Shown: in pieces, positions 1-64,000 of the stretch
Numbering within the stretch: the first letter of the stretch is position 1
Layout of the letters: every line of letters starts with the position of its first letter
From: Streptomyces capitiformicae
GTDB taxonomy: Bacteria; Actinomycetota; Actinomycetes; Streptomycetales; Streptomycetaceae
Assembly: GCF_002214185.1 (NCBI RefSeq)
Contig: NZ_CP022161.1
Coordinates: 2,045,767 to 2,109,766 of the forward strand
Direction of reading: 5' to 3'
Length of the DNA stretch: 64,000 nucleotides
Notes under the pieces: model-generated
Told to the model about the DNA's origin: nothing
What the model saw: only the letters and a program-made list of their open reading frames with translations
Database searches by the model: none
Position numbers and translations under genes: made by a program

Positions 1-143
1 GCCGGCCAGACGCGGACCGCCTCCACCAGCGCGTCCTGGACGGCGTCCTCGGCCGCCGCGAAGTCGGCTCCGCGGCGGACGAGGACGGCGAGAACGCTCG
101 GCGTGAGGCTCCGGAGCAGGGCCTCGTCCATCGATGACGTCAT
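1..143 (-). CDS. RNA polymerase ECF-type sigma factor, N-terminus only (cut by window edge)
   Basis: Only the first 47 residues are present, read leftwards from an ATG at 143. The segment DEALLRSLTPSVLAVLVRRG followed by DFAAAEDAVQDALVEA is the region-2 start typical of ECF sigma factors of the group linked to YCII/DGPF proteins (ECF42-like). The start codon overlaps the stop of the upstream YCII-family gene by ATGA, so the two are translationally coupled. In known family members this pairing is conserved, and the sigma factor carries a C-terminal extension that cannot be seen here. Identity as a sigma factor is fairly sure; the subgroup is inferred from the neighbour. Confidence 0.75.
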   Translation of the reverse strand, partial: MTSSMDEALLRSLTPSVLAVLVRRGADFAAAEDAVQDALVEAVRVWP

Positions 144-547
144 TCCGTGATGGTGGTCGTCGTGCCGTAGAACGGGCGCACCTCGAGCCACTCGTGGATC
201 GGCCTCCCGCCCGCCCCGGGGGCGGCCGACAGTTCCCCGGCCAGCTCGACGGCGCGCTCGTGGCTGTCGACGTCGATCACCATCCAGCCGGCGATGAGGT
301 CCTTGGTCTCGGCGAACGGGCCGTCGGTGACCGGCGGGCGCCCTTCACCGTCGTACCGGACCCACATCCCCTCGGGCGCGAGCGCCTGACCGTCGACGAA
401 CTCGCCGGTCTTCTCGAGCCGGGCCGCGAAGTCGTTCATGTACTGCATGTGCGCCGAGATCTCCTCCGGCGTCCACTGGTCCATGGGCACGTTGTTGACC
501 GGAGCCGGAGCGCCACGGTAGTGCTTCAGCAGCAGGTACTTGGCCAT
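140..547 (-). CDS. YCII-related (DGPF-type) protein, partner of ECF sigma factor
   Basis: A 135-residue protein starting MAKYLLLKHYRG. It has the YCII/DGPF fold signature: an N-terminal beta strand, the central helix PEEISAHMQYMNDFAARLEK, the VTDGPFAETKDLIAGWMVID block and a C-terminal HEWLEVRPF. The ATG at 547 is preceded by GAGGAGA at good spacing, which rejects longer upstream starts. The gene overlaps the following ECF sigma gene by ATGA. Family members are small ferredoxin-like-fold proteins of uncertain biochemical role; some are enzymes, but here the adjacency to the sigma factor suggests a regulatory or signal-linked function. No substrate can be named. Confidence 0.85.
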   Translation of the reverse strand: MAKYLLLKHYRGAPAPVNNVPMDQWTPEEISAHMQYMNDFAARLEKTGEFVDGQALAPEGMWVRYDGEGRPPVTDGPFAETKDLIAGWMVIDVDSHERAVELAGELSAAPGAGGRPIHEWLEVRPFYGTTTTITE

Positions 548-663
548 CGTGTTTCTCCTCGGTGCTGTGCGACCCATTGTGGTCGCTTCACCCCGGGGAC
601 GGAGCAGGGCACGGGTTCTCGACATCGCTCCGAAGATTCCGCCGAAACTTTTTTCGCCGGACC

Positions 664-2712
664 TCACGGCAGGGCCAGAACCTCGTCGATCGCGGACCGC
701 ATCTCCTCGTCCCCCAGGACGGCCCGGTAGTCCTGGTGGGCCGACAGCCGCCGGTCGGAGTCCCGCAGCGTTCGCAGGGCCGCCCGCGCCGCCGGCGAGA
801 CCGTGCCGATCCGGGTGAAGGCGCTGAGCGCGAAGGAGAGGAAGCCGTAGGAGTCGTCGCCGTCGGCCATCGGAAGGACGTACTCCGTCAGGACGGACAC
901 GGTCGGCTCCGCCTCGGCCGTGATCGACCACAGCGCGATCGCCGCCTTCAGCCGCTGATAACCGTCACAGCGCTCCATGATGTACCGCACCCGGTCGGCG
1001 TAGGGCGCGGCCACCGGGCCGAAGTCGCCGAGGCGCTCGACCGGACCGTACAACAGCGGCCCCTCCTCGGTCAGCACCGCCTCGGCTATGGGAGCCAGCG
1101 CCGTGTCGCGGTCGCCGCCCAGACGCCAGGCGGCCCACGCCACGTACTCATGGTTCCCGGGGTGGTCGAGGACCGTGGCCCGGCGCACGGCGGGCTCGGC
1201 GGACCGGGCGGCCGGTCCCATCGCCATCAGCGCCTCCATCGCGCTCACCGAGTACCGGGCGTCGTCCAGCAGGGCCACCACCTCCGGCAGCGCGGGCGCC
1301 GCGGCCGGCCCCCAGGCCTGGAGGACTTCGAGGAAGCTGCACGTCAGCGAGCCGCCCTTGCCGTCCTTGCGGAGCAGCTCGCGCACCGCAGGCAGCAGGG
1401 TCTCCGCGTGCGCCGACAGCGGAGTCAGGACGTCCTCGACCTCCGGCAGGCGCGGGTCGCCCGAGCAGTACGAGCGGGACCACTGACCCTCGTACGGCGC
1501 GTACAGCTGCTCGACGAGCCCGGGCAGGGCGCGCTCGTCGCCGATGCGGGTCAGCGCCCAGCGGGCCTGCTCGCCGACGGTGCCCTCGATGAGATCGCCG
1601 GCCTCGCCCGGGTCGTCGAGGAGCGCGGCCAGCCCGTCGGCGTACGGAGCCGCCTGCCGGCCGAGTACCGCGAGCAGGTGGGCCGCCCGGTACCGTACGC
1701 CGGCGTCCGGGTCGGCGAGCAGCGCGCCCGCGAGCGGCAGCAGCACGGGTGCCGCGGACGGCCGGTCCACCAGCAGCCGCCACGCCTCGTCCAGCGCGGC
1801 GCTGCACAGCGGGGCGTCACCGTTCCGGCGTGCCGCGTCGATGAGCCGGACGACGAAGTCGAGTGCCGTGTGCGGTACATCCTCGAACAGGCCGACCGCC
1901 CGGGAGACGACGTCTTCACGGGTGAAGGCCCACTTGAAGTCCGGCACGTACCAGATCGCCTCGAACAGCGGGCGCACGGCAGGGTCGGACAGGACCTCCA
2001 CCAGCAGGTCCAGCTCACGGACCGCTGCCCGGGGTTCGAACCACGCCCAGGCGTGCACGGCCGCGACCCGCATGACGGGCCCGTCCGTCCGCAGCACCTC
2101 GGCCAGTACGGCCCGCACCCGTTCCACCGCGTCGGTGTCGGCGGTGCGGGCGGCGGTCCCGAGCTCCAGCAGTACGGGCAGCCGCACCGTCGGGTCCGTC
2201 TCGGCGCGCCACCGCTCCAGCAACTCCCCGACACCCTCCGCGAGGGGCAGGGCCTGCCGTCGTATTTCGGGCCGGGGGTCCGTGAGCAGCGCCCGCAGCT
2301 GAGGGCGGTGGCGCCGCCAGGCCTCGGGCCACTCCGCGTCCACCTTGTCCGGTTCGGCCTTGGCGGCCGCCTTGGCCAGGCCCGTCAGCAGCTCGACGAG
2401 CGTGAGCCGGGCGCCCATGGCGGGATCGTGGGCGAGGGCGACGACGAACGGCAGGGCCGCTGTCGCAGCGGGCGCTATGCGTCCGGTGCTCAGCGCGAAG
2501 CTGTCGAACAGCGGGTAGCAGTCATCCTCGGTCGCCGCCTCGCCCTTGGCCGCCAGATGCCGCAGAGCGCGCAGCATCTCCTCGGCCGAGTGCGGCGCGA
2601 GCGCCGACTCCAGCCGCTCCCACGGCACTTCGTTCAGCCCGTCCAGCACCACGCCCGCCACGCACTCCCCCGCTAACTCGATGAACCGTCCGACCGTCTT
2701 CCCGGCGGCCAT
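664..2712 (-). CDS. HEAT-repeat protein, 682 residues
   Basis: A long soluble protein made almost entirely of alpha-helical HEAT-like units: recurring patterns such as RPEIRRQALPLAEGVGELLE, DPDAGVRYRAAHLLAVLG and DARYSVSAMEALMAMGPAA, spaced about 30-50 residues apart from roughly residue 140 to the end. No catalytic motif, signal peptide or membrane segment is visible. Such proteins normally act as protein-binding scaffolds; no partner can be named. It is transcribed leftwards, about 110 bases downstream of pepN, from which it is separated by a weak hairpin. The start at 2712 has only a weak ribosome-binding site. The antisense strand also carries long open frames, but these lack any recognisable protein pattern. 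Confidence 0.8.
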   Translation of the reverse strand: MAAGKTVGRFIELAGECVAGVVLDGLNEVPWERLESALAPHSAEEMLRALRHLAAKGEAATEDDCYPLFDSFALSTGRIAPAATAALPFVVALAHDPAMGARLTLVELLTGLAKAAAKAEPDKVDAEWPEAWRRHRPQLRALLTDPRPEIRRQALPLAEGVGELLERWRAETDPTVRLPVLLELGTAARTADTDAVERVRAVLAEVLRTDGPVMRVAAVHAWAWFEPRAAVRELDLLVEVLSDPAVRPLFEAIWYVPDFKWAFTREDVVSRAVGLFEDVPHTALDFVVRLIDAARRNGDAPLCSAALDEAWRLLVDRPSAAPVLLPLAGALLADPDAGVRYRAAHLLAVLGRQAAPYADGLAALLDDPGEAGDLIEGTVGEQARWALTRIGDERALPGLVEQLYAPYEGQWSRSYCSGDPRLPEVEDVLTPLSAHAETLLPAVRELLRKDGKGGSLTCSFLEVLQAWGPAAAPALPEVVALLDDARYSVSAMEALMAMGPAARSAEPAVRRATVLDHPGNHEYVAWAAWRLGGDRDTALAPIAEAVLTEEGPLLYGPVERLGDFGPVAAPYADRVRYIMERCDGYQRLKAAIALWSITAEAEPTVSVLTEYVLPMADGDDSYGFLSFALSAFTRIGTVSPAARAALRTLRDSDRRLSAHQDYRAVLGDEEMRSAIDEVLALP

Positions 2713-2774
2713 CCTGTCACCGGAGGCGGCCGCTGCCGGAACGGTTTTCCGTGCGGAGACGCCGGAGACGAAGG

Positions 2775-2802
2775 GGGGCGCCCGGTGAACCCCGAGCGCC
2801 CC
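2775..2802 (-). terminator. Short hairpin downstream of pepN (first copy)
   Basis: GGGGCGC at 2775-2781 pairs with GCGCCCC at 2796-2802 across a 14-base loop, 19 bases past the pepN stop. It is a plausible terminator or transcript end for the leftward aminopeptidase gene. There is no T-run, as is usual in Streptomyces. Confidence 0.5.
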
Positions 2803-2820
2803 TCATCGTCGTACGGCGGA

Positions 2821-5406
2821 CTACTCCACAGCCGTAGCCGCCGCCGCGTCCGCCGCCTGGGCCTTCAGCGCGCGCTCCACGCCCGCGCGGGACTCGGAGA
2901 CGAGGCGGCGGAGGGCCGCGTTCGGCTCGGCGGAGGCGAGCCAGGTGTCCGTCTTCGTCAGGGTCTCGGCCGAGACCTGGACGGTCGGGTAGAGGCCGAT
3001 GGCGATCTGCTGGGCGATCTCGTGGGAGCGGGAGTCCCAGATCTCCTTGACCACGGCGAAGTACTTGTCCGTGTACGGGGCGAGCAGTTCGCGCTGGTCG
3101 GTCTGGACGAAGCCGCCGATGACGGCCTCCTGGACGGCGTTCGGGAGCTTGTCGGAGTCGATGACCGAGGCCCAGGCCTCCGCCTTGGCCTCCGGGGTCG
3201 GGCGGGCGGCGCGGGCGGTGGCCGCGTGGCGCTCGCCGGCCGCCGTCCTGTCGCGCTCGTACTCCCCGGCGATCTCCGCCTCGTCGTAACGCCCCACCGC
3301 CGCGAGCCGCTGCACGAACGACCAGCGCAGCTCGGTGTCGACGGCCAGCCCCTCGATCGTCTGCGTCCCCTCCAACAGGGCCTCCAGGAGGTCCAGTTGT
3401 TCGGGGGTGCGGGCGGTCGCGGCGAACGCGCGGGCCCAGGCCAGCTGCTGGTCGGAGGCGGCCTCCGCGGCACGCAGATGCGCGAGGGTTGCGTCCGTCC
3501 AGCGGGTGAGCAGCGACTCGCGGGCCGACGGGTCCGCGTACAGCTCGATCGCCAGCTTCACCTGCCGGTGCAGCGACTGCACGACGCCGATGTCCGACTC
3601 CTTGCCGATGCCGGAGAGGACCAGGGAGAGGTAGTCGCGGGTCGCCAGTTCGGCGTCGCGCGTCATGTCCCAGGCCGACGCCCAGCACAGGGCGCGGGGG
3701 AGGGAGGACTCGAAGTCCCCGAGGTGCTTCGTGACGAACGCCAGCGACTGCTCGTCCAGGCGGACCTTCGCGTACGACAGGTCGTCGTCGTTGAGGAGGA
3801 CGACCGCCGGGCGGCGCTTGCCCACCAGCTGGGGTACGGCGGTCAGTTCGCCGTCGACGTCCAGCTCGACGCGCTCGTCGCGGACCAGCTTGCCGCTGTC
3901 GTCGTCGAGTTCATAGAGGCCGATCGCGATCCGGTGCGGGCGGAGCGTCGGCACGCCCTTCGCGCCCGCGGGCAGGTCCGGGGCCTCCTGGCGGATGGCG
4001 AACGACGTGATGACGCCGTCCTCGTCCGTCTCGATCTCGGGCCGGAGGATGTTGATGCCCGCCGTCTCCAGCCACGCCTTCGACCAGGCCTTCAGATCAC
4101 GGCCGGAGGTCTCCTCCAGGGCGCCCAGCAGATCGGACAGGCGCGTGTTGCCGTACGCGTGCGCCTTGAAGTACGCCTGCACGCCCCGGAAGAACTCGTC
4201 CATGCCGACGTACGCGACGAGCTGCTTCAGCACGCTCGCGCCCTTGGCGTACGTGATGCCGTCGAAGTTGACGAGCACGTCGTCCAGGTCGCGGATCTCC
4301 GCCATGATCGGGTGCGTCGACGGCAGCTGGTCCTGCCGGTAGGCCCAGGTCTTCATGGAGTTGGCGAACGTCGTCCACGAGTGCGGCCAGCGCGAGCCGG
4401 GGGCGTACGCCTGGCAGGCGATGGACGTGTACGTGGCGAACGACTCGTTCAGCCACAGGTCGTTCCACCACTCCATCGTCACGAGGTTGCCGAACCACAT
4501 GTGGGCCAGCTCGTGCAGGATGGTCTCGGCGCGCGTCTCGTACGCGGCGTCCGTCACCTTGGAGCGGAAGACGTACTGGTCGCGGATGGTGACGGCCCCG
4601 GCGTTCTCCATCGCGCCCGCGTTGAACTCCGGCACGAACAGCTGGTCGTACTTCTTGAACGGGTACGCGTAGTCGAACTTCTCCTGGAACCAGTCGAAGC
4701 CCTGCCGGGTGACCTCGAAGATGGCGTCCGAGTCGAGGAACTCGGCGAGCGACGGCCGGCAGTAGATGCCCAGCGGCACGCTCTGCCCGTCCTTCTCGTA
4801 CACGCTGTGGACGGAGTGGTACGGGCCGACGATCAGCGCGGTGATGTAGGTCGAGATCCGGGGCGTCGGCTCGAAGACCCAGGTGTCGTCCTTGGGCTCC
4901 GGTGTCGGCGAGTTGGAGATCACGGTCCAGCCGGTCGGCGCCTTGACGGTGAACTGGAAGGTGGCCTTCAGGTCGGGCTGCTCGAAGGAGGCGAAGACGC
5001 GGCGGGCGTCCGGGACCTCGAACTGGGTGTACAGGTACGCCTGGTCGTCGACCGGGTCGACGAACCGGTGCAGACCTTCACCCGTGTTGGTGTACGCGCA
5101 GTCGGCGACGACCCGCAGGATGTTGGGGCCCTCCAGCAGCCCCGGCAGGGCGATCCGGGAGTCCTTGAACACCTCGGCGGGATCGAGGGCGTCCCCGTTC
5201 AGGGTCACCTCGTGGACGGTCGGGGCCACCAGGTCGATGAAGGAGTCGGCGCCGTTCTCCGCGACAGCGAAGCGCACCGTGGTCACGGACCGGTAGGTGC
5301 CGCCCTCCTGCGCGCCGGAGAGGTCGAGATCGATCTCGTACGAGTCAACGCTGAGCAGCGCCGCCCGCTGCTGAGCCTCTTCGCGGGTCAGGTTTGTGCC
5401 AGGCAC
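2821..5406 (-). CDS. pepN: Aminopeptidase N (M1 metallopeptidase), first copy
   Basis: An 861-residue M1 zinc aminopeptidase that removes N-terminal residues from peptides in the cytosol; no signal peptide is present. Visible motifs are GAMEN at 264-268 (substrate amino-terminus recognition), the zinc site HELAH at 298-302 with the distal glutamate E321 in WLNESFA, then an ERAP1-like C-terminal helical half. Length fits actinobacterial PepN. The start ATG has an adjacent GAGGAGATGA-type ribosome-binding site. A second full-length M1 paralogue of identical length lies at 16094-18679 in this window. It is divergent from the toxin-antitoxin pair to its right. Confidence 0.96.
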   Translation of the reverse strand: MPGTNLTREEAQQRAALLSVDSYEIDLDLSGAQEGGTYRSVTTVRFAVAENGADSFIDLVAPTVHEVTLNGDALDPAEVFKDSRIALPGLLEGPNILRVVADCAYTNTGEGLHRFVDPVDDQAYLYTQFEVPDARRVFASFEQPDLKATFQFTVKAPTGWTVISNSPTPEPKDDTWVFEPTPRISTYITALIVGPYHSVHSVYEKDGQSVPLGIYCRPSLAEFLDSDAIFEVTRQGFDWFQEKFDYAYPFKKYDQLFVPEFNAGAMENAGAVTIRDQYVFRSKVTDAAYETRAETILHELAHMWFGNLVTMEWWNDLWLNESFATYTSIACQAYAPGSRWPHSWTTFANSMKTWAYRQDQLPSTHPIMAEIRDLDDVLVNFDGITYAKGASVLKQLVAYVGMDEFFRGVQAYFKAHAYGNTRLSDLLGALEETSGRDLKAWSKAWLETAGINILRPEIETDEDGVITSFAIRQEAPDLPAGAKGVPTLRPHRIAIGLYELDDDSGKLVRDERVELDVDGELTAVPQLVGKRRPAVVLLNDDDLSYAKVRLDEQSLAFVTKHLGDFESSLPRALCWASAWDMTRDAELATRDYLSLVLSGIGKESDIGVVQSLHRQVKLAIELYADPSARESLLTRWTDATLAHLRAAEAASDQQLAWARAFAATARTPEQLDLLEALLEGTQTIEGLAVDTELRWSFVQRLAAVGRYDEAEIAGEYERDRTAAGERHAATARAARPTPEAKAEAWASVIDSDKLPNAVQEAVIGGFVQTDQRELLAPYTDKYFAVVKEIWDSRSHEIAQQIAIGLYPTVQVSAETLTKTDTWLASAEPNAALRRLVSESRAGVERALKAQAADAAAATAVE

Positions 5407-5483
5407 GCGGTCATCTCCTCGGTATGTGTGGGTTCGGTCATCCTTCCACGAGCGGGACCCTGTTTGGAGTGGCTAACGGTTGC

Positions 5484-5496
5484 CTACCATGGGTAG
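5484..5496 (+). promoter_or_regulatory. Candidate operator of the toxin-antitoxin pair
   Basis: CTACC-ATG-GGTAG forms a perfect 5-bp inverted repeat with a 3-base centre, ending nine bases before the antitoxin ATG. Ribbon-helix-helix antitoxins usually repress their own promoter through short palindromes of this kind, so this is a likely autoregulatory site. Only one half-site pair is visible and no clear promoter was recognised. Confidence 0.45.
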
Positions 5497-5505
5497 CATC
5501 AGGGT

Positions 5506-5736
5506 ATGAAGATTAGTGTGAGCCTGCCGCAGGAGGACGTTGCCTTCGTCGACGAGTACGCCGCGCGAACAGAGGCCGATTCCCGGTCAGCTGTGATACA
5601 CGCCGCCATCGAACTGCTTCGTCAAGCGCAGCTGGAGCAGGAGTACACGGAGGCCTTCGCCGAGTGGGACGCGAGTGAGGACGCTGCCCTCTGGGACCGG
5701 ACGAGTGGGGACGGGATCACCGATGAAACGCGGTGA
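5506..5736 (+). CDS. Ribbon-helix-helix antitoxin (MazE/CopG-like)
   Basis: A 76-residue protein. The first 45 residues, MKISVSLPQEDVAFVDEYAA then a helix with SRSAVIHAAIELLR, match the beta-strand/helix/helix DNA-binding fold of CopG/RHH antitoxins. The acidic remainder (EYTEAFAEWDASEDAALWDR) is the expected disordered toxin-neutralising tail. It overlaps the toxin start by 14 bases, so the pair is translationally coupled. It probably binds the palindrome just upstream. The pair sits between pepN and asd, a likely acquired insertion in a housekeeping region. Confidence 0.88.
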   Translation: MKISVSLPQEDVAFVDEYAARTEADSRSAVIHAAIELLRQAQLEQEYTEAFAEWDASEDAALWDRTSGDGITDETR

Positions 5737-6070
5737 CATCTACATGGTCGACCTGGAACCGGCCCGGGGCAGCGAGGCCAGCAAGGTCAGGCCTGCGGTG
5801 ATCGTGTCCAACAACGGTGCCAACGAGTCGGTCGAGCGGAACAACCGGGGTGTGGTCACTGTCGTGCCGCTGACTTCAAACACCTCTCGCGTCCTGACTT
5901 TCCAGGTTTTCCTGGGTGCGGACGAGAGTCGCCTTCCCAAGGACTCCAAGGTCCAGTGCGAGCAGGTCCGCGCCGTCGCTCCGCAGCGTGTGCTGCAACG
6001 GGTCGGGTCGGTCCCGCGCCAGCGCATGGCCGAGATCGACTCGGCACTACGGCGGCACCTGGCGCTCTGA
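5723..6070 (+). CDS. mazF: MazF/PemK-type endoribonuclease toxin
   Basis: A 115-residue protein beginning MKRGDIYMVDLEPARGSE, followed by KVRPAVIVSNN and VVTVVPLTSNT: the classical MazF/PemK beta-barrel with the GDI(Y/V) and RP(A/V)(V/L)(I/V) signatures, and the QVRAVAPQRV-LQRVGSV segment near the end. Family members cut mRNA at short sequence motifs and arrest growth when the antitoxin is degraded. The ATG at 5723 lies inside the antitoxin gene; a longer frame starting at 5675 is possible but lacks family similarity. All usual conserved blocks are intact, so it is probably active. Cleavage specificity cannot be inferred. Confidence 0.92.
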   Translation: MKRGDIYMVDLEPARGSEASKVRPAVIVSNNGANESVERNNRGVVTVVPLTSNTSRVLTFQVFLGADESRLPKDSKVQCEQVRAVAPQRVLQRVGSVPRQRMAEIDSALRRHLAL

Positions 6071-6075
6071 ACAGT

Positions 6076-6115
6076 AGTAGGGGGCGCCCACCGGTATCGG
6101 TGGGCGCCCCCTACT
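6076..6115. terminator. Bidirectional terminator between mazF and asd
   Basis: A perfect 18-bp stem: AGTAGGGGGCGCCCACCG at 6076-6093, loop GTAT, complementary arm at 6098-6115. It lies between two convergent genes and can serve both. Confidence 0.9.
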
Positions 6116-6143
6116 GCGTACGGCACTGCGTACGGCCCCGGTG

Positions 6144-7500
<1,357 letters not shown>

Positions 7501-8061
7501 GTGGCTGTGCTGCGCAGAAAGGCGCGCCGCGTCCAGGAGGTGGACGATCCTGCGGGCGGCTCGGGGGACACCGGCGCCGATCCGCTGGACGCGGCCCAGG
7601 AACGGCGGGTACGGGCGGTGCTCGCGCTCGGTGGTGTGCCGCAGGCGGACCTGCTGGACGGGGTGCAGCAGGTACGGCTGCGGCTGCTGGAGCGGGCCGC
7701 GAGCGGTCGTGAGGCCCCGCGGGACGTGTCCGCGTGGGCGGCGGTGGTCGCCTCCAACCTGGCGATGGACTGGCACCGGGCCAAGCGCCGCCAGGAGCGC
7801 CTCGGCGAGCGCCTCGCCTCGCTGCGCCAGCCGGAGCACTCCTCCGGCGAGGACTCCAGCGTGCTCTCGCTCGCCGTCGCCCGCGGCCTGGACGAGCTGC
7901 CCGACGCCCTGCGCCAGGTCCTCGTCCTGCGCTTCTACGCCGACCTGCCGGTACGCGGGATCGCCGAGGAACTCGGCATCCCCGAGGGCACGGTCAAGAG
8001 CAGGCTCCACTCGGCGGTCCGCGCCCTGCGCACCCGCCTGCACGAGGACGAGGTGGTGTGA
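7501..8061 (+). CDS. RNA polymerase sigma factor, sigma-70/ECF family
   Basis: A 186-residue sigma factor. Region 2 is seen around WAAVVASNLAMDWHRAKRRQ and region 4 as LDELPDALRQVLVLRFYADL followed by the helix-turn-helix VRGIAEELGIPEGTVKSRLH. It lacks an N-terminal extension. The GTG at 7501 abuts a strong GAGGGGAGGG site; the GTG at 7507 has better spacing and is an alternative start. The next gene begins one base after its stop and encodes a single-pass membrane protein, a typical setting for an anti-sigma factor. The regulon is unknown. Confidence 0.9.
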   Translation: MAVLRRKARRVQEVDDPAGGSGDTGADPLDAAQERRVRAVLALGGVPQADLLDGVQQVRLRLLERAASGREAPRDVSAWAAVVASNLAMDWHRAKRRQERLGERLASLRQPEHSSGEDSSVLSLAVARGLDELPDALRQVLVLRFYADLPVRGIAEELGIPEGTVKSRLHSAVRALRTRLHEDEVV

Positions 8062-8062
8062 C

Positions 8063-9007
8063 GTGGCCGCCCGGGACGACAGCCGGCGCGATGCCGAGTA
8101 CGACGGTGCCGAGTACAGCAGCGCCGAGCACGACGGCGGCGAACACGCCGGTGCCGAATACGACGGCATGGACGCCTTGATGGCCGTGCTGACGGACGAA
8201 CCGCTGCCCGAAGAAGCCCTGGCCGACGCCGAGTTCATGGCCGCCCGGCAGTCGGCCGCCACCGACGTCGCCCTGCTGAGGGAGCAGCTGGGGCTGATCG
8301 CCGAGGCTGCCATCTCCGGGACGGGGGAGGAGTGGGCGGAGGCCGCGGATCCGCCGGGGCGACTCACGGCCGCGCGGCCGGGGGACGCGGCCGGCACCGA
8401 GACGGGCCCCGGTCGCGGGCCCGAGCCCGAGGCGGCCCCCGTCCCGCCGGTGAGGCCCCTGCCGACGCGGCCCGCCCGCCCCCGGCGCCATCGCCGCGCC
8501 CTCTCCCTGGCCTTCGGCACCCTCGCGGCCGCGGCCGCCGCCACCGTCGTCGTCGGCCTGGGCTGGGTCGTCGTGCAGTCGGCCGGCGGGGCGAACACGA
8601 CGGCGTCGGACTCGGGCGTGGCCCAGAAGGACAGCGACCTCGGCACGGACAGCGGGGGGAACACCGACGAGAGCGGCAGCCTCAGGACCGAGGGGTACAT
8701 CGCCTGCGCCCGCCTGATCGTCGAGGGCACCGTCGTCTCCCTGGAACCCGTCCCCGGCACCCAACAGGACCGGGTCACCCTCGACGTCGACCGCTACTAC
8801 AAGCCGGACAGGGGCGCCGACGAGATCGTCTTCCCGATGGACGAGGACGTCGACCCTCGCCTGAAGGTGGGCGACCACGTCCTGATCGGCATCCCCCGCG
8901 ACACCGCCGAGCCCGACATCTGGACGACGGATGAGGAGGACATCGCCCACGACCGGGCCTGGATCAAGGAGGCACTGGCCGACGCGGAGGGCCTGACATG
9001 TGAGTAA
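8063..9007 (+). CDS. Single-pass membrane protein cotranscribed with sigma factor; possible anti-sigma factor
   Basis: A 314-residue protein with an acidic cytoplasmic part, one membrane segment at about residues 148-173 (ALSLAFGTLAAAAAATVVVG) and an extracytoplasmic domain of about 110 residues containing ACARLIVEGTVVSLEPVPG and VGDHVLIGIP, which reads like a small beta-barrel. The first 35 residues are degenerate repeats of the form (A/G)E(Y/H)DG. The GTG start follows the sigma stop by one base, so coupling is very likely. Topology and position suggest an anti-sigma or sensor role, but no zinc-binding anti-sigma motif (HxxxCxxC) is seen. Function is inferred from context only. Confidence 0.75.
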   Translation: MAARDDSRRDAEYDGAEYSSAEHDGGEHAGAEYDGMDALMAVLTDEPLPEEALADAEFMAARQSAATDVALLREQLGLIAEAAISGTGEEWAEAADPPGRLTAARPGDAAGTETGPGRGPEPEAAPVPPVRPLPTRPARPRRHRRALSLAFGTLAAAAAATVVVGLGWVVVQSAGGANTTASDSGVAQKDSDLGTDSGGNTDESGSLRTEGYIACARLIVEGTVVSLEPVPGTQQDRVTLDVDRYYKPDRGADEIVFPMDEDVDPRLKVGDHVLIGIPRDTAEPDIWTTDEEDIAHDRAWIKEALADAEGLTCE

Positions 9008-9031
9008 GCGGAGGGCCTGACATGTGAGTAG
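8984..9031 (+). repeat. 24-bp tandem duplication across the stop codon
   Basis: Two adjacent 24-base units beginning GCGGAGGGCCTGACATG occupy 8984-9007 and 9008-9031 and differ only in the last base. The first contains the end of the membrane-protein gene including its stop. It looks like a recent slippage duplication. Confidence 0.9.
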
Positions 9032-9042
9032 GGGAACGGCAA

Positions 9043-9071
9043 ACGGCCCGCCGGAGAACCCGACGGGCCGT
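9043..9071. terminator. Terminator between convergent genes
   Basis: ACGGCCCG at 9043-9050 pairs with CGGGCCGT at 9064-9071, with extra CG pairing inside. It lies between the rightward sigma operon and the leftward 64-residue gene. Confidence 0.65.
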
Positions 9072-9085
9072 CGTGAACAGCTGGA

Positions 9086-9280
9086 TCAGTCCTTCTCGTC
9101 CCACGTCCACGTCACCTTTTCACCGGGGACGACCACCCCGGTGAGGTCGTCGGCCCCGACGACCCTGAGGTCGGGGGCCGAGGAGCCGACGGCGTTACCG
9201 ACGACGAGGACCGTCGCGGCGGAACCGAGAGCCAGCAGGGCGAGGACGCTCAGGCGCCGTGCCTTCGTCGAGGAATGCAC
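9086..9280 (-). CDS. Small exported or membrane-anchored protein of unknown function
   Basis: A 64-residue protein starting VHSSTKARRLSVLALLALGS: a positively charged start followed by one hydrophobic segment (residues 10-28), then a short polar tail ending KVTWTWDEKD. The GTG at 9280 is preceded by GAGGAA at five bases, which supports this start over a longer frame. It is a probable secreted or singly anchored peptide. It follows the LuxR-type gene in the same direction with a gap of about 190 bases. I do not recognise a family. Confidence 0.65.
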   Translation of the reverse strand: MHSSTKARRLSVLALLALGSAATVLVVGNAVGSSAPDLRVVGADDLTGVVVPGEKVTWTWDEKD

Positions 9281-9468
9281 AACCGTTCCTCTTTCGTGTG
9301 GGGGTACAAGGGAGGGCCCCAACGGGGCATGACCGAGCATGGTGGATCGAGGCGGGATTCGTGTGCGTCCGCGGTGGCCTCTTGCGGCCATGACCGGACA
9401 GTGCCACATGTCCCGCCCGATCGCGGGTAGTCCTCCCGCTGGGCTCCGCAGTCGGCCCCCAACACGCC

Positions 9469-10449
9469 CTAGAGCCAGCCCCGGCGTACGGCCTCGGCCC
9501 CCGCCTCGAAGCGGCTCTGTGCGTTCAGCCGCTTCATGAGGTCGGACATCAGCCGTCGGATCGTACGCACGGAGAGGCCCAGTTTGCGGGCGATCCCCTG
9601 ATCCGTCATCCCGTCGGAGAGCAGTTTCAGCAGAACGCGGTCCCGTTCGCTCGCCTCGTTCTCCGTCGCCGGGCGGCTGCCCTCGCCCAGCGGCACGCCC
9701 TGCGCCCAGACCAGCTCGAAGAGCTCCGCGAGGGCCCGTACGACTCCGTGATAGCGGATGACGAGGGCGCCCTGGCGGCTGTCCTCGGAGTTCACGGGCA
9801 CGACGGCGACCTCACGATCGCAGATGATCATCCGCATGGGGAGCGTGGGGACGGTGCGCACCTGACCGCCCATGGAGGTGAGCCAGGTGGCGTACTCGGA
9901 GGTGGCGTAGTCGTTGCGGACGCTGTCGAGGTACAGGGACCGCATCCGTACGCCCCGGCCGAAGGACTCCTCGTCCAGCGGGCGGGCCGACTCCAGACCG
10001 GCCGCGCTCACGGCGCCGCCCGGCGTGAAGGTGCAGACCTCGTGCACGGCGTCCCGCGACAACTGCTCCAGCCGGGTGCGGACGGCGTGCACGCCGACCA
10101 GATGCTCGGCGCCCCCGGTGTGACGCAGGCCCAGCGCGGCGTACTCGGCGGTGAGTTCGGCGACGGTGGCCTGCTGCCTCGTCAAGTGGGCGCGCTCGGT
10201 GTCCAGTTCGGCCTCGCGGCGGCGCAGCGCCGGCCTGAGGACGGTCTCCGGGTTCATCGGCAGGAACGTGGTGTCCGTGACCGGGCTGAGCAGGGACAGG
10301 TCCGCGAGCCGGCCCACGGCCGCCTTCACGTCCTGTTCGGGGAGGTCTGTGTACTGCTGGATCTCCTCAAGGGTCCGGGACGGGTTGGCGAGGAGACTCC
10401 GGTAGACACGGAGGGCCTGAAGGTCCGACTCCAAAAACTCGTCCAGCAT
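9469..10449 (-). CDS. LuxR-type transcriptional regulator with TrmB-like N-terminus
   Basis: A 326-residue protein. The N-terminal 70 residues (RVYRSLLANPSRTLEEIQQY, EQDVKAAVGRLADLSLLSPV) form a winged-helix/TrmB-like domain. A coiled segment around residues 85-115 and a PLD-like ligand region follow. The C-terminal helix-turn-helix, from about residue 260 (ERDRVLLKLLSDGMTDQGIA, KLGLSVRTIRRLMSDLM), is of LuxR/GerE type. This layout is common in Streptomyces orphan regulators. The ATG at 10449 was chosen because GGGAGGT and AGGGGA precede it. No sensor kinase is nearby. Its target is unknown; the small exported protein next to it is a candidate. Confidence 0.88.
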   Translation of the reverse strand: MLDEFLESDLQALRVYRSLLANPSRTLEEIQQYTDLPEQDVKAAVGRLADLSLLSPVTDTTFLPMNPETVLRPALRRREAELDTERAHLTRQQATVAELTAEYAALGLRHTGGAEHLVGVHAVRTRLEQLSRDAVHEVCTFTPGGAVSAAGLESARPLDEESFGRGVRMRSLYLDSVRNDYATSEYATWLTSMGGQVRTVPTLPMRMIICDREVAVVPVNSEDSRQGALVIRYHGVVRALAELFELVWAQGVPLGEGSRPATENEASERDRVLLKLLSDGMTDQGIARKLGLSVRTIRRLMSDLMKRLNAQSRFEAGAEAVRRGWL

Positions 10450-10742
10450 GTCTGTCCCCTTACCTCCCTTTTCGCGGAAGCGAATTCCAGTTCGATCAGT
10501 GCGGGTTTGGCAGAGTATCCGAGATCTTGGCAGCACAGTGCCATGGCTGAATGCGGCCAGTCGTCAACTCTGGCGTACGGGAAGTTCCCAAGCCGAAGAT
10601 CGTGGCGCGGCGAACCGGAGGGGGCGGATGTCACGGGGGTGCACCCGCCCTCTCCGCGGAGAGTCCCGTCAAGCCCTGCCTCCGTCCTCGCTTCCGGCGA
10701 AACCCATGGGTCCGCCAAGCGTCCGTTGAGTAACGTCTGTGC

Positions 10743-11219
10743 ATGCGCGAGGAGTTGCGGGTGGCGGCCTACGCCGTATGCGTACGCGACGGGCAGCTGC
10801 TGCTGGCCCGCTGGGTGTCCAGAGAGGGCTTCAAACGCTGGACCCTGCCCGGCGGCGGCATGGACCACGGCGAGGACCCCTACGACACGGTCGTCCGCGA
10901 GGTCGAGGAGGAGACCGGCTACGAGGTGGAGCCGACCACCCTCCTCGGCATCGACTCCATCAAACGCGACTACCCCCGCCGCCTCGGCGCCCGAGCCGAC
11001 TTCCACGGCCTGCGCATCCTCTACGAGGCCCACATCACCGCAGGCACCCTCCGCCACGAAACGAACGGCTCCACGGACATGGCCGCCTGGCACCCCTTGG
11101 AGGAGGTCCCGAACCTGGACCGCGTGGGCTTGGTGGACGCAGGCCTGACCCTGTGGCGAGAACGACCGCAGAACGGCCACCTGACACTTCCGGTGGACAC
11201 GGAAGGGGCGCGGGGCTGA
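10743..11219 (+). CDS. NUDIX hydrolase
   Basis: A 158-residue protein with a complete Nudix box at residues 39-61: GMDHGEDPYDTVVREVEEET followed by G, which gives the G-x5-E-x7-REVxEExG signature that binds Mg2+ and splits nucleoside diphosphate-linked compounds. The N-terminus ELRVAAYAVCVRDGQLLLAR is the usual first strand pair. The substrate cannot be told from sequence. It is divergent from the LuxR-type gene. Its end runs into a dispersed repeat starting GGGGCGCGGGGCTGA, which supplies the stop codon. Confidence 0.92.
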   Translation: MREELRVAAYAVCVRDGQLLLARWVSREGFKRWTLPGGGMDHGEDPYDTVVREVEEETGYEVEPTTLLGIDSIKRDYPRRLGARADFHGLRILYEAHITAGTLRHETNGSTDMAAWHPLEEVPNLDRVGLVDAGLTLWRERPQNGHLTLPVDTEGARG

Positions 11220-11559
11220 GTCGATTTGCGGCTCCGCCGCGTGGGCGAGACAAGCCACAACGAACCCGCAGCCATCACACTCCCCAAGCCCCTACGGCGA
11301 ACAGGTCTGTTACCCCGCCACATGAACGGTGATTGACTACTTCCCCTCGGTTCTCATTACGTCCGGCAATCCCCAGCGGAAGGGCCCCGTACGCAAAGAT
11401 CCACGTACGGTGATCGGCGCCCTCCGTTGCCGCCTCGTTAACGTCCAGGCCACCCCGACTGCCAAGCATCCAGTACGAGCGGGAAACCCTCCACGGCCAA
11501 CCACCGCGGAGCGGGCCCGTGACCACTGCCGAAGCGTTCGCACTCGGGGAGACCGCGCC
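11205..11559. repeat. Dispersed repeat (family A variant) and 300-base leader before the metallophosphoesterase
   Basis: From 11205 the sequence GGGGCGCGGGGCTGAGTCGA then TTTGCGGCTCCGCCGCGTG matches a repeat seen again at 31743 and 47881. The remainder to 11559 has no gene. It is slightly less GC-rich and ends in GGGGAGA, the ribosome-binding site of the next gene. I see no clear promoter. Confidence 0.6.
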
Positions 11560-13329
11560 ATGTCGCGCATACGCTCAGTCGCTGCCGCCGCCACCAACCC
11601 GGACCGCCGGGCCCTCCTCGCCGCCACCGGCGCGGTGGGCCTCTCGGCGGGCATCGGATTCGCCCTGCGGCCGGAGACCGACGCCCCGGCCGCCACCACC
11701 ACCGCCGCCGACCGGGCGGCCACCGTGTCGCTGTCGAACCGCGAGGCCCCGGCCGCCCCGCTCACGCCGTACACACGAGGCACGACCCTCACCTCGGTCG
11801 CCGCCCCCCGCAACTCCTCCGGCTACCGCCGCCTCGGCGACGGCCCGGCCTGGAACCGGGTCGTACGCGGCGATCTCGCGACACCCAAGTCGGGCCGCGA
11901 GACACGCCGTACGACGCTCGCGTCCTTCGTGCAGTTCACCGACCTGCACGTCGTCGACGTCCAGCACCCGCTGCGCTACGAGTATCTGCGTGCCCAGACC
12001 GCCAGCGCCTGGCGCCCGCAGGAGGCACTGTCCGTGGCCGGCGCGGTCTCGCTCGTCGAGCGGGTCAACGCGCTGCGCGGAGCGCCCGTCACCGGTTCGC
12101 CGCTGCACTTCGTGATGACGACCGGCGACAACACCGACAACAACTCCAAGACGGAACTGGACTGGTTCCTGAAGGTGATGAGCGGTGGCCGCATCACCCC
12201 CAACTCCGGTGACCCGCGCCGCTACGAGGGCGTCCAGAACAGCGGCCTCAAGCTCTACTGGCAGCCCGACGCGGCCCTGCGCGACGCCGACAAGCAGCTC
12301 GGCTTCCCGCACCTCGAGGGCTTCCTGGACGCCGCGATCCGCGAGGTCAACAGCCCCGGCCTGAACGTGCCCTGGTACTCCACGGTCGGCAACCACGACT
12401 CCCTCCCCGGCGGCTGCTACGCCCCCGGCGACTCCTTCTTCGCCGACTTCGCGGTCGGCGGCAAGAAGCTGATGACCCTGGACGAGCAGGTCGGAAAGGC
12501 GATCTGGGACAACGTCAAGAGCGGCGGCGACCCCCGGGGCACCGAGTGGAAGGAGCTCGTCAAGTCCCAGGCGAGGAAGATGCGTTCGGTCACCCCGGAC
12601 GAGAACCGCGCTCCCTTCACGCCCATGGAGTACCTGAAGGCCCACCTGGACCCGGCCCACCGCGGCTACGGCCCCGTCGGCCACGGCTACTCCCAGGCCA
12701 ACCTCGATGCCGGCACCCAGTACTACGCCTTCCGTATCGCCGACGACGTCATCGGCATCAGCCTCGACTCCACCGACCCCGGCGGCCACTACGAGGGCTC
12801 GCTGGGCACGGCCCAGCTCTCCTGGCTGGACCGTACGCTGAAGGAGGCGGCCAAGGACGGTTCGTACGCGGTCCTCTTCAGCCACCACACCAGCAAGTCG
12901 ATGCGCAACCTGAACAAGGACCCGGCGCGTCCGAAGGAGGCCCGGCACGGCGGCGACGAGGTCCTGGCCCTGCTCGGCCGCCACCGCAACGTGCTGGCCT
13001 GGGTCAACGGCCACAGCCACCGCAACCGCATCACCCCGCACTCGTCCGCGAACGGCGGCTCGTTCTGGGAGATCTCCACGGCCTCCCACATCGACTTCCC
13101 GCAGTTGGCCCGGGTGATCGAGCTGGTGGACAACAAGGACGGCACGATCTCCCTGTTCACCACCCTGATCGAGTCGGCGGCCCCGCACGCCACGGACTTC
13201 TCGGACCTCTCGCAGACCGGCCTCGCGGCCCTCTACCGGGAGCTCTCCTTCAACGCCCCCGGCCGCCGCGACACCCTCACCGGCACCCCCGGCGACCGCA
13301 ACACGGAACTGGTGCTCCGAAAGGGCTGA
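11560..13329 (+). CDS. Exported metallophosphoesterase (TIGR03767-like)
   Basis: A 589-residue calcineurin-fold phosphoesterase. All metal-binding blocks are visible: FTDLHVVD (DxH), TTGDNTDN (GDxxD), STVGNHDS (GNHD), LFSHHTSKS and VNGHSHRN (GHxH). The N-terminus NPDRRALLAATGAVGLSAGI has arginines followed by a hydrophobic stretch, a Tat-like export signal, so it probably acts outside the membrane or at the cell surface. The ATG at 11560 has GGGGAGA seven bases upstream. The substrate is unknown; phosphate esters are likely. Followed at about 110 bases by another exported enzyme. Confidence 0.88.
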   Translation: MSRIRSVAAAATNPDRRALLAATGAVGLSAGIGFALRPETDAPAATTTAADRAATVSLSNREAPAAPLTPYTRGTTLTSVAAPRNSSGYRRLGDGPAWNRVVRGDLATPKSGRETRRTTLASFVQFTDLHVVDVQHPLRYEYLRAQTASAWRPQEALSVAGAVSLVERVNALRGAPVTGSPLHFVMTTGDNTDNNSKTELDWFLKVMSGGRITPNSGDPRRYEGVQNSGLKLYWQPDAALRDADKQLGFPHLEGFLDAAIREVNSPGLNVPWYSTVGNHDSLPGGCYAPGDSFFADFAVGGKKLMTLDEQVGKAIWDNVKSGGDPRGTEWKELVKSQARKMRSVTPDENRAPFTPMEYLKAHLDPAHRGYGPVGHGYSQANLDAGTQYYAFRIADDVIGISLDSTDPGGHYEGSLGTAQLSWLDRTLKEAAKDGSYAVLFSHHTSKSMRNLNKDPARPKEARHGGDEVLALLGRHRNVLAWVNGHSHRNRITPHSSANGGSFWEISTASHIDFPQLARVIELVDNKDGTISLFTTLIESAAPHATDFSDLSQTGLAALYRELSFNAPGRRDTLTGTPGDRNTELVLRKG

Positions 13330-13442
13330 AAACGGATCAACTGCCCTGCATCCGCTCAACCTCGGCGCAGACCGACGTGTCCCCCTTCGCGACCGAACGT
13401 TCTCGGATTCACCGAGAGGACTCGAAGCGAAGGGGGAACACC

Positions 13443-14609
13443 ATGCAGGTGTCCGCACGCAAGGGGCGCGCGGGGCGCACGGGACTGGTGGCGGCCACGG
13501 CGGTGGTCGCGGCGGTGGCGCTGGCCGCCCCGGCGGCCGCGGCCGCACCCGCCCCGTCCAGAGGCGACCACAGCGCGACCCGCGAGGCCATGGACGCCAA
13601 TGTGAAGGACGGCGTCGTGGGCATCGCCCTCCAGGCGAAGGACGGCAGCGGCGTCTGGAAGGCCACCTCGGGCGTCGGCGACCTCAGGTCCGGCGCACCC
13701 CGCAACGCCCACGACCGCTTCCGCGCGGGCAGTATCACCAAGACCTTCGTGGCGACCGTCCTGCTGCAACTGGAGGCGGAGGGCCGGCTGTCCCTGGACG
13801 ACAAGGTGGAGAAGTGGCTGCCGGGCGTGGTGCGCGGCAACGGCAATGACGGCCGAAAGATCACACTCCGTCAACTCCTGAACCACACCAGCGGCATCCA
13901 CAACTACACGAGCGACAAGAATTTCCAGGAGGCGGTCTTCCTCCCGGAGGGCTTCTACAAGAACCGCTACCGCACCTGGACCCAGGAGGAGTTGGTAGCC
14001 ATCGCGATGAAGCACCAGCCGGACTTCGCCTCCGGCAGCTCATGGAACTACTCCAACACGAACTACATCCTGGCCGGCATGGTGATCGAGCAGGCCACCG
14101 GCAACCGTTACGGCGACGAGATCCGCCACCGCATCATCGAACCGCTGGCCCTGCGCGGTACGAAGATCCCCGGCACGGACCCGAAGGTGCCGTCACCGCA
14201 CAGCCGCGCGTACTCGAAACTGGCCGAGACGACGACCGGCAAGACATACGACGTCACGGAATACAACCCCTCGGCGGCCAACTCGGCGGGCGAACTGGTC
14301 TCCAGTCCTGGCGACCTGAACCGCTTCTACTCGGCACTGCTGCGCGGCAGGCTCCTGCCGCCGAAGCAACTGGCCGAGATGAAGACCACGATCAAGGTCG
14401 ACGGCAAGCGCACCGGCTACGGCCTCGGGCTCGTCGAAACGCCGCTTTCCTGCGGCATCACCGTCTGGGGCCACAGCGGCGGCATCCACGGCTCCCTCTC
14501 CGAATCCGTCACCACCACCGACGGCAGCCACTCCCTCTCCTTCAACTTCAACAGCGACTGGGCGGGCGACAGCGACGCGATCGTGGAAGCGGAGTTCTGC
14601 GGCAAGTAG
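13443..14609 (+). CDS. Secreted serine hydrolase, D-Ala-D-Ala carboxypeptidase/beta-lactamase class C type
   Basis: A 388-residue protein with a clear Sec signal peptide (residues 1-36, basic start, hydrophobic core, APAAAAAPA end). The penicillin-binding serine hydrolase motifs are present: SITK at 97-100, Y-S-N at 203-205 and H-S-G at 344-346 replacing KTG as in class C-like DD-peptidases and esterases. It is likely to trim peptidoglycan stem peptides or act as an esterase outside the cell. Length matches Streptomyces R61-type DD-carboxypeptidases. The ATG at 13443 is preceded by AGGGGG. It is followed by a strong terminator. Confidence 0.92.
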   Translation: MQVSARKGRAGRTGLVAATAVVAAVALAAPAAAAAPAPSRGDHSATREAMDANVKDGVVGIALQAKDGSGVWKATSGVGDLRSGAPRNAHDRFRAGSITKTFVATVLLQLEAEGRLSLDDKVEKWLPGVVRGNGNDGRKITLRQLLNHTSGIHNYTSDKNFQEAVFLPEGFYKNRYRTWTQEELVAIAMKHQPDFASGSSWNYSNTNYILAGMVIEQATGNRYGDEIRHRIIEPLALRGTKIPGTDPKVPSPHSRAYSKLAETTTGKTYDVTEYNPSAANSAGELVSSPGDLNRFYSALLRGRLLPPKQLAEMKTTIKVDGKRTGYGLGLVETPLSCGITVWGHSGGIHGSLSESVTTTDGSHSLSFNFNSDWAGDSDAIVEAEFCGK

Positions 14610-14657
14610 GCGAGGACCGGAGGCCTTCTCGTGTGTGTGAGGCCTTCTCGTATGTAT

Positions 14658-14692
14658 GGGGAAGGGCCGCCGAACGGTGGCGGCCCTTCCCC
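14658..14692. terminator. Bidirectional terminator after the serine hydrolase
   Basis: GGGGAAGGGCCGCC at 14658-14671 pairs perfectly with 14679-14692 (14 bp, 7-base loop). It lies between convergent genes. A near-duplicated GAGGCCTTCTCGT unit lies just before it at about 14620-14653. Confidence 0.85.
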
Positions 14693-14728
14693 TCCCCTCC
14701 TGCTGCCCCGGGTGACCGGGTTACCGAT

Positions 14729-15793
14729 TCACCGGGGAAGTACCACGACATATGCCGCCGGATCGCGGTCGCACGACGCCATCAACGCCGTACGGACGAC
14801 GGTCGCCTGCTGCTCCAGTGAGGCGCGGAGCTTTTTCGGGGTGATGTGGACGACGGTGATGCCGAGCCGCTCCAGAGTCTCGCGCTTGCGGGCGTACTCG
14901 GACCAGAGGGCGTCGTCGTCCTCCTGGCGCGGGGCGCGGGGGAGTTCCACGGCGACGGCGTGCTCGGGCCAGTAGGCGTCGAGGCCGCCGAGGTGAGGGC
15001 CACCGGGGAGACGGAGGTCCACGTTCCACACCGGATCGGGCAGGCCGTATTCGCGGACCATACGGTACAGATGGTCCTCCGCGATCGCCCGCCCCTCGGC
15101 GAGCAACGAGTCCACCGCGTCGACGACATGCGGACGGCTCAGCAGCCGCGCCCGCGTCAACTCCGCTACGACCGCGGTCGGTTCGGTGTGGCCACCGCGT
15201 ACCGCCTCCGCCAGCAGCCGGCGTACGGCACCGGTGTCGGAGAGTTCCGCGACCGCGTCGGCCAGGGCGCGCGGCACGGGGGCGACGGGCACGCCCGTCA
15301 CGTACGACGGGGTCGGCATGGACGGCGTACGGACGATCCGGACGCAGCCGACGGTCCGCAGCCGGCGCATGCGCGGGACCAGGACGTCGATGGCGTCCAG
15401 GGAGAGCAGTGGGGGAGCGGACGAGAACCCGTGCAGTGTCAGGGCCGCCAGGCCCGTGATCACCGCGTCCGTGTAGCGGGGCATCGCGCGGGGCTCGTCG
15501 GCGTTCGGCTGTGCCGGGACGCCGGCGGCCCTGCCGGAGGCCGTCTCGCGGAACGGGGAGCGGGCCGCGTAGGACAGCACCGCGTGCAGCCGCTCCTCGG
15601 AGGTGGCCGGGCCCGGGTGGAGCAGGTACACACCCGGGAGGATCTGCTGCCAGGGACCGCCCGGCCGGCACTGCTCGTTCATCTCGGCGGGGGTGACACC
15701 CTGCGCACGCAGCTGCGTGGCGGTCAGCACCCGGCGGTGGACGTCCGCCAGCCGGCGGAGGGGGCGGGGGGAGAGCGGGGTGTTGTGGTTCAT
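14729..15793 (-). CDS. AbiEi/DUF559-like protein with endonuclease-fold C-terminus
   Basis: A 354-residue protein. The N-terminal part (RRVLTATQLRAQGVTPAEMN, GGPWQQILPGVYLLHPG) has the wing-helix layout of AbiEi-type antitoxin and transcriptional regulator domains. The C-terminal part (LDAYWPEHAVAVEL, YARKRETLERLGITVVHITP) resembles the Vsr/DUF559 restriction-endonuclease fold, although the usual lysine after the glutamate is not evident. Such proteins are common in actinobacteria and uncharacterised. No cognate AbiEii-type toxin is adjacent. The ATG at 15793 lacks a strong ribosome-binding site; an upstream ATG near 15880 would add about 30 residues. Confidence 0.7.
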   Translation of the reverse strand: MNHNTPLSPRPLRRLADVHRRVLTATQLRAQGVTPAEMNEQCRPGGPWQQILPGVYLLHPGPATSEERLHAVLSYAARSPFRETASGRAAGVPAQPNADEPRAMPRYTDAVITGLAALTLHGFSSAPPLLSLDAIDVLVPRMRRLRTVGCVRIVRTPSMPTPSYVTGVPVAPVPRALADAVAELSDTGAVRRLLAEAVRGGHTEPTAVVAELTRARLLSRPHVVDAVDSLLAEGRAIAEDHLYRMVREYGLPDPVWNVDLRLPGGPHLGGLDAYWPEHAVAVELPRAPRQEDDDALWSEYARKRETLERLGITVVHITPKKLRASLEQQATVVRTALMASCDRDPAAYVVVLPR

Positions 15794-16093
15794 GACCGGC
15801 AGATTCCCGCGCTTCGACCGCCAGATGGCCGCTGTTACAACCCCGTCGACAAATCCGGACAAGCCCACACTAAAGTACATGCGTTCGACTGCCGATACCC
15901 GCTGGTCCGCCCACGGATCAGAAAAGGTTACGGCCCCGAATGCCCGAACTTCGTAACCTGCCCTCGCTGTGGGCAGTCGTGCCGCTGGGGCGGCACTGGT
16001 GGGCGCAGCGGCACCTCGTAGCGCCGAGTTGCGCACCCGACCCCCGCCCAGCGGCAGCAGCCGGGTACCCAACGAAACGAGGCTCAGCGGCAC
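15794..16093. repeat. Intergenic region with a dispersed repeat (family C)
   Basis: The stretch 15999-16035, read on the minus strand as TGCGCAACTCGGCGCTACGA then GGTGCCGCTGCGCCCAC, recurs at 39362-39390 and 63765-63801. The rest (15794-15998) is relatively AT-richer and probably holds the promoter of the leftward AbiEi-like gene. No gene is seen. Confidence 0.65.
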
Positions 16094-18679
16094 TTACCGC
16101 GCGGCGGCAACGTCACACGCCTGCCCCCGCAACCCCCGAGCCAGATCGTCCCGAGCCTCCAGCACCAGCCTCCGCAAGGCCGGCGCCGCCCCCTCGTGCG
16201 AGGCCAGCCACGCATCCGTCGTGTCCAACGTCGCCTGGGAATCCTGCAGCGAAGGGAACAACCCCCGCACCACATCCATCCCGATCTGGATCGACCGCTC
16301 GGCCCACACCCGCTCGATCACCTCGAAGTACTTCGCGGCATACGGCGCCACCAACCCCCGCTGCGACGGCCGCGAGAACCCCGCGATCGTCGCCTCGACG
16401 AGCGCGTTGGACAGGGCATCCGACTCCACCACCGACACCCACGCCTGCGCCTTCACCGCCTCCGACGGCCGCGCCGCCAGGCACCGCACCTGATGCCGCT
16501 TCCCGGAAGCCGTGTCGTCACGCGCCAGCTCCGCCGCCAACACCCCCTCGTCGGCGACCCCGTACGTGGCCAGCGGCTCCAGGAACGCCCACCGCAGCTC
16601 CTGATCCACCTCCAGCCCGTCGATCGTCTCGGTCCCGGCCAACAGCCCCTGCAGGACCCCCAGATCGGCCTCACTCGAAGCCACCGACGCGAAGAACCGG
16701 GCCCATGTCAGCTGATGCTGACTCCCCGCCTCCGCCGCCCGCAGCTCCCGCAGCGCCCCCTCCGCCAACAGCCGCCCACCGGTCTCCCGCCAGGCAGGCG
16801 CCGCGTAGTACGTGAGCGCCGAGTTCGCCCACGCGTGCAGCATCTGCAGCACCCCGATGTCGGACTCCCGCCCCGCGAACCGCAGCACCAGATCGACGAA
16901 GTCCCGCGCCGGCAGCAGCGCGTCCCGGGTCATGTTCCACAGCGCCGACCAGCACAGCGCCCGCGCCAGCGGATCGGAGACCTCCCCGAGCCCGGCCCGC
17001 AACGTGTCCAACGACCCCGCGTCGAACCGGATCTTGCAGTACGTCAGGTCGTCGTCGTTGACCAGCACCAGCTCGGGCGCCTCGGCCCCGACCAGCTCAC
17101 CGACGACCGTACGCGCCCCGTCGACATCCACCTCGGCCCGCGCGTACCGCTCCAACGCGCCCCCGTCCGTACGCCGGTAGAGCCCGATCGCCACCCGATG
17201 CGGCCGCAGCTCCGGATGCGACTCGGCGGCCTCCTGCACCACCGCCAGCTCGTCGATCCGCCCCTCGGTATCGAGAAGCACCTGCGGCGTAAGGGAGTTC
17301 ACGCCCGCCGTCTGCAGCCACGCCCGCGACCAAGCCGCCATGTCCCGCCCGCTGGTCTCCTCCAGGACCGACAGCAGATCGCCGAGCCGCGTGTTGCCGT
17401 ACGCGTTCCGCTTGAAGTAGCGCCGCGCGCCCTCCAGGAAGGCATCGCGCCCCACGTACGCCACCAGCTGCTTCAGCACGGAAGCACCCTTGGCGTACGT
17501 GATCCCGTCGAAGTTGAGCTTGGCGTCCTCCAGGTCACGGATGTCGGCCGTGATGGGGTGGGTGGAGGGCAGCTGGTCGGCCCGGTACGCCCAGGACTTG
17601 CGGTTGTTGGCGAAGGTGATCCACCCGTCGGTGAAGCGGGTCGCCTCGACCATCGAGAAGGAGCCCATGAAGTCCGCGAAGGACTCCTTCAGCCACAGGT
17701 CGTCCCACCACACCATGGTCACGAGGTCGCCGAACCACATGTGCGCCATCTCGTGCAGGATGACGTTGGCCCGCCGCTCGTACGACGCCCGCGTGACCTT
17801 GCCCCGGAAGATGAACTCCTCGCGGAACGTGACCAGCCCGGGGTTCTCCATCGCGCCGAGGTTGTACTCGGGCACGAACGCCTGGTCGTACTTCCCGAAC
17901 GGGTACGGGTAGTCGAAGTGGTCGTGGAAGAAGTCCAGGCCCTGCTTGGTGATCTCGAAGACGTCGTCGGAGTCGAAGTAGGGCGCGAGGCCCTTGCGGC
18001 ACATCGCGCCGAGCGGGATCTCCAGCCGCGCACCGTCCTCGAAGACCCGCTCGTAGGAGTCCGTGACGTAGTGGTACGGGCCCGCGACGACGGCCGTGAT
18101 GTACGTCGAGATCGGCTTGGTCTCCGCGAACCGCCACACCCCGTCGGTCTGCTCACCGACGCCGTTGCTCCACACGACCCAGCCCTCGGGTGCCCGCACC
18201 TCGAAGCGGAACGGTGCCTTGAGGTCCGGCTGCTCGAAGTTCGCGAAGACGCGGCGGCAGTCGGCCGGCTCGTACTGGGTGTACAGGTACACCTCGCCGT
18301 CCTCGGGGTCGACGAAGCGGTGCATGCCCTCGCCGGTGCGGGAGTAGGCGCACTGGGCGTCGACCACGAGCTCGTTGTCGGCGGCCAGGTCGTCGAGGAC
18401 GATCCGGGAACCGTCGAAGACCTCGCTCGGGTCCAGGTCCTTGCCGTTGAGGGAGACCGACGTCACACTCGGCGCGATCAGGTCGGCGAAGCTCGTGGCG
18501 CCGGGGTCGGCGCAGCGGAAGCGGATGGTCGTCACCGACCGGAAGGTGCGCGGTTCGTCACCGAAGTCGCCGACCGCGGAGCGCAGATCGAGAGACACCT
18601 CGTACCCGTCGACGGACAGCAGCGCGGCCCGCTCCTGGGCCTCGTCGCGGGACAGATTCTCACCGGGCACGGGCGGCAC
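16094..18679 (-). CDS. pepN: Aminopeptidase N (M1 metallopeptidase), second copy
   Basis: An 861-residue paralogue of the enzyme at 2821-5406. It keeps all catalytic motifs: GAMEN at 275-279, HEMAH at 309-313 and the distal zinc ligand E332 in WLKESFA. It differs throughout, for example an N-terminal insertion around residues 30-40 and a more divergent C-terminal ERAP1-like half. No signal peptide is visible, so it too is cytosolic. The ATG is preceded by CGAGGAGTGCC. Two full-length copies in one region suggest an old duplication with subspecialised peptide preference. Divergent from the DsbA-like gene. Confidence 0.95.
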   Translation of the reverse strand: MPPVPGENLSRDEAQERAALLSVDGYEVSLDLRSAVGDFGDEPRTFRSVTTIRFRCADPGATSFADLIAPSVTSVSLNGKDLDPSEVFDGSRIVLDDLAADNELVVDAQCAYSRTGEGMHRFVDPEDGEVYLYTQYEPADCRRVFANFEQPDLKAPFRFEVRAPEGWVVWSNGVGEQTDGVWRFAETKPISTYITAVVAGPYHYVTDSYERVFEDGARLEIPLGAMCRKGLAPYFDSDDVFEITKQGLDFFHDHFDYPYPFGKYDQAFVPEYNLGAMENPGLVTFREEFIFRGKVTRASYERRANVILHEMAHMWFGDLVTMVWWDDLWLKESFADFMGSFSMVEATRFTDGWITFANNRKSWAYRADQLPSTHPITADIRDLEDAKLNFDGITYAKGASVLKQLVAYVGRDAFLEGARRYFKRNAYGNTRLGDLLSVLEETSGRDMAAWSRAWLQTAGVNSLTPQVLLDTEGRIDELAVVQEAAESHPELRPHRVAIGLYRRTDGGALERYARAEVDVDGARTVVGELVGAEAPELVLVNDDDLTYCKIRFDAGSLDTLRAGLGEVSDPLARALCWSALWNMTRDALLPARDFVDLVLRFAGRESDIGVLQMLHAWANSALTYYAAPAWRETGGRLLAEGALRELRAAEAGSQHQLTWARFFASVASSEADLGVLQGLLAGTETIDGLEVDQELRWAFLEPLATYGVADEGVLAAELARDDTASGKRHQVRCLAARPSEAVKAQAWVSVVESDALSNALVEATIAGFSRPSQRGLVAPYAAKYFEVIERVWAERSIQIGMDVVRGLFPSLQDSQATLDTTDAWLASHEGAAPALRRLVLEARDDLARGLRGQACDVAAAR

Positions 18680-18813
18680 TCCTCGGGGCGGTGTTCAGTA
18701 TGCGGACAGGCCCGATCCTGCCATGCGCCACGGGAATGACCGGGGCGCTCCCCGGTGTTGCCGGGTTGTTGACTGGTAATCCGACCCTCTGTCACCCCTT
18801 TCCGAGGAGAACC

Positions 18814-19476
18814 ATGTCCGAGCAGTCCTCGCAGACCTCCGGCAAGACCCCCGTCGACTTCTGGTTCGACCCCCTGTGCCCTTGGGCCTGGATGACCTCG
18901 CGGTGGGTCCTGGAGGTGGAGAAGGTCCGGGACATCGAGGTCCGCTGGCACCTGATGAGCCTGGCGGTGCTCAACGAGCCGAAGATCGACGAACTGCCCG
19001 AGGAATACCGCGAACTGCTGGAGAAGAAGGCGTGGGGCCCGGTCCGCGTCGTCATCGCCGCCCAGGAGGAGCACGGCGCCGAGGTGCTCGGCGATCTCTA
19101 CACCGCGCTCGGCACCCGCATCCACAACCGGGGCGAGGACCCCGAGAAGGAGACGGTCGCCGCTGCCCTGAACGACGTCGGTCTGCCCGAGTCCCTCATG
19201 GACCACTGGGACGCCACCCCGTACGAGCCCCAGCTGCGCGCCTCCCACAAGGAGGGCATCGACAAGGTCGGCCAGGACGTCGGCACCCCCGTCATAGCCG
19301 TGCTCGGCTCCGACGGTGAGCAGATAGCCTTCTTCGGCCCGGTCGTCACCCCCACCCCCCAGGGTGAGGAGGCCGCCAAGCTCTGGGACGGCACGCTCCT
19401 CGTCGCCTCGGTCCCCGGCTTCTACGAGATCAAGCGCTCCCGCACCAAGGGCCCCGACTTCAGCAACCTGCTCTGA
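18814..19476 (+). CDS. DsbA-like mycothiol-dependent reductase (Rv2466c family), monothiol variant
   Basis: A 220-residue thioredoxin-fold protein whose N-terminus DFWFDPLCPWAWMTSRW closely matches the Mycobacterium tuberculosis Rv2466c family (mycothiol-linked nitroreductase). In Rv2466c the active site is CPWC; here it reads C22-P-W-A25, so the resolving cysteine is absent and only a monothiol mechanism is possible. The cis-proline region (DVGTPVIAV) and the family end-block (VPGFYEIKRSRT) are present. Cytosolic. The ATG has CGAGGAGAACC upstream. It lies between divergent pepN and a convergent small gene. Confidence 0.9.
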   Translation: MSEQSSQTSGKTPVDFWFDPLCPWAWMTSRWVLEVEKVRDIEVRWHLMSLAVLNEPKIDELPEEYRELLEKKAWGPVRVVIAAQEEHGAEVLGDLYTALGTRIHNRGEDPEKETVAAALNDVGLPESLMDHWDATPYEPQLRASHKEGIDKVGQDVGTPVIAVLGSDGEQIAFFGPVVTPTPQGEEAAKLWDGTLLVASVPGFYEIKRSRTKGPDFSNLL

Positions 19477-19496
19477 CCCCGCGCCCCGTTTCGGCG

Positions 19497-19730
19497 TCAT
19501 TCCATCTTGTCCGGCAGCCGCTTGGTGAGCCTGAAGTGCCGCTCGACCGACTCCCTGCGCAGGTTGCGGCAGACCTTGCCGCCGGGGAGGTCGTTGACGC
19601 ACTTGTAGAAGTCGTCCCCGACCCGGTTGCCGAGCTGCCCCTCCAACCACTTCTTCTCGTCGGCGGTCAGGGGCTCGTGCGGTTCCCTGGAACGGCACGT
19701 CTGGCACGTCAGGGTCTTCGGCTTCGGCAT
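19497..19730 (-). CDS. Small cysteine-containing protein of unknown function
   Basis: A 77-residue basic protein starting MPKPKTLTCQTCRSREPHEP, with a CxxC pair near the N-terminus and two further cysteines (YKCVNDLPGGKVC), which together could bind zinc or stabilise a small fold. The frame is convergent with the DsbA-like gene, ending 20 bases from it. The ATG at 19730 gives the most compact protein; longer frames upstream run through a hairpin. I do not recognise the family. Confidence 0.7.
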   Translation of the reverse strand: MPKPKTLTCQTCRSREPHEPLTADEKKWLEGQLGNRVGDDFYKCVNDLPGGKVCRNLRRESVERHFRLTKRLPDKME

Positions 19731-19770
19731 TTCCCAACGATCCCCCGAAACCCGTCCATACCGGAAGACC

Positions 19771-19807
19771 GGAAGCCCCCGCGAGTCACGTCCTCGCGGG
19801 GGCTTCC
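19771..19807. terminator. 14-bp hairpin upstream of the small cysteine protein
   Basis: GGAAGCCCCCGCGA at 19771-19784 pairs perfectly with 19794-19807. On the plus strand it could end transcripts running past the DsbA-like gene; on the minus strand it lies in the leader of the 77-residue gene and could be an attenuator. Confidence 0.6.
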
Positions 19808-20213
19808 CTTCATCCGCCTGCCCAGGTGAACGGGTGAGAAGACGATCACGGGCAGGGTCGGTGTCGGTGTCGCACTCTGATGAGGTTCCCCCCGGAGCCC
19901 TTATTGCAAACAACTTGCAAGTGCATGGTATTGGCAAGGATCTGTGGGGGCGTCGACGTATGGGCCGCACCCCGATTGGTGAAACCCTACAGATCCCACC
20001 AACCACCTCCGAGCGCCCCCGAGTGGCGAAGGCCACGTCACCTCAGTGACCAGCATCACGCCGTACCCGGTGTAGGTCACATCCTTTGTCCGGAGTTCAC
20101 CAAGCCGTCGTCGCGCCCTTTGTGGAGCGCTGACGGTGTTCGGTTACAGCGAGCCGGGATAGCGTCACCGTGTCCCTCGCTGCTCACCCCTCATACATCC
20201 TCGCGGAGTCCCC
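19808..20213. other. Long leader region upstream of bioY
   Basis: About 400 bases without a convincing gene. It contains the Nur-box-like palindrome at 19904-19920 and is otherwise unremarkable to 20200. A biotin-repressor site was looked for and not recognised. Confidence 0.5.
19904..19920. promoter_or_regulatory. Nur-box-like site (TTGCAA-N5-TTGCAA)
   Basis: TTGCAA ACAAC TTGCAA is an exact fit to the published binding pattern tTGCaa-N5-ttGCAA of Nur, the nickel-responsive Fur-family repressor of Streptomyces coelicolor. The second TTGCAA could also act as a -35 element with GGATCT 17 bases downstream. Which transcript is controlled is unclear: bioY starts about 290 bases to the right and the 77-residue gene 175 bases to the left. 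Confidence 0.5.
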
Positions 20214-20798
20214 ATGAGTACGGCCGTCGCCCCCGCCCGGACCGGTCAGGTCCTCGCCGACCTGATCCCCGCCTCCCGTGTACGGGACATCGCGCTGGTG
20301 GTCGGTGGCGCCGCGCTCACCGGGCTCGCCGCCCAGATCGCCGTGCCCGTGCCGGGCTCCCCGGTGCCGGTGACCGGTCAGACCTTCGCGGCGCTGCTCG
20401 TCGGCACCGCCCTCGGCGCCGGCCGCGGTGTCGCGGCGCTCACCCTGTACGCGCTGGCCGGTCTCCTCGGCGTGCCGTGGTTCGCCGGCGCCACCTCCGG
20501 CATCGGGGTCTCCTTCGGCTACATCCTCGGCATGATCCTCGCCTCCGCCGCCGTGGGCGCCCTGGCCCGCCGCGGCGCCGACCGCTCGATGCCCCGCATG
20601 GCGGGCACGATGCTGGTCGGCGAGTCGATCATCTACGCCGTCGGCGTCCCGTACCTCGCCGCCACCGCTGACATCTCCCTGTCCGCCGCCGTCGCGGCCG
20701 GCCTCACCCCCTTCCTGATCGGCGACGCGGTGAAGGCCGCGCTGGCGATGGGCGTCCTGCCGACGGTGTGGAAGTCGCTCAAGACGCTCAAGAAGTGA
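20214..20798 (+). CDS. bioY: Biotin transporter BioY (ECF S-component)
   Basis: A 194-residue, six-helix membrane protein. The BioY signature is clear: GGAALTGLAAQIAVPVPGSP, PVPVTGQTFAALLVGTALG, GRGVAALTLYALAGLLGVPWFAG and the final PFLIGDAVKAALA. It binds biotin in the membrane and works with the ECF module (EcfAA'T), or alone at low rate. No ecfA/T genes are adjacent, so it must share a module coded elsewhere or act alone. ATG at 20214 follows GCGGAG. Confidence 0.95.
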   Translation: MSTAVAPARTGQVLADLIPASRVRDIALVVGGAALTGLAAQIAVPVPGSPVPVTGQTFAALLVGTALGAGRGVAALTLYALAGLLGVPWFAGATSGIGVSFGYILGMILASAAVGALARRGADRSMPRMAGTMLVGESIIYAVGVPYLAATADISLSAAVAAGLTPFLIGDAVKAALAMGVLPTVWKSLKTLKK

Positions 20799-20821
20799 CG
20801 CCGTAGCCACTCGATGGCTGC

Positions 20822-20914
20822 TCAGTCCCTCCGGACCCTCCGGAAGAGGTTCGCCGGGTCGCACTCCGACCTCACCGCGGCGAGCCTCTTCCGCGTCTCG
20901 GCGTCGTGCGGCCC
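20822..20914 (-). pseudogene. 3' remnant of a berberine-bridge FAD oxidoreductase gene
   Basis: Read leftwards, 30 codons ending in TGA give GPHDAETRKRL then AAVRSECDPANLFRRVRRD. The pattern KRLAAVRSECDPANLFR is the C-terminal BBE-domain signature of FAD-linked oxidoreductases (KxxYDPxNLF). No upstream part of such a gene exists, so this is a truncated relic. At its broken edge the sequence changes to GCACGGTTCTGAGAGG, which resembles bacterial group II intron sequence, suggesting a mobile-element junction. Confidence 0.65.
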
Positions 20915-20962
20915 GTCCCTCTCAGAACCGTGCGTGCGGGCGTTCCGCGCCCGGCACAGAGC

Positions 20963-20993
20963 AGATGCGGCGACGCTCCGCGTCGCCGCATCT
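20963..20993. terminator. Perfect 13-bp hairpin in the bioY-permease gap
   Basis: AGATGCGGCGACG at 20963-20975 pairs perfectly with 20981-20993 around a CTCCG loop. It may end bioY or permease transcripts, or be part of a decayed mobile element. Confidence 0.6.
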
Positions 20994-21006
20994 GGAGGCG
21001 ATTCCT

Positions 21007-21026
21007 CCCCGGCGTGAACGCCGGGG
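21007..21026. repeat. CCCCGGCG-TGAA-CGCCGGGG hairpin, possible IS200/IS605-type end
   Basis: An 8-bp perfect stem with TGAA loop, embedded in GATTCCTCCCCGGCGTGAA then CGCCGGGGCATCCTCGC. I recall very similar sequence beside TnpB-type genes in Streptomyces, so it may be the end of a lost IS200/IS605- or IS607-like element. It could equally be the terminator of the leftward permease gene, which ends 22 bases to the right. Confidence 0.45.
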
Positions 21027-21047
21027 CATCCTCGCCGGAAGCCGATC

Positions 21048-22523
21048 TCAGTGAACCTTGTCGGCCACCGAGTCCGTCACCTCGGCGGTGGTCTTCCGCC
21101 TGGTCAGGTGCTCCTTGGCGAAGGCGATGCTGACGACGATCGCCGCGACCAGCAACGACAGGAGCAGGATTTCGCGGTTGCCGTGTTCGGTGTCGGTGAG
21201 CATGTAGGTCAGGACGAAGAGGATCAGGCCGATAGTGGCCCAGGTCAGGTACGGGTACAGCCACATCCGCACGACCAGTTTCTCCGGGCTCTCCCGTTCG
21301 ATGATGCGGCGCATGCGCAGCTGGGAGAAACAGATCACCAGCCAGACGAACAGGGCGACGGCGCCGGAGGAGTTGACCAGGAAGAGGAAGACGTCCTTGG
21401 GGAAGAAGTAGTTGAGGATGACGGCGAGGAAGCCGAAGACGACCGAGGCCAGGATCGCCGTCATCGGCACCCCACGGGCATTGGTGCGCCCGAACGCCTT
21501 GGGGGCGTCGCCGCGCTCGCCGAGGGAGAAGGCCATGCGGGAGGCGGTGTACAGGCCCGAGTTCAGGCACGACAGCACCGAGGTCAGCACGATGAAGTTC
21601 ATGATCTGCCCGGCGTGCGCGATCCCGAGGGAGTCCAGAGCCGCGACGTAGGAGCCCTTCTCCTTGATCGTGGGGTCGTTCCAGGGGAGCAGGGCGACGA
21701 CGACGAAGATCGAGCCGAGGTAGAAGACACCGATGCGCCAGATGATGCTGTTGGTGGACTTCGTCACCGCCCTCTGCGGGTCCTCCGTCTCGCCCGCCGC
21801 CAGGGTGGCGATCTCCGAGCCCATGAAGGAGAAGACGACCAGCAGTACGCCGATCAGGATCGCGCCGGGCCCGTTGGGCAGGAACCCGCCGTGTGCGGTC
21901 AGGTTGTCCAGGCCCGCCTTGGGCGCCTCCACGCCGGGCAGGATGCCGAAGACGGCCAGGCCGCCGATGATGATGAACGCGGTGATCGCGACGACCTTGA
22001 TCCCGGCGAACCAGAACTCGAACTCACCGTAGGAGCCCACCGAGACCAGGTTCGTCGCGGTCAGTACCACCATCACGATCAGGGCCCAGCCCCACTGCGG
22101 GACGGCTGGTATCCAGCCCTCCAGGATCACCGCACCCGCGGTCGCCTCCACCGCGAGCACCACCCCCCAGAAGAACCAGTACAGCCAGCCGATCGAGAAC
22201 CCCGCCCAGCGGCCCAGCGCGCGGTCGGCGTGGGCGGAGAAGGAACCGGAGGTGGGGTTCGCCGCCGACATCTCGCCCAGCATCCGCATCACCAGCACCA
22301 CCATCGTGCCGACCAGGGCATACGACAGCAGGATGCCGGGCCCGGCGGTCGCGATACCCGAGGACGACCCGACGAACAGCCCGGCCCCGATCACACCACC
22401 GATCGCGATCATCGACAGATGCCGGTTCTTCAGACCCGCCTGCAGGCCGGAGGAGGCGGAGGTGGCGGGGGAGGAGGGATCCGGGGCGCCGGCCTGGGGC
22501 GGCAGAGTCGGCTGCGAAGTCAT
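21048..22523 (-). CDS. Amino-acid permease, APC superfamily (GabP/AnsP-like)
   Basis: A 491-residue, about 12-helix transporter. The first helix reads HLSMIAIGGVIGAGLFVGSS, the canonical APC substrate-backbone site (GxIGxGxF). The block MGEMSAANPTSGSFSAHADR and the loop GERGDAPKAFGRTNARGVP are typical of the amino-acid/GABA permease branch. It imports an amino acid with protons. The ATG at 22523 is preceded by AAAGGAAACC. It is a monocistronic leftward gene; hairpins follow it. Substrate cannot be fixed by eye. Confidence 0.92.
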   Translation of the reverse strand: MTSQPTLPPQAGAPDPSSPATSASSGLQAGLKNRHLSMIAIGGVIGAGLFVGSSSGIATAGPGILLSYALVGTMVVLVMRMLGEMSAANPTSGSFSAHADRALGRWAGFSIGWLYWFFWGVVLAVEATAGAVILEGWIPAVPQWGWALIVMVVLTATNLVSVGSYGEFEFWFAGIKVVAITAFIIIGGLAVFGILPGVEAPKAGLDNLTAHGGFLPNGPGAILIGVLLVVFSFMGSEIATLAAGETEDPQRAVTKSTNSIIWRIGVFYLGSIFVVVALLPWNDPTIKEKGSYVAALDSLGIAHAGQIMNFIVLTSVLSCLNSGLYTASRMAFSLGERGDAPKAFGRTNARGVPMTAILASVVFGFLAVILNYFFPKDVFLFLVNSSGAVALFVWLVICFSQLRMRRIIERESPEKLVVRMWLYPYLTWATIGLILFVLTYMLTDTEHGNREILLLSLLVAAIVVSIAFAKEHLTRRKTTAEVTDSVADKVH

Positions 22524-22723
22524 GGGGGAGGTTTCCTTTGCGCCGTTGTGGGGGTTTCTGCTTTTGTAAAGATCAGTCCAGTGAATCCGAGGTAAAGGCA
22601 TTCCTGAACCTTTGAATCCAGATCGTTACTTGAGGTTTACTTGAGGTTCTGTGGTGTGACCCACGATTTTCGACCCCGGCCCCCCGCCGCGCCCCGCCGA
22701 AACAGGCGTGTCACACTCGGACC

Positions 22724-23209
22724 ATGCGCGTCTACCTCGGCTCGGATCACGCCGGTTACGAACTCAAGAACCACCTCGTCGAGTGGCTGAAGGCCGCCGG
22801 GCACGAGCCCGTCGACTGCGGTCCCCACATCTACGACGCCCAGGACGACTACCCGCCGTTCTGTCTCCGCGCCGCCGAGCGCACGGCCGCGGACGCCGAC
22901 TCCCTCGGCATCGTCATCGGCGGCTCCGGCAACGGCGAGCAGATCGCCGCGAACAAGGTGGCCGGCGTCCGCGCCGCCCTCGCCTGGAGTGTCGAGACCG
23001 CCGCGCTGGGCCGCGAGCACAACAACGCGAACGTCGTCGCCGTCGGCGCCCGCATGCACTCCCAGGAAGACGCGACCAAGTTCGTCGAGACCTTCCTCAA
23101 CACCCCGTTCTCCGGCGACGCCCGCCACATCCGCCGCATCGACATGCTGGCGTCCTACGAGACCACCGGCGAGCTGCCGCCGATTCCGGCCCACCACCCT
23201 CAGGCGTAG
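22724..23209 (+). CDS. rpiB: Ribose-5-phosphate isomerase B
   Basis: A 161-residue RpiB/LacAB-fold enzyme that interconverts ribose 5-phosphate and ribulose 5-phosphate in the pentose phosphate pathway. Conserved: N-terminal LGSDHAGYELKNHL, the IGGSGNGEQIAANK anion hole region and the NNANVVAVGAR block. As in actinobacterial RpiB, the catalytic base is probably a glutamate (GNGEQ) because the usual cysteine of E. coli RpiB is replaced by serine (GGSGNG). The ATG at 22724 follows weak signals. A dispersed repeat separates it from the glycosylase gene. Confidence 0.94.
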   Translation: MRVYLGSDHAGYELKNHLVEWLKAAGHEPVDCGPHIYDAQDDYPPFCLRAAERTAADADSLGIVIGGSGNGEQIAANKVAGVRAALAWSVETAALGREHNNANVVAVGARMHSQEDATKFVETFLNTPFSGDARHIRRIDMLASYETTGELPPIPAHHPQA

Positions 23210-23280
23210 AGGTTTCGCCCGAGAGCTCGGCTGCCTGGGCTTTGCAGGGCGGGTGCGGGTGCGGGTGATTGGTGGCTTCG

Positions 23281-23355
23281 TCGCGCAGTTCCCCGCGCCC
23301 CCTCAAAAGCCAGGGGGCGCCCCCAGTTCTTTCAGGGGCGCGGGGAACTACGCGA
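23281..23355. repeat. Dispersed repeat family A, palindromic copy
   Basis: TCGCGCAGTTCCCCGCGCCCC at 23281-23301 is mirrored by GGGGCGCGGGGAACTACGCGA at 23335-23355, enclosing a smaller GGGGGCGCCCCC palindrome. The same 21-base arm occurs singly at 26900, 31860, 39481, 49320 and 63820. Confidence 0.9.
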
Positions 23356-23432
23356 GCAACCCCCACTCACCAGCACCCGAAGAAGCACCGCCAACCACCC
23401 CCCACCCCCCTGCCGAACCCCCGGAGGGACAC

Positions 23433-24251
23433 GTGCCGGAAGGGCACACCATCCATCGCCTGGCCCAGGACTACCTCGCCCACTTCGGCGGCCGGAAGGC
23501 CCACGTCACCAGCCCCCAGGGCAAGTTCACGGACGCGGCGGCCCTCCTCGACGGCACCCCCCTCACCACCGCCGAGGCGCACGGCAAGCACCTCTTCCTG
23601 CACTTCGGTGACGCGGACGCCGAGGACTGGGTCCACATCCACCTCGGCCTCTTCGGCAAGGTCGGCTTCGGCGACGCCCCCGCGCCCCCGCCCACCGACA
23701 CGGTCCGCCTCCGCCTGCGCAACGACACGTCGTACGTCGACCTCCGCGGCCCCACGACCTGCGCCCTGATAACGGACGGCGAGAAGCAGGCCATCCACGC
23801 CCGCCTCGGCCCGGACCCCCTCCGTCCGGACGCGGACCCGGCAGTCGCGTACAGACGGATCTCCCGCAGCCGTACGACGATCGCCGCGCTCCTCATGGAC
23901 CAGAAGGTCATCGCGGGCGTCGGCAACGTCTACCGCGCGGAGGTCCTCTTCCGGCACCGCATCGACCCGTACCGCGCGGGCAAGGACATCACCGCCACCC
24001 AGTGGGAAGCGATGTGGGCCGACCTCGTCGACCTCATGCACGATGGCGTACGCAACAACCGCATCGACACCGTTCGCCCGGAACACACCCCGGAGGCCAT
24101 GGGCCGCCCGCCCCGCGTCGACGACCACGGCGGCGAGGTCTACGTGTACCGCAGGGCCAACCTCCCCTGCCACATCTGTGGCGGCGAGATCCGCACCGCC
24201 GACCTCGCCGCCCGCAACCTCTTCTGGTGCCCCACCTGCCAAGAAACGTGA
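23433..24251 (+). CDS. nei: Fpg/Nei-family DNA glycosylase (endonuclease VIII-like)
   Basis: A 272-residue base-excision repair enzyme. The N-terminus after the initiator is PEGHTIHRLA, placing the catalytic proline at position 2 and glutamate at 3. The H2TH region reads ALLMDQKVIAGVGNVYRAE, and the zinc finger is C-HIC-G...CPTC at the C-terminus. PEGH rather than PELPEVE points to the Nei branch, which removes oxidised pyrimidines. The GTG at 23433 with GGAGGG upstream sets the start correctly so that proline becomes residue 2; the larger open frame upstream is not used. Confidence 0.94.
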   Translation: MPEGHTIHRLAQDYLAHFGGRKAHVTSPQGKFTDAAALLDGTPLTTAEAHGKHLFLHFGDADAEDWVHIHLGLFGKVGFGDAPAPPPTDTVRLRLRNDTSYVDLRGPTTCALITDGEKQAIHARLGPDPLRPDADPAVAYRRISRSRTTIAALLMDQKVIAGVGNVYRAEVLFRHRIDPYRAGKDITATQWEAMWADLVDLMHDGVRNNRIDTVRPEHTPEAMGRPPRVDDHGGEVYVYRRANLPCHICGGEIRTADLAARNLFWCPTCQET

Positions 24252-24258
24252 CCCGGCG

Positions 24259-25512
24259 TCAGAACCCGTGCGGCAGCCAGGGCGCGACGGTGGCCGAGAA
24301 GAAGCCCACGGACGCCTCCGCCAGCGCGCCCTGCCTGAGCTCGCGCACCCGCCCGGCCGCCCCCAACGACGCGAGGCTCACCCCACCCAGATAGGCCGCC
24401 CCCAACTCCCGTATCGAGAGGGCGAGATCGGCGGTGTCACCGGTCCGCTCGCAGTCGGCCCCCTTCGCGTCACCGGTGAGCCGCCAACGCCCCGAGTTCC
24501 AGGGGCAGAAGGTGTCCTCGACCTCCAACACCACATCCACCGGCGCCTGATACGTCCGCGCCCGCAGCGCCGCGCCCACGTCCACCAGCCGTACGTACAT
24601 GTCGTCCTTCACCTGCAGCCCGCACCGCCGCACATCCGACACCATGTGCAACCACGGCTCGTCCACGGGCCGTCGGCTCGACACGATCGACCCGGTCAGA
24701 TCGAGGTCGAAGAGGAACCGCCACAACGCGGCGTGCGCGGCGGCGTCCAGCGCCTCCAGGGACTCCAGTACGACAACTCCCCCGGCCCCACTGGGCGTCC
24801 AGTCGGGCTTGACCCGGAACCGGGCGTACCCGACCACATCCGAGCCGCCACCCCCATCCCCGTCCGCCCGCTCGGCCACCACGCACTGCAACGGCGAAGC
24901 GCCATCCCGATGCCGCTCCGTGTCGAGCAGCTCCGCCCGCTCCCAGCCGGGCCGCCGCACCAGCATCCCCGGCCGCTCCGGCACCTGCCGCGCGTACACC
25001 GCCTCGCACACGTCGAGGACCTCGGCGGGCGCCGCGTACCGCAGCCGTACGTCATCGGTGCCGGGCGGCACGGACAGCCGTACGCGCGTGGTGTCGATCT
25101 CGATGCCGAGCCGGTGCGTGGCGAGGCCGTACCCGAACCGTCCGTAGATGTCCGGTTCGGACGCGGTCAGCGCGGCCAGCGGCTGGCCCCAGGAGCGGAT
25201 GTCGTCCAACTGCCGCCGCATCATGGACGTCAGTACGCCGCGCCGCCGGTGCGTGGCCGCGACGCTCACCATCGTGACGCCCGCCGTCGGAACGGACGCG
25301 CCACCGGGCACGGTGAGCCGGAAGTCGAACGCCCCCGCCGTACCTACGCATTGGGCGCCGTCCCACGCGCCGATGCTCCGGTCGTACTCCGTGACCGCCT
25401 GTGACACCTCGCGTTCCTCGGCGGGTTCGGGGACTCCGCCGAAGGCGCGGAGGAGGTTGTCGTACCAGACGTTCCAGTCTTCCTCGCGCAGCACCCGCAG
25501 CTCAGTCGTCAT
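24259..25512 (-). CDS. GNAT N-acetyltransferase, Eis-like
   Basis: A 417-residue protein with the three-part Eis layout: an N-terminal GNAT domain (VSVAATHRRRGVLTSMMRRQ is the acetyl-CoA site with RRRG), a central degenerate GNAT domain and a C-terminal SCP2-like domain. The chain ends APWLPHGF; the free C-terminal phenylalanine carboxylate is the catalytic group in Eis proteins. Eis acetylates aminoglycosides and protein lysines; the natural substrate here is unknown. Convergent with the glycosylase gene, ending 7 bases from it. Confidence 0.93.
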   Translation of the reverse strand: MTTELRVLREEDWNVWYDNLLRAFGGVPEPAEEREVSQAVTEYDRSIGAWDGAQCVGTAGAFDFRLTVPGGASVPTAGVTMVSVAATHRRRGVLTSMMRRQLDDIRSWGQPLAALTASEPDIYGRFGYGLATHRLGIEIDTTRVRLSVPPGTDDVRLRYAAPAEVLDVCEAVYARQVPERPGMLVRRPGWERAELLDTERHRDGASPLQCVVAERADGDGGGGSDVVGYARFRVKPDWTPSGAGGVVVLESLEALDAAAHAALWRFLFDLDLTGSIVSSRRPVDEPWLHMVSDVRRCGLQVKDDMYVRLVDVGAALRARTYQAPVDVVLEVEDTFCPWNSGRWRLTGDAKGADCERTGDTADLALSIRELGAAYLGGVSLASLGAAGRVRELRQGALAEASVGFFSATVAPWLPHGF

Positions 25513-25726
25513 ATGCCATGCCTAGCAGTGCGATCCGGGACGAGCGAGCGAATTTCACCCGTGGGCCGTGGGGCGGTGTGGGATCCTTCACAGGTGCCGC
25601 GGGTGGGCCGCAAGACCCCGTCCCGTGTGAGATCTGTGTGAGATTCGTCGTGAACCGGCCCTCGGAAGGGGGACAAGTAGGACCTCCTGTGCACAGGAGC
25701 TGGTCCGATGGATAAGGTCCCGAACA

Positions 25727-26899
25727 ATGGCAGCAGGACGAGAGCGGCGCGCGGCGGCCGATACGTTCACGGCCCGGATGAAGAAGCTGGTTCACCGGGC
25801 CCGCACCGGCGTGCGCAAATCTGCCGTCGACTACTTCCGCGGCGACGGCTCCGACTGGATCGCGCTGGCCGGTCTGATGCTGCTGATCCCGGTGATCACC
25901 GGCCTCACGATGTTCGACGAGGTGTGGTTCTCGCCCGCGGTGCTGGTCCTCCCCATCGTCGCCGGTGGCCTCCTGCTCCGCCCCGCCAGCCTGCTCGGCC
26001 TGTACGCGGTCGCCGCGACCGCGTTGATCATCGAGTCCGTGAAGCTCGGCCCCTACACCGAGGGCCCGGCCAGAGTGACCCCCGGCATAGTGCTCGTGGT
26101 CGCCGCCTGCGGCTTCTTCGGCCTCCTCATCGCCCAGTTCCGCAGCCGCGTCGGCGTTCCCTGGCGCCGCGGCGGCACCATGCTCTTCGACCTGCGCGAA
26201 CGCATCCGAGTCCAGAGCAAGTTGCCACAACTGCCCGCAGGTTGGCATCGCGAGATGGCCCTACGCCCCGCAGGCGGCCAATCGTTCTCGGGCGACTTCG
26301 TCGTGGCCGCCCGCACGAACGGCGGCCGAACCCTCGAAGTCGTCCTGACGGACGTCTCCGGCAAGGGCATGGACGCGGGCTCCCGCGCCCTTCTCCTCTC
26401 CGGCGCTTTCGGCGGTCTGTTGGGATCGCTCCCACCGCACGCGTTCCTCCCGGCGGCCAACGGCTACCTCCTCCGCCAGGACTGGGACGAGGGCTTCGCG
26501 ACCTCCATCCATCTCGTTCTCGACCTCGACTCCGGCGACTACGAACTCTTCTCCGCCGGTCACCCCCCGGGCCTTCAGCTCAGCGCCGGCACCGGCCGCT
26601 GGGAGGAGAAGGCCGCCGAGGGCCCCCTCCTCGGCGTCTACGACGGCGCCCAGTTCGATCCGGTCAAGGGCTCCCTCCGCCCCGGCGACGTCCTCATGCT
26701 CTTCACCGACGGCCTCGTGGAAACCTCCGACCGAGACATCGTCGAAGGCATCGACCGCCTCACCGGCGAAGCCGACCGCTACGTGGCCGGCGGCTTCCAC
26801 GGCGCCGCCTGGCACCTGATCGAGGCGGTGGCCAAGGACGTCAACGACGACCGAGCCCTACTCCTGATCAGCAGAGAGGGTCCCACCAGGGCCCCGTAA
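25727..26899 (+). CDS. SpoIIE-type (PP2C) membrane serine phosphatase
   Basis: A 390-residue protein with three to four membrane helices at about residues 45-135 (WIALAGLMLLIPVITGL, VLPIVAGGLLLRP, VLVVAACGFFGLLIA) followed by a SpoIIE/PP2C domain: GGQSFSGDFVVA, VLTDVSGKGMDAG, FSAGHPPGL and LMLFTDGLVET, with the metal-binding aspartates. Family members dephosphorylate anti-sigma antagonist proteins; Streptomyces has many with varied sensor regions. No anti-sigma gene is adjacent. The stop codon TAA immediately precedes a family A repeat. Confidence 0.92.
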   Translation: MAAGRERRAAADTFTARMKKLVHRARTGVRKSAVDYFRGDGSDWIALAGLMLLIPVITGLTMFDEVWFSPAVLVLPIVAGGLLLRPASLLGLYAVAATALIIESVKLGPYTEGPARVTPGIVLVVAACGFFGLLIAQFRSRVGVPWRRGGTMLFDLRERIRVQSKLPQLPAGWHREMALRPAGGQSFSGDFVVAARTNGGRTLEVVLTDVSGKGMDAGSRALLLSGAFGGLLGSLPPHAFLPAANGYLLRQDWDEGFATSIHLVLDLDSGDYELFSAGHPPGLQLSAGTGRWEEKAAEGPLLGVYDGAQFDPVKGSLRPGDVLMLFTDGLVETSDRDIVEGIDRLTGEADRYVAGGFHGAAWHLIEAVAKDVNDDRALLLISREGPTRAP

Positions 26900-27072
26900 G
26901 GGGCGCGGGGAACTGCGCGATCAACCCAAGACAACGGTCACAGACAAACGCACCGAGGTCACCCCCTCATCCTCAGCGGGGGTCTGGGGGCGGCAGCCCC
27001 CAGAAGCAGGACCGGGGTCGAAGGGGCAGCGCCCCTGGGGACGGGACGGGACGGGTAGGGGCGGCGGGGGCG
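26900..27072. repeat. Dispersed repeat family A arm plus a GC-hairpin repeat (family D)
   Basis: GGGGCGCGGGGAACTGCGCGA at 26900-26920 is followed at about 26985-27072 by a second element with hairpins TCTGGGGGC/GCCCCCAGA and GGGGC/GCCCC, then three GGGAC units. No gene lies here. Confidence 0.75.
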
Positions 27073-27113
27073 ACAATCTGGCCGTGAGCCAACCCACCAC
27101 AGGAGCCACCCAC

Positions 27114-27605
27114 ATGCCCCAAACCCCCCTCACCCTCCCCGAGGTCGAAACCCTCGCCCGCACCGCCCACGCCACCCAGACCGACAAAGCCGGCCGCCCC
27201 TACACCGAACACCTCCAGGCGGTGGCCCACGGCGTAGCCACCCGCGGCGGCGACCACGACCAGGTCGCCGCGGCCTGGCTCCACGACGCCATCGAGGACA
27301 ACGCCCTCACCGAGGACTGGCTCGCGGCGGCCCCCCTCACCCCCCGTACGAAGAACATCGTGCTGGCCCTCACCAAACACCCCTCCGAACCCCCGGAGGA
27401 GTACGCCGCCCGCATCCTCGCCACCCCGGGCGCCCTCCTCGTCAAAGAGTCCGACCTCGCCCACAACGCGAACCCGACCCGCCTGGCCGCCCTGGACGAA
27501 CCCACCCGCACCCGTCTCACCCACAAGTACGCCCACATGCGAAACCTCCTCGGCCTGCCGGAAGAACCGACGACCGAGGAGGCCACGAACAACCACAACG
27601 CCTGA
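27114..27605 (+). CDS. HD-domain phosphohydrolase, SpoT/MESH1-like
   Basis: A 163-residue protein with the RelA/SpoT-type HD motif set: TAHATQTDKAGRPYTEHLQA (first histidine), AAAWLHDAIEDN (HDxxED) and VKESDLAHNANPTR (the late aspartate). This resembles stand-alone (p)ppGpp hydrolases, so alarmone breakdown is a reasonable guess, though other pyrophosphohydrolase roles are possible. The ATG at 27114 is chosen over the GTG at 27084 because AGGAG stands eight bases before it. Gene neighbours do not add information. Confidence 0.82.
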   Translation: MPQTPLTLPEVETLARTAHATQTDKAGRPYTEHLQAVAHGVATRGGDHDQVAAAWLHDAIEDNALTEDWLAAAPLTPRTKNIVLALTKHPSEPPEEYAARILATPGALLVKESDLAHNANPTRLAALDEPTRTRLTHKYAHMRNLLGLPEEPTTEEATNNHNA

Positions 27606-27636
27606 AACGCCTGATGTGCCTGAAACGGCTGAAGGC

Positions 27637-28803
27637 CTACGCCTTCGCCCCGACCTTCCCACGCTCCCGAGCCAACTCGGTGGCATCCCGCTTGAAGGCC
27701 CACTCCATCTTCGGCTCCATCGCGAACCGGAACATCCGCTGCACCGGCGGCGTACACAGCAGCGTGATGACCGCCGCCGCCACGAACGTGACGAAGAGTT
27801 CGCCGAGCGGCTGGTAGACCCAGGCGTACGCGTCGTACCACTCCCAGAAACGCGAGCCCTTCGCGAGGAACCCGTGCAGCAGATAGCCGTACAGCGTGCC
27901 CGCGCCGAGCACGGTGAACCACATCTTCCGCCGCGGCACCCACGAGAAGAAGCAGGCGGTGAGCAGCATGGAGCAGCCGAAGAGAGCGAAGGTCATCACG
28001 ACGCCCGCCCACCACGGCGCACCCAGCTCCTGCGCGCTGTCCCGGTGGTAGAACCAGGCGGAGTTCATATGGGGCCCCACCCAGTACGCCAGCCCCAGCG
28101 CGCACGCCACGACCGGCACCGACAGCACGCGCACCTCGCGCCGGCGCATGAACTGGAAGTGCGCCGGCTTCATGAACAGCCCCACCACGAAGAACGGCAG
28201 GAACTGCAGGACGCGTTGCAGGTCCAGATCGTCACCGATGTCGGGCGAGACGGAGGCGAGCGCCGCGATGCCGAGCGCGAGCGGAATCGGCCAACGCACC
28301 ACCTTCCACAACGGCGTCGTCAGCCGCCACACGAACAGCGCGATCAGGAACCAGGTGAGGTACCACGGGTCGAGGAGACTGATCGGATGCGACGGATCAT
28401 CGTCGGCGTACCGCTTGAAGAGGGAGTACGCGACCTCGAAGAGCACATACGGTACGGCGATCCCCGTGATCAGCCGCTGGAGCCGGTCGGCGCGCATGTC
28501 GAAACTGCGCGAGAAATAGCCGGAGATGATGATGAACGCCGGCATGTGGAAGGTGTACACGACCATGTACAGCGCCTCGGCGGCGCGACTGCGGTCGGTC
28601 AGCGGCTGCCATGCGTGACCCATCGCGACGAGCACGATGGCCAGGTACTTGGCGTTGTCGAAGAACGCGTCGCGCTGCTTGGCCGGTGCGGCGTCCGAGG
28701 CCGTCGCGGAATGTGGACTCGGCACTTCGTCCGCGGGGGACTGCGGCGACTGTGGGGGAAGTGGTGCCCTTCGGTGATGGTGTGATCGCAGCGAGTTCGT
28801 CAC
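27637..28803 (-). CDS. Membrane acyltransferase (acyltransferase-3 family)
   Basis: A 388-residue integral membrane protein with about ten helices. RDAFFDNAKYLAIVLVAMGH carries the family's early R...DN...I..V..GH signature, and FHMPAFIIISGYF is the next conserved block. Such enzymes O-acetylate sugars, lipids or polysaccharides at the membrane. The first 45 residues are a polar proline-rich tail. The start is a GTG at 28803 preceded by GGGAGG. The substrate is unknown. Confidence 0.9.
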   Translation of the reverse strand: MTNSLRSHHHRRAPLPPQSPQSPADEVPSPHSATASDAAPAKQRDAFFDNAKYLAIVLVAMGHAWQPLTDRSRAAEALYMVVYTFHMPAFIIISGYFSRSFDMRADRLQRLITGIAVPYVLFEVAYSLFKRYADDDPSHPISLLDPWYLTWFLIALFVWRLTTPLWKVVRWPIPLALGIAALASVSPDIGDDLDLQRVLQFLPFFVVGLFMKPAHFQFMRRREVRVLSVPVVACALGLAYWVGPHMNSAWFYHRDSAQELGAPWWAGVVMTFALFGCSMLLTACFFSWVPRRKMWFTVLGAGTLYGYLLHGFLAKGSRFWEWYDAYAWVYQPLGELFVTFVAAAVITLLCTPPVQRMFRFAMEPKMEWAFKRDATELARERGKVGAKA

Positions 28804-29403
28804 AAACCCTCCCGCCGAAAACCTCGCGGGGCGGTCCGAGCACTCGCTGCGCAGGCGGGGGACGAGGCAGCGGTGAACATCTGAGGCACCCTAGCGTTGT
28901 CTGTGCGATTCCGTAAAACCATCGACGTGATTCCTGTATTGCCGATCGTGAATTACCGGTGAGTACCCCGGATTTGGTGAAGCGGGTATCGGCCGGGTGA
29001 TCACGATCCGTACACCGAGGTCCTGACGGATTGGGGCCGTCTGTCCGCATTCATGCCGACTAAATGGTGCATAACATGCGCAGGCGACTCTGGTGAAATG
29101 TCCGATTCGTGAGGCGAGTTCAGGACTTCTGGCGTGCCTTGATGTGTCTGTGGCAACAATTCGAATTACCTGCGAACGCGATGTGCGCACAGATGCGTGT
29201 GTGCGGAAACGATCATTCGGAAATCCACTCCCAACACCCTCTGCCCGTAGGCGGATCCGCGTACGATGCCGCGTGACTGTGGCCGACGTTGTCTCACGCG
29301 CCGCATACCAGGGCATGGATGGTGGCACGATGGTTCTGGCGGGGTGCGCGCGGGATTGGCGCCCCGGGCCGGGGAAGCGGACCGACCGAGGGTGTGATCT
29401 GTT
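28804..29403. other. 600-base intergenic region, less GC-rich than its surroundings
   Basis: Divergent promoter region of the acyltransferase and the 64-residue membrane peptide. It is visibly AT-richer (for example around 29050-29220) and contains the palindrome AATTCGAATT at 29158-29167. Open frames crossing it on both strands show no protein-like pattern. I recognise no RNA gene. Confidence 0.5.
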
Positions 29404-29598
29404 GTGGCCATTTCGCTGTCAGTGGTGCTGTTGTTGGGGATCGTCCTCGTAGTCCTGATGAGAGGGGGGACGATCAAGGCCGGCCCGGCCGTCGTCGCCA
29501 TCCTCTTCGGGTTCTTCCTCGCCTCGACCGGCATGGCCGACGACATCAATCGCTTCCTCAACTCGATAGCCGAGACGCTCAACTCGATCCAGTTCTGA
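29404..29598 (+). CDS. Small membrane protein of unknown function
   Basis: A 64-residue protein of two hydrophobic stretches: VAISLSVVLLLGIVLVVLMR (residues 1-20) and GPAVVAILFGFFLASTGMA (27-45), then an amphipathic tail ending NRFLNSIAETLNSIQF. The GTG start at 29404 has only a modest upstream purine run. The sequence is typical of small conserved actinobacterial membrane proteins, and the gene sits just upstream of the tRNA pair and tig. I do not recognise a named family. Confidence 0.75.
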   Translation: MAISLSVVLLLGIVLVVLMRGGTIKAGPAVVAILFGFFLASTGMADDINRFLNSIAETLNSIQF

Positions 29599-29662
29599 CG
29601 GTCGACTCGAGCCGGTTGCATGCATGCGCATCCACGTGCATCCGGTTGCGTCCACGTGCAAA

Positions 29663-29710
29663 GACCTCCGGCCCGACGCCGAGAAATATCTCGAAGCCGG
29701 GCCGGAGGTC
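29663..29710. terminator. Two-tier hairpin terminator downstream of tRNA-Gly
   Basis: GACCTCCGGCCCG at 29663-29675 pairs perfectly with 29698-29710; inside, CGAGA-AATA-TCTCG forms a second stem. It lies 5 bases beyond the tRNA-Gly 3' end and also follows the convergent 64-residue gene, so it can end both transcripts. Confidence 0.85.
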
Positions 29711-29715
29711 CGTGG

Positions 29716-29786
29716 AGCGGGCGACGGGAATCGAACCCGCGTAGCTAGTTTGGAAGACTAGGGCTCTACCATTGAGCTACGCCCGC
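29716..29786 (-). tRNA. tRNA-Gly (anticodon TCC)
   Basis: On the minus strand GCGGGCG...CGCCCGC forms the acceptor stem with discriminator T. The D arm contains AGCTCAATGGTAGAGC, the anticodon stem CTAGT/ACTAG encloses loop CTTCCAA with anticodon TCC, and the T arm contains GGTTCGATTCC. The 71-nt length is normal for tRNA-Gly. CCA is not encoded. Confidence 0.97.
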
Positions 29787-29963
29787 ACAGGTCGCGCCGC
29801 AGGTCGGGCGACCGCGGCACAGAAGGCATCGTAGCGGGTCGGGTGCCCTCGCCGCACACCCCTTCCGGCCCGCGCCCGGCGTCCGCCGTCGCGTGCGCCC
29901 GCGCACTCGGTAAATGCGGCGTCCGTGCTGTCCTCGGGCATGTACCCTACGTGTCGCACCAGA

Positions 29964-30037
29964 CGGGGTGTGGCGCAGCTTGGTAGCGCGTCCGCTTTGG
30001 GAGCGGAAGGCCGTGGGTTCAAATCCCGCCACCCCGA
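29964..30037 (+). tRNA. tRNA-Pro (anticodon TGG)
   Basis: Acceptor stem CGGGGTG/CACCCCG, D arm GCGCAGCTTGGTAGCGC, anticodon stem TCCGC/GCGGA with loop TTTGGGA (anticodon TGG) and T arm GTGGGTTCAAATCCCGC. Discriminator A at 30037, followed by an encoded CCA at 30038-30040. It is divergent from tRNA-Gly and lies upstream of tig. Confidence 0.97.
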
Positions 30038-30250
30038 CCACCGTGCCGGACGGTACGTCCGACACCTGCAAGATCACCTTTTGGGGCGTGTGCCGCCTGC
30101 GGTTACTATGCAAGCTGCGCGCCCGTGTGTCTGCACTGTTACGTCTCTCAAGGGCCGCTAATCCGCTGAGGCGCTGCTCGGTCGTCTTTCATGATCCGGG
30201 CAGAGGCACCCAGCAGACCCCCAAGAAGTCAGCCACAAGGAGACCGAACC

Positions 30251-31672
30251 GTGAAGAGCGCCGTGGAGACCCTGAACCCGACCCGGGTTCGGCTCACTGT
30301 TGAGGTGCCCTTCGAGGAGCTCAAGGACAGCCTCGACGCGGCGTACAAGAAGATCAACCAGCAGGTCACGGTGAAGGGCTTCCGCAAGGGCAAGATCCCG
30401 GCCCGCATCATCGACCAGCGGTTCGGCCGCGGTGCGGTCCTGGAGGAGGCGGTCAACGACGCGCTTCCGAGGTTCTACACCGACGCGGTCAACGAGGCCG
30501 AGCTCAACGTCCTCGGTCAGCCCGAGGTCGACATCACGGAGCTGAAGGACGGCGAGACGCTGAACTTCACCGCCGAGGTCGACGTCCGCCCGACCATCGA
30601 GATCCCGGACTACTCCGGCATCGAGGTCGAGGTCGACGCCGTCGAGGTCACCGAAGAGGACATCGACAAGGCCGTCGAGCAGCTCCGCGAGCGCTTCGCC
30701 TCGACCTCCCCGGTCGAGCGCGCCGCCGAGGACGGCGACGTGGTCACGATCGACCTGGAGGCCAAGGTCGACGGCGAGGTCCTGGAGGACGGCGTCGCCG
30801 AGGGCGTCTCCTACACCATCGGCTCCGGCGAGCTGCTGGACGGCATCGACGACGCCGTGAAGGGCCTGGAGGCCGGGGCCGAGGCCACCTTCACCTCCGA
30901 GCTCAAGGGCGGCTCCGCGGCCGGCAAGGAGGCCGAGGTCACCGTCAAGGTCACCCAGGTCGCCGCCCGAGAGCTCCCGGCCCTGGACGACGAGTTCGCC
31001 CAGCTCGCCTCCGAGTTCGACACCCTCGAGGAGCTGCGCGCCGACAGCCGCACGCGCCTGGAGAACATGAAGCAGTACGACCAGGCCACGCAGGCCCAGG
31101 AGCGCGTCCTGGAGAAGCTGCTGGAGCTCGTCGAGGTGCCCGTCCCCGAGAAGCTGCTCGAGGACGAGATCAACACCCGCAAGCACAACCTGGAGCACCA
31201 CCAGCTCGGCCAGATGGGCCTCGACCTCGCGAAGTACCTGGAGATCCAGGGCAAGACCGAGGAGGAGTTCGAGACCGAGACCAAGGAAGCCGCGGTCAAG
31301 GGCATCAAGACCCAGTTCGTCCTCGACGAGCTGGTCGCCAAGGAGAAGCTGAACGTCAACCAGGAGGAGCTCACCGAGCACCTCATGCGCCGCGCCGCCT
31401 CCTCCGGCATGTCCCCCGACCAGTTCGCCCAGGCCGTCGTCCAGAACAACCAGGTCCAGCTCCTGGTCGGCGAGGTCGCCCGCGGCAAGGCCCTGGCCCT
31501 GGTCGTCGAGGCCTCCACGGTGAAGGACACCAACGGCGAGATCGTCGACCTGGACGACGAGGAGGAAGAGGGCACCGAGGGCTCCGCCGAGGCCGCCGAG
31601 GAGACCCCGGCCGCCGCTGAGGGCGCCGAGGGCTCCGCCGGGACCGAGGGCGACGAAAAGGCCGACGCCTGA
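30251..31672 (+). CDS. tig: Trigger factor, ribosome-associated chaperone and prolyl isomerase
   Basis: A 473-residue protein. The N-terminal ribosome-binding domain has the signature [16 protein letters not shown] (loop FRxGKxP) near residues 44-60. The FKBP-type isomerase domain spans about 150-240 ([15 protein letters not shown]), then the long C-terminal helical chaperone arms. The last 45 residues are a disordered acidic/alanine tail ([20 protein letters not shown]), longer than in E. coli. GTG at 30251 has AAGGAGA upstream. It precedes clpP1P2X, a common order that ties folding to proteolysis. Confidence 0.97.
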
Positions 31673-31692
31673 CCACTCCGCTCATGAGCCGT

Positions 31693-31730
31693 GACGGGCC
31701 TCCGGGACACTTGTGACCCGGGGGCCCGTC
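31693..31730 (+). terminator. Terminator of tig
   Basis: GACGGGCCTCCGGG at 31693-31706 pairs with CCCGGGGGCCCGTC at 31717-31730 (one wobble pair), starting 20 bases after the tig stop. Confidence 0.85.
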
Positions 31731-31742
31731 GGCCTACCTGAG

Positions 31743-31957
31743 GGGGCGCGGGCTGTGTACCTATGCGGCTTGGCCGCGCGGGCGTGATCAGCCCACGACA
31801 AGCCGCACTCGCCGATGCGCCGGGCGTGGCAGACGCGTCTGCGGCCCGTCCGTGGCCGGTCGCGCAGTTCCCCGCGCCCCCTGGGCGGGCCGTGAGCTAC
31901 CTGGCACCCACGGCCCCATCACCGGGAGCCACCTGGCACCCACGGCCCCATCAGCGG
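31743..31957. repeat. Cluster of dispersed repeats in the tig-clpP1 gap, with a 32-bp tandem duplication
   Basis: 31743-31790 is a family A variant (GGGGCGCGGGCTGTG then TATGCGGCTTGGCCGCGCG). TCGCGCAGTTCCCCGCGCCCC at 31860-31880 is a family A arm. Directly after, two 32-base units beginning GAGCYACCTGGCACCC at 31894-31925 and 31926-31957 differ at only two positions. Confidence 0.85.
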
Positions 31958-31971
31958 AGCGCACACGCATG

Positions 31972-31985
31972 CGCTGACAGCGAAC
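31972..31985 (+). promoter_or_regulatory. Candidate ClgR operator upstream of clpP1
   Basis: CGCTGACAGCGAAC matches the core of the known actinobacterial ClgR consensus (CGCYNANRGCGWWS); the inverted repeat CGCT-GAC-AGCG is perfect. ClgR activates clpP1P2 in Streptomyces and Corynebacterium. It sits 143 bases before the clpP1 GTG, a suitable place for an activator of a promoter with a long leader. The left-flank W positions of the consensus do not match. Confidence 0.65.
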
Positions 31986-32127
31986 AGTTCCCTCTGCGGG
32001 ATTCACCGGCGGAGCCTCCGCGTTAGGGTCCATGAATAGGGGCCGGAGCACTCGGCGAAACCGCCGGAGGCCCCCGCAGGGAAACGTGAGACGGCCCGGC
32101 GCCGTCGTAAGACGAGCAGGTGGATAC

Positions 32128-32754
32128 GTGACGAATCTGATGCCCTCCGCCGCCGGCGAGCCTTCCATCGGCGGTGGCCTCGGCGACCATGTCTACAACC
32201 GGCTGCTCAACGAGCGGATCATCTTCCTCGGCCAGCCGGTCGACGACGACATCGCGAACAGGATCACCGCACAGCTGCTGCTCCTTGCCGCCGACCCGGA
32301 CAAGGACATCAACCTGTACATCAACAGCCCGGGCGGTTCGATCACGGCCGGTATGGCGATCTACGACACCATGCAGTTCATCAAGAACGACGTGGTGACC
32401 ATCGCCATGGGTCTCGCGGCCTCGATGGGGCAGTTCCTGCTCAGCGCGGGCACGCCGGGCAAGCGCTTCGCGCTGCCGAACGCCGAGATCCTGATCCACC
32501 AGCCCTCCGCGGGCCTGGCGGGCTCGGCCTCCGACATCAAGATCCACGCCGAGCGGCTGCTGCACACCAAGAAGCGCATGGCCGAGCTGACGTCCCAGCA
32601 CACGGGCCAGTCGGTCGAGCAGATCACCCGCGACTCGGACCGTGACCGCTGGTTCGACGCCTACGAGGCCAAGGAGTACGGCCTCATCGACGACGTCATC
32701 GCCACCGCGGCGGGCATGCCGGGCGGCGGCGGCACCGGGGCCGGGCAGGCGTGA
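32128..32754 (+). CDS. clpP1: ClpP1, ATP-dependent Clp protease proteolytic subunit
   Basis: A 208-residue serine peptidase forming the degradation chamber with ClpP2. Catalytic triad S99 (GLAASMGQF), H124 (LIHQPSAG) and D173 (SDRDRWFD). The GTG at 32128 ([13 protein letters not shown]) is preceded by AGGTGG; an upstream ATG frame at 32032 adds an arginine-rich stretch that is probably leader sequence, not protein. The operon partner clpP2 follows at 79 bases. ClpX and ClpC are the expected unfoldases. Confidence 0.96.
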
Positions 32755-32833
32755 CGGCGGCCGCCGACACGTACACCCCCGTAAAGCCCTCAGCCGACCG
32801 CCTCAGCCCCTCTCAGGCTCCCAGGAGACCCCA

Positions 32834-33514
32834 GTGAACGACTTCCCCGGCAGCGGCCTCTACGACAGCGCACGCGCCCAGTACACCGGCCCCTCGGCCG
32901 AGTCCCGCTACGTGATCCCCCGCTTCGTGGAGCGCACCTCGCAGGGCATCCGCGAGTACGACCCGTACGCGAAGCTCTTCGAGGAGCGGGTGATCTTCCT
33001 CGGCGTCCAGATCGACGACGCCTCCGCCAACGACGTCATGGCGCAGCTGCTGTGCCTGGAGTCGATGGACCCCGACCGTGACATCTCGGTCTACATCAAC
33101 AGCCCCGGCGGCTCCTTCACCGCGCTGACGGCGATCTACGACACGATGCAGTTCGTCAAGCCGGACATCCAGACGGTCTGCATGGGCCAGGCCGCCTCCG
33201 CCGCCGCGATCCTGCTGGCCGCCGGTACGCCCGGCAAGCGCATGGCGCTGCCGAACGCCCGCGTCCTGATCCACCAGCCGTACAGCGAGACCGGCCGCGG
33301 TCAGGTCTCCGACCTGGAGATCGCCGCCAACGAGATCCTCCGGATGCGTGCGCAGCTGGAGGAGATGCTGGCCAAGCACTCCACCACGCCGATCGAGAAG
33401 ATCCGCGAGGACATCGAGCGGGACAAGATCCTCACGGCCGAGGACGCGCTGTCGTACGGCCTGATCGATCAGATCATTTCCACCCGCAAGATGAACAACA
33501 GCAGCGTCCGCTGA
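32834..33514 (+). CDS. clpP2: ClpP2, ATP-dependent Clp protease proteolytic subunit
   Basis: A 226-residue ClpP paralogue. Triad S122 (GQAASAAAI), H147 ([12 protein letters not shown]) and D197 (IERDKIL). The longer N-terminal segment ([20 protein letters not shown]) is typical of actinobacterial ClpP2, which forms the opposite ring of a mixed tetradecamer and docks the ATPase. GTG at 32834 has CCAGGAGACC upstream. It is cotranscribed with clpP1. A very large inverted repeat follows it. Confidence 0.96.
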
Positions 33515-33538
33515 CGCGGAAGGCTGTATTGTCTGCCG

Positions 33539-33611
33539 CCCCTTGGCATGGTTGGCACCGTTTGACCCAGTGCACGGCAAGGTGCACGTCAAAGCGAACC
33601 ATGCCAAGGGG
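33539..33611. promoter_or_regulatory. Nested 73-base inverted repeat between clpP2 and clpX
   Basis: Three coaxial stems: CCCCTTGGCATGGTT (33539-33553) with its exact complement at 33597-33611; TTTGAC (33561-33566) with GTCAAA (33588-33593); GTGCAC (33570-33575) with GTGCAC (33582-33587) around loop GGCAAG. In all 27 bp, with small asymmetric gaps. It may be the clpP1P2 terminator, a regulatory RNA element for clpX, or a palindromic protein-binding site. It ends 104 bases before the clpX start. Confidence 0.8.
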
Positions 33612-33715
33612 GGCCCGAACGGGGGGCCCGGCAAGGTACCGTCGACATAAGGCAGCACCAGGAGCCGCTGGATTCCAAGTGTCCAGGCGTCTCCCAGGCG
33701 AAGGGGAAGCACACC

Positions 33716-35002
33716 GTGGCACGCATCGGTGACGGCGGCGATCTGCTCAAGTGCTCGTTCTGCGGCAAGAGCCAGAAGCAGGTCAAGAAGCTCATCGCAG
33801 GGCCCGGTGTGTACATCTGCGACGAGTGCATCGACCTCTGCAACGAGATCATCGAGGAAGAGCTCGCGGAGACCAGCGAGGTCCGCTGGGAGGAACTCCC
33901 GAAGCCCCGCGAGATCTACGAGTTCCTCGAGGGCTACGTGGTCGGCCAGGAGGCCGCCAAGAAGGCCCTCTCCGTCGCGGTGTACAACCACTACAAGCGG
34001 GTCCAGGCCGGTGAGAACGGCGGCGGCCAAAACCGCGAGGACGCCATCGAGTTGGCGAAGTCCAACATCCTCCTGCTGGGCCCCACGGGCTCCGGCAAGA
34101 CCCTCCTCGCCCAGACCCTCGCGCGCATGCTGAACGTCCCGTTCGCGATCGCGGACGCGACGGCGCTCACGGAGGCGGGCTACGTCGGCGAGGACGTCGA
34201 GAACATCCTGTTGAAGCTCATTCAGGCGGCGGACTACGACGTCAAGAAGGCCGAGACGGGCATCATCTACATCGACGAGATCGACAAGGTGGCTCGAAAG
34301 AGCGAAAACCCCTCGATCACGCGCGACGTATCGGGTGAAGGCGTCCAACAGGCCCTGCTCAAGATCCTCGAAGGCACCACGGCCTCGGTCCCGCCCCAGG
34401 GCGGCCGCAAGCACCCCCACCAGGAATTCATCCAGATCGACACGACGAACGTCCTGTTCATCGTCGGCGGCGCCTTCGCGGGCCTGGAGAAGATCATCGA
34501 GTCCCGGGCCGGCGCGAAGGGCATCGGCTTCGGCGCGACGATCCGCTCGAAGCGCGAGCTGCAGTCCAAGGACCAGTTCGAGGACGTCATGCCGGAAGAC
34601 CTGGTGAAGTTCGGCATGATCCCGGAGTTCATCGGCCGTCTCCCGGTCATCACCTCGGTCCACAACCTGGACCGCGAAGCCCTCCTCCAGATCCTGATCG
34701 AGCCCCGCAACGCCCTGGTGAAGCAGTACCAGCGCCTCTTCGAACTCGACGGCGTGGAACTGGACTTCGAACGCGAGGCACTGGAAGCCATCGCCGACCA
34801 GGCGATCCTCCGCCAGACCGGCGCCCGAGGCCTCCGCGCCATCATGGAAGAGGTCCTGATGTCGGTGATGTACGAGGTCCCGTCCCGCAAGGACGTGGCC
34901 CGAGTGGTCATCACCGCAGACGTCGTCCACTCCAACGTCAACCCGACCCTGATCCCGCGGGACGCGCGCGGGCGTGGACCGGGCGAACAGAAGACGGCGT
35001 AG
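33716..35002 (+). CDS. clpX: ClpX, AAA+ unfoldase of the Clp protease
   Basis: A 428-residue ATPase that unfolds substrates and feeds them to ClpP1P2. The N-terminal zinc-binding domain reads [13 protein letters not shown]...[12 protein letters not shown] (four cysteines). Walker A GPTGSGKT at 122-129, Walker [10 protein letters not shown], the pore loop region [10 protein letters not shown] and the ClpP-binding IGF loop in [10 protein letters not shown] are visible. GTG at 33716 has AGGGGAAGC upstream. It probably has its own promoter downstream of the large hairpin. Well conserved and normal in length. Confidence 0.97.
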
Positions 35003-35026
35003 CCGCCCGGCATTTGTGAAGAAAGG

Positions 35027-35055
35027 GGGCACCCGGCGAGATTCGTCGGGTGCCC
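35027..35055 (+). terminator. Terminator of clpX
   Basis: GGGCACCCGGCGA at 35027-35039 pairs with TCGTCGGGTGCCC at 35043-35055 (one wobble), 25 bases past the clpX stop. Confidence 0.85.
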
Positions 35056-35201
35056 TCTCTTCCGCCGATCTCCAACTGAATCAGGCCAAGTGATTCAGGC
35101 GACTTGTGTCATGAGCGCCTCAAATGATCTTCTTGTCTCCTCGGAGGTGACCACCCTGAGGAGATGCAACGGAAGGATCGTGGCGTGAAGGCAAGGCGTT
35201 C

Positions 35202-35462
35202 TTGGCAGCGTTGAGTGTGGTTGCGGTGGCGGGGGTCGTGCCGGTGGTTGCGGCTGGTTCGGCGCACGCCACCACTGCGCAGTGCGTGAACTACCTTGGC
35301 AGTCAGGGTTATGCGATAGGCCCGAGGGTAGGGGCGGCCTGCGCGTTTAGGCACCTGACCGGGCCATTCGACAGCAAGTACCCCAACCCCAATTGCTATT
35401 CGAGGCTGGTAGCCATAGGTGTCACCACATCGCATGCAATGAACGCTTGTCTGAAGGCCTGA
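35202..35462 (+). CDS. Small secreted cysteine-containing protein, start probably frameshifted
   Basis: In-frame sequence gives AALSVVAVAGVVPVVAAGSA then HATTAQCVNYLGSQGYAIG: a Sec signal core followed by a mature part of about 63 residues with four cysteines (two likely disulfides). No ATG or GTG lies in frame upstream. The GTGAAG at 35185, with AAGGA upstream, would read into this frame as VKGKAFLAALS if the GG at 35190-35191 were GGG; as given it terminates after nine codons. Either a TTG start at 35202 is used or the gene carries a one-base deletion (mutation or sequencing error). The family is not recognised. Confidence 0.6.
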   Translation: MAALSVVAVAGVVPVVAAGSAHATTAQCVNYLGSQGYAIGPRVGAACAFRHLTGPFDSKYPNPNCYSRLVAIGVTTSHAMNACLKA

Positions 35463-35479
35463 CAGGGCCGGTCGCAAGA

Positions 35480-35515
35480 CTGAGGGCGCCCAGCTGTTGT
35501 TCTGGGCGCCCTCAG
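35480..35515. terminator. Bidirectional terminator
   Basis: CTGAGGGCGCCCAG at 35480-35493 pairs perfectly with 35502-35515 (14 bp). It lies between the small secreted protein gene and the convergent membrane protein gene. Confidence 0.9.
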
Positions 35516-35535
35516 CATCATTGAGGCAAGCGACG

Positions 35536-36516
35536 TCAGGCCTCGACGCGCACTTCTTCGCGGAACTTCGCCGTGGTGTCCGCGGCGGCGGCCTGGTCCG
35601 CCGCCTTCCCGGCCATGATGCTCGCGTAGTCCATCGGAATCACGATGGCCACCGTGCTGTAGTCGCCCCACACACAGAACGACAGGTTCATCTCGCTCGG
35701 CCCGCCGCCCGTGCTGCCGTCGGTGGGCTCCATCTTGGCGTCCTGGCACTTCAGGACGGCGCCTTCGGCGGAGTCGTACTCCTTCGGGTCACCGACCATG
35801 GTGACCTTCACGTCCTCGTCGTCCTCCCCGGACTTGGACTGCATCTCGTCCAGCATGGCGTCGACGACCTTCTCGGGGTCCTCGATCTCGCCGTAGACGC
35901 CCGTGAACTGGAGCTGCTTCTGCGACAGAGGGTTGTTCTTGTCGCCGGACAGGTACCCGGCGCTGACGTTCTTGGGGTTCGTCACACCCCACTTCTCGGC
36001 CTCCGCCACGTCGTCGTCGGACATGGCGCCGCCGCTGCTGCCGTTCTTCTTGTACTCGGTGAGCACCGTCTCCGGCGTCGTCAGCTTGTGCGGTCCGTCG
36101 TCCGCGATGTCGGCGCCGCCGCCCCCGCCGATGATGAAGTACGCGCCCACGGCAACAGCGGCCACGACGGCCACCGCGCCGAGGATGATGCCGACCTTCT
36201 TGCCGCCGCCACCGCCGGAGGCGGGCGGCTGGGGCACCGTCGGGTAACCCGGCTGCTGCTGGCCGTACGGGGCCTGCTGACCGTAAGTCTGCTGCTGGCC
36301 GTACGGCGGGGTCTGGGGCGGGACGCCCTGGGGGGTCTGCTGCGGGTACCCGTAGCCCGGCTGCTGCGGAGGCGCCTGCTGCGGGTAGCCGTAGCCGGGC
36401 TGGGGGGCGGCCTGCGGCGGCTGCTGGCCGTAGGGGCCCTGCTGGCCGCCCGGCTGACCGTACGGTCCGGGCTGCTGGGGCTGCCCGCCGTACGGGCCCG
36501 GCTGGTTGTAACTCAT
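35536..36516 (-). CDS. Membrane-anchored protein with Pro/Gly/Gln/Tyr-rich cytoplasmic arm
   Basis: A 326-residue protein. Residues 1-100 are low-complexity repeats of PGPYGQQ and GYGYPQQ types. One membrane segment follows at about 107-128 (VGIILGAVAVVAAVAVGAYF), then an external domain of about 195 residues with a single pair of cysteines (KCQDAK, SFCVWGDY). This layout, a prion-like cytoplasmic arm plus an extracellular sensor-like domain, is common in actinobacterial envelope proteins of unknown function. ATG at 36516 (MSYNQPGPYG). It is divergent from valS. Low-complexity arms of this kind can cluster proteins; that is only a guess here. Confidence 0.8.
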   Translation of the reverse strand: MSYNQPGPYGGQPQQPGPYGQPGGQQGPYGQQPPQAAPQPGYGYPQQAPPQQPGYGYPQQTPQGVPPQTPPYGQQQTYGQQAPYGQQQPGYPTVPQPPASGGGGGKKVGIILGAVAVVAAVAVGAYFIIGGGGGADIADDGPHKLTTPETVLTEYKKNGSSGGAMSDDDVAEAEKWGVTNPKNVSAGYLSGDKNNPLSQKQLQFTGVYGEIEDPEKVVDAMLDEMQSKSGEDDEDVKVTMVGDPKEYDSAEGAVLKCQDAKMEPTDGSTGGGPSEMNLSFCVWGDYSTVAIVIPMDYASIMAGKAADQAAAADTTAKFREEVRVEA

Positions 36517-36653
36517 GTTCTGGGTTCCCCTCCAGATGCTTATGTGTTTCAGACATCCTGGCGCAGACCTGAGGTGCACAACGCATCGGGGGTCACACCG
36601 TTACCGAAGAATCCGGTTTCGGGACGGCCCCGTCACACCTCTAAACTGAGCGG

Positions 36654-39284
<2,631 letters not shown>

Positions 39285-39312
39285 CCCTCCGGATCGCGTA
39301 CGTGGGTGAAGG

Positions 39313-39341
39313 CCCCGGTGTCCGTTGGGCACCGGGGTTTT
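39313..39341 (+). terminator. Terminator of valS
   Basis: CCCCGGTG at 39313-39320 pairs with CACCGGGG at 39330-39337, followed by TTTT at 39338-39341: a rare classical intrinsic terminator with a T-run in this window. Confidence 0.85.
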
Positions 39342-39360
39342 CGCCGTCCGGGGGCAGGTC

Positions 39361-39501
39361 CCGCAACTCGCGCTACGAGGTGCCGCTACCCCACCCTCCC
39401 CCACGCTCGGTTTCGCTCGAGCGGGAGGTACCCCATCGCCCCAGCGGCAGGACTGCCCGCAGCTACGACGGGTCCCGTAAGGGGCGCGGGGAACTGCGCG
39501 A
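39361..39501. repeat. Composite block of dispersed repeats C, B and A between valS and folC
   Basis: In order: family C (CGCAACTCGCGCTACGAGGT, 39362-39390), family B (CTCGGTTTCGCTCGAGCGGG within 39396-39434) and family A (GGGGCGCGGGGAACTGCGCGA, 39481-39501). The same three elements occur separately elsewhere in the window. Confidence 0.85.
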
Positions 39502-39578
39502 GTAACCACCTACTACCTGCAGCCGCCCCACAACGGGTACCTCCGAGCTACTGGGCGCCCGATCCGTAGACTGGCCCC

Positions 39579-41084
39579 GTGAGCGAACGCAGTGACCAGC
39601 CCGAGCCGATCGACCCCTTCGAGGAGATCATCGCGGCCGAGACCGACCGGGACCCGGACCTCGCGGTCATCGAGGCCGGCAGCCGTACCCTGCGTGCCCA
39701 GGGCGGTGCGCCGCAGGCAGACGTACCCGCTCGCCCAGGGGACCCCGAGGTCGACAAGGCCCTGCGCGAGGTCGAGGCGGAGCTGGCGACGCGGTGGGGT
39801 GAGACCAAGCTGGAGCCTTCGGTCGCCCGGATCGCCGCGCTCATGGACGTCCTCGGCGAGCCACAGCGCTCGTACCCCTCCCTCCACATCACCGGCACCA
39901 ACGGCAAGACCTCCACGGCCCGCATGATCGAGGCCCTCCTCGGCGCCTTCGAACTGCGCACCGGCCGCTACACCTCCCCGCACGTCCAGTCGATCACGGA
40001 GCGGATCAGCCTGGACGGCGCCCCGATCTCCGCCGAGCGGTTCATCGAGACGTACGAGGACATCAAGCCGTACGTGGAGATGGTGGACGCCTCCCAGGAG
40101 TACCGGCTCTCCTTCTTCGAGGTGCTGACCGGCATGGCGTACGCCGCCTTCGCCGACGCGCCCGTCGACGTGGCCGTCGTCGAGGTCGGCATGGGCGGCT
40201 CCTGGGACGCCACGAACGTCATCGACGGGGACGTCGCCGTCGTCACCCCCATCGATCTCGACCACACCGACCGGCTGGGCGCCACGCCCGCCGAGATCGC
40301 CGTCGAGAAGGCCGGGATCATCAAGCAGGACGCGACCGTGATCCTGGCCCAGCAGCCGGTCGACGCGGCGCAGGTGATGCTGAAGAAGGCCGTGGAGGTC
40401 GACGCGACGGTGGCCCGGGAAGGGCTGGAGTTCGGGGTCGTCTCGCGGCAGGTCGCCGTCGGCGGGCAGATGCTCACCCTGCGCGGCCTCGGCGGCGAGT
40501 ACCCGGAGGTGTACCTCCCGCTGCACGGCCCGTACCAGGCGCACAACGCGGCCGTCGCCCTCGCGGCGGTCGAGGCGTTCTTCGGCGTCGGCTCCCAGCG
40601 GCCCGAGCCGCTCGACATGGACACGGTCCGCAAGGCGTTCGCGGCGGTGTCGTCGCCGGGCCGCCTCGAAGTCGTACGGCGGTCCCCGACCGTCGTGCTG
40701 GACGCCGCGCACAACCCGGCGGGCGCGCGGGCCACGGCCGAGGCCGTCGGTGAGGCGTTCGACTTCAGCCGGCTGATCGGCGTCGTAGGAGCAAGCGGCG
40801 ACAAGAACGTACGAGGTCTCCTTGAGGCCTTCGAGCCGATCTTCGCCGAGGTCGTGATCACCCAGAACTCCAGCCACCGTGCCATGGACGCCGACGAACT
40901 GGCCGCGATAGCGGTCGAGGTGTTCGGCGAGGAGCGGGTGCAGGTCGAGCCGCGGTTGCCGGACGCCCTGGAGGCGGCGATCACACTCGCCGAGGAGGAG
41001 GGTGAGTTCGCGGGCGGCGGCGTCCTCGTCACCGGTTCCGTCATCACCGTCGGCGAAGCCCGGCTGCTGCTGGGGAAGGGCTGA
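39579..41084 (+). CDS. folC: Folylpolyglutamate synthase/dihydrofolate synthase
   Basis: A 501-residue Mur-ligase-like enzyme that adds glutamate to dihydropteroate or folates. The ATP loop GTNGKT is at 106-111, with LHITGTNGKTST before it. Further signatures are VEVGMGGSWDATNVID and DAAHNPAGARATAEA. An acidic N-terminal extension of about 60 residues (MSERSDQPEPIDPFEEIIAA) precedes the catalytic core, common in Streptomyces. GTG start at 39579. Followed at 10 bases by the small membrane gene, so cotranscription with it and perhaps ndk is likely. Confidence 0.95.
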   Translation: MSERSDQPEPIDPFEEIIAAETDRDPDLAVIEAGSRTLRAQGGAPQADVPARPGDPEVDKALREVEAELATRWGETKLEPSVARIAALMDVLGEPQRSYPSLHITGTNGKTSTARMIEALLGAFELRTGRYTSPHVQSITERISLDGAPISAERFIETYEDIKPYVEMVDASQEYRLSFFEVLTGMAYAAFADAPVDVAVVEVGMGGSWDATNVIDGDVAVVTPIDLDHTDRLGATPAEIAVEKAGIIKQDATVILAQQPVDAAQVMLKKAVEVDATVAREGLEFGVVSRQVAVGGQMLTLRGLGGEYPEVYLPLHGPYQAHNAAVALAAVEAFFGVGSQRPEPLDMDTVRKAFAAVSSPGRLEVVRRSPTVVLDAAHNPAGARATAEAVGEAFDFSRLIGVVGASGDKNVRGLLEAFEPIFAEVVITQNSSHRAMDADELAAIAVEVFGEERVQVEPRLPDALEAAITLAEEEGEFAGGGVLVTGSVITVGEARLLLGKG

Positions 41085-41094
41085 GTCTCACATC

Positions 41095-41457
41095 ATGCGT
41101 ACCCTCTGTGCTTCGACCCTGATCGGCGAGTTCTTCGTGATCGGCTTCGCGGGGCTGGTCGCGATGAAGGACCCCGACCTGACCATGACCACGGTCTGGA
41201 CGGTCAGCGGCATCGCCATGTTCCTGTGCCTCGTGCTGTGCGGGCTCGTCACCCGACCCGGCGGCATCCAGCTCGGCTGGGCCCTCCAGATCGCGCTGAT
41301 CCTCTCCGGGTTCTTCGTTCCGACCATGTTCTTCATGGGCGCGGTGTTCGCGGCCCTGTGGTGGGCGTCGGTCCACTTCGGACGGAAGGTGGACGAGGCG
41401 AAGGCACGCTTCGCGGCCCAGGCGTCGGCGGAGGAGTCCGCCGCCGGGGCTTCCTGA
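41095..41457 (+). CDS. Small integral membrane protein (DUF4233-like)
   Basis: A 120-residue protein with four hydrophobic helices: TLIGEFFVIGFAGLVAM, TVSGIAMFLCLVLCGLV, IQLGWALQIALILSGFFV and MFFMGAVFAALWWASVHFG, then a charged tail. The sequence and its place between folC and ndk fit the DUF4233 family, conserved in actinobacteria and without known function. ATG at 41095 lies 10 bases after the folC stop. It is probably part of the folC transcript. Confidence 0.85.
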   Translation: MRTLCASTLIGEFFVIGFAGLVAMKDPDLTMTTVWTVSGIAMFLCLVLCGLVTRPGGIQLGWALQIALILSGFFVPTMFFMGAVFAALWWASVHFGRKVDEAKARFAAQASAEESAAGAS

Positions 41458-41531
41458 CGCTGCGTAACACTCGTTCGGGCTCGCCCTGTAGCCTCTGAGC
41501 TCCGCACACTTGTGAAGAAGGAGTCACCACC

Positions 41532-41945
41532 GTGAGCCAGCGCACCCTCGTCCTCCTCAAGCCCGACGCCGTCCGGCGCGGCCTGACCGGCGAGATCATC
41601 AGCCGTATCGAGCGGAAGGCCGGCTGGCAGATCACCGCGCTGGAACTGCGGACGCTGGACCAGGAGACGCTGGAGCAGCACTACGGGGAGCACAAGGGCA
41701 AGCCGTTCTACGAGCCGCTGGTCGAGTTCATGGCCTCCGGTCCCGTCGTCGCGCTGGTCGTCGAGGGCGAGCGGGTCATCGAGGGTGTGCGGGCGCTGGC
41801 CGGTCCGACCGACCCGATCGCCGCGGCGCCCGGGTCCATCCGCGGTGACTACGGCGTGATCGTGCGGGAGAACCTGATCCACGCGTCGGACTCCGAGGAG
41901 TCCGCGGAGCGCGAGCTGAAGATCTTCTTCCCCGGCCGCGCGTAA
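41532..41945 (+). CDS. ndk: Nucleoside diphosphate kinase
   Basis: A 137-residue enzyme that moves the gamma-phosphate between nucleotides through phosphohistidine H117 in NLIHASDS. The N-terminal QRTLVLLKPDAVRRGLTGEI and the RGDYG block (SIRGDYGVI) are standard. GTG at 41532 has GAAGGAG upstream. It ends before a hairpin. Confidence 0.97.
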   Translation: MSQRTLVLLKPDAVRRGLTGEIISRIERKAGWQITALELRTLDQETLEQHYGEHKGKPFYEPLVEFMASGPVVALVVEGERVIEGVRALAGPTDPIAAAPGSIRGDYGVIVRENLIHASDSEESAERELKIFFPGRA

Positions 41946-41952
41946 CACCTTC

Positions 41953-41985
41953 CGGCGGGGGCTCAAGTCTTACAGGCCCCCGCCG
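41953..41985 (+). terminator. Terminator of ndk
   Basis: CGGCGGGGGC at 41953-41962 pairs perfectly with GCCCCCGCCG at 41976-41985, eight bases past the ndk stop. Confidence 0.85.
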
Positions 41986-42428
41986 AGTTCATCCGTCTCG
42001 GCTTCGCTCGAGCGGGGGGACCCCCATCGAGGGCCTTTGTCCGGCACGCCGAGGGCACGCACCGAACACCGCAGGTACCGCACGGGACTTCCAACACACC
42101 CCCTAACACCCGATCGGCCCAACCGACTTCACCAAACCCACCCCGTGCCGGCCCGAGGGCGTAACCCAAGGTGAACCCCGGCCTGAAATGCTTGCCGTGT
42201 CCCGGCATATGCGTGCCGATCGGGGGAACGCGCACCCCCGATGGATCGTCTCCAGAGGCGAGGCGGCGCATCGCGTGCCCACAATGGCGAAGACCCTCGC
42301 GCAGTGTTCGTGCGGGCGAGACTACGATGTAAGCCTTCACGTCACAGCACCCACTTCGCCGACCTGAAACGCCCTGAAAAGCTCTCAAAAGCCCTCAGGC
42401 TCCACTTGGGAAGGCCAGACGAATCCTG
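41986..42428. promoter_or_regulatory. mreB upstream region with a dispersed repeat (family B)
   Basis: A 440-base gap. 41995-42028 is family B (GTCTCGGCTTCGCTCGAGCG then GGGGGGACCCCC). The rest must hold the mreB promoter(s); I cannot pick one with confidence. Short open frames here are not protein-like. Confidence 0.55.
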
Positions 42429-43460
42429 ATGGGGAACTCAATGTCGTTCATCGGCCGTGACATGGCTGTCGACCTCGGGACCGCCAACACGCTGGTGTAC
42501 GTCAGGGGTCGCGGGATCGTGTTGAACGAGCCGTCCGTCGTCGCGATCAACACCAACACCGGTGGCATCCTCGCGGTCGGCGCGGAGGCGAAGAAGATGA
42601 TCGGGCGGACGCCGGGCAACATCGTTGCCGTACGTCCGTTGAAGGATGGTGTCATCGCCGACTTCGAGATCACCGAGCGAATGCTCCGCTACTTCATCCT
42701 GAAGATCCACAAGCGGCGGTATCTCGCCCGTCCTCGGGTCGTCGTCTGTGTGCCGTCCGGTATCACCGGTGTCGAGCGGCGCGCCGTCATCGAGGCGTCC
42801 TCCCAGGCCGGCGCCCGCCAGGTGCACATCATCGAGGAGCCGATGGCCGCGGCCATCGGCTCCGGCCTGCCGGTCCACGAGGCCACGGGCAACATGGTGG
42901 TGGACATCGGCGGCGGCACCACGGAGGTCGCGGTCATCTCCCTCGGCGGCATCGTCACCGCCCAGTCCATCCGCGTCGCCGGTGACGAGTTGGACAACGC
43001 GATCATCCAGCACATCAAGAAGGAGTACTCGCTCCTTCTCGGTGAGCGGACGGCCGAACAGATCAAGATCACGATCGGTTCGGCGTACGACCTCGACGCT
43101 GACGAGCACACCGAAATCCGTGGCCGGGACCTGGTGTCCGGGCTGCCCAAGACCGTTGTCATCTCCGCCGCCGAAGTGCGGAAGGCGATCGAGGAACCCG
43201 TCAACGCCATCGTCGATGCCGTCAAGACGACCCTCGACAAATGCCCGCCGGAACTCTCCGGCGACATCATGGACCGCGGCATCGTCCTCACCGGCGGCGG
43301 CGCCCTGCTCCGCGGCCTCGACGAGCGGCTGCGCCGTGAGACCGGTATGCCGATCCACATCGCAGAGGACCCGCTGGACAGCGTGGCGCTCGGCTCCGGC
43401 AAGTGCGTCGAGGAGTTCGAGGCGTTGCAGCAGGTGCTCGACGCCCAGCCCCGCAGATGA
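42429..43460 (+). CDS. mreB: MreB, actin-like cytoskeletal protein
   Basis: A 343-residue actin homologue. Phosphate loops: [17 protein letters not shown] and [18 protein letters not shown]; adenosine region [16 protein letters not shown]. In rod-shaped bacteria MreB directs side-wall synthesis; in Streptomyces it is mainly needed for spore wall integrity. The start MGNSMSF uses the ATG at 42429; the ATG at 42441 (MSFIGRD) is an alternative. It heads the mreBCD-mrdA-rodA cluster. Confidence 0.97.
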
Positions 43461-43612
43461 CGTCACACGTCGATTCCGCCGTACGAGACGATCTCTTCTC
43501 GTGCGGCGGATCGTTGATATAGAGGCAATAAGCTCCCACAAAGGCGCCCCTGTGGTTCCCGTCCCGGGTCTCCCAGGGGCTACCCGAATTCCCCAATTCC
43601 TGTCGAATTCCT

Positions 43613-44581
43613 ATGAGGAAGGCACGGCCGCCGCACGTGAGGGACACACGAGAGAGCCGGCTGCTCCTGGTGCTGCTGGTCGCCGTCGCGTTCGCGCTGA
43701 TCACGGTGGACATCCGCGGTGGGAAGGATTCACCGGTCGACGGTGCCCGACGTGCCGCGGCGACCGTGTTCGGCCCGATCGAGGACGGCGTGTCGACCGC
43801 CGTCGACCCGATCGGCAACGCCATAAGCGCGATCCGTGAATCCGGCTCTCGTCACGACCGTCTCGCCGCGCTGGAGAAGGAGAACGCCGAACTGAAGGCG
43901 TCCCTCGGCAGCGACGACCGCAACAGCAGCCGGGTCGAGCAGCTCGACAAGATCCTCAAGTCCGCCGCGAACGGTCAGTACGGCATCAAGGGCGCCGAGG
44001 TCATCGCCATAGGAGCGGCCCAGGGTTTCTCCTGGACCGTCACCATCGACATCGGCAGCAACGACGGCGTCACCCGTGACATGACCGTCCTCAATGGGGA
44101 CGGGCTCGTCGGCCGGGTCACCACCGTCGGCCCGAACACCGCGACCGTGCTCCTCGCCAACGACCCCGACTTCACCGTCGGCACGCGCATGGAGGCCACC
44201 GACGAACTGGGCTTCGCCTCCGGCCAGGGCGACCGCCCGCTGCGCGTCGAACTCCTCAACGGCAAGGCCAAGGTGAAGGAGGGCGACCGCCTCGTCACCT
44301 TCGGCTCGCAGGCCGACAAGCCGTTCGTGCCCGGTGTCCCGGTCGGTGTCGTCTCCCGCGTCGACCCCTCCCGCGGCGATCTGACCCGCACGCTCTACGT
44401 CAAGCCGTACGTGGCCTTCACCCAGCTCGACATCGTCGGCGTCGTCGTCCAGCCACCGCGCAAGGACCCGCGCGACACCGTCCTGCCGGACAAGCCGAAA
44501 GCCACCCCCACGCCGACCGTGACGGTGACGGTCACGCCCGATGCCGAGGCACCCCTCGACGGCCAACCGGACGAGCAGTAG
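43613..44581 (+). CDS. mreC: MreC, cell-shape determining protein
   Basis: A 322-residue bitopic protein: short cytoplasmic start, one membrane helix at about 16-33 (LLLVLLVAVAFALITVDI), a coiled coil around 80-120 (HDRLAALEKENAELKASL), and the beta-barrel MreC domain with GLVGRVTTVGPNTATVLLAN. It links MreB and RodA-PBP2 outside the membrane. The C-terminus has an acidic-threonine tail with PTPTVTVTVTPDAE. ATG at 43613 has TATGAGGAAGG context. mreD follows at 21 bases. Confidence 0.95.
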   Translation: MRKARPPHVRDTRESRLLLVLLVAVAFALITVDIRGGKDSPVDGARRAAATVFGPIEDGVSTAVDPIGNAISAIRESGSRHDRLAALEKENAELKASLGSDDRNSSRVEQLDKILKSAANGQYGIKGAEVIAIGAAQGFSWTVTIDIGSNDGVTRDMTVLNGDGLVGRVTTVGPNTATVLLANDPDFTVGTRMEATDELGFASGQGDRPLRVELLNGKAKVKEGDRLVTFGSQADKPFVPGVPVGVVSRVDPSRGDLTRTLYVKPYVAFTQLDIVGVVVQPPRKDPRDTVLPDKPKATPTPTVTVTVTPDAEAPLDGQPDEQ

Positions 44582-44602
44582 GACAACAGGAGCTGACACC
44601 CC

Positions 44603-45274
44603 ATGCGCTTCAACCGGATGCTGCTCTCCACCACCCTGGTGATCGTCGCCCTGGTGCTTCAGGTGAGCGTCCTTGCCCGCCTCCACCTCCCGGGCGCCGT
44701 ACCTGACTTGGTACTCCTCACCGTGCTCGGCCTCGCCCTGGTCTACGGCCATGTCGGCGGCGCGCTGATCGGCTTCGGCGCCGGGCTGCTGTCCGACCTC
44801 GCCCCGCCCGCCGACCACGCCGCCGGGCGGTACGCCCTGGTGCTGTGCGTCATCGGCTACCTCGCGGGGCTGGCGAAGCCCGAGACCGGCCGGCTCAAGT
44901 CGGCGACCGGACCGATGGCCGTGGTCGTCGTCGCCGCGCTCGGCTCGACCCTCCTGTACGCCGGTGTCGGCGCCCTCGTCGGCGACGACGCGGCCCGCCA
45001 TGTCGGCCTTCCCAGCCTGCTGTTCACGGCCGTCCTGTACGACCTGCTGCTCGCGCCGTTCGTCGTCCCCGGCCTCATGGCGCTCGCCCGACGCGCCGAG
45101 AACGATCCGCTCGCCGACACCAACAACGCGGCCAAGGCGGCCGATGTCTCCTCGGGCTGGCTCTCCTCCGGGACCGGCCTGCGCATCGGCGGCCAACGCG
45201 GCGGACTCCGCCTGAAGGCCGCGCGCTCCCGGGTCGCCCGGGCGGGCCGCATCAAGGGGGTCAAGCGGCTGTGA
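44603..45274 (+). CDS. mreD: MreD, cell-shape membrane protein
   Basis: A 223-residue protein with about five membrane helices (LLSTTLVIVALVLQVSVLAR, PDLVLLTVLGLALVYGHVGG, GFGAGLLSDLAPPAD, and others), the normal MreD layout, and an unusual basic cytoplasmic tail (LKAARSRVARAGRIKGVKRL). Its TGA overlaps, as GTGA, the GTG start of the next small frame. It works with MreC in the elongation/spore-wall complex. Confidence 0.93.
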   Translation: MRFNRMLLSTTLVIVALVLQVSVLARLHLPGAVPDLVLLTVLGLALVYGHVGGALIGFGAGLLSDLAPPADHAAGRYALVLCVIGYLAGLAKPETGRLKSATGPMAVVVVAALGSTLLYAGVGALVGDDAARHVGLPSLLFTAVLYDLLLAPFVVPGLMALARRAENDPLADTNNAAKAADVSSGWLSSGTGLRIGGQRGGLRLKAARSRVARAGRIKGVKRL

Positions 45275-45519
45275 CGACACATCAGGCTCGTTCGTCCCAG
45301 GCTCGTTCATCCCCGGCTCGTTCGTCCCAGGCTCGTTCACCCCAGGCTGGTTCGTCCCAGGCTCGTTCACCCCAGGCTGGTTCGTCGCAGGCTCGATCGT
45401 CTCAGGCTCGTTCGGCGGGCATGGGAACCGATCGTGGTCGAGCGGTGTACTCCAATTACCTGAATCACGTGAATGACCTGAATCACGTGAAGCACGTGCA
45501 TCACCCGTACACGCACTGA
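45271..45519 (+). CDS. 82-residue ORF with QARSS pentapeptide repeats between mreD and mrdA
   Basis: The GTG at 45271 overlaps the mreD stop (GTGA) and the TGA ends 12 bases before the mrdA GTG. The protein is nine tandem pentapeptides (QARSS with variants PARSS, QARSP, QAGSS, QARSA), then a linker and a tail rich in N, H and V (NYLNHVNDLNHVKHVHHPYT). It has no signal or membrane helix. Coupling at both ends suggests translation, but the frame might simply be a minisatellite passively open between two genes. No family is recognised. Confidence 0.55.
   Translation: MTTHQARSSQARSSPARSSQARSPQAGSSQARSPQAGSSQARSSQARSAGMGTDRGRAVYSNYLNHVNDLNHVKHVHHPYTH
45283..45417 (+). repeat. Minisatellite, nine 15-bp units
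   Basis: Unit consensus CAGGCTCGTTCGTCC, nine head-to-tail copies with one to three changes each; unit length is a multiple of three so the frame is kept. After it, at 45465-45505, the palindrome CACGTG occurs three times within a degenerate repeat of AATCACGTGAATGACCTG type. Confidence 0.95.
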
Positions 45520-45531
45520 GAGGGGGAGGCA

Positions 45532-48048
45532 GTGACCAACATCCCGGAGACCGGGCGGACCCCACGGGTCCAGATCCGGCTCGTCATCATCCAGATCCTC
45601 GTCTTCTCCCTCCTGGGCACCCTCGGCGGCCGCCTCTGGTACCTCCAGATCCGCGAAGGCGACGCCTACGCCAAGGAGGCATCGGGCAACCACGTCCAGC
45701 AGGTCGTGCAGCCCGCCGTGCGCGGCTCGATCCTCGACGCGCGCGGCGTCCCCATCGCCGACAACGAGACCCGGCTGGTGGTCTCCGCCTCCCGCACCGA
45801 GCTGCTGAAGATGGACGACGACGGCAAGGCCGTCCTCACCAAGCTCGCCGGCGTCCTGGACATGAAGCCCAAGGAGGTCATGGACAAGGTCCGCCTGTGC
45901 GACTCGGAGACGCCGCAGCCGTGTTGGAACGGCTCGCCGTACCAGCCGATCCCCATCACCGACGAGGCCACCGCCAAGCAGGCCCTGCAGATCCGCGAGC
46001 GCTCCGAGGACTTCCCCGGCATCACGGCGGAGCCCCAGGCCGTCCGCCGGTACGCCAGCCCGGGCGGCTCCAACACCGCGCAGGTCCTCGGCTATCTCTC
46101 CCCGGTCACCGACGAGGAGATCACCAAGGCCCAGGACACCGACTCGCCGTACCTGCGCTCCGACCAGGTCGGCCGCAGCGGCCTGGAGCGCCGGTACGAC
46201 AAGGAGCTGCGCGGCAAGGCAGGCGTCACCCGCTACGAGGTCGACAATCTCGGCCGCGTCATCGGCGAGGCCGAGTCGGACCCCGCCGAGCCCGGCGCCA
46301 ACCTCGTCACCAGCATCGACGCCCGAGTGCAGCGCATCGCCGAGTACGAGCTCAACGAGGCGATGAAGGAAGCCCGCAAGCAGATGGACCGCAACACGGG
46401 GACGAACTACAAGGCCGACTCCGGTGCCGTCGTCGTCATGGAGGCCAAAACGGGCCGCGTCGTCGCCATGGCCTCCAACCCGGACTACGACCCCAACGCC
46501 TGGGTCGGCGGCATCTCCGCCAAGGACTACGCCAAGCTCACCGGCAAGAAGTCCAACTACCCGCTGCTGAACCGCGCGATCCAGGGCCAGTCGGCCCCCG
46601 GCTCCATCTTCAAGGTGGTCCCGACCGCCGCCGCGGTGAACGCGGGCTACTCCTTCAACGGCCCGTATGAATGCTCCAGTTCGTACTCGATCGGCGGCCA
46701 GGTCTTCAAGAACTTCGAGTCCAAGGGCTACGGGGCGATCAGCCTCGGCAAGGCTTTGGAGGTTTCCTGCGACACCGTCTTCTACCGCCTCTCCCACGAG
46801 GAGTGGAAGCGTGACGGTGGCATCAAGCCGAAGAAGAACGCCAACGACTGGTTCTACAAGACCGCCCACCAGTTCGGCCTCGGCGCCGAGACCGGCATCG
46901 ACCTGCCCAACGAGGTCACCGGCCGCATCCCCGACCGCCAGTGGAAGCAGGACTACTGGAAGGCCAACAAGGACGCCTGGTGCAAGACCGGCAAGAAGGG
47001 CGGCACGTACGCGGAGCAGATCGCGTACGAGAACTGCCTCGAAGGCAACCGCATGCGCGCAGGTGACTCCGTCAACTACTCCATCGGCCAGGGCGACACC
47101 CTCGTCACCCCCATCCAGATGGCCACCATCTACGGGGCCATCTCCAACGGCGGCACCCTCTACGACCCCACCGTCGGCAAGGCGATCATCAGCGCCGACG
47201 GCAAGAGCGTGCAGGAGATCGATCCCAAGTCGCACGGCAAGCTGCCGATAGACAAGACCACGCTGGCCAAGATGGACGACGCCCTCGAGGGAGTCGCCAC
47301 CCGCGGTACGGCAGCCTGGCGTTTCCAGGGCTGGCCGCAGGACGAGATCCCGATGCACGCCAAGACGGGTACCGCCGAGGTCTACGGCAAGCAGACGACG
47401 TCCTGGTTCGCCACGTACACCAAGGACTACTCGATCGTCATGACGATCTCCCAGGGTGGTACGGGCTCCGGCGCCTCGGCGCCCGCCGTGCGCAAGCTCT
47501 ACAACGCGCTGTACGGCGTCTCCGAGGACGGCAAGATCGACAAGAAGAAGGCGCTGCTGCCGACCCCGCAGAAGGGCCTGCCGAAGATCGAGTCCGACGG
47601 CTCGATCGACGCCCCGAAGCTGGAGACGTACCCGCCGAAGAAGACCGAGGAGGAACTGGCCGAGGAGGAGGCCCAGACGGTGGCCGCCGGCCCGGAGGCC
47701 CAGCCGGTGTCCTTCGAGCAGGGTATGGGTGCCGTGATCGCCGTACCGGGCACCTGGGCCGTCGTCACCGAGCGAGGCGAGGGAGCCGTGGACACCGACC
47801 AACCGGCGGCGATCGTCAGCACACGCGGCGGCAACGGCAACCGCGCGGCGCGACGGCGTACCGGCTGCGGGCGCGCCGCAAAGGGGCGCGGGGCTGTATC
47901 GACATGCGGTTCCGCCGCGATGGGGGTCCCCCCGGTCGAGCGAAGCCGAGACTGGGGGAGCGACCAGCCACGACGACGCCGCAGCCGACCGACGACGGCG
48001 CGTCTCGGCACCCAAAGCGGAGCGCTCACGCGGAGGACGTCCGTATGA
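45532..48048 (+). CDS. mrdA: Penicillin-binding protein 2 (MrdA), elongation-type transpeptidase, with repeat-derived C-terminus
   Basis: An 838-residue class B PBP that cross-links peptidoglycan with RodA. One N-terminal membrane helix (about 14-32, LVIIQILVFSLLGTLGGRL), a PBP dimerisation domain, then the transpeptidase: S358-IFK in SAPGSIFKVV, SCD in LEVSCDTVF and KTG at 611-613. After an acidic linker (TEEELAEEEAQTVAAGPEAQ) the last roughly 55 residues, from about 783, are translated from the dispersed repeats at 47877-47962 and are arginine/serine rich without PBP similarity. The stop overlaps the rodA ATG by ATGA. GTG start has GAGGGGGAGGC upstream. Confidence 0.93.
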   Translation: MTNIPETGRTPRVQIRLVIIQILVFSLLGTLGGRLWYLQIREGDAYAKEASGNHVQQVVQPAVRGSILDARGVPIADNETRLVVSASRTELLKMDDDGKAVLTKLAGVLDMKPKEVMDKVRLCDSETPQPCWNGSPYQPIPITDEATAKQALQIRERSEDFPGITAEPQAVRRYASPGGSNTAQVLGYLSPVTDEEITKAQDTDSPYLRSDQVGRSGLERRYDKELRGKAGVTRYEVDNLGRVIGEAESDPAEPGANLVTSIDARVQRIAEYELNEAMKEARKQMDRNTGTNYKADSGAVVVMEAKTGRVVAMASNPDYDPNAWVGGISAKDYAKLTGKKSNYPLLNRAIQGQSAPGSIFKVVPTAAAVNAGYSFNGPYECSSSYSIGGQVFKNFESKGYGAISLGKALEVSCDTVFYRLSHEEWKRDGGIKPKKNANDWFYKTAHQFGLGAETGIDLPNEVTGRIPDRQWKQDYWKANKDAWCKTGKKGGTYAEQIAYENCLEGNRMRAGDSVNYSIGQGDTLVTPIQMATIYGAISNGGTLYDPTVGKAIISADGKSVQEIDPKSHGKLPIDKTTLAKMDDALEGVATRGTAAWRFQGWPQDEIPMHAKTGTAEVYGKQTTSWFATYTKDYSIVMTISQGGTGSGASAPAVRKLYNALYGVSEDGKIDKKKALLPTPQKGLPKIESDGSIDAPKLETYPPKKTEEELAEEEAQTVAAGPEAQPVSFEQGMGAVIAVPGTWAVVTERGEGAVDTDQPAAIVSTRGGNGNRAARRRTGCGRAAKGRGAVSTCGSAAMGVPPVERSRDWGSDQPRRRRSRPTTARLGTQSGALTRRTSV
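47877..47962. repeat. Composite dispersed repeat (families A and B) inside the 3' end of mrdA
   Basis: GGGGCGCGGGGCTGTATCGA (from 47884) then ATGCGGTTCCGCCGCGATG is family A variant; GGGGGTCCCCCCGGTCGAGC then GAAGCCGAGACTGGGGGAG (47922-47960) is family B in reverse orientation relative to 41995. Both are read in frame as the MrdA tail. Confidence 0.85.
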
Positions 48049-49241
48049 CCGGCAACAGCTTCTCCGTCTCCGGGTACGGGCCCGAACGCTCCGGCTGGAC
48101 CCGGCTGTTCGCCCGCGACTCCCTCGCCCGCCGGCTCGACTGGCCGATACTGTTCTCGGCCATCGCGCTCTCCCTCATCGGCGCGGCCCTCGTCTACTCG
48201 GCGACCCGCAACCGCACCGAGCTCAACCAGGGCGACCCGTACTACTTCCTCCTTCGGCACCTGCTCAACACCGGCATCGGCTTCGCCCTGATGGCCGGCA
48301 CGGTCTGGCTCGGCCACCGCACCCTGCGCACGGCCGTGCCGATCCTCTACGGCATCTCGGTGCTGCTGATCCTGCTGGTGCTCACCCCGCTGGGCGCGAC
48401 CATCAACGGCGCCCACGCGTGGATCGTCGTCGGCGGCGGCTTCTCGCTCCAGCCCTCCGAGTTCGTGAAGGTCACGATCATCCTCGGCATGGCGATGCTG
48501 CTGGCGGCCAGAGTCGACGCGGGCGACAAGCCCCACCCCGACCACCGCACGGTCGTCCAGGCCCTCGGCCTCGCCACCGTCCCGATACTGATCGTCCTGC
48601 TCATGCCCGACCTCGGCTCGGTCATGGTCATGGTGGTCATCGTCCTCGGCGTGCTGCTCACCTCCGGCGCGTCCAACCGTTGGATCTTCGGCCTCCTCGG
48701 CACGGGCGCGCTCGGCGCGGTGCTGGTCTGGCAGCTCGGGGTGCTCGACGAGTACCAGATCAACCGCTTCGCCGCGTTCGCCAACCCCGAGCTCGACCCG
48801 GCGGGTGTCGGCTACAACACCAACCAGGCCCGTATCGCCATCGGTTCCGGCGGGCTGCTCGGCACCGGGCTGTTCAAGGGTTCGCAGACGACCGGACAGT
48901 TCGTGCCCGAGCAGCAGACCGACTTCGTCTTCACGGTGGCGGGGGAGGAACTGGGCTTCGTCGGCGCCGGTTTGATCATCCTGCTGCTCGGTGTGGTCCT
49001 CTGGCGTGCGTGCCGGATCGCCCGCGAGACCACTGAGCTGTACGGCACGATCGTCGCCGGCGGCATCATCGCCTGGTTCGCGTTCCAGTCCTTCGAGAAC
49101 ATCGGGATGACCCTCGGAATCATGCCGGTGGCGGGCCTGCCGCTGCCGTTCGTGTCGTACGGAGGGTCGTCGATGTTCGCGGTGTGGGTGGCGGTGGGGT
49201 TGCTGCAGTCGATCAGGGTGCAGCGACCCATGTCGGCGTAG
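48045..49241 (+). CDS. rodA: RodA, SEDS-family peptidoglycan glycosyltransferase
   Basis: A 398-residue, ten-helix protein. SEDS signatures: NGAHAWIVVGGGFSLQPSEFVK, FVFTVAGEELGFVGAGLIIL, and the C-terminal MPVAGLPLPFVSYGGSSM. It polymerises glycan strands and pairs with MrdA. ATG at 48045 overlaps the mrdA stop (ATGA), with CGGAGGACG upstream; this overlap fixes the start. It is the last gene of the mre cluster. In Streptomyces the RodA-like Sfr protein works with Mre proteins in the spore wall. Confidence 0.96.
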   Translation: MTGNSFSVSGYGPERSGWTRLFARDSLARRLDWPILFSAIALSLIGAALVYSATRNRTELNQGDPYYFLLRHLLNTGIGFALMAGTVWLGHRTLRTAVPILYGISVLLILLVLTPLGATINGAHAWIVVGGGFSLQPSEFVKVTIILGMAMLLAARVDAGDKPHPDHRTVVQALGLATVPILIVLLMPDLGSVMVMVVIVLGVLLTSGASNRWIFGLLGTGALGAVLVWQLGVLDEYQINRFAAFANPELDPAGVGYNTNQARIAIGSGGLLGTGLFKGSQTTGQFVPEQQTDFVFTVAGEELGFVGAGLIILLLGVVLWRACRIARETTELYGTIVAGGIIAWFAFQSFENIGMTLGIMPVAGLPLPFVSYGGSSMFAVWVAVGLLQSIRVQRPMSA

Positions 49242-49319
49242 GAGCTCCGCTTGGAGAGCCGATGCGAAGCGTGGAGGGGCCGCGCGTTGTCAGGCGGCCG
49301 GCGGGCTCGTCGTGGCTGG

Positions 49320-49352
49320 TCGCGCAGTTCCCCGCGCCCCTTTGGGGCGCGG
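49320..49352. repeat. Dispersed repeat family A arm after rodA
   Basis: TCGCGCAGTTCCCCGCGCCCC at 49320-49340 followed by TTTGGGGCGCGGG makes a small hairpin that can act as a terminator for rodA. Confidence 0.8.
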
Positions 49353-49394
49353 GTGGGTCTGCCCCTTTCGCGGAAGTAGGACTAGATTCAGTTC

Positions 49395-50927
49395 ATGGCG
49401 GACACCAAGCGTGAGATCGAGCGCAAGTACGAGTCCGACGAGAGCGGCCTGCCGGATCTGACCGGTGTGGCCGGAGTCGCGACCGTCATCGACAAGGGCG
49501 TCGCCGAGCTGGACGCCGTCTACTACGACACTCCCGACGAACGTCTCGCGGCCGCCTCGATCACCCTGCGCCGCCGTACCGGAGGGGACGATGAGGGCTG
49601 GCACCTGAAGTTCCCCGTCTCCTCGGGCGTACGGGACGAGATCCAGGCCCCGCTGTCCGACACGCTGCCCCGCGAACTCGCGGGGCTCGTGCGTTCCCGG
49701 GTCAGGGAGGCCGAGCTGGTTCCGCTGGTCCGCCTCCTCTCCACACGCGACATCAGCGACCTGCTCGACGCGGAGGGCTCCCTTCTCGCCGAGGTCAGCG
49801 TGGACGCCGTGGTCGCCCAGCGGCTCACCGAGGACGGCCGTACCGCCCAGTGGTCCGAGATCGAGGTGGAGTTGGCCGACGACGGTGACCCGGCGTTCCT
49901 CGACAAGATCGAAAAGAAGCTCCGCAAGGCGGGCGTACGGCCGTCCAAGTCACCGTCGAAGCTGGCCAGGGCCCTGCGGGAGACCGCCCCCAAGAAGAAG
50001 GGGAAGAAGAAGCGGGGCAGGGCCGAGGAGCCCGGCGAGCCCTTCACCCCCGGCGATCACGTCCTCGCCTATGCCCGCGCCCAGCGGGACGCGATCGTCG
50101 AGTTCGACCCGGCGGTGCGCCGTGACGTCTTCGACTCCGTACACAGCATGCGCGTCGCCACCCGACGGCTGCGCAGCACCTTCAAGTCGTACGGGAAGGT
50201 TCTCGACCGGGCCGTCACCGATCCGATCGGTGAGGAGCTGAAGTGGCTGGCGGCGGAGCTGGGCGTCGACCGTGACCAGGAGGTCCTGACGGAACGCCTC
50301 ACGGAGGCGCTCGCCGACCTCCCCGCAAGCCTGGTGGTCGGCCCCGTCCACACCCGGCTGCGCACCTGGGCGGAGACCGACGGCGCCGGCGCCCGCAGCC
50401 GCCTGATCGCCGTACTGGACGGGCAGCGCTATCTGGACCTGCTGGAGTCCCTCGACGCCGTGATCGCCGATCCGCCCCTGCTCAAGGCCGCCTTCAGGGA
50501 TCCGGAGAAGGTGATCCGCAAGGCGGTCGAGCGGGACTTCGGCAAGGTGTCGGACCTGGTCGAGGAGGCCCTGGCGCACCCTTCCGGCGCCGACCGGGAC
50601 GTCCCCATGCACGAGGCACGCAAGAAGGCCAAGCGCGCCCGGTACGCGGCCGAGGCCGCGATCCCCCTCCTGGGCGGGCCGGCGAAGGACTTCGTACGGG
50701 ACATGAAGTCCCTCCAGACCCTCCTCGGCGACCACCAGGACAGCGTGATGGCCCGCGAGACCCTCCGCGAGATCGCCGTCCAGGCCGATGAGGCGGGGGA
50801 GAGCGCCTTCACGTACGGGCTGCTCCACGGCAGGGAGGAGCGCCGGGCGGAGCTGGCGGAGGCGGCGCTGCCGGAGACGTGGAGGACGATCACTTCGGAC
50901 TCGGCCTTCAGGCAACCGGGCGTGTGA
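49395..50927 (+). CDS. CYTH and CHAD domain protein
   Basis: A 510-residue two-domain protein. The N-terminal CYTH domain (EIERKYE at 6-12, the EXEXK signature; YYDTPDERLAAASITLRRR; WHLKFP) is a triphosphate-binding tunnel fold. The C-terminal CHAD domain (from about 215; VHSMRVATRRLRSTFKSYG, MHEARKKAKRARYAAEA) is a histidine-rich helical domain that binds polyphosphate. A linker of lysine-rich sequence (KKKGKKKRGRAEEPGE) joins them. Role: probably inorganic triphosphate or polyphosphate metabolism. ATG at 49395. Confidence 0.95.
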   Translation: MADTKREIERKYESDESGLPDLTGVAGVATVIDKGVAELDAVYYDTPDERLAAASITLRRRTGGDDEGWHLKFPVSSGVRDEIQAPLSDTLPRELAGLVRSRVREAELVPLVRLLSTRDISDLLDAEGSLLAEVSVDAVVAQRLTEDGRTAQWSEIEVELADDGDPAFLDKIEKKLRKAGVRPSKSPSKLARALRETAPKKKGKKKRGRAEEPGEPFTPGDHVLAYARAQRDAIVEFDPAVRRDVFDSVHSMRVATRRLRSTFKSYGKVLDRAVTDPIGEELKWLAAELGVDRDQEVLTERLTEALADLPASLVVGPVHTRLRTWAETDGAGARSRLIAVLDGQRYLDLLESLDAVIADPPLLKAAFRDPEKVIRKAVERDFGKVSDLVEEALAHPSGADRDVPMHEARKKAKRARYAAEAAIPLLGGPAKDFVRDMKSLQTLLGDHQDSVMARETLREIAVQADEAGESAFTYGLLHGREERRAELAEAALPETWRTITSDSAFRQPGV

Positions 50928-51010
50928 CATCTGGGCGTGCGAGGGGTGTCTCCCGGGGCGTTACGCTAGATGGTCACCCCTGTCAGCTGATGCTCACGAA
51001 GGTACCCGCG

Positions 51011-52936
<1,926 letters not shown>

Positions 52937-52954
52937 TTCGGTTCCGGTGTCGGG

Positions 52955-52993
52955 AGGGCCCGGTCGCGTCGTCGGACGGCGCGACCGGGCCCT
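52955..52993. terminator. Bidirectional terminator after the radical SAM gene
   Basis: AGGGCCCGGTCGCG at 52955-52968 pairs perfectly with 52980-52993 (14 bp, 11-base loop), between convergent genes. Confidence 0.9.
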
Positions 52994-52998
52994 TACCC

Positions 52999-53724
52999 TT
53001 ATTCGTCGTTGTCGGCGTCCTTCTGAGGCCGATTGAGCTCCTTCCAGGCGTCCTCGCTCCGGGGGAGATCCGGATGAGGACATGTCACGGTCGCCAGCTC
53101 GTCCCCGCTGTGGCTCACCTCACAGATGATCTCGAAGACCCGGCCCTTGGTGGTGACGATGTCGATCTTGAGGTCCGTGAAGTCGTCGCGCCCCCTCAAG
53201 TCGTTGTTCCCATTGGTGTCCTCGTTGACGGACACACCGCAGGGGACACCTTCCGAACGGGTGGTCGGGTAGCCCGACAGGCCGCTGAGGTCGGTCCACC
53301 TGAGGTCGTCGTCCGCGGGATTCCTGCTGGGGCGGAGGTCGCGGATGCCCGCGTATGTGATGCCGTTGCTCACCAGGCCGCGGACCTCGTACTCGTGTTG
53401 GCCCTGGTGCGCGTCGATCTCGTAGCAGGGCGCCGGGTTGCCCTTGTCGCCCTTCGAGCCGACCGGGCCCGTCGGGTCCTTGCACTCGCCTGTGTCGCGG
53501 TCGGCCGGGGTGGCGCCGTAGTGCGGGTTGTGGTGGTTGCCCGGTCGGCACTTGTCGTCGGTGTGGACGGTGGCCGTCGTCTCCGGGGCGGTCGGGTTCT
53601 GGGGCGCGGCTATCGCCGGGTTGGCCAGGCCGGCCGCCAGGACCAGCGCGAGTGAGGCCACCATCCCGGCCCTCTTGGCTGCCTTTCGCGCCAGCGGCCC
53701 GAGGGTCCTGTGATCAGGACTCAT
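52999..53724 (-). CDS. Secreted protein with a short collagen-like segment
   Basis: A 241-residue exported protein. The signal peptide spans about 1-40 (KRAGMVASLALVLAAGLANP, AIA cut site). The mature part has GPVGSKGDKGNPAP, a brief Gly-X-Y run, and six cysteines. The start at 53724 (MSPDHR) is favoured because GAGGAG is seven bases before it; the earlier ATG at 53730 overlaps that site. It is divergent from the repeat membrane protein and inserted between the radical SAM gene and its partner. I do not recognise the family. Confidence 0.75.
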   Translation of the reverse strand: MSPDHRTLGPLARKAAKRAGMVASLALVLAAGLANPAIAAPQNPTAPETTATVHTDDKCRPGNHHNPHYGATPADRDTGECKDPTGPVGSKGDKGNPAPCYEIDAHQGQHEYEVRGLVSNGITYAGIRDLRPSRNPADDDLRWTDLSGLSGYPTTRSEGVPCGVSVNEDTNGNNDLRGRDDFTDLKIDIVTTKGRVFEIICEVSHSGDELATVTCPHPDLPRSEDAWKELNRPQKDADNDE

Positions 53725-53936
53725 CTGCATACTCCTCTTCGACTGAACCGGTTCGGGTGAAATCCCGAACCAGGAGCGAGCCTTGTGGGAGTTTCGAGGG
53801 TGTGTTGGTGTAAAGAGTCCAAACGCATCTGTTTATCGACATATTGGGTTAATTCGTGCGTGCCGGTGTGTCACTCCGCGTGGAGTTGACGATGTGGGGC
53901 TGCATCCGGACAGGTCGCTGAGGCGTCTACGTCGGT

Positions 53937-54986
53937 ATGGATCTGGAGAAGCGGCCCGTGGGGCAGCCCGTCGAGCCGGCGGTACGGCAGACACCTGCCC
54001 AGCAGGCGCCCGAGGGGTGTCTTGTTGTCGCCATCCGGATTCCGGTGCGGATCGTGGTGCTGGTGCTGGTCGTTCCGGTGCGGATCGTGTGGGACGCGCT
54101 CGTCGTCGCCGGGCGGTTCCTCGTGGACACGGTGCTGCGGCCGGTGGGGCGGGCCTTGCTGTGGATCGGCAGGGCCGTGTTCGTATGGCCGTGGGTTGCG
54201 CTGTGGCGATACGTGGTCGTGCCGGTCGGCAAAGGGCTCGGACGGCTCGGGTACTGGCTGCTCGTGGCACCCACGGTGTGGCTGTACCGGTATGTGCTGA
54301 CGCCGGTGGGCCACGGGATCGCCTGGCTGTACCGGTGGACGCTGGTGCCGTTCGGACGGGCGATCGCCTGGCTGGTGCGGTACCTCGTCGTCGTACCGGC
54401 CGCGTGGGTGTACCAGTACGTCCTGACCCCCGTGGGGCACGCGATCGCGTGCGTGGCCCGTGGGGCCGTATGGCTCGTACGGATGTTCTTCACCGGGATC
54501 TGGCTCGGGATCTACTGGACCGCACGTGTGCTGTTCGTGCTGCCCGCGCTCGCCCTGTGGCGGTGGGTGCTCACACCGGTAGGGCGGGTCCTCGCCGTCG
54601 TCGGGCGGGAGATCCGGGACGCGCTAGGGCACGCGTGGCGCGTGGCCGGGCACATCTCGCTGGCCGTCGGGTGGTTCCTGGCCACCCTTTTCCGGTGGAT
54701 CTTCGTGGAGCCGACGCGATGGGTGTACCGCACCGTGCTCACGCCCGTCGGCCACCTCGTACGGGACGTCGTGTGGAAGCCGGCTGCCGCGGCCGCGCGG
54801 AGTGTGGGCCGGACCACCCGACAGGCCCTCGCCGCCGCCCGTGAATCCGTCCGCCAGGCCCGTGCCAGTGTGCGCTGGGCGCTCCTCGGGAAGCCGGCCG
54901 AGCCACGGCCGGTCGCCCGCCGGGAACCCAGGGCCGCCGAGACACGTACTCTTGGTAGCAGTACGACCGCACTCACGAAGGACTGA
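53937..54986 (+). CDS. Tandem-repeat membrane-associated protein (VLTPVG repeats)
   Basis: A 349-residue protein built from irregular repeats. The hexapeptide VLTPVG recurs four times (followed by H, H, R, H), with degenerate versions VVVPVG and LVPFGR, each preceded by an aromatic segment such as WLYRY, WVYQY, ALWRW and WVYRT. Spacing is about 25-55 residues. Hydrophobic, tryptophan-rich and arginine-rich stretches alternate, as in amphipathic helices lying on a membrane. The C-terminal 60 residues are basic and alanine-rich. It lies 7 bases past its stop from the putative start region of the DUF2344 gene. No named family is recognised. Confidence 0.75.
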   Translation: MDLEKRPVGQPVEPAVRQTPAQQAPEGCLVVAIRIPVRIVVLVLVVPVRIVWDALVVAGRFLVDTVLRPVGRALLWIGRAVFVWPWVALWRYVVVPVGKGLGRLGYWLLVAPTVWLYRYVLTPVGHGIAWLYRWTLVPFGRAIAWLVRYLVVVPAAWVYQYVLTPVGHAIACVARGAVWLVRMFFTGIWLGIYWTARVLFVLPALALWRWVLTPVGRVLAVVGREIRDALGHAWRVAGHISLAVGWFLATLFRWIFVEPTRWVYRTVLTPVGHLVRDVVWKPAAAAARSVGRTTRQALAAARESVRQARASVRWALLGKPAEPRPVARREPRAAETRTLGSSTTALTKD

Positions 54987-55034
54987 ACGACACTGGGCAA
55001 GCGACAGCCCGAAGGCCCGCCGCCCGCACCCGCG

Positions 55035-55841
55035 GTGCAGCGCATCCGACTGCGCTACACCAAGCGCGGCCGCCTCCGGTTCACCAGCCACCGTGACTTC
55101 CAGCGCGCCTTCGAGCGTGCGCTGCGCCGTGCCGAGGTGCCGATGGCGTACTCGGCGGGGTTCACGCCGCATCCGAAGGTGTCGTACGCCAATGCCGCAC
55201 CCACCGGCACGGGCAGCGAGGCGGAGTACTTGGAGATCGCGCTCACCGACGCGCGCGACCCGGAGAAGCTCAGGATTCTACTCGACGAGTCGTTGCCCGC
55301 CGGGCTCGACATCATCGACGCGGTCGAGGCCCGCACCTCCGGGCTCGCCGACCGGCTCACCGCCTCCGTATGGGAGCTGCGCCTGGACGGTGTGGACCCG
55401 GCGGACGCCGAGCGCGCCGTCGCGGCCTTCAAGGCGGCGGACGTGGTCGAGGTCCAGCGCATGACCAAGAACGGCGTACGGACGTTCGACGCCCGCGTCG
55501 CCGTCGTCGACCTCGACAGTCGTGACGGACGAGACGGTCCTGAGACGCACAGTCCACAGGCTGATAGGCCGACCGACCAGCCCTGTGCGATACTGCGGCT
55601 GGTTGTTCGGCACGTGACGCCTGCCGTACGACCCGACGACGTCCTGTCCGGTCTCCGCGCCGTGGCCGACCTGGCGCCGCCGGTCCCCGCAGCGGTGACC
55701 AGGCTGGCGCAGGGGCTGTTCGATGAAGAGACCGGCACGGTGACCGACCCGCTCGCGCCCGACCGCGAGGCGGCGACGGCCCTCACAACGGCCGCACCCG
55801 CTGCCACCGCGAAGGCGCCGGCGCCGGAAGGTCCCGCGTAG
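55035..55841 (+). CDS. DUF2344/TIGR03936 radical-SAM-linked protein
   Basis: A protein of 268 residues from the GTG at 55035. Its start, MQRIRLRYTKRGRLRFTSHR then DFQRAFERALRRAEVPMAYS, and AGFTPHPKVSYANAAPTGTGSEAEYLEI are the hallmark of the family found fused or adjacent to TIGR03960 radical SAM proteins. No ribosome-binding site precedes this GTG; an upstream CTG near 54994, with GAAGGA 12 bases before it, would add 14 residues (LGKRQPEGPPPAPA). The end is an alanine/threonine tail. It lies just upstream of rne. The role is unknown, perhaps RNA or translation related from its neighbours. Confidence 0.88.
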   Translation: MQRIRLRYTKRGRLRFTSHRDFQRAFERALRRAEVPMAYSAGFTPHPKVSYANAAPTGTGSEAEYLEIALTDARDPEKLRILLDESLPAGLDIIDAVEARTSGLADRLTASVWELRLDGVDPADAERAVAAFKAADVVEVQRMTKNGVRTFDARVAVVDLDSRDGRDGPETHSPQADRPTDQPCAILRLVVRHVTPAVRPDDVLSGLRAVADLAPPVPAAVTRLAQGLFDEETGTVTDPLAPDREAATALTTAAPAATAKAPAPEGPA

Positions 55842-56086
55842 GGACGGACGTCGTAGCGCCGCCCTCGGATCCGGGAGCCACCTGGGTCGGGCAGCGCACC
55901 GACCACAAGACTTTCGCCAGGCCGTACGCAACACGGCGTACGGAACCGGCGAGACAGGACACAGAGAGTTCCCGTGCGGCGCCCGCGCCCCGGACGGCGG
56001 CAGTCGCGCACGACGCGAACCGCGGACGTCACCGGCCACGCCGGACCGGGTGCGGCGCCCGGGAGCCTGACGGGAGAAACGCCCGC

Positions 56087-59000
56087 ATGCCCGAACAGAT
56101 CGAACCCGTGGAGTCCACGCAGGGCTCCGAACACAACACGCCCAGCGACACCCTGCCGCCGCGCCGTCGCCGCCGTGCCGCGTCCCGCCCGGCGGGCCCG
56201 CCGGCGGCCGGCTCCGAAGCGCCCGCCGAGACCACCGCGCCGACCGTACCGGCCGCGGGGGCAATGGACCTCGCTGCCGCGGAGCAGACTGAGCCGACCG
56301 AGGTGGACGAGACCGCCGCCGAGGTCGAAGAGACCGAGGAGGCCGCAGCGGCTGAAGAGGCCGCTGCCGTGGTCGCTGAGGCGCCCGCCGGCGTCGAGGA
56401 GGCCGCGCCCGCCGGTCGTCCGCGCCGTCGTGCGTCCCGCCGGGTGTCCGCGCCCGCCGGTCGTCCGCGCCGTCGTGCGTCCCGCCGGGTGTCCGCGCCC
56501 GCCGGTGCGCCGGAGGGGGCCGAGGCCGCCGAGACCGTGGTGCCGGCCGTCGCTGCTGAGACCAGCGAGCCTGAGGCCGCCGCTGTGGTCGCTGAGGCGC
56601 CCGCCGGCGTCGAGGAGGCCGCGCCCGCCGGTCGTCCGCGCCGTCGTGCGTCCCGCCGGGTGTCCGCGCCCGCCGGTGCGCCCGAGGCCGCCGAGGTCGT
56701 GGAGAGTGCCGTGCCGGCCGCCGCCGAGCCCGAGGCTGCCGCTCCGGCGCCCGCCGCCGCAGAGGAGGCCGCGCCCGCCGGTCGTGCGCGTCGCCGTGCG
56801 TCCCGCCGGGTGTCCGCGCCCGCCGGTGAGCCGAAGGCCGCCGAGGTCGCGGCCACCGCGCCGGAGACCGTGGAGGCTTCGACAAAGGTCGTGGAAGCCC
56901 TCGTCGCCGCTGAGGAGCCCGTCGCCGTGCCGGTCGAGGAGGCCGCGGAGGAGGCCGCGCCGCGCCGTACGCGTCGTCGTGCCACGCGGCGGGTGGCCGC
57001 GCCCGCCGGTACGCCGGTCGAGGAGTCCGTCGAAGAGCAGGCGGAGCCCGTCGCCGCTGCCGTGGAGAGCAAGCCCGCCCCGGCCGCAGAGGTCGAGACC
57101 GAGGAGGCCGGGCCGCGGCGTACGCGTCGTCGGGCCACGCGCAAGGCCGCCGGTGGGTTCTCCGAGCCCGCGGCGCCGATCGCCGAGGAGACCCCGGCGC
57201 GGCCCGCGCGCCCCGCCATGGCCGTGTTCCAGGCTCCGGTGTTCACCGAGCCGATGTTCCAGACGCCGGAGCGGGCGGCCGCGCAGGCCGCCGCCGAGGC
57301 GGAGGCGGAGACGGAGACCGCCGAGGTCGTCGAGAGCGCCGAGGCCACCGAGTTCGGCGGGTTCGCCGAGGAGGAGGGCACCGGCGGGGCGCGTCGTCGC
57401 CGTCGCCGTCGGGGTGAGCCCGCCGAGGCGGAGCAGCCTGCGGCCGCCACCGTGGTGGCCGACGAGCCGGAGGAGAACGAGGAGCCCGAAGAGGGCGCCG
57501 AAGGTGACGAGTTCGGCGAGGAGGAGTCCACCGGGTCGCGTCGTCGCCGTCGCCGGGGTGGCCGTCGCCGCCGTCGGGGCGAGTCGGCCGAGGCCGAGGG
57601 TGAGGCCGCCGAGGGCGAGGAACTCGCCGCCGAGCAGGCCGCGCAGGACGCCGAGGACACCGCCGAGCAGGTGGACGAGGACGCCGAGGACGAGGCGGAC
57701 GAGCGCGACGAGGCCGGTGGTTCCGGCTCCAGCAGCAGCCGTCGGCGCCGTCGCCGTCGTCGTCGCGCCGGTGACTCGGGTACGGAGGCCGAGCCGGCGT
57801 CCGACGACCCCGAGCGCACGGTCGTGAAGGTCCGTGAGCCGCGCGAGCGGCGCGCGAAGGACGCCGAGCCGTCCGACGAGGTGCAGTCCATCAAGGGCTC
57901 GACCCGTCTGGAGGCCAAGAAGCAGCGGCGCCGGGAAGGCCGTGAGCAGGGGCGTCGTCGCGTCCCGATCATCACCGAGGCCGAGTTCCTCGCCCGCCGT
58001 GAGGCCGTCGAGCGCGTCATGGTCGTCCGCCAGAGCGGCGAGCGCACCCAGATCGGCGTCCTCGAGGACAACGTGCTCGTCGAGCACTACGTCAACAAGG
58101 AGCAGTCGACCTCGTACGTCGGCAACGTCTACCTCGGCAAGGTGCAGAACGTGCTGCCGTCGATGGAGGCCGCCTTCATCGACATCGGCAAGGGCCGCAA
58201 CGCCGTCCTGTACGCCGGTGAGGTCAACTTCGAGGCACTGGGCATGGCCAACGGCCCGCGGCGCATCGAAAGCGCGCTCAAGTCCGGCCAGTCCGTGCTC
58301 GTCCAGGTGACGAAGGACCCGATCGGGCACAAGGGCGCGCGTCTGACCAGCCAGGTCTCGCTGCCGGGCCGCTACCTGGTCTACGTCCCCGAGGGGTCGA
58401 TGACCGGCATCAGCCGCAAGCTGCCCGACACCGAGCGGGCCCGGCTGAAGACCATCCTCAAGAAGATCGTCCCCGAGGACGCGGGCGTCATCGTGCGCAC
58501 CGCCGCCGAGGGCGCGAGCGAGGACGAGCTGCGCCGTGACGTCGAGCGGCTGCAGGCGCAGTGGGGGGACATCCAGAAGAAGGCCAAGAGCGGTGGCAGC
58601 TCAAGTGCGCCGTCGCTGCTCTACGGCGAGCCGGACATGACCGTCCGGGTGGTCCGCGACATCTTCAACGAGGACTTCTCCAAGGTCATCGTCAGCGGCG
58701 AGGACGCGTGGGAGACCATCCACGGGTACGTCTCCCATGTCGCTCCCGACCTGGCGGACCGCCTGCAGAAGTGGACCTCCGAGGTCGACGTCTTCGCGAC
58801 GTACCGCATCGACGAGCAGCTGATGAAGGCGCTGGACCGCAAGGTGTGGCTGCCCAGCGGTGGTTCGCTGGTGATCGACAAGACCGAGGCCATGGTCGTG
58901 GTCGACGTCAACACCGGCAAGTTCACCGGCCAGGGCGGCAACCTGGAGGAGACGGTCACCAGGAACAACCTGGAGGCGGCCGAGGAGATCGTGCGCCAGC

Positions 59001-60247
59001 TGCGGTTGCGCGACCTGGGCGGCATCGTCGTCATCGACTTCATCGACATGGTGCTGGAGTCCAACCGGGACCTGGTGCTGCGGCGTCTGCTGGAGTGCCT
59101 GGGCCGCGACCGTACGAAGCACCAGGTGGCCGAGGTCACCTCGCTGGGCCTGGTCCAGATGACGCGCAAGCGGGTCGGACAGGGGCTGCTGGAGTCCTTC
59201 TCCGAGACCTGTGTCCACTGCAACGGGCGTGGCGTGATCGTGCACATGGATCAGCCGACCGCCGCCGGTGGTGGCGGCAAGCGCCGCAAGCGCGGGCGTG
59301 GTGGTGTGGAACCCGAGCACGAGGCGGTGGCCGAGGTCGAGGCCGTCGAGCCGATCGAGCCGGCGGAGCTGGTCGAGGCCGAGGTGGCCGCCGAGGTCGC
59401 CGCGCCCATCGCGCTGCCTGCCCCGGAGTTCGAGCCGGACGAGGAGCTGTACAGCAGCGTCGCCGAGGCCGAGGCGTCGGTCGCGCGCGGTCGTTCGCGT
59501 CGCCGGGCGACCCGCCGGGCCTCCGCGCCCTCGGGTGCGCCGAAGCAGCGCGAGGCCGTGACCGTCGTGCCCGCCGAGGTCGTCGAGGAGCAGGCGCCGA
59601 AGTCGCGGGAGGCCGCCGAGGCGGAGCCGGTCGCGGTGGAGGACCCGGTCGTCGAGATGCCGGCCGCCGTGCGTGCCGAGGAGGCCGCGCTCAAGGGGCG
59701 TACGCGTCGTCGGGTGACCCGGAAGGTGTCCGCGCCCGCGGGCACCCCGGCCGGGGCCGCGGCGGACGACGCCGTGGTGACGGTCGTCGAGCCGGTCGTG
59801 GAGCCCGTGGCCGAGCCGGCGTCCGAGCCCGCCCCGGAGCCTGCTGCCGAGCCTGTGGCGGAGCAGCCGGAAGCGGCGCCTGTTGCCGAGAGCGCGGCTC
59901 CCGCGCGTCCGCGGCGGCGTGCCGTACGCAAGGCGACGGCGCCCACCGCGCCGGAGGACACCGCTGTTGTGGTGGTTCCGTCGGCATCCGCGGAGGACGT
60001 GACCGAGGCCGGCGCGGCTGCGGAGGAGGCGGAGGCCGAGGCTCCCGCCAAGAAGACCGCGCGCAAGACGGCCAAGAAGGCGACGGCGAAGAAGGCCGCC
60101 ACGAAGAAGACGGCGGCGGCCAAGAAGACGGTCGCGAAGAAGGCCACGGCCAAGAAGGCGGCGACGAAGAAGGCGGCCTCGAAGAAGACCACGGTGGCCG
60201 CCGAGCAGACGTCGGCCACGGTCACCGCTTCGACCGACGAGAGCTGA
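56087..60247 (+). CDS. rne: Ribonuclease E/G with very long low-complexity arms
   Basis: A 1386-residue endoribonuclease that processes rRNA and mRNA. The catalytic core is about residues 640-1080: S1 region EHYVNKEQSTSYVGNVYLGK, the DNase I-like active site D940 (VVDVNTGKFTG) and D984 (IVVIDFIDM), and zinc-link CVHCNGRG with C1042 and C1045. The first 600 residues are Ala/Glu-rich with repeated arginine blocks PRRRASRRVSAPAG and RRRRRRGEP. The last 250 are similar, ending in histone-H1-like KKTAKKATAKKAATKK runs. As in known Streptomyces RNase E, the arms probably bind RNA and PNPase. ATG at 56087 with GGGAGAAA upstream. Confidence 0.96.
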   Translation: MPEQIEPVESTQGSEHNTPSDTLPPRRRRRAASRPAGPPAAGSEAPAETTAPTVPAAGAMDLAAAEQTEPTEVDETAAEVEETEEAAAAEEAAAVVAEAPAGVEEAAPAGRPRRRASRRVSAPAGRPRRRASRRVSAPAGAPEGAEAAETVVPAVAAETSEPEAAAVVAEAPAGVEEAAPAGRPRRRASRRVSAPAGAPEAAEVVESAVPAAAEPEAAAPAPAAAEEAAPAGRARRRASRRVSAPAGEPKAAEVAATAPETVEASTKVVEALVAAEEPVAVPVEEAAEEAAPRRTRRRATRRVAAPAGTPVEESVEEQAEPVAAAVESKPAPAAEVETEEAGPRRTRRRATRKAAGGFSEPAAPIAEETPARPARPAMAVFQAPVFTEPMFQTPERAAAQAAAEAEAETETAEVVESAEATEFGGFAEEEGTGGARRRRRRRGEPAEAEQPAAATVVADEPEENEEPEEGAEGDEFGEEESTGSRRRRRRGGRRRRRGESAEAEGEAAEGEELAAEQAAQDAEDTAEQVDEDAEDEADERDEAGGSGSSSSRRRRRRRRRAGDSGTEAEPASDDPERTVVKVREPRERRAKDAEPSDEVQSIKGSTRLEAKKQRRREGREQGRRRVPIITEAEFLARREAVERVMVVRQSGERTQIGVLEDNVLVEHYVNKEQSTSYVGNVYLGKVQNVLPSMEAAFIDIGKGRNAVLYAGEVNFEALGMANGPRRIESALKSGQSVLVQVTKDPIGHKGARLTSQVSLPGRYLVYVPEGSMTGISRKLPDTERARLKTILKKIVPEDAGVIVRTAAEGASEDELRRDVERLQAQWGDIQKKAKSGGSSSAPSLLYGEPDMTVRVVRDIFNEDFSKVIVSGEDAWETIHGYVSHVAPDLADRLQKWTSEVDVFATYRIDEQLMKALDRKVWLPSGGSLVIDKTEAMVVVDVNTGKFTGQGGNLEETVTRNNLEAAEEIVRQLRLRDLGGIVVIDFIDMVLESNRDLVLRRLLECLGRDRTKHQVAEVTSLGLVQMTRKRVGQGLLESFSETCVHCNGRGVIVHMDQPTAAGGGGKRRKRGRGGVEPEHEAVAEVEAVEPIEPAELVEAEVAAEVAAPIALPAPEFEPDEELYSSVAEAEASVARGRSRRRATRRASAPSGAPKQREAVTVVPAEVVEEQAPKSREAAEAEPVAVEDPVVEMPAAVRAEEAALKGRTRRRVTRKVSAPAGTPAGAAADDAVVTVVEPVVEPVAEPASEPAPEPAAEPVAEQPEAAPVAESAAPARPRRRAVRKATAPTAPEDTAVVVVPSASAEDVTEAGAAAEEAEAEAPAKKTARKTAKKATAKKAATKKTAAAKKTVAKKATAKKAATKKAASKKTTVAAEQTSATVTASTDES
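56405..56494 (+). repeat. 45-bp tandem duplication inside rne, with a further distal copy
   Basis: The unit beginning GCGCCCGCCGGTCGTCCGCG occurs twice head to tail. In addition, a longer segment from the GTGGTCGCTGAGGCGCCC at about 56369 recurs essentially unchanged from about 56586 for roughly 90 bases. These encode the APAGRPRRRASRRVS blocks and point to ongoing expansion of the N-terminal arm. Confidence 0.88.
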
Positions 60248-60269
60248 GTCTCCCGGGCGCAACCAACTG

Positions 60270-60308
60270 GTGCCCCGGCCCGGCGGTTTTCCCGCCGGGC
60301 CGGGGCAC
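60270..60308 (+). terminator. Terminator of rne
   Basis: GTGCCCCGGCCCGGCGG at 60270-60286 pairs perfectly with 60292-60308 (17 bp) around TTTTC. Confidence 0.92.
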
Positions 60309-60371
60309 CGGAGCGTTCGGGGGCTGTCGTGTCCGGGGAGAGGAACTTCACAGCGGCTGGGGGAGGGCCGC

Positions 60372-61341
60372 ATGGCGCGCGTGCGCCTGAAGGGCGCTGG
60401 GCGGCATCGGGCTGTGAAGCCGGTCAGGGGCGACCGCAAGGCCGCGGCGCCGGCCACGGTGCTGTCGGCGGTCGGGGTGCGGCGGCGGTGTCCGCGGGGA
60501 CCGCGCAGGCCGCCCCGACCTGGACCGAGGGCCCCGTCTTCAACGACCCGCTGGGCGCCGAGAGCGAGCATCTCGCCATCCGTACGCGGCTCATCGAGCT
60601 CACGGCCGCCGCACTGCCCGGCTCCACCATCAAGGCCGCCGTCTACCACGTGTGGGAGGCGTCAGTCGTCGACGCGCTCGTCGCCGCCAAGGACCGCGGC
60701 GTGAACGTCCAGGTCCTGCTGGACGAGTCGAGCACCAGCGACCGGCCCGCCAAGACCTCGTACAACAGCCTCGCCGCCGCGCTCGGCACCGACCGTACGA
60801 AGGGGTCGTACGTCGCGACCTGCCCCGTCGACTAGTCCTGCCTCGGTGACCCGAAGTACGCGCACACCAAGTACTTCAACGACGCGCTGCTGCTGCCGAA
60901 CAACCCGACGATGGACGACGCGTACGCCGACTACTTCGACACAATGGTGGCCAAGGACTGGGCGAGCTGGGAGTACCGGACCGTCAGCAACGGCCTGTAC
61001 AAGGCGTACTTCTTCCCCCGGGCCGGGAACACCCGGGCCACCGACACCGTGTACTCGGTGCTCAACAACGTGCAGTGCACGTACAAGAACAGCGCCAAGA
61101 GCAGCGGCGGGACGGCCGGGACGGGGGAGAAGCTGCACACGTCCGGCGGGCCGACCGTGCGCTGCTACAACGACGACCGGGACCCGCTGAACCCCGGCCA
61201 GAAGCTGACCACGCCGTACATCATCCACTCCAAGTACATCCTGATCGACGGCGCGTACGACGGGGTCCGCAACAAGATCAGCTTCACCGGCTCCGGCAAC
61301 TACACGGGCCCGCGCTGCGCGAGAACGACGCGACCACGTGA
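60372..61341 (+). pseudogene. Decayed phospholipase-D-like secreted protein gene
   Basis: Fragments match a secreted PLD-family protein. The signal start MARVRLKGAGRHRAVKPV lies in one frame and the mature part (APTWTEGPVFNDPLG, IKAAVYHVWEASVVDALVAA) in another. An in-frame TAG at 60833 interrupts CPVD*SCLGDPKYAHTKYF; the sequence jumps from HTKYF, the first HxK motif, to NDALLLPNNPT, apparently missing some 30 residues. The second motif HSKYILIDG survives. At 61305 the frame shifts (NYTGP then ALREND in another frame) and the end is lost. At least three lesions make function very unlikely. It is wedged between rne and rplU. Confidence 0.85.
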
Positions 61342-61386
61342 CGGGGTAGGGCTCGATTTGCCCCCTCCGGGCAAGGCCCCGTAATC

Positions 61387-61415
61387 TTGACCCTCGGCGT
61401 GTCCATAGATATCCG
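61387..61415 (+). promoter_or_regulatory. Candidate rplU-rpmA promoter
   Basis: TTGACC at 61387-61392 and TATCCG at 61410-61415 are 17 bases apart, about 140 bases before the rplU start. The -35 is good and the -10 moderate for the principal sigma factor. Confidence 0.4.
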
Positions 61416-61552
61416 TCCGGATGTCCACTCGGGCGCGCCACATCCCCGTAAACCTCATCCTTCCGGGCGCCGGGCGCTCCGGGAGAGGCCGTTCGCGTGT
61501 CGGGCGGCTGGACTGCGGGGGTGCCGTTTCCGAGCGAGAGAGTGAGATCCGC

Positions 61553-61873
61553 GTGTACGCCATCGTGCGCAGCGGTGGTCGCCAGCACAAGGTTGCTGTC
61601 GGCGACATCGTTGAGGTTGACAAGATTTCCACCGCCAAGGTTGGCGACACGGTCGAGCTCTCGACCCTGCTCGTTGTCGACGGCGACGCTGTGACCAGCG
61701 ACCCGTGGGTGCTGGCCGGCATCAAGGTCCAGGCCGAGGTCGTGGACCACCACAAGGGCCAGAAGATCGACATTCTGCGCTACAAGAACAAGACCGGCTA
61801 CCGCCGTCGTCAGGGCCACCGCCAGCAGTACACGGCGATCAAGGTCACTGAGATCCCCGCGGCTGCGAAGTAA
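61553..61873 (+). CDS. rplU: Ribosomal protein L21
   Basis: A 106-residue 50S protein. [20 protein letters not shown] is the classic L21 start (YAIVxxGGKQ), and the end block [21 protein letters not shown] binds 23S rRNA. GTG at 61553 with GAGAGTGAGA upstream fixes a start that matches the family; a longer open frame from 61421 is not used. rpmA follows at 14 bases. Confidence 0.96.
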
Positions 61874-61887
61874 GGGACTGAGGAGAG

Positions 61888-62142
61888 ATGGCACACAAGA
61901 AGGGCGCATCGTCCACCCGTAACGGTCGTGACTCCAACGCTCAGCGCCTCGGCGTGAAGCGTTTCGGCGGTCAGGTCGTCAACGCGGGTGAGATCCTGGT
62001 CCGCCAGCGCGGCACGCACTTCCACCCGGGCTCGGGTGTCGGCCGCGGCAAGGACGACACGCTGTTCGCGCTGAACGCCGGTGCGGTCGAGTTCGGCACC
62101 AGCCGTGGTCGCAAGGTCGTGAACATCGTTCCGGTCGCCTGA
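61888..62142 (+). CDS. rpmA: Ribosomal protein L27
   Basis: An 84-residue 50S protein whose N-terminus reaches the peptidyl transferase centre. [20 protein letters not shown] and [20 protein letters not shown] are standard for L27, with no removable N-terminal extension as found in Firmicutes. GAGGAGAG precedes the ATG. Cotranscribed with rplU. Confidence 0.97.
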
Positions 62143-62159
62143 TCGGAAGTCTTTTCGCG

Positions 62160-62199
62160 AGGCGGACCTCACTTCCCGGTCGGGAAGGCGGGTCCGCCT
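62160..62199 (+). terminator. Hairpin between rpmA and obg
   Basis: AGGCGGACC (62160-62168) pairs with GGTCCGCCT (62191-62199); inside, CTTCCC pairs with GGGAAG (62172-62177/62182-62187). It probably reduces read-through from the ribosomal genes into obg. Confidence 0.75.
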
Positions 62200-62249
62200 T
62201 TCGCGTGTTAACCGATAACTGAACCCGTAAGTCTCTGGAGGCACCCACC

Positions 62250-63695
62250 ATGACCACCTTCGTGGACCGCGTCGAACTGCATGTCGCCGCGGGTAACGGA
62301 GGTCACGGCTGTGCCTCCGTCCACCGTGAGAAGTTCAAGCCGCTGGGCGGCCCCGACGGGGGCAACGGCGGCCGTGGCGGCGACGTCATCCTCACCGTCG
62401 ACCAGTCCGTCACCACGCTCCTCGACTACCACCACTCCCCGCACCGCAAGGCCACCAACGGCAAACCGGGCGAGGGCGGCAACCGGTCCGGGAAGGACGG
62501 TCAGGACCTGGTCCTGCCCGTGCCGGACGGCACCGTCGTCCTCGACAAGGCGGGCAACGTCCTGGCGGACCTCGTCGGCCACGGCACGTCGTACGTCGCC
62601 GCGCAGGGCGGCCGGGGCGGCCTCGGCAACGCGGCCCTCGCCTCCGCCCGCCGCAAGGCGCCCGGCTTCGCGCTGCTCGGCGTGCCCGGGGATCTGCGGG
62701 ACATCGTCCTGGAGCTCAAGACGGTCGCCGACGTGGCGCTGGTGGGCTACCCGAGCGCGGGCAAGTCGTCGCTGATCTCCGTCCTGTCCGCCGCCAAGCC
62801 GAAGATCGCCGACTACCCCTTCACGACGCTCGTCCCGAACCTGGGCGTGGTGACCGCGGGCGCGACGGTGTACACGATCGCGGACGTGCCGGGCCTGATC
62901 CCGGGCGCCAGCCAGGGCAAGGGCCTCGGCCTTGAGTTCCTGCGCCATGTGGAGCGCTGCAGCGTGCTGGTGCACGTCCTCGACACGGCGACCCTCGAAT
63001 CGGACCGCGACCCCGTCTCCGACCTCGACATCATCGAGGAGGAGCTCAAGCAGTACGGCGGTCTCGGCGACCGGCCGCGGATCGTCGTCCTCAACAAGAT
63101 CGACGTACCCGACGGCAAGGACCTCGCCGAGATGGTACGGCCCGACCTCGAAGCCCGTGGCTACCAGGTCTTCGAGGTGTCCGCCGTCGCCCACATGGGG
63201 CTGAGGGAGCTGTCCTTCGCCCTCGCCGACCTCGTCGGCAAGGCGCGGGCCGCCAAGCCCAAGGAGGAGGCGACCCGGATCGTCATCCGGCCCAAGGCCG
63301 TCGACGACGCGGGCTTCACCGTCACGCGCGAGGAGGTCGGCGGGGAGCCGCTGTTCCGCGTGCGGGGCGAGAAGCCGGAGCGCTGGGTGCGGCAGACCGA
63401 CTTCAACAACGACGAGGCGGTCGGCTACCTCGCGGATCGCCTCAACCGGCTCGGTGTCGAGGAAGAGCTGATGAAGGCGGGTGCCCGGTCCGGGGACGGC
63501 GTCGCCATCGGGCCCGAGGAGAACGCGGTCGTCTTCGACTGGGAGCCGTCCGTCATGGCCGGAGCGGAGATGCTCGGCCGCCGGGGCGAGGACCACCGCC
63601 TCGACGCGCCCCGCCCCGCCGTCCAGCGCCGCCGCGACCGGCAGGCCGAGCGGGACGAGATCGAAAAGGCGTACGACGACTTCGAGCCGTTCTAG
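62250..63695 (+). CDS. obg: Obg/CgtA GTPase
   Basis: A 481-residue ribosome-associated GTPase, linked to growth control and, in Streptomyces, to onset of aerial development. The glycine-rich Obg domain covers 1-160 ([19 protein letters not shown]), then the GTPase with G1 [10 protein letters not shown]3 DVPG and G4 NKID. The OCT domain (about 350-425; [20 protein letters not shown]) follows. The acidic tail is short. ATG at 62250 with CTGGAGG upstream. Confidence 0.97.
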
Positions 63696-63764
63696 AGGAC
63701 GGCGCAGCCCTGGGGTGCTCCTGCTTTCAGAGGCACCCCAAGGCTGCGGCTGAGCGGGGTGGGC

Positions 63765-63840
63765 TGCGCAACTCGGCGCCACGAGGTGCCGCTGCGTCCA
63801 CCCGTGCCGCGCCCCATAAGGGGCGCGGGGAACTGCGCGA
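63765..63840. repeat. Dispersed repeats C and A after obg
   Basis: TGCGCAACTCGGCGCCACGA then GGTGCCGCTGCGTCCACCC (63765-63801, family C) is followed by GGGGCGCGGGGAACTGCGCGA (63820-63840, family A), the same C-to-A order as in the valS-folC gap. Confidence 0.85.
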
Positions 63841-63879
63841 CAAGCCACGACGAACCCGCGGTCGCCCGACAACGCATTC

Positions 63880-63933
63880 CCCCGAGCCATCGGGCGCCGA
63901 CATACACCCCGAGCCATCGGGCGCCGACATACA
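63880..63933 (+). repeat. 27-bp tandem duplication
   Basis: Two identical 27-base units beginning CCCCGAGCCATCGGGCGCC at 63880 and 63907. Confidence 0.9.
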
Positions 63934-63934
63934 C

Positions 63935-63970
63935 AAGGGCCCCGGAGGCCGAGAAGCCTCCGGGGCCCTT
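63935..63970 (+). terminator. Terminator after obg
   Basis: AAGGGCCCCGGAGGC at 63935-63949 pairs perfectly with 63956-63970 (15 bp) around CGAGAA. Nothing else is recognisable to the window end. Confidence 0.88.
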
Positions 63971-64000
63971 CACCACGTCCTCAGCGGAGCGCTCCCGCGT

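What the first reader, a model, noticed from the sequence alone, without database searches (positions are those of the whole stretch)
45271..45519. Minisatellite-encoded, doubly coupled ORF between mreD and mrdA
Nine 15-bp units (CAGGCTCGTTCGTCC type) sit exactly between two essential morphogenesis genes and stay open in one frame of 82 codons. The start overlaps the mreD stop (GTGA) and the stop lies 12 bases before the mrdA start, so ribosomes would travel mreD-orf-mrdA. Unit length is a multiple of three, so copy-number change keeps the frame. It could encode a QARSS peptide, act as a variable spacer tuning mrdA translation, or be neutral. The tail also holds three CACGTG palindromes.
Basis: partly seen in the sequence, partly recalled or inferred. 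Interest (0 to 1): 0.72.

Follow-up and report, generated by a model that had tools for sequence, protein, structure and literature searches.

The report
Translated bridge between mreD and mrdA
Between two cell-wall genes of a Streptomyces lies a short reading frame, here swollen by a 15-base repeat, that related species keep open and joined to both genes while its protein sequence drifts freely, so it is probably there to be translated rather than to make a useful peptide.

Summary
In detail: nine 15-bp units (45283-45417) lie inside an 82-codon frame (45271-45519) that starts on the mreD stop (GTGA) and ends 12 bases before mrdA. The array is private: 1 of 156 long mreD-mrdA spacers has it. 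The frame is not. Of 190 distinct Streptomyces loci pooled, 8 have mreD and mrdA directly overlapping; the other 182 (156 of 156 spacers of at least 60 nt, 26 of 26 shorter) can be read from the mreD stop to mrdA, as one ORF or two coupled mini-cistrons, including 43 of 43 held-out long spacers. The mreB-mreC spacer passes in 23 of 119; the other two mreD-mrdA frames in 80 and 51 of 113. mreD codons at the start keep a Shine-Dalgarno run and an NTG start. Yet ORF substitutions fall evenly on codon positions (140/147/134; mreD 70/48/217). Strong arrays here are mostly multiples of three (14 of 16; control 0 of 8). Best reading: a bridging cistron whose content is free, coupling mreD to mrdA; the array is an in-frame passenger. 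Translation is inferred, not measured. The tail also holds an ECF-type promoter-like element.

The parts
44603..45274 (+). mreD, 223 aa, stop TGA 45272-45274
   Evidence: TIGR03426
45254..45260 (+). AAGGGGG, Shine-Dalgarno-like run inside mreD, 10 nt before the GTG of the bridging ORF
   Evidence: the Gly codon at mreD position -5 is GGG in 168, GGA in 14 and GGC in 3 of 185 loci with Gly there (5 more have Ser), against 76.5% GGC elsewhere in mreD
45271..45519 (+). bridging ORF (82 codons, GTG start overlapping the mreD stop as GTGA, TGA 45517-45519)
   Evidence: kept as an open, chained frame in 182 of 182 pooled Streptomyces loci with a gap
45283..45417 (+). nine 15-bp units (CAGGCTCGTTCGTCC type) inside the bridging ORF; units 4-5 recur as units 6-7 with one difference
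   Evidence: 1 of 156 long spacers has it
45423..45449 (+). GGGAACC-N13-CGGTGTA, ECF-sigma-type promoter-like element inside the ORF tail
   Evidence: same element begins 35 nt before the start of an ECF sigma gene in the same genome (L269/L273), and a longer form does so in G288 and G347; 6 hits in the 10.99-Mb genome, reversed control 0
45454..45505 (+). 9/18-bp tail repeat with three CACGTG
45520..45529 (+). Shine-Dalgarno-like run of mrdA (GAGGGGGAGG), directly after the stop of the bridging ORF
45532..48048 (+). mrdA (PBP2), whose stop overlaps the start of the next ORF (rodA-type, named by inspection) as ATGA (48045-48048)

Best explanation
The ORF is a bridging cistron: a stretch between mreD and mrdA that is kept translatable, not kept for its product. 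A ribosome that ends mreD at TGA restarts at the overlapping GTG (helped by the AAGGGGG run in the last mreD codons), reads the spacer, and ends on or next to the mrdA start or its Shine-Dalgarno, so that mrdA (and the next gene, which overlaps mrdA by ATGA here) stays coupled to mreD although up to 311 nt of variable sequence lie between. The 15-bp array is a minisatellite that grew in the free part of this spacer; it persists because its unit is a multiple of three without stops. The spacer DNA also carries a promoter-like element, so the region is probably both an internal promoter and a translated bridge. Shown by sequence: open frame, chained ends, selected start context, mostly in-frame strong arrays, no amino-acid constraint in the first ORF. 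Inferred: that it is translated, that coupling (or protection from Rho polarity) is the reason, and that the element is a working promoter.
For: Chain from the mreD stop to mrdA: 113 of 113 long spacers against 82.3 +- 4.3 in dinucleotide shuffles; 40 of 40 less redundant representatives against 30.5 +- 2.4. Held-out loci chosen by MreD only: 43 of 43 (frames B 25, C 20); six more junctions, chosen by DNA similarity and not pooled: 6 of 6. Control junction mreB-mreC: 23 of 119; other mreD-mrdA frames 80 and 51 of 113. Pooled: 8 direct overlaps, 26 of 26 short, 156 of 156 long; the first ORF's stop overlaps the mrdA start in 62, lies 15-25 nt before it in 90, at +5 in 3, or is followed by a second mini-cistron in 27. 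Last mreD codon CTG 183, CTT 7, CTC 0 of 190, while CTC is 47.2% and CTT 0.5% of 4594 other mreD Leu codons. SD-making GGG at codon -5. Codon-position substitutions 140/147/134 in the ORF against 70/48/217 in mreD, 43 disjoint pairs. Strong arrays: 14 of 16 periods are multiples of three, control 0 of 8. DNA that is the same at 48 of 51 bases (L148, L100) is read in different phases, yet the frame is open in both.
Against: No ribosome-profiling or mass-spectrometry data were available. GC-rich spacers are often open by chance (about 73% pass under shuffling), so the case rests on the whole set, not on this locus alone. Spacers are related by descent, and part of the first set was chosen by similarity to this spacer's DNA. 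ORF1 codon usage is not like mreD (G+C at third positions 75% against 95%). Spacer-length differences between close pairs are multiples of three in only 19 of 31 (control 6 of 15), and indels inside aligned ORFs in only 37 of 83. The second mini-cistron, where present, is not content-free: 24 of 27 share an HPSP-like peptide and 21 aligned copies vary by 184/92/282 over codon positions, a mild third-position excess. The start-context signals are also present in direct-overlap species (GGG 8 of 8), so they may be older than the bridge. mrdA has an SD-like run of its own here and in many species.
Confidence: 0.8

Rival explanations
1. The ORF is kept open mainly to shield the transcript from Rho-dependent polarity: ribosomes cover a long spacer so that RNA polymerase reaches mrdA and the next gene. 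Restart at mrdA is secondary.
For: Same sequence signature as coupling. Polarity through Rho loading on untranslated RNA is described in a review (PMC12548453, passages seen).
Against: Stops sit at regular places next to the mrdA start or SD, and short spacers of 13-19 nt are also in phase; shielding alone would not need either.
Confidence: 0.3
2. The ORF makes a functional small protein that acts in the spore-wall complex, with a fast-evolving repeat domain.
For: Open in all pooled loci with a gap; some clades share similar tails (for example GTDHRRAVYSMYRHH in near relatives); the second mini-cistron of 27 loci is conserved.
Against: Flat codon-position substitutions in the first ORF; shared tails follow a DNA element that other species read in another phase; length 6 to 98 codons; missing where mreD and mrdA overlap directly (8 of 190); no relative at E <= 0.01 in the protein search.
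Confidence: 0.07
3. The spacer is only a promoter region and the open frame is a by-product of base composition.
For: A promoter-like element is present, and shuffled spacers pass in about 73% of cases.
Against: 156 of 156 against chance, held-out success, frame specificity, the mreB-mreC control that mostly fails, and codon choices in mreD that keep the SD and start.
Confidence: 0.1
4. Repeat number is a dial that tunes mrdA expression in this strain.
For: The array is in frame and holds a recent-looking 30-bp duplication.
Against: A unit of 15 cannot switch the frame; the array is absent from the other 155 long spacers; repeats in other species have other units. Strains of this species were not compared.
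Confidence: 0.08

Closest known systems
Termination-reinitiation coupling of overlapping gene pairs (-4 nt ATGA/GTGA)
   Same: GTGA overlap at mreD and, in 62 of 182 loci with a gap, an overlap of the ORF stop with the mrdA start.
   Different: Here the pair is separated by up to 311 nt and an extra cistron fills the gap. One study reports that distances of about 20 nt almost completely abolish coupling (PMC10666635, abstract seen), which would make a bridge necessary if coupling is to be kept.
Short upstream ORF that delivers a ribosome; bicistronic design
   Same: A short ORF whose role would be to bring ribosomes to the next gene (idea reviewed in PMC12548453, passages seen).
   Different: It sits between two operon genes, chained at both ends, in 182 of 190 pooled Streptomyces loci, with first-ORF lengths of 6 to 98 codons and no fixed sequence.
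MIRUs of mycobacteria
   Same: [quoted passage not shown] L031, with two head-to-tail 56-bp mini-cistrons each ending in ATGA, is closest.
   Different: MIRUs are an interspersed family thought to be mobile; this array pattern occurs once in the genome and strong arrays of other species have their own units. The 15-bp units are parts of one frame, not cistrons.
Sigma-E (ECF) promoter of the S. coelicolor mreB gene
   Same: GGAAC-type -35; mreB is a sigma-E target there (PMC6767563, passages seen).
   Different: Listed there for sco2611-2609 (mreBCD), not inside mreD-mrdA; the element here ends CGGTGTA and matches the upstream region of another ECF gene.

Membership tests
Termination-reinitiation coupled gene pair | Start codon overlapping or very near the upstream stop | tested here: met
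   GTGA at 45271-45274; GTGA or TTGA in 190 of 190 pooled loci
Termination-reinitiation coupled gene pair | Stop of the ORF overlapping or near the next start | tested here: met
   12 nt between them here; 182 of 182 loci with a gap end between -25 and +6 of the mrdA start, 27 of them through a second mini-cistron
Termination-reinitiation coupled gene pair | Translation of the downstream gene depends on the upstream one | not testable with these tools
   needs a reporter experiment
MIRU | Same repeat family at many genomic places | tested here: not met
   the pattern CAGGCNCGNTCNTCCCAGGC occurs once in the genome
[quoted passage not shown]
   -4 at mreD, 12 nt before mrdA in this genome
Functional small-protein gene | Excess of third-position change | tested here: not met
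   first ORF 140/147/134 over codon positions, chi-square p 0.74; mreD 70/48/217. The second mini-cistron of 27 other loci, absent here, shows a mild excess (184/92/282)
Attenuator leader peptide | Residue-specific codons plus a terminator or structured RNA | tested here: inconclusive
   sequence variable among species; no Rfam match at E up to 1 for 45100-45700; folding alternatives not tested
ECF-sigma promoter | -35/-10 pair shared with the upstream region of an ECF gene | tested here: met
   GGGAACC-N13-CGGTGTA before the ECF gene L269/L273 and in the ORF tail
ECF-sigma promoter | Transcription start and dependence on the sigma factor | not testable with these tools
   no transcript data

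The most novel reading that the evidence does not exclude
A class of genes selected for being translated and for nothing they encode: in high-GC operons, spacers that hold internal promoters or grow by slippage are kept as content-free bridging cistrons so that coupling of morphogenesis genes survives. mreD-mrdA is a genus-wide case in which minisatellites are filtered by reading frame.
Probability: 0.5. Interest if true: 0.78.

Novelty: new variant of a known kind. Interest (0 to 1): 0.62.

Why it matters
It would be a clear natural case in which selection acts on the act of translation across a spacer, not on the peptide. It offers about 180 natural variants for testing how far coupling or shielding from polarity explains the design of bacterial operons, and warns that an open, syntenic, coupled small ORF is not by itself evidence of a functional small protein. 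It would also explain why the strong minisatellites found at this place are mostly of triplet period.

Tried and rejected
Peptide function of the first ORF: rejected as the main reading, because substitutions are flat over codon positions, the same DNA element is read in different phases, and a search of about 5.8 billion proteins with the ORF gave one word-sharing candidate and none at E <= 0.01. Structured RNA: no Rfam match. Mobile or interspersed repeat: the pattern occurs once in the genome. CACGTG as conserved sites: 5 of 156 long spacers hold any. Array shared by other species at this place: in two overlapping draws of 392 genomes no listed match other than the own one covers array and tail; 8 array-like loci and 3 (L198-L200) were looked at and none lies by mreD and mrdA; weaker array-like matches without a fetched locus were not looked at.

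A first codon-position comparison paired unrelated spacers because identity ignored gaps. (68 pairs; ORF 259/255/270) is flat too, but its mreD control was misaligned for some pairs. I rely, whose pairs were chosen by the mreD 3' end and then had to reach 80% ORF identity outside gaps; 354 off-phase columns were left out there. Its printed 'net length difference' is trivial by construction (ORF lengths are always multiples of three) and is not used.

Not done: the same test at all operon junctions; strain-level copy number; RNA folding of the spacer; structure prediction.

Full report
WHAT IS THERE. The window lies in a 10.99-Mb single-contig genome whose best named MreD matches are Streptomyces ipomoeae, Streptomyces sp. 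MA5143a and S. torulosus (95-96% identity; nearer records may have been left out). mreD (44603-45274) ends CTG TGA, which makes a GTG start overlapping the stop. From there a frame of 82 codons runs to TGA at 45517-45519, directly before GAGGGGGAGG and 12 nt before the mrdA GTG at 45532. Nine 15-bp units fill 45283-45417; the TRF score of 187 stands against a best of 65 in ten simulated windows.

IS THE ARRAY SHARED? Not in what I examined. The pattern occurs once in the genome. Two overlapping draws of 392 genus genomes (61 genomes with a match in each, the own one included) gave matches to the tail and SD or to array-like stretches, none covering both except the own locus. Eleven array-like loci that were fetched lie away from mreD and mrdA (8, 3). 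Of 156 long mreD-mrdA spacers, only this one has two or more array-like units.

IS THE FRAME SHARED? Yes. I pooled mreD-mrdA junctions, dropped loci without both genes, and collapsed identical contexts to 141. Frame A is the frame of the [GT]TG overlapping the mreD TGA. Of 113 spacers of at least 60 nt, 93 are open in A to within 25 nt of mrdA. The other 20 stop earlier, and in each a second mini-cistron of 16-22 codons starts by overlap or up to 22 nt downstream and ends on or just inside the mrdA start. So 113 of 113 give an unbroken chain, against 82.3 +- 4.3 in dinucleotide shuffles that keep the ends; 40 of 40 representatives sharing under 15% of 8-mers pass, against 30.5 +- 2.4. Reading in the other two frames gives 80 and 51 of 113, and the mreB-mreC junction of the same loci gives 23 of 119.

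HELD-OUT TEST. I then fetched 60 further junctions chosen only from the MreD match list. Eleven were identical to earlier ones; of the 49 new, 43 were long, and 43 of 43 passed (frames B 25, C 20). The last mreD codon was CTG in 49 of 49. Five divergent Streptomyces (not pooled) fit too: four long spacers end at -17 or +1, one pair overlaps directly. Six more junctions (chosen by DNA similarity, not pooled) pass, 6 of 6. In 14 loci outside the genus the arrangement was different or unclear, with mrdA starts placed only by alignment. The pooled tally is 190: 8 direct GTGA or TTGA overlaps, 26 of 26 short gaps and 156 of 156 long gaps chained. The first ORF's stop overlaps the mrdA start in 62, lies 15-25 nt before it in 90, at +5 in 3, and precedes a second mini-cistron in 27.

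THE START IS SELECTED. The last Leu codon of mreD is CTG (183) or CTT (7), never CTC, although CTC makes up 47.2% and CTT 0.5% of 4594 other Leu codons in mreD of 141 loci. CTC is the one common Leu codon that gives no ATG, GTG or TTG over the TGA. Five codons before the stop, Gly is GGG in 168, GGA in 14 and GGC in 3 of 185 (5 loci have Ser), against 76.5% GGC elsewhere in mreD; this keeps AAGGGGG 10 nt before the start. Direct-overlap species show GGG too (8 of 8), so the signal may be older than the bridge; I infer that a bridge was inserted into, or grew within, an ancestral overlap.

THE PRODUCT OF THE FIRST ORF IS NOT SELECTED. In 43 disjoint close pairs chosen by the mreD 3' end, ORF substitutions are 140/147/134 over codon positions 1/2/3 (chi-square p 0.74), while mreD shows 70/48/217 in the same pairs; a second pairing of 68 gave 259/255/270. 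G+C at third positions is 75% in the ORF and 95% in mreD. GGAAC occurs in 56 of 113 long spacers, in frame-A phase 1 in 38, phase 0 in 16 and phase 2 in 2 (some surely by chance); L100 and L148 are the same at 48 of 51 bases around it, read in different frames, both open. The second mini-cistron behaves differently: 24 of 27 share an HPSP-like peptide, and 21 copies aligned over 12 codons vary by 184/92/282 over codon positions. It may be constrained as peptide or as DNA; this genome lacks it.

REPEATS ARE MOSTLY FILTERED BY FRAME. TRF finds arrays in 40 of 156 long mreD-mrdA spacers and 29 of 119 mreB-mreC spacers. Among strong ones (score >= 60, counted by hand), 14 of 16 periods are multiples of three at mreD-mrdA (12 of 14 without this genome) and 0 of 8 at mreB-mreC (Fisher 6e-5). 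Of the two exceptions, the 56-bp pair in L031 is a whole mini-cistron with its own ATGA; the 13-bp array in L212 is unexplained. Over all scores the contrast is weaker: 26 of 47 against 14 of 33.

A PROMOTER-LIKE ELEMENT IN THE TAIL. GGGAACC-N13-CGGTGTA (45423-45449) occurs six times in the genome (reversed control 0), once beginning 35 nt before the start of an ECF sigma gene (L269/L273; NCBIfam TIGR02937 above cut-off); what the other four serve was not worked out. A longer form was found once each in 9 of 392 genomes: 6 in mreD-mrdA of this clade, 2 before the orthologous ECF gene, 1 elsewhere. Sigma-E of S. coelicolor drives mreB (PMC6767563, passages); the factor suggested here is another ECF gene. 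Function is inferred.

MECHANISM. Coupling was almost abolished at about 20 nt in the pairs tested by others (PMC10666635, abstract). A spacer of 100-300 nt that carries an internal promoter would break coupling and expose RNA to Rho; keeping it as an ORF with starts and stops at both junctions avoids both. The next junction points the same way: in this genome the mrdA frame runs 148 codons past a conserved core segment to end on the next start as ATGA, and 7 of 12 other genomes showed an ATGA overlap there with tails of 58-108 codons; the other 5 end otherwise or were not clearly aligned. Which benefit counts, coupling or anti-polarity, cannot be told here.

LITERATURE. Ten searches listed no title or abstract start that describes an ORF between mreD and pbp2 in Streptomyces; only open-licence papers are held, and I saw passages of four papers and the abstract of a fifth. 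The general idea of an upstream ORF that only delivers ribosomes, and MIRUs as a natural case, are in print (PMC12548453). Hence 'new variant of a known kind'.

Noticed in passing
48045-48048 and mrdA 3' part 47600-48048: mrdA ends on the next start as ATGA after a 148-codon tail past a conserved core segment; 7 of 12 relatives show the same overlap with tails of 58-108 codons. Possibly the same translated-bridge principle by C-terminal extension.
   Followed up: partly
L031 (G002), L009, L042, L047 and others: A second mini-cistron sits before mrdA in 27 of 156 long spacers, HPSP-like in 24, with a mild third-position excess in 21 aligned copies; in L031 it is duplicated head to tail (56-bp units, each ending in ATGA).
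   Followed up: partly
G000:C1:1636979-1637560 (L269): ECF sigma gene whose upstream GGGAACC-N13-CGGTGTA element matches the bridging ORF tail; in G288 and G347 its ortholog lies divergent to a tryptophanyl-tRNA-synthetase-like ORF (name by inspection). Six such elements in the genome may mark a small regulon.
   Followed up: partly
mreB-mreC spacers, for example L075, L029, L003: Strong minisatellites with periods not divisible by three (8, 44, 23, 26, 10, 14, 13, 19 bp) are found at this neighbouring junction.
   Followed up: partly
L212 (G131): 13-bp array (2.8 copies) in a mreD-mrdA spacer that nevertheless keeps an open frame; an exception to the triplet rule.
   Followed up: no
56403-56936: Larger tandem repeats (45 bp x 2.3 perfect; 150 bp x 2.2) of CCGCGCCCGCCGGTCGT type, scoring higher than the finding's array.
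   Followed up: no
8984-9030 and 63880-63934: Two perfect two-copy tandem repeats (24 bp and 27 bp).
   Followed up: no
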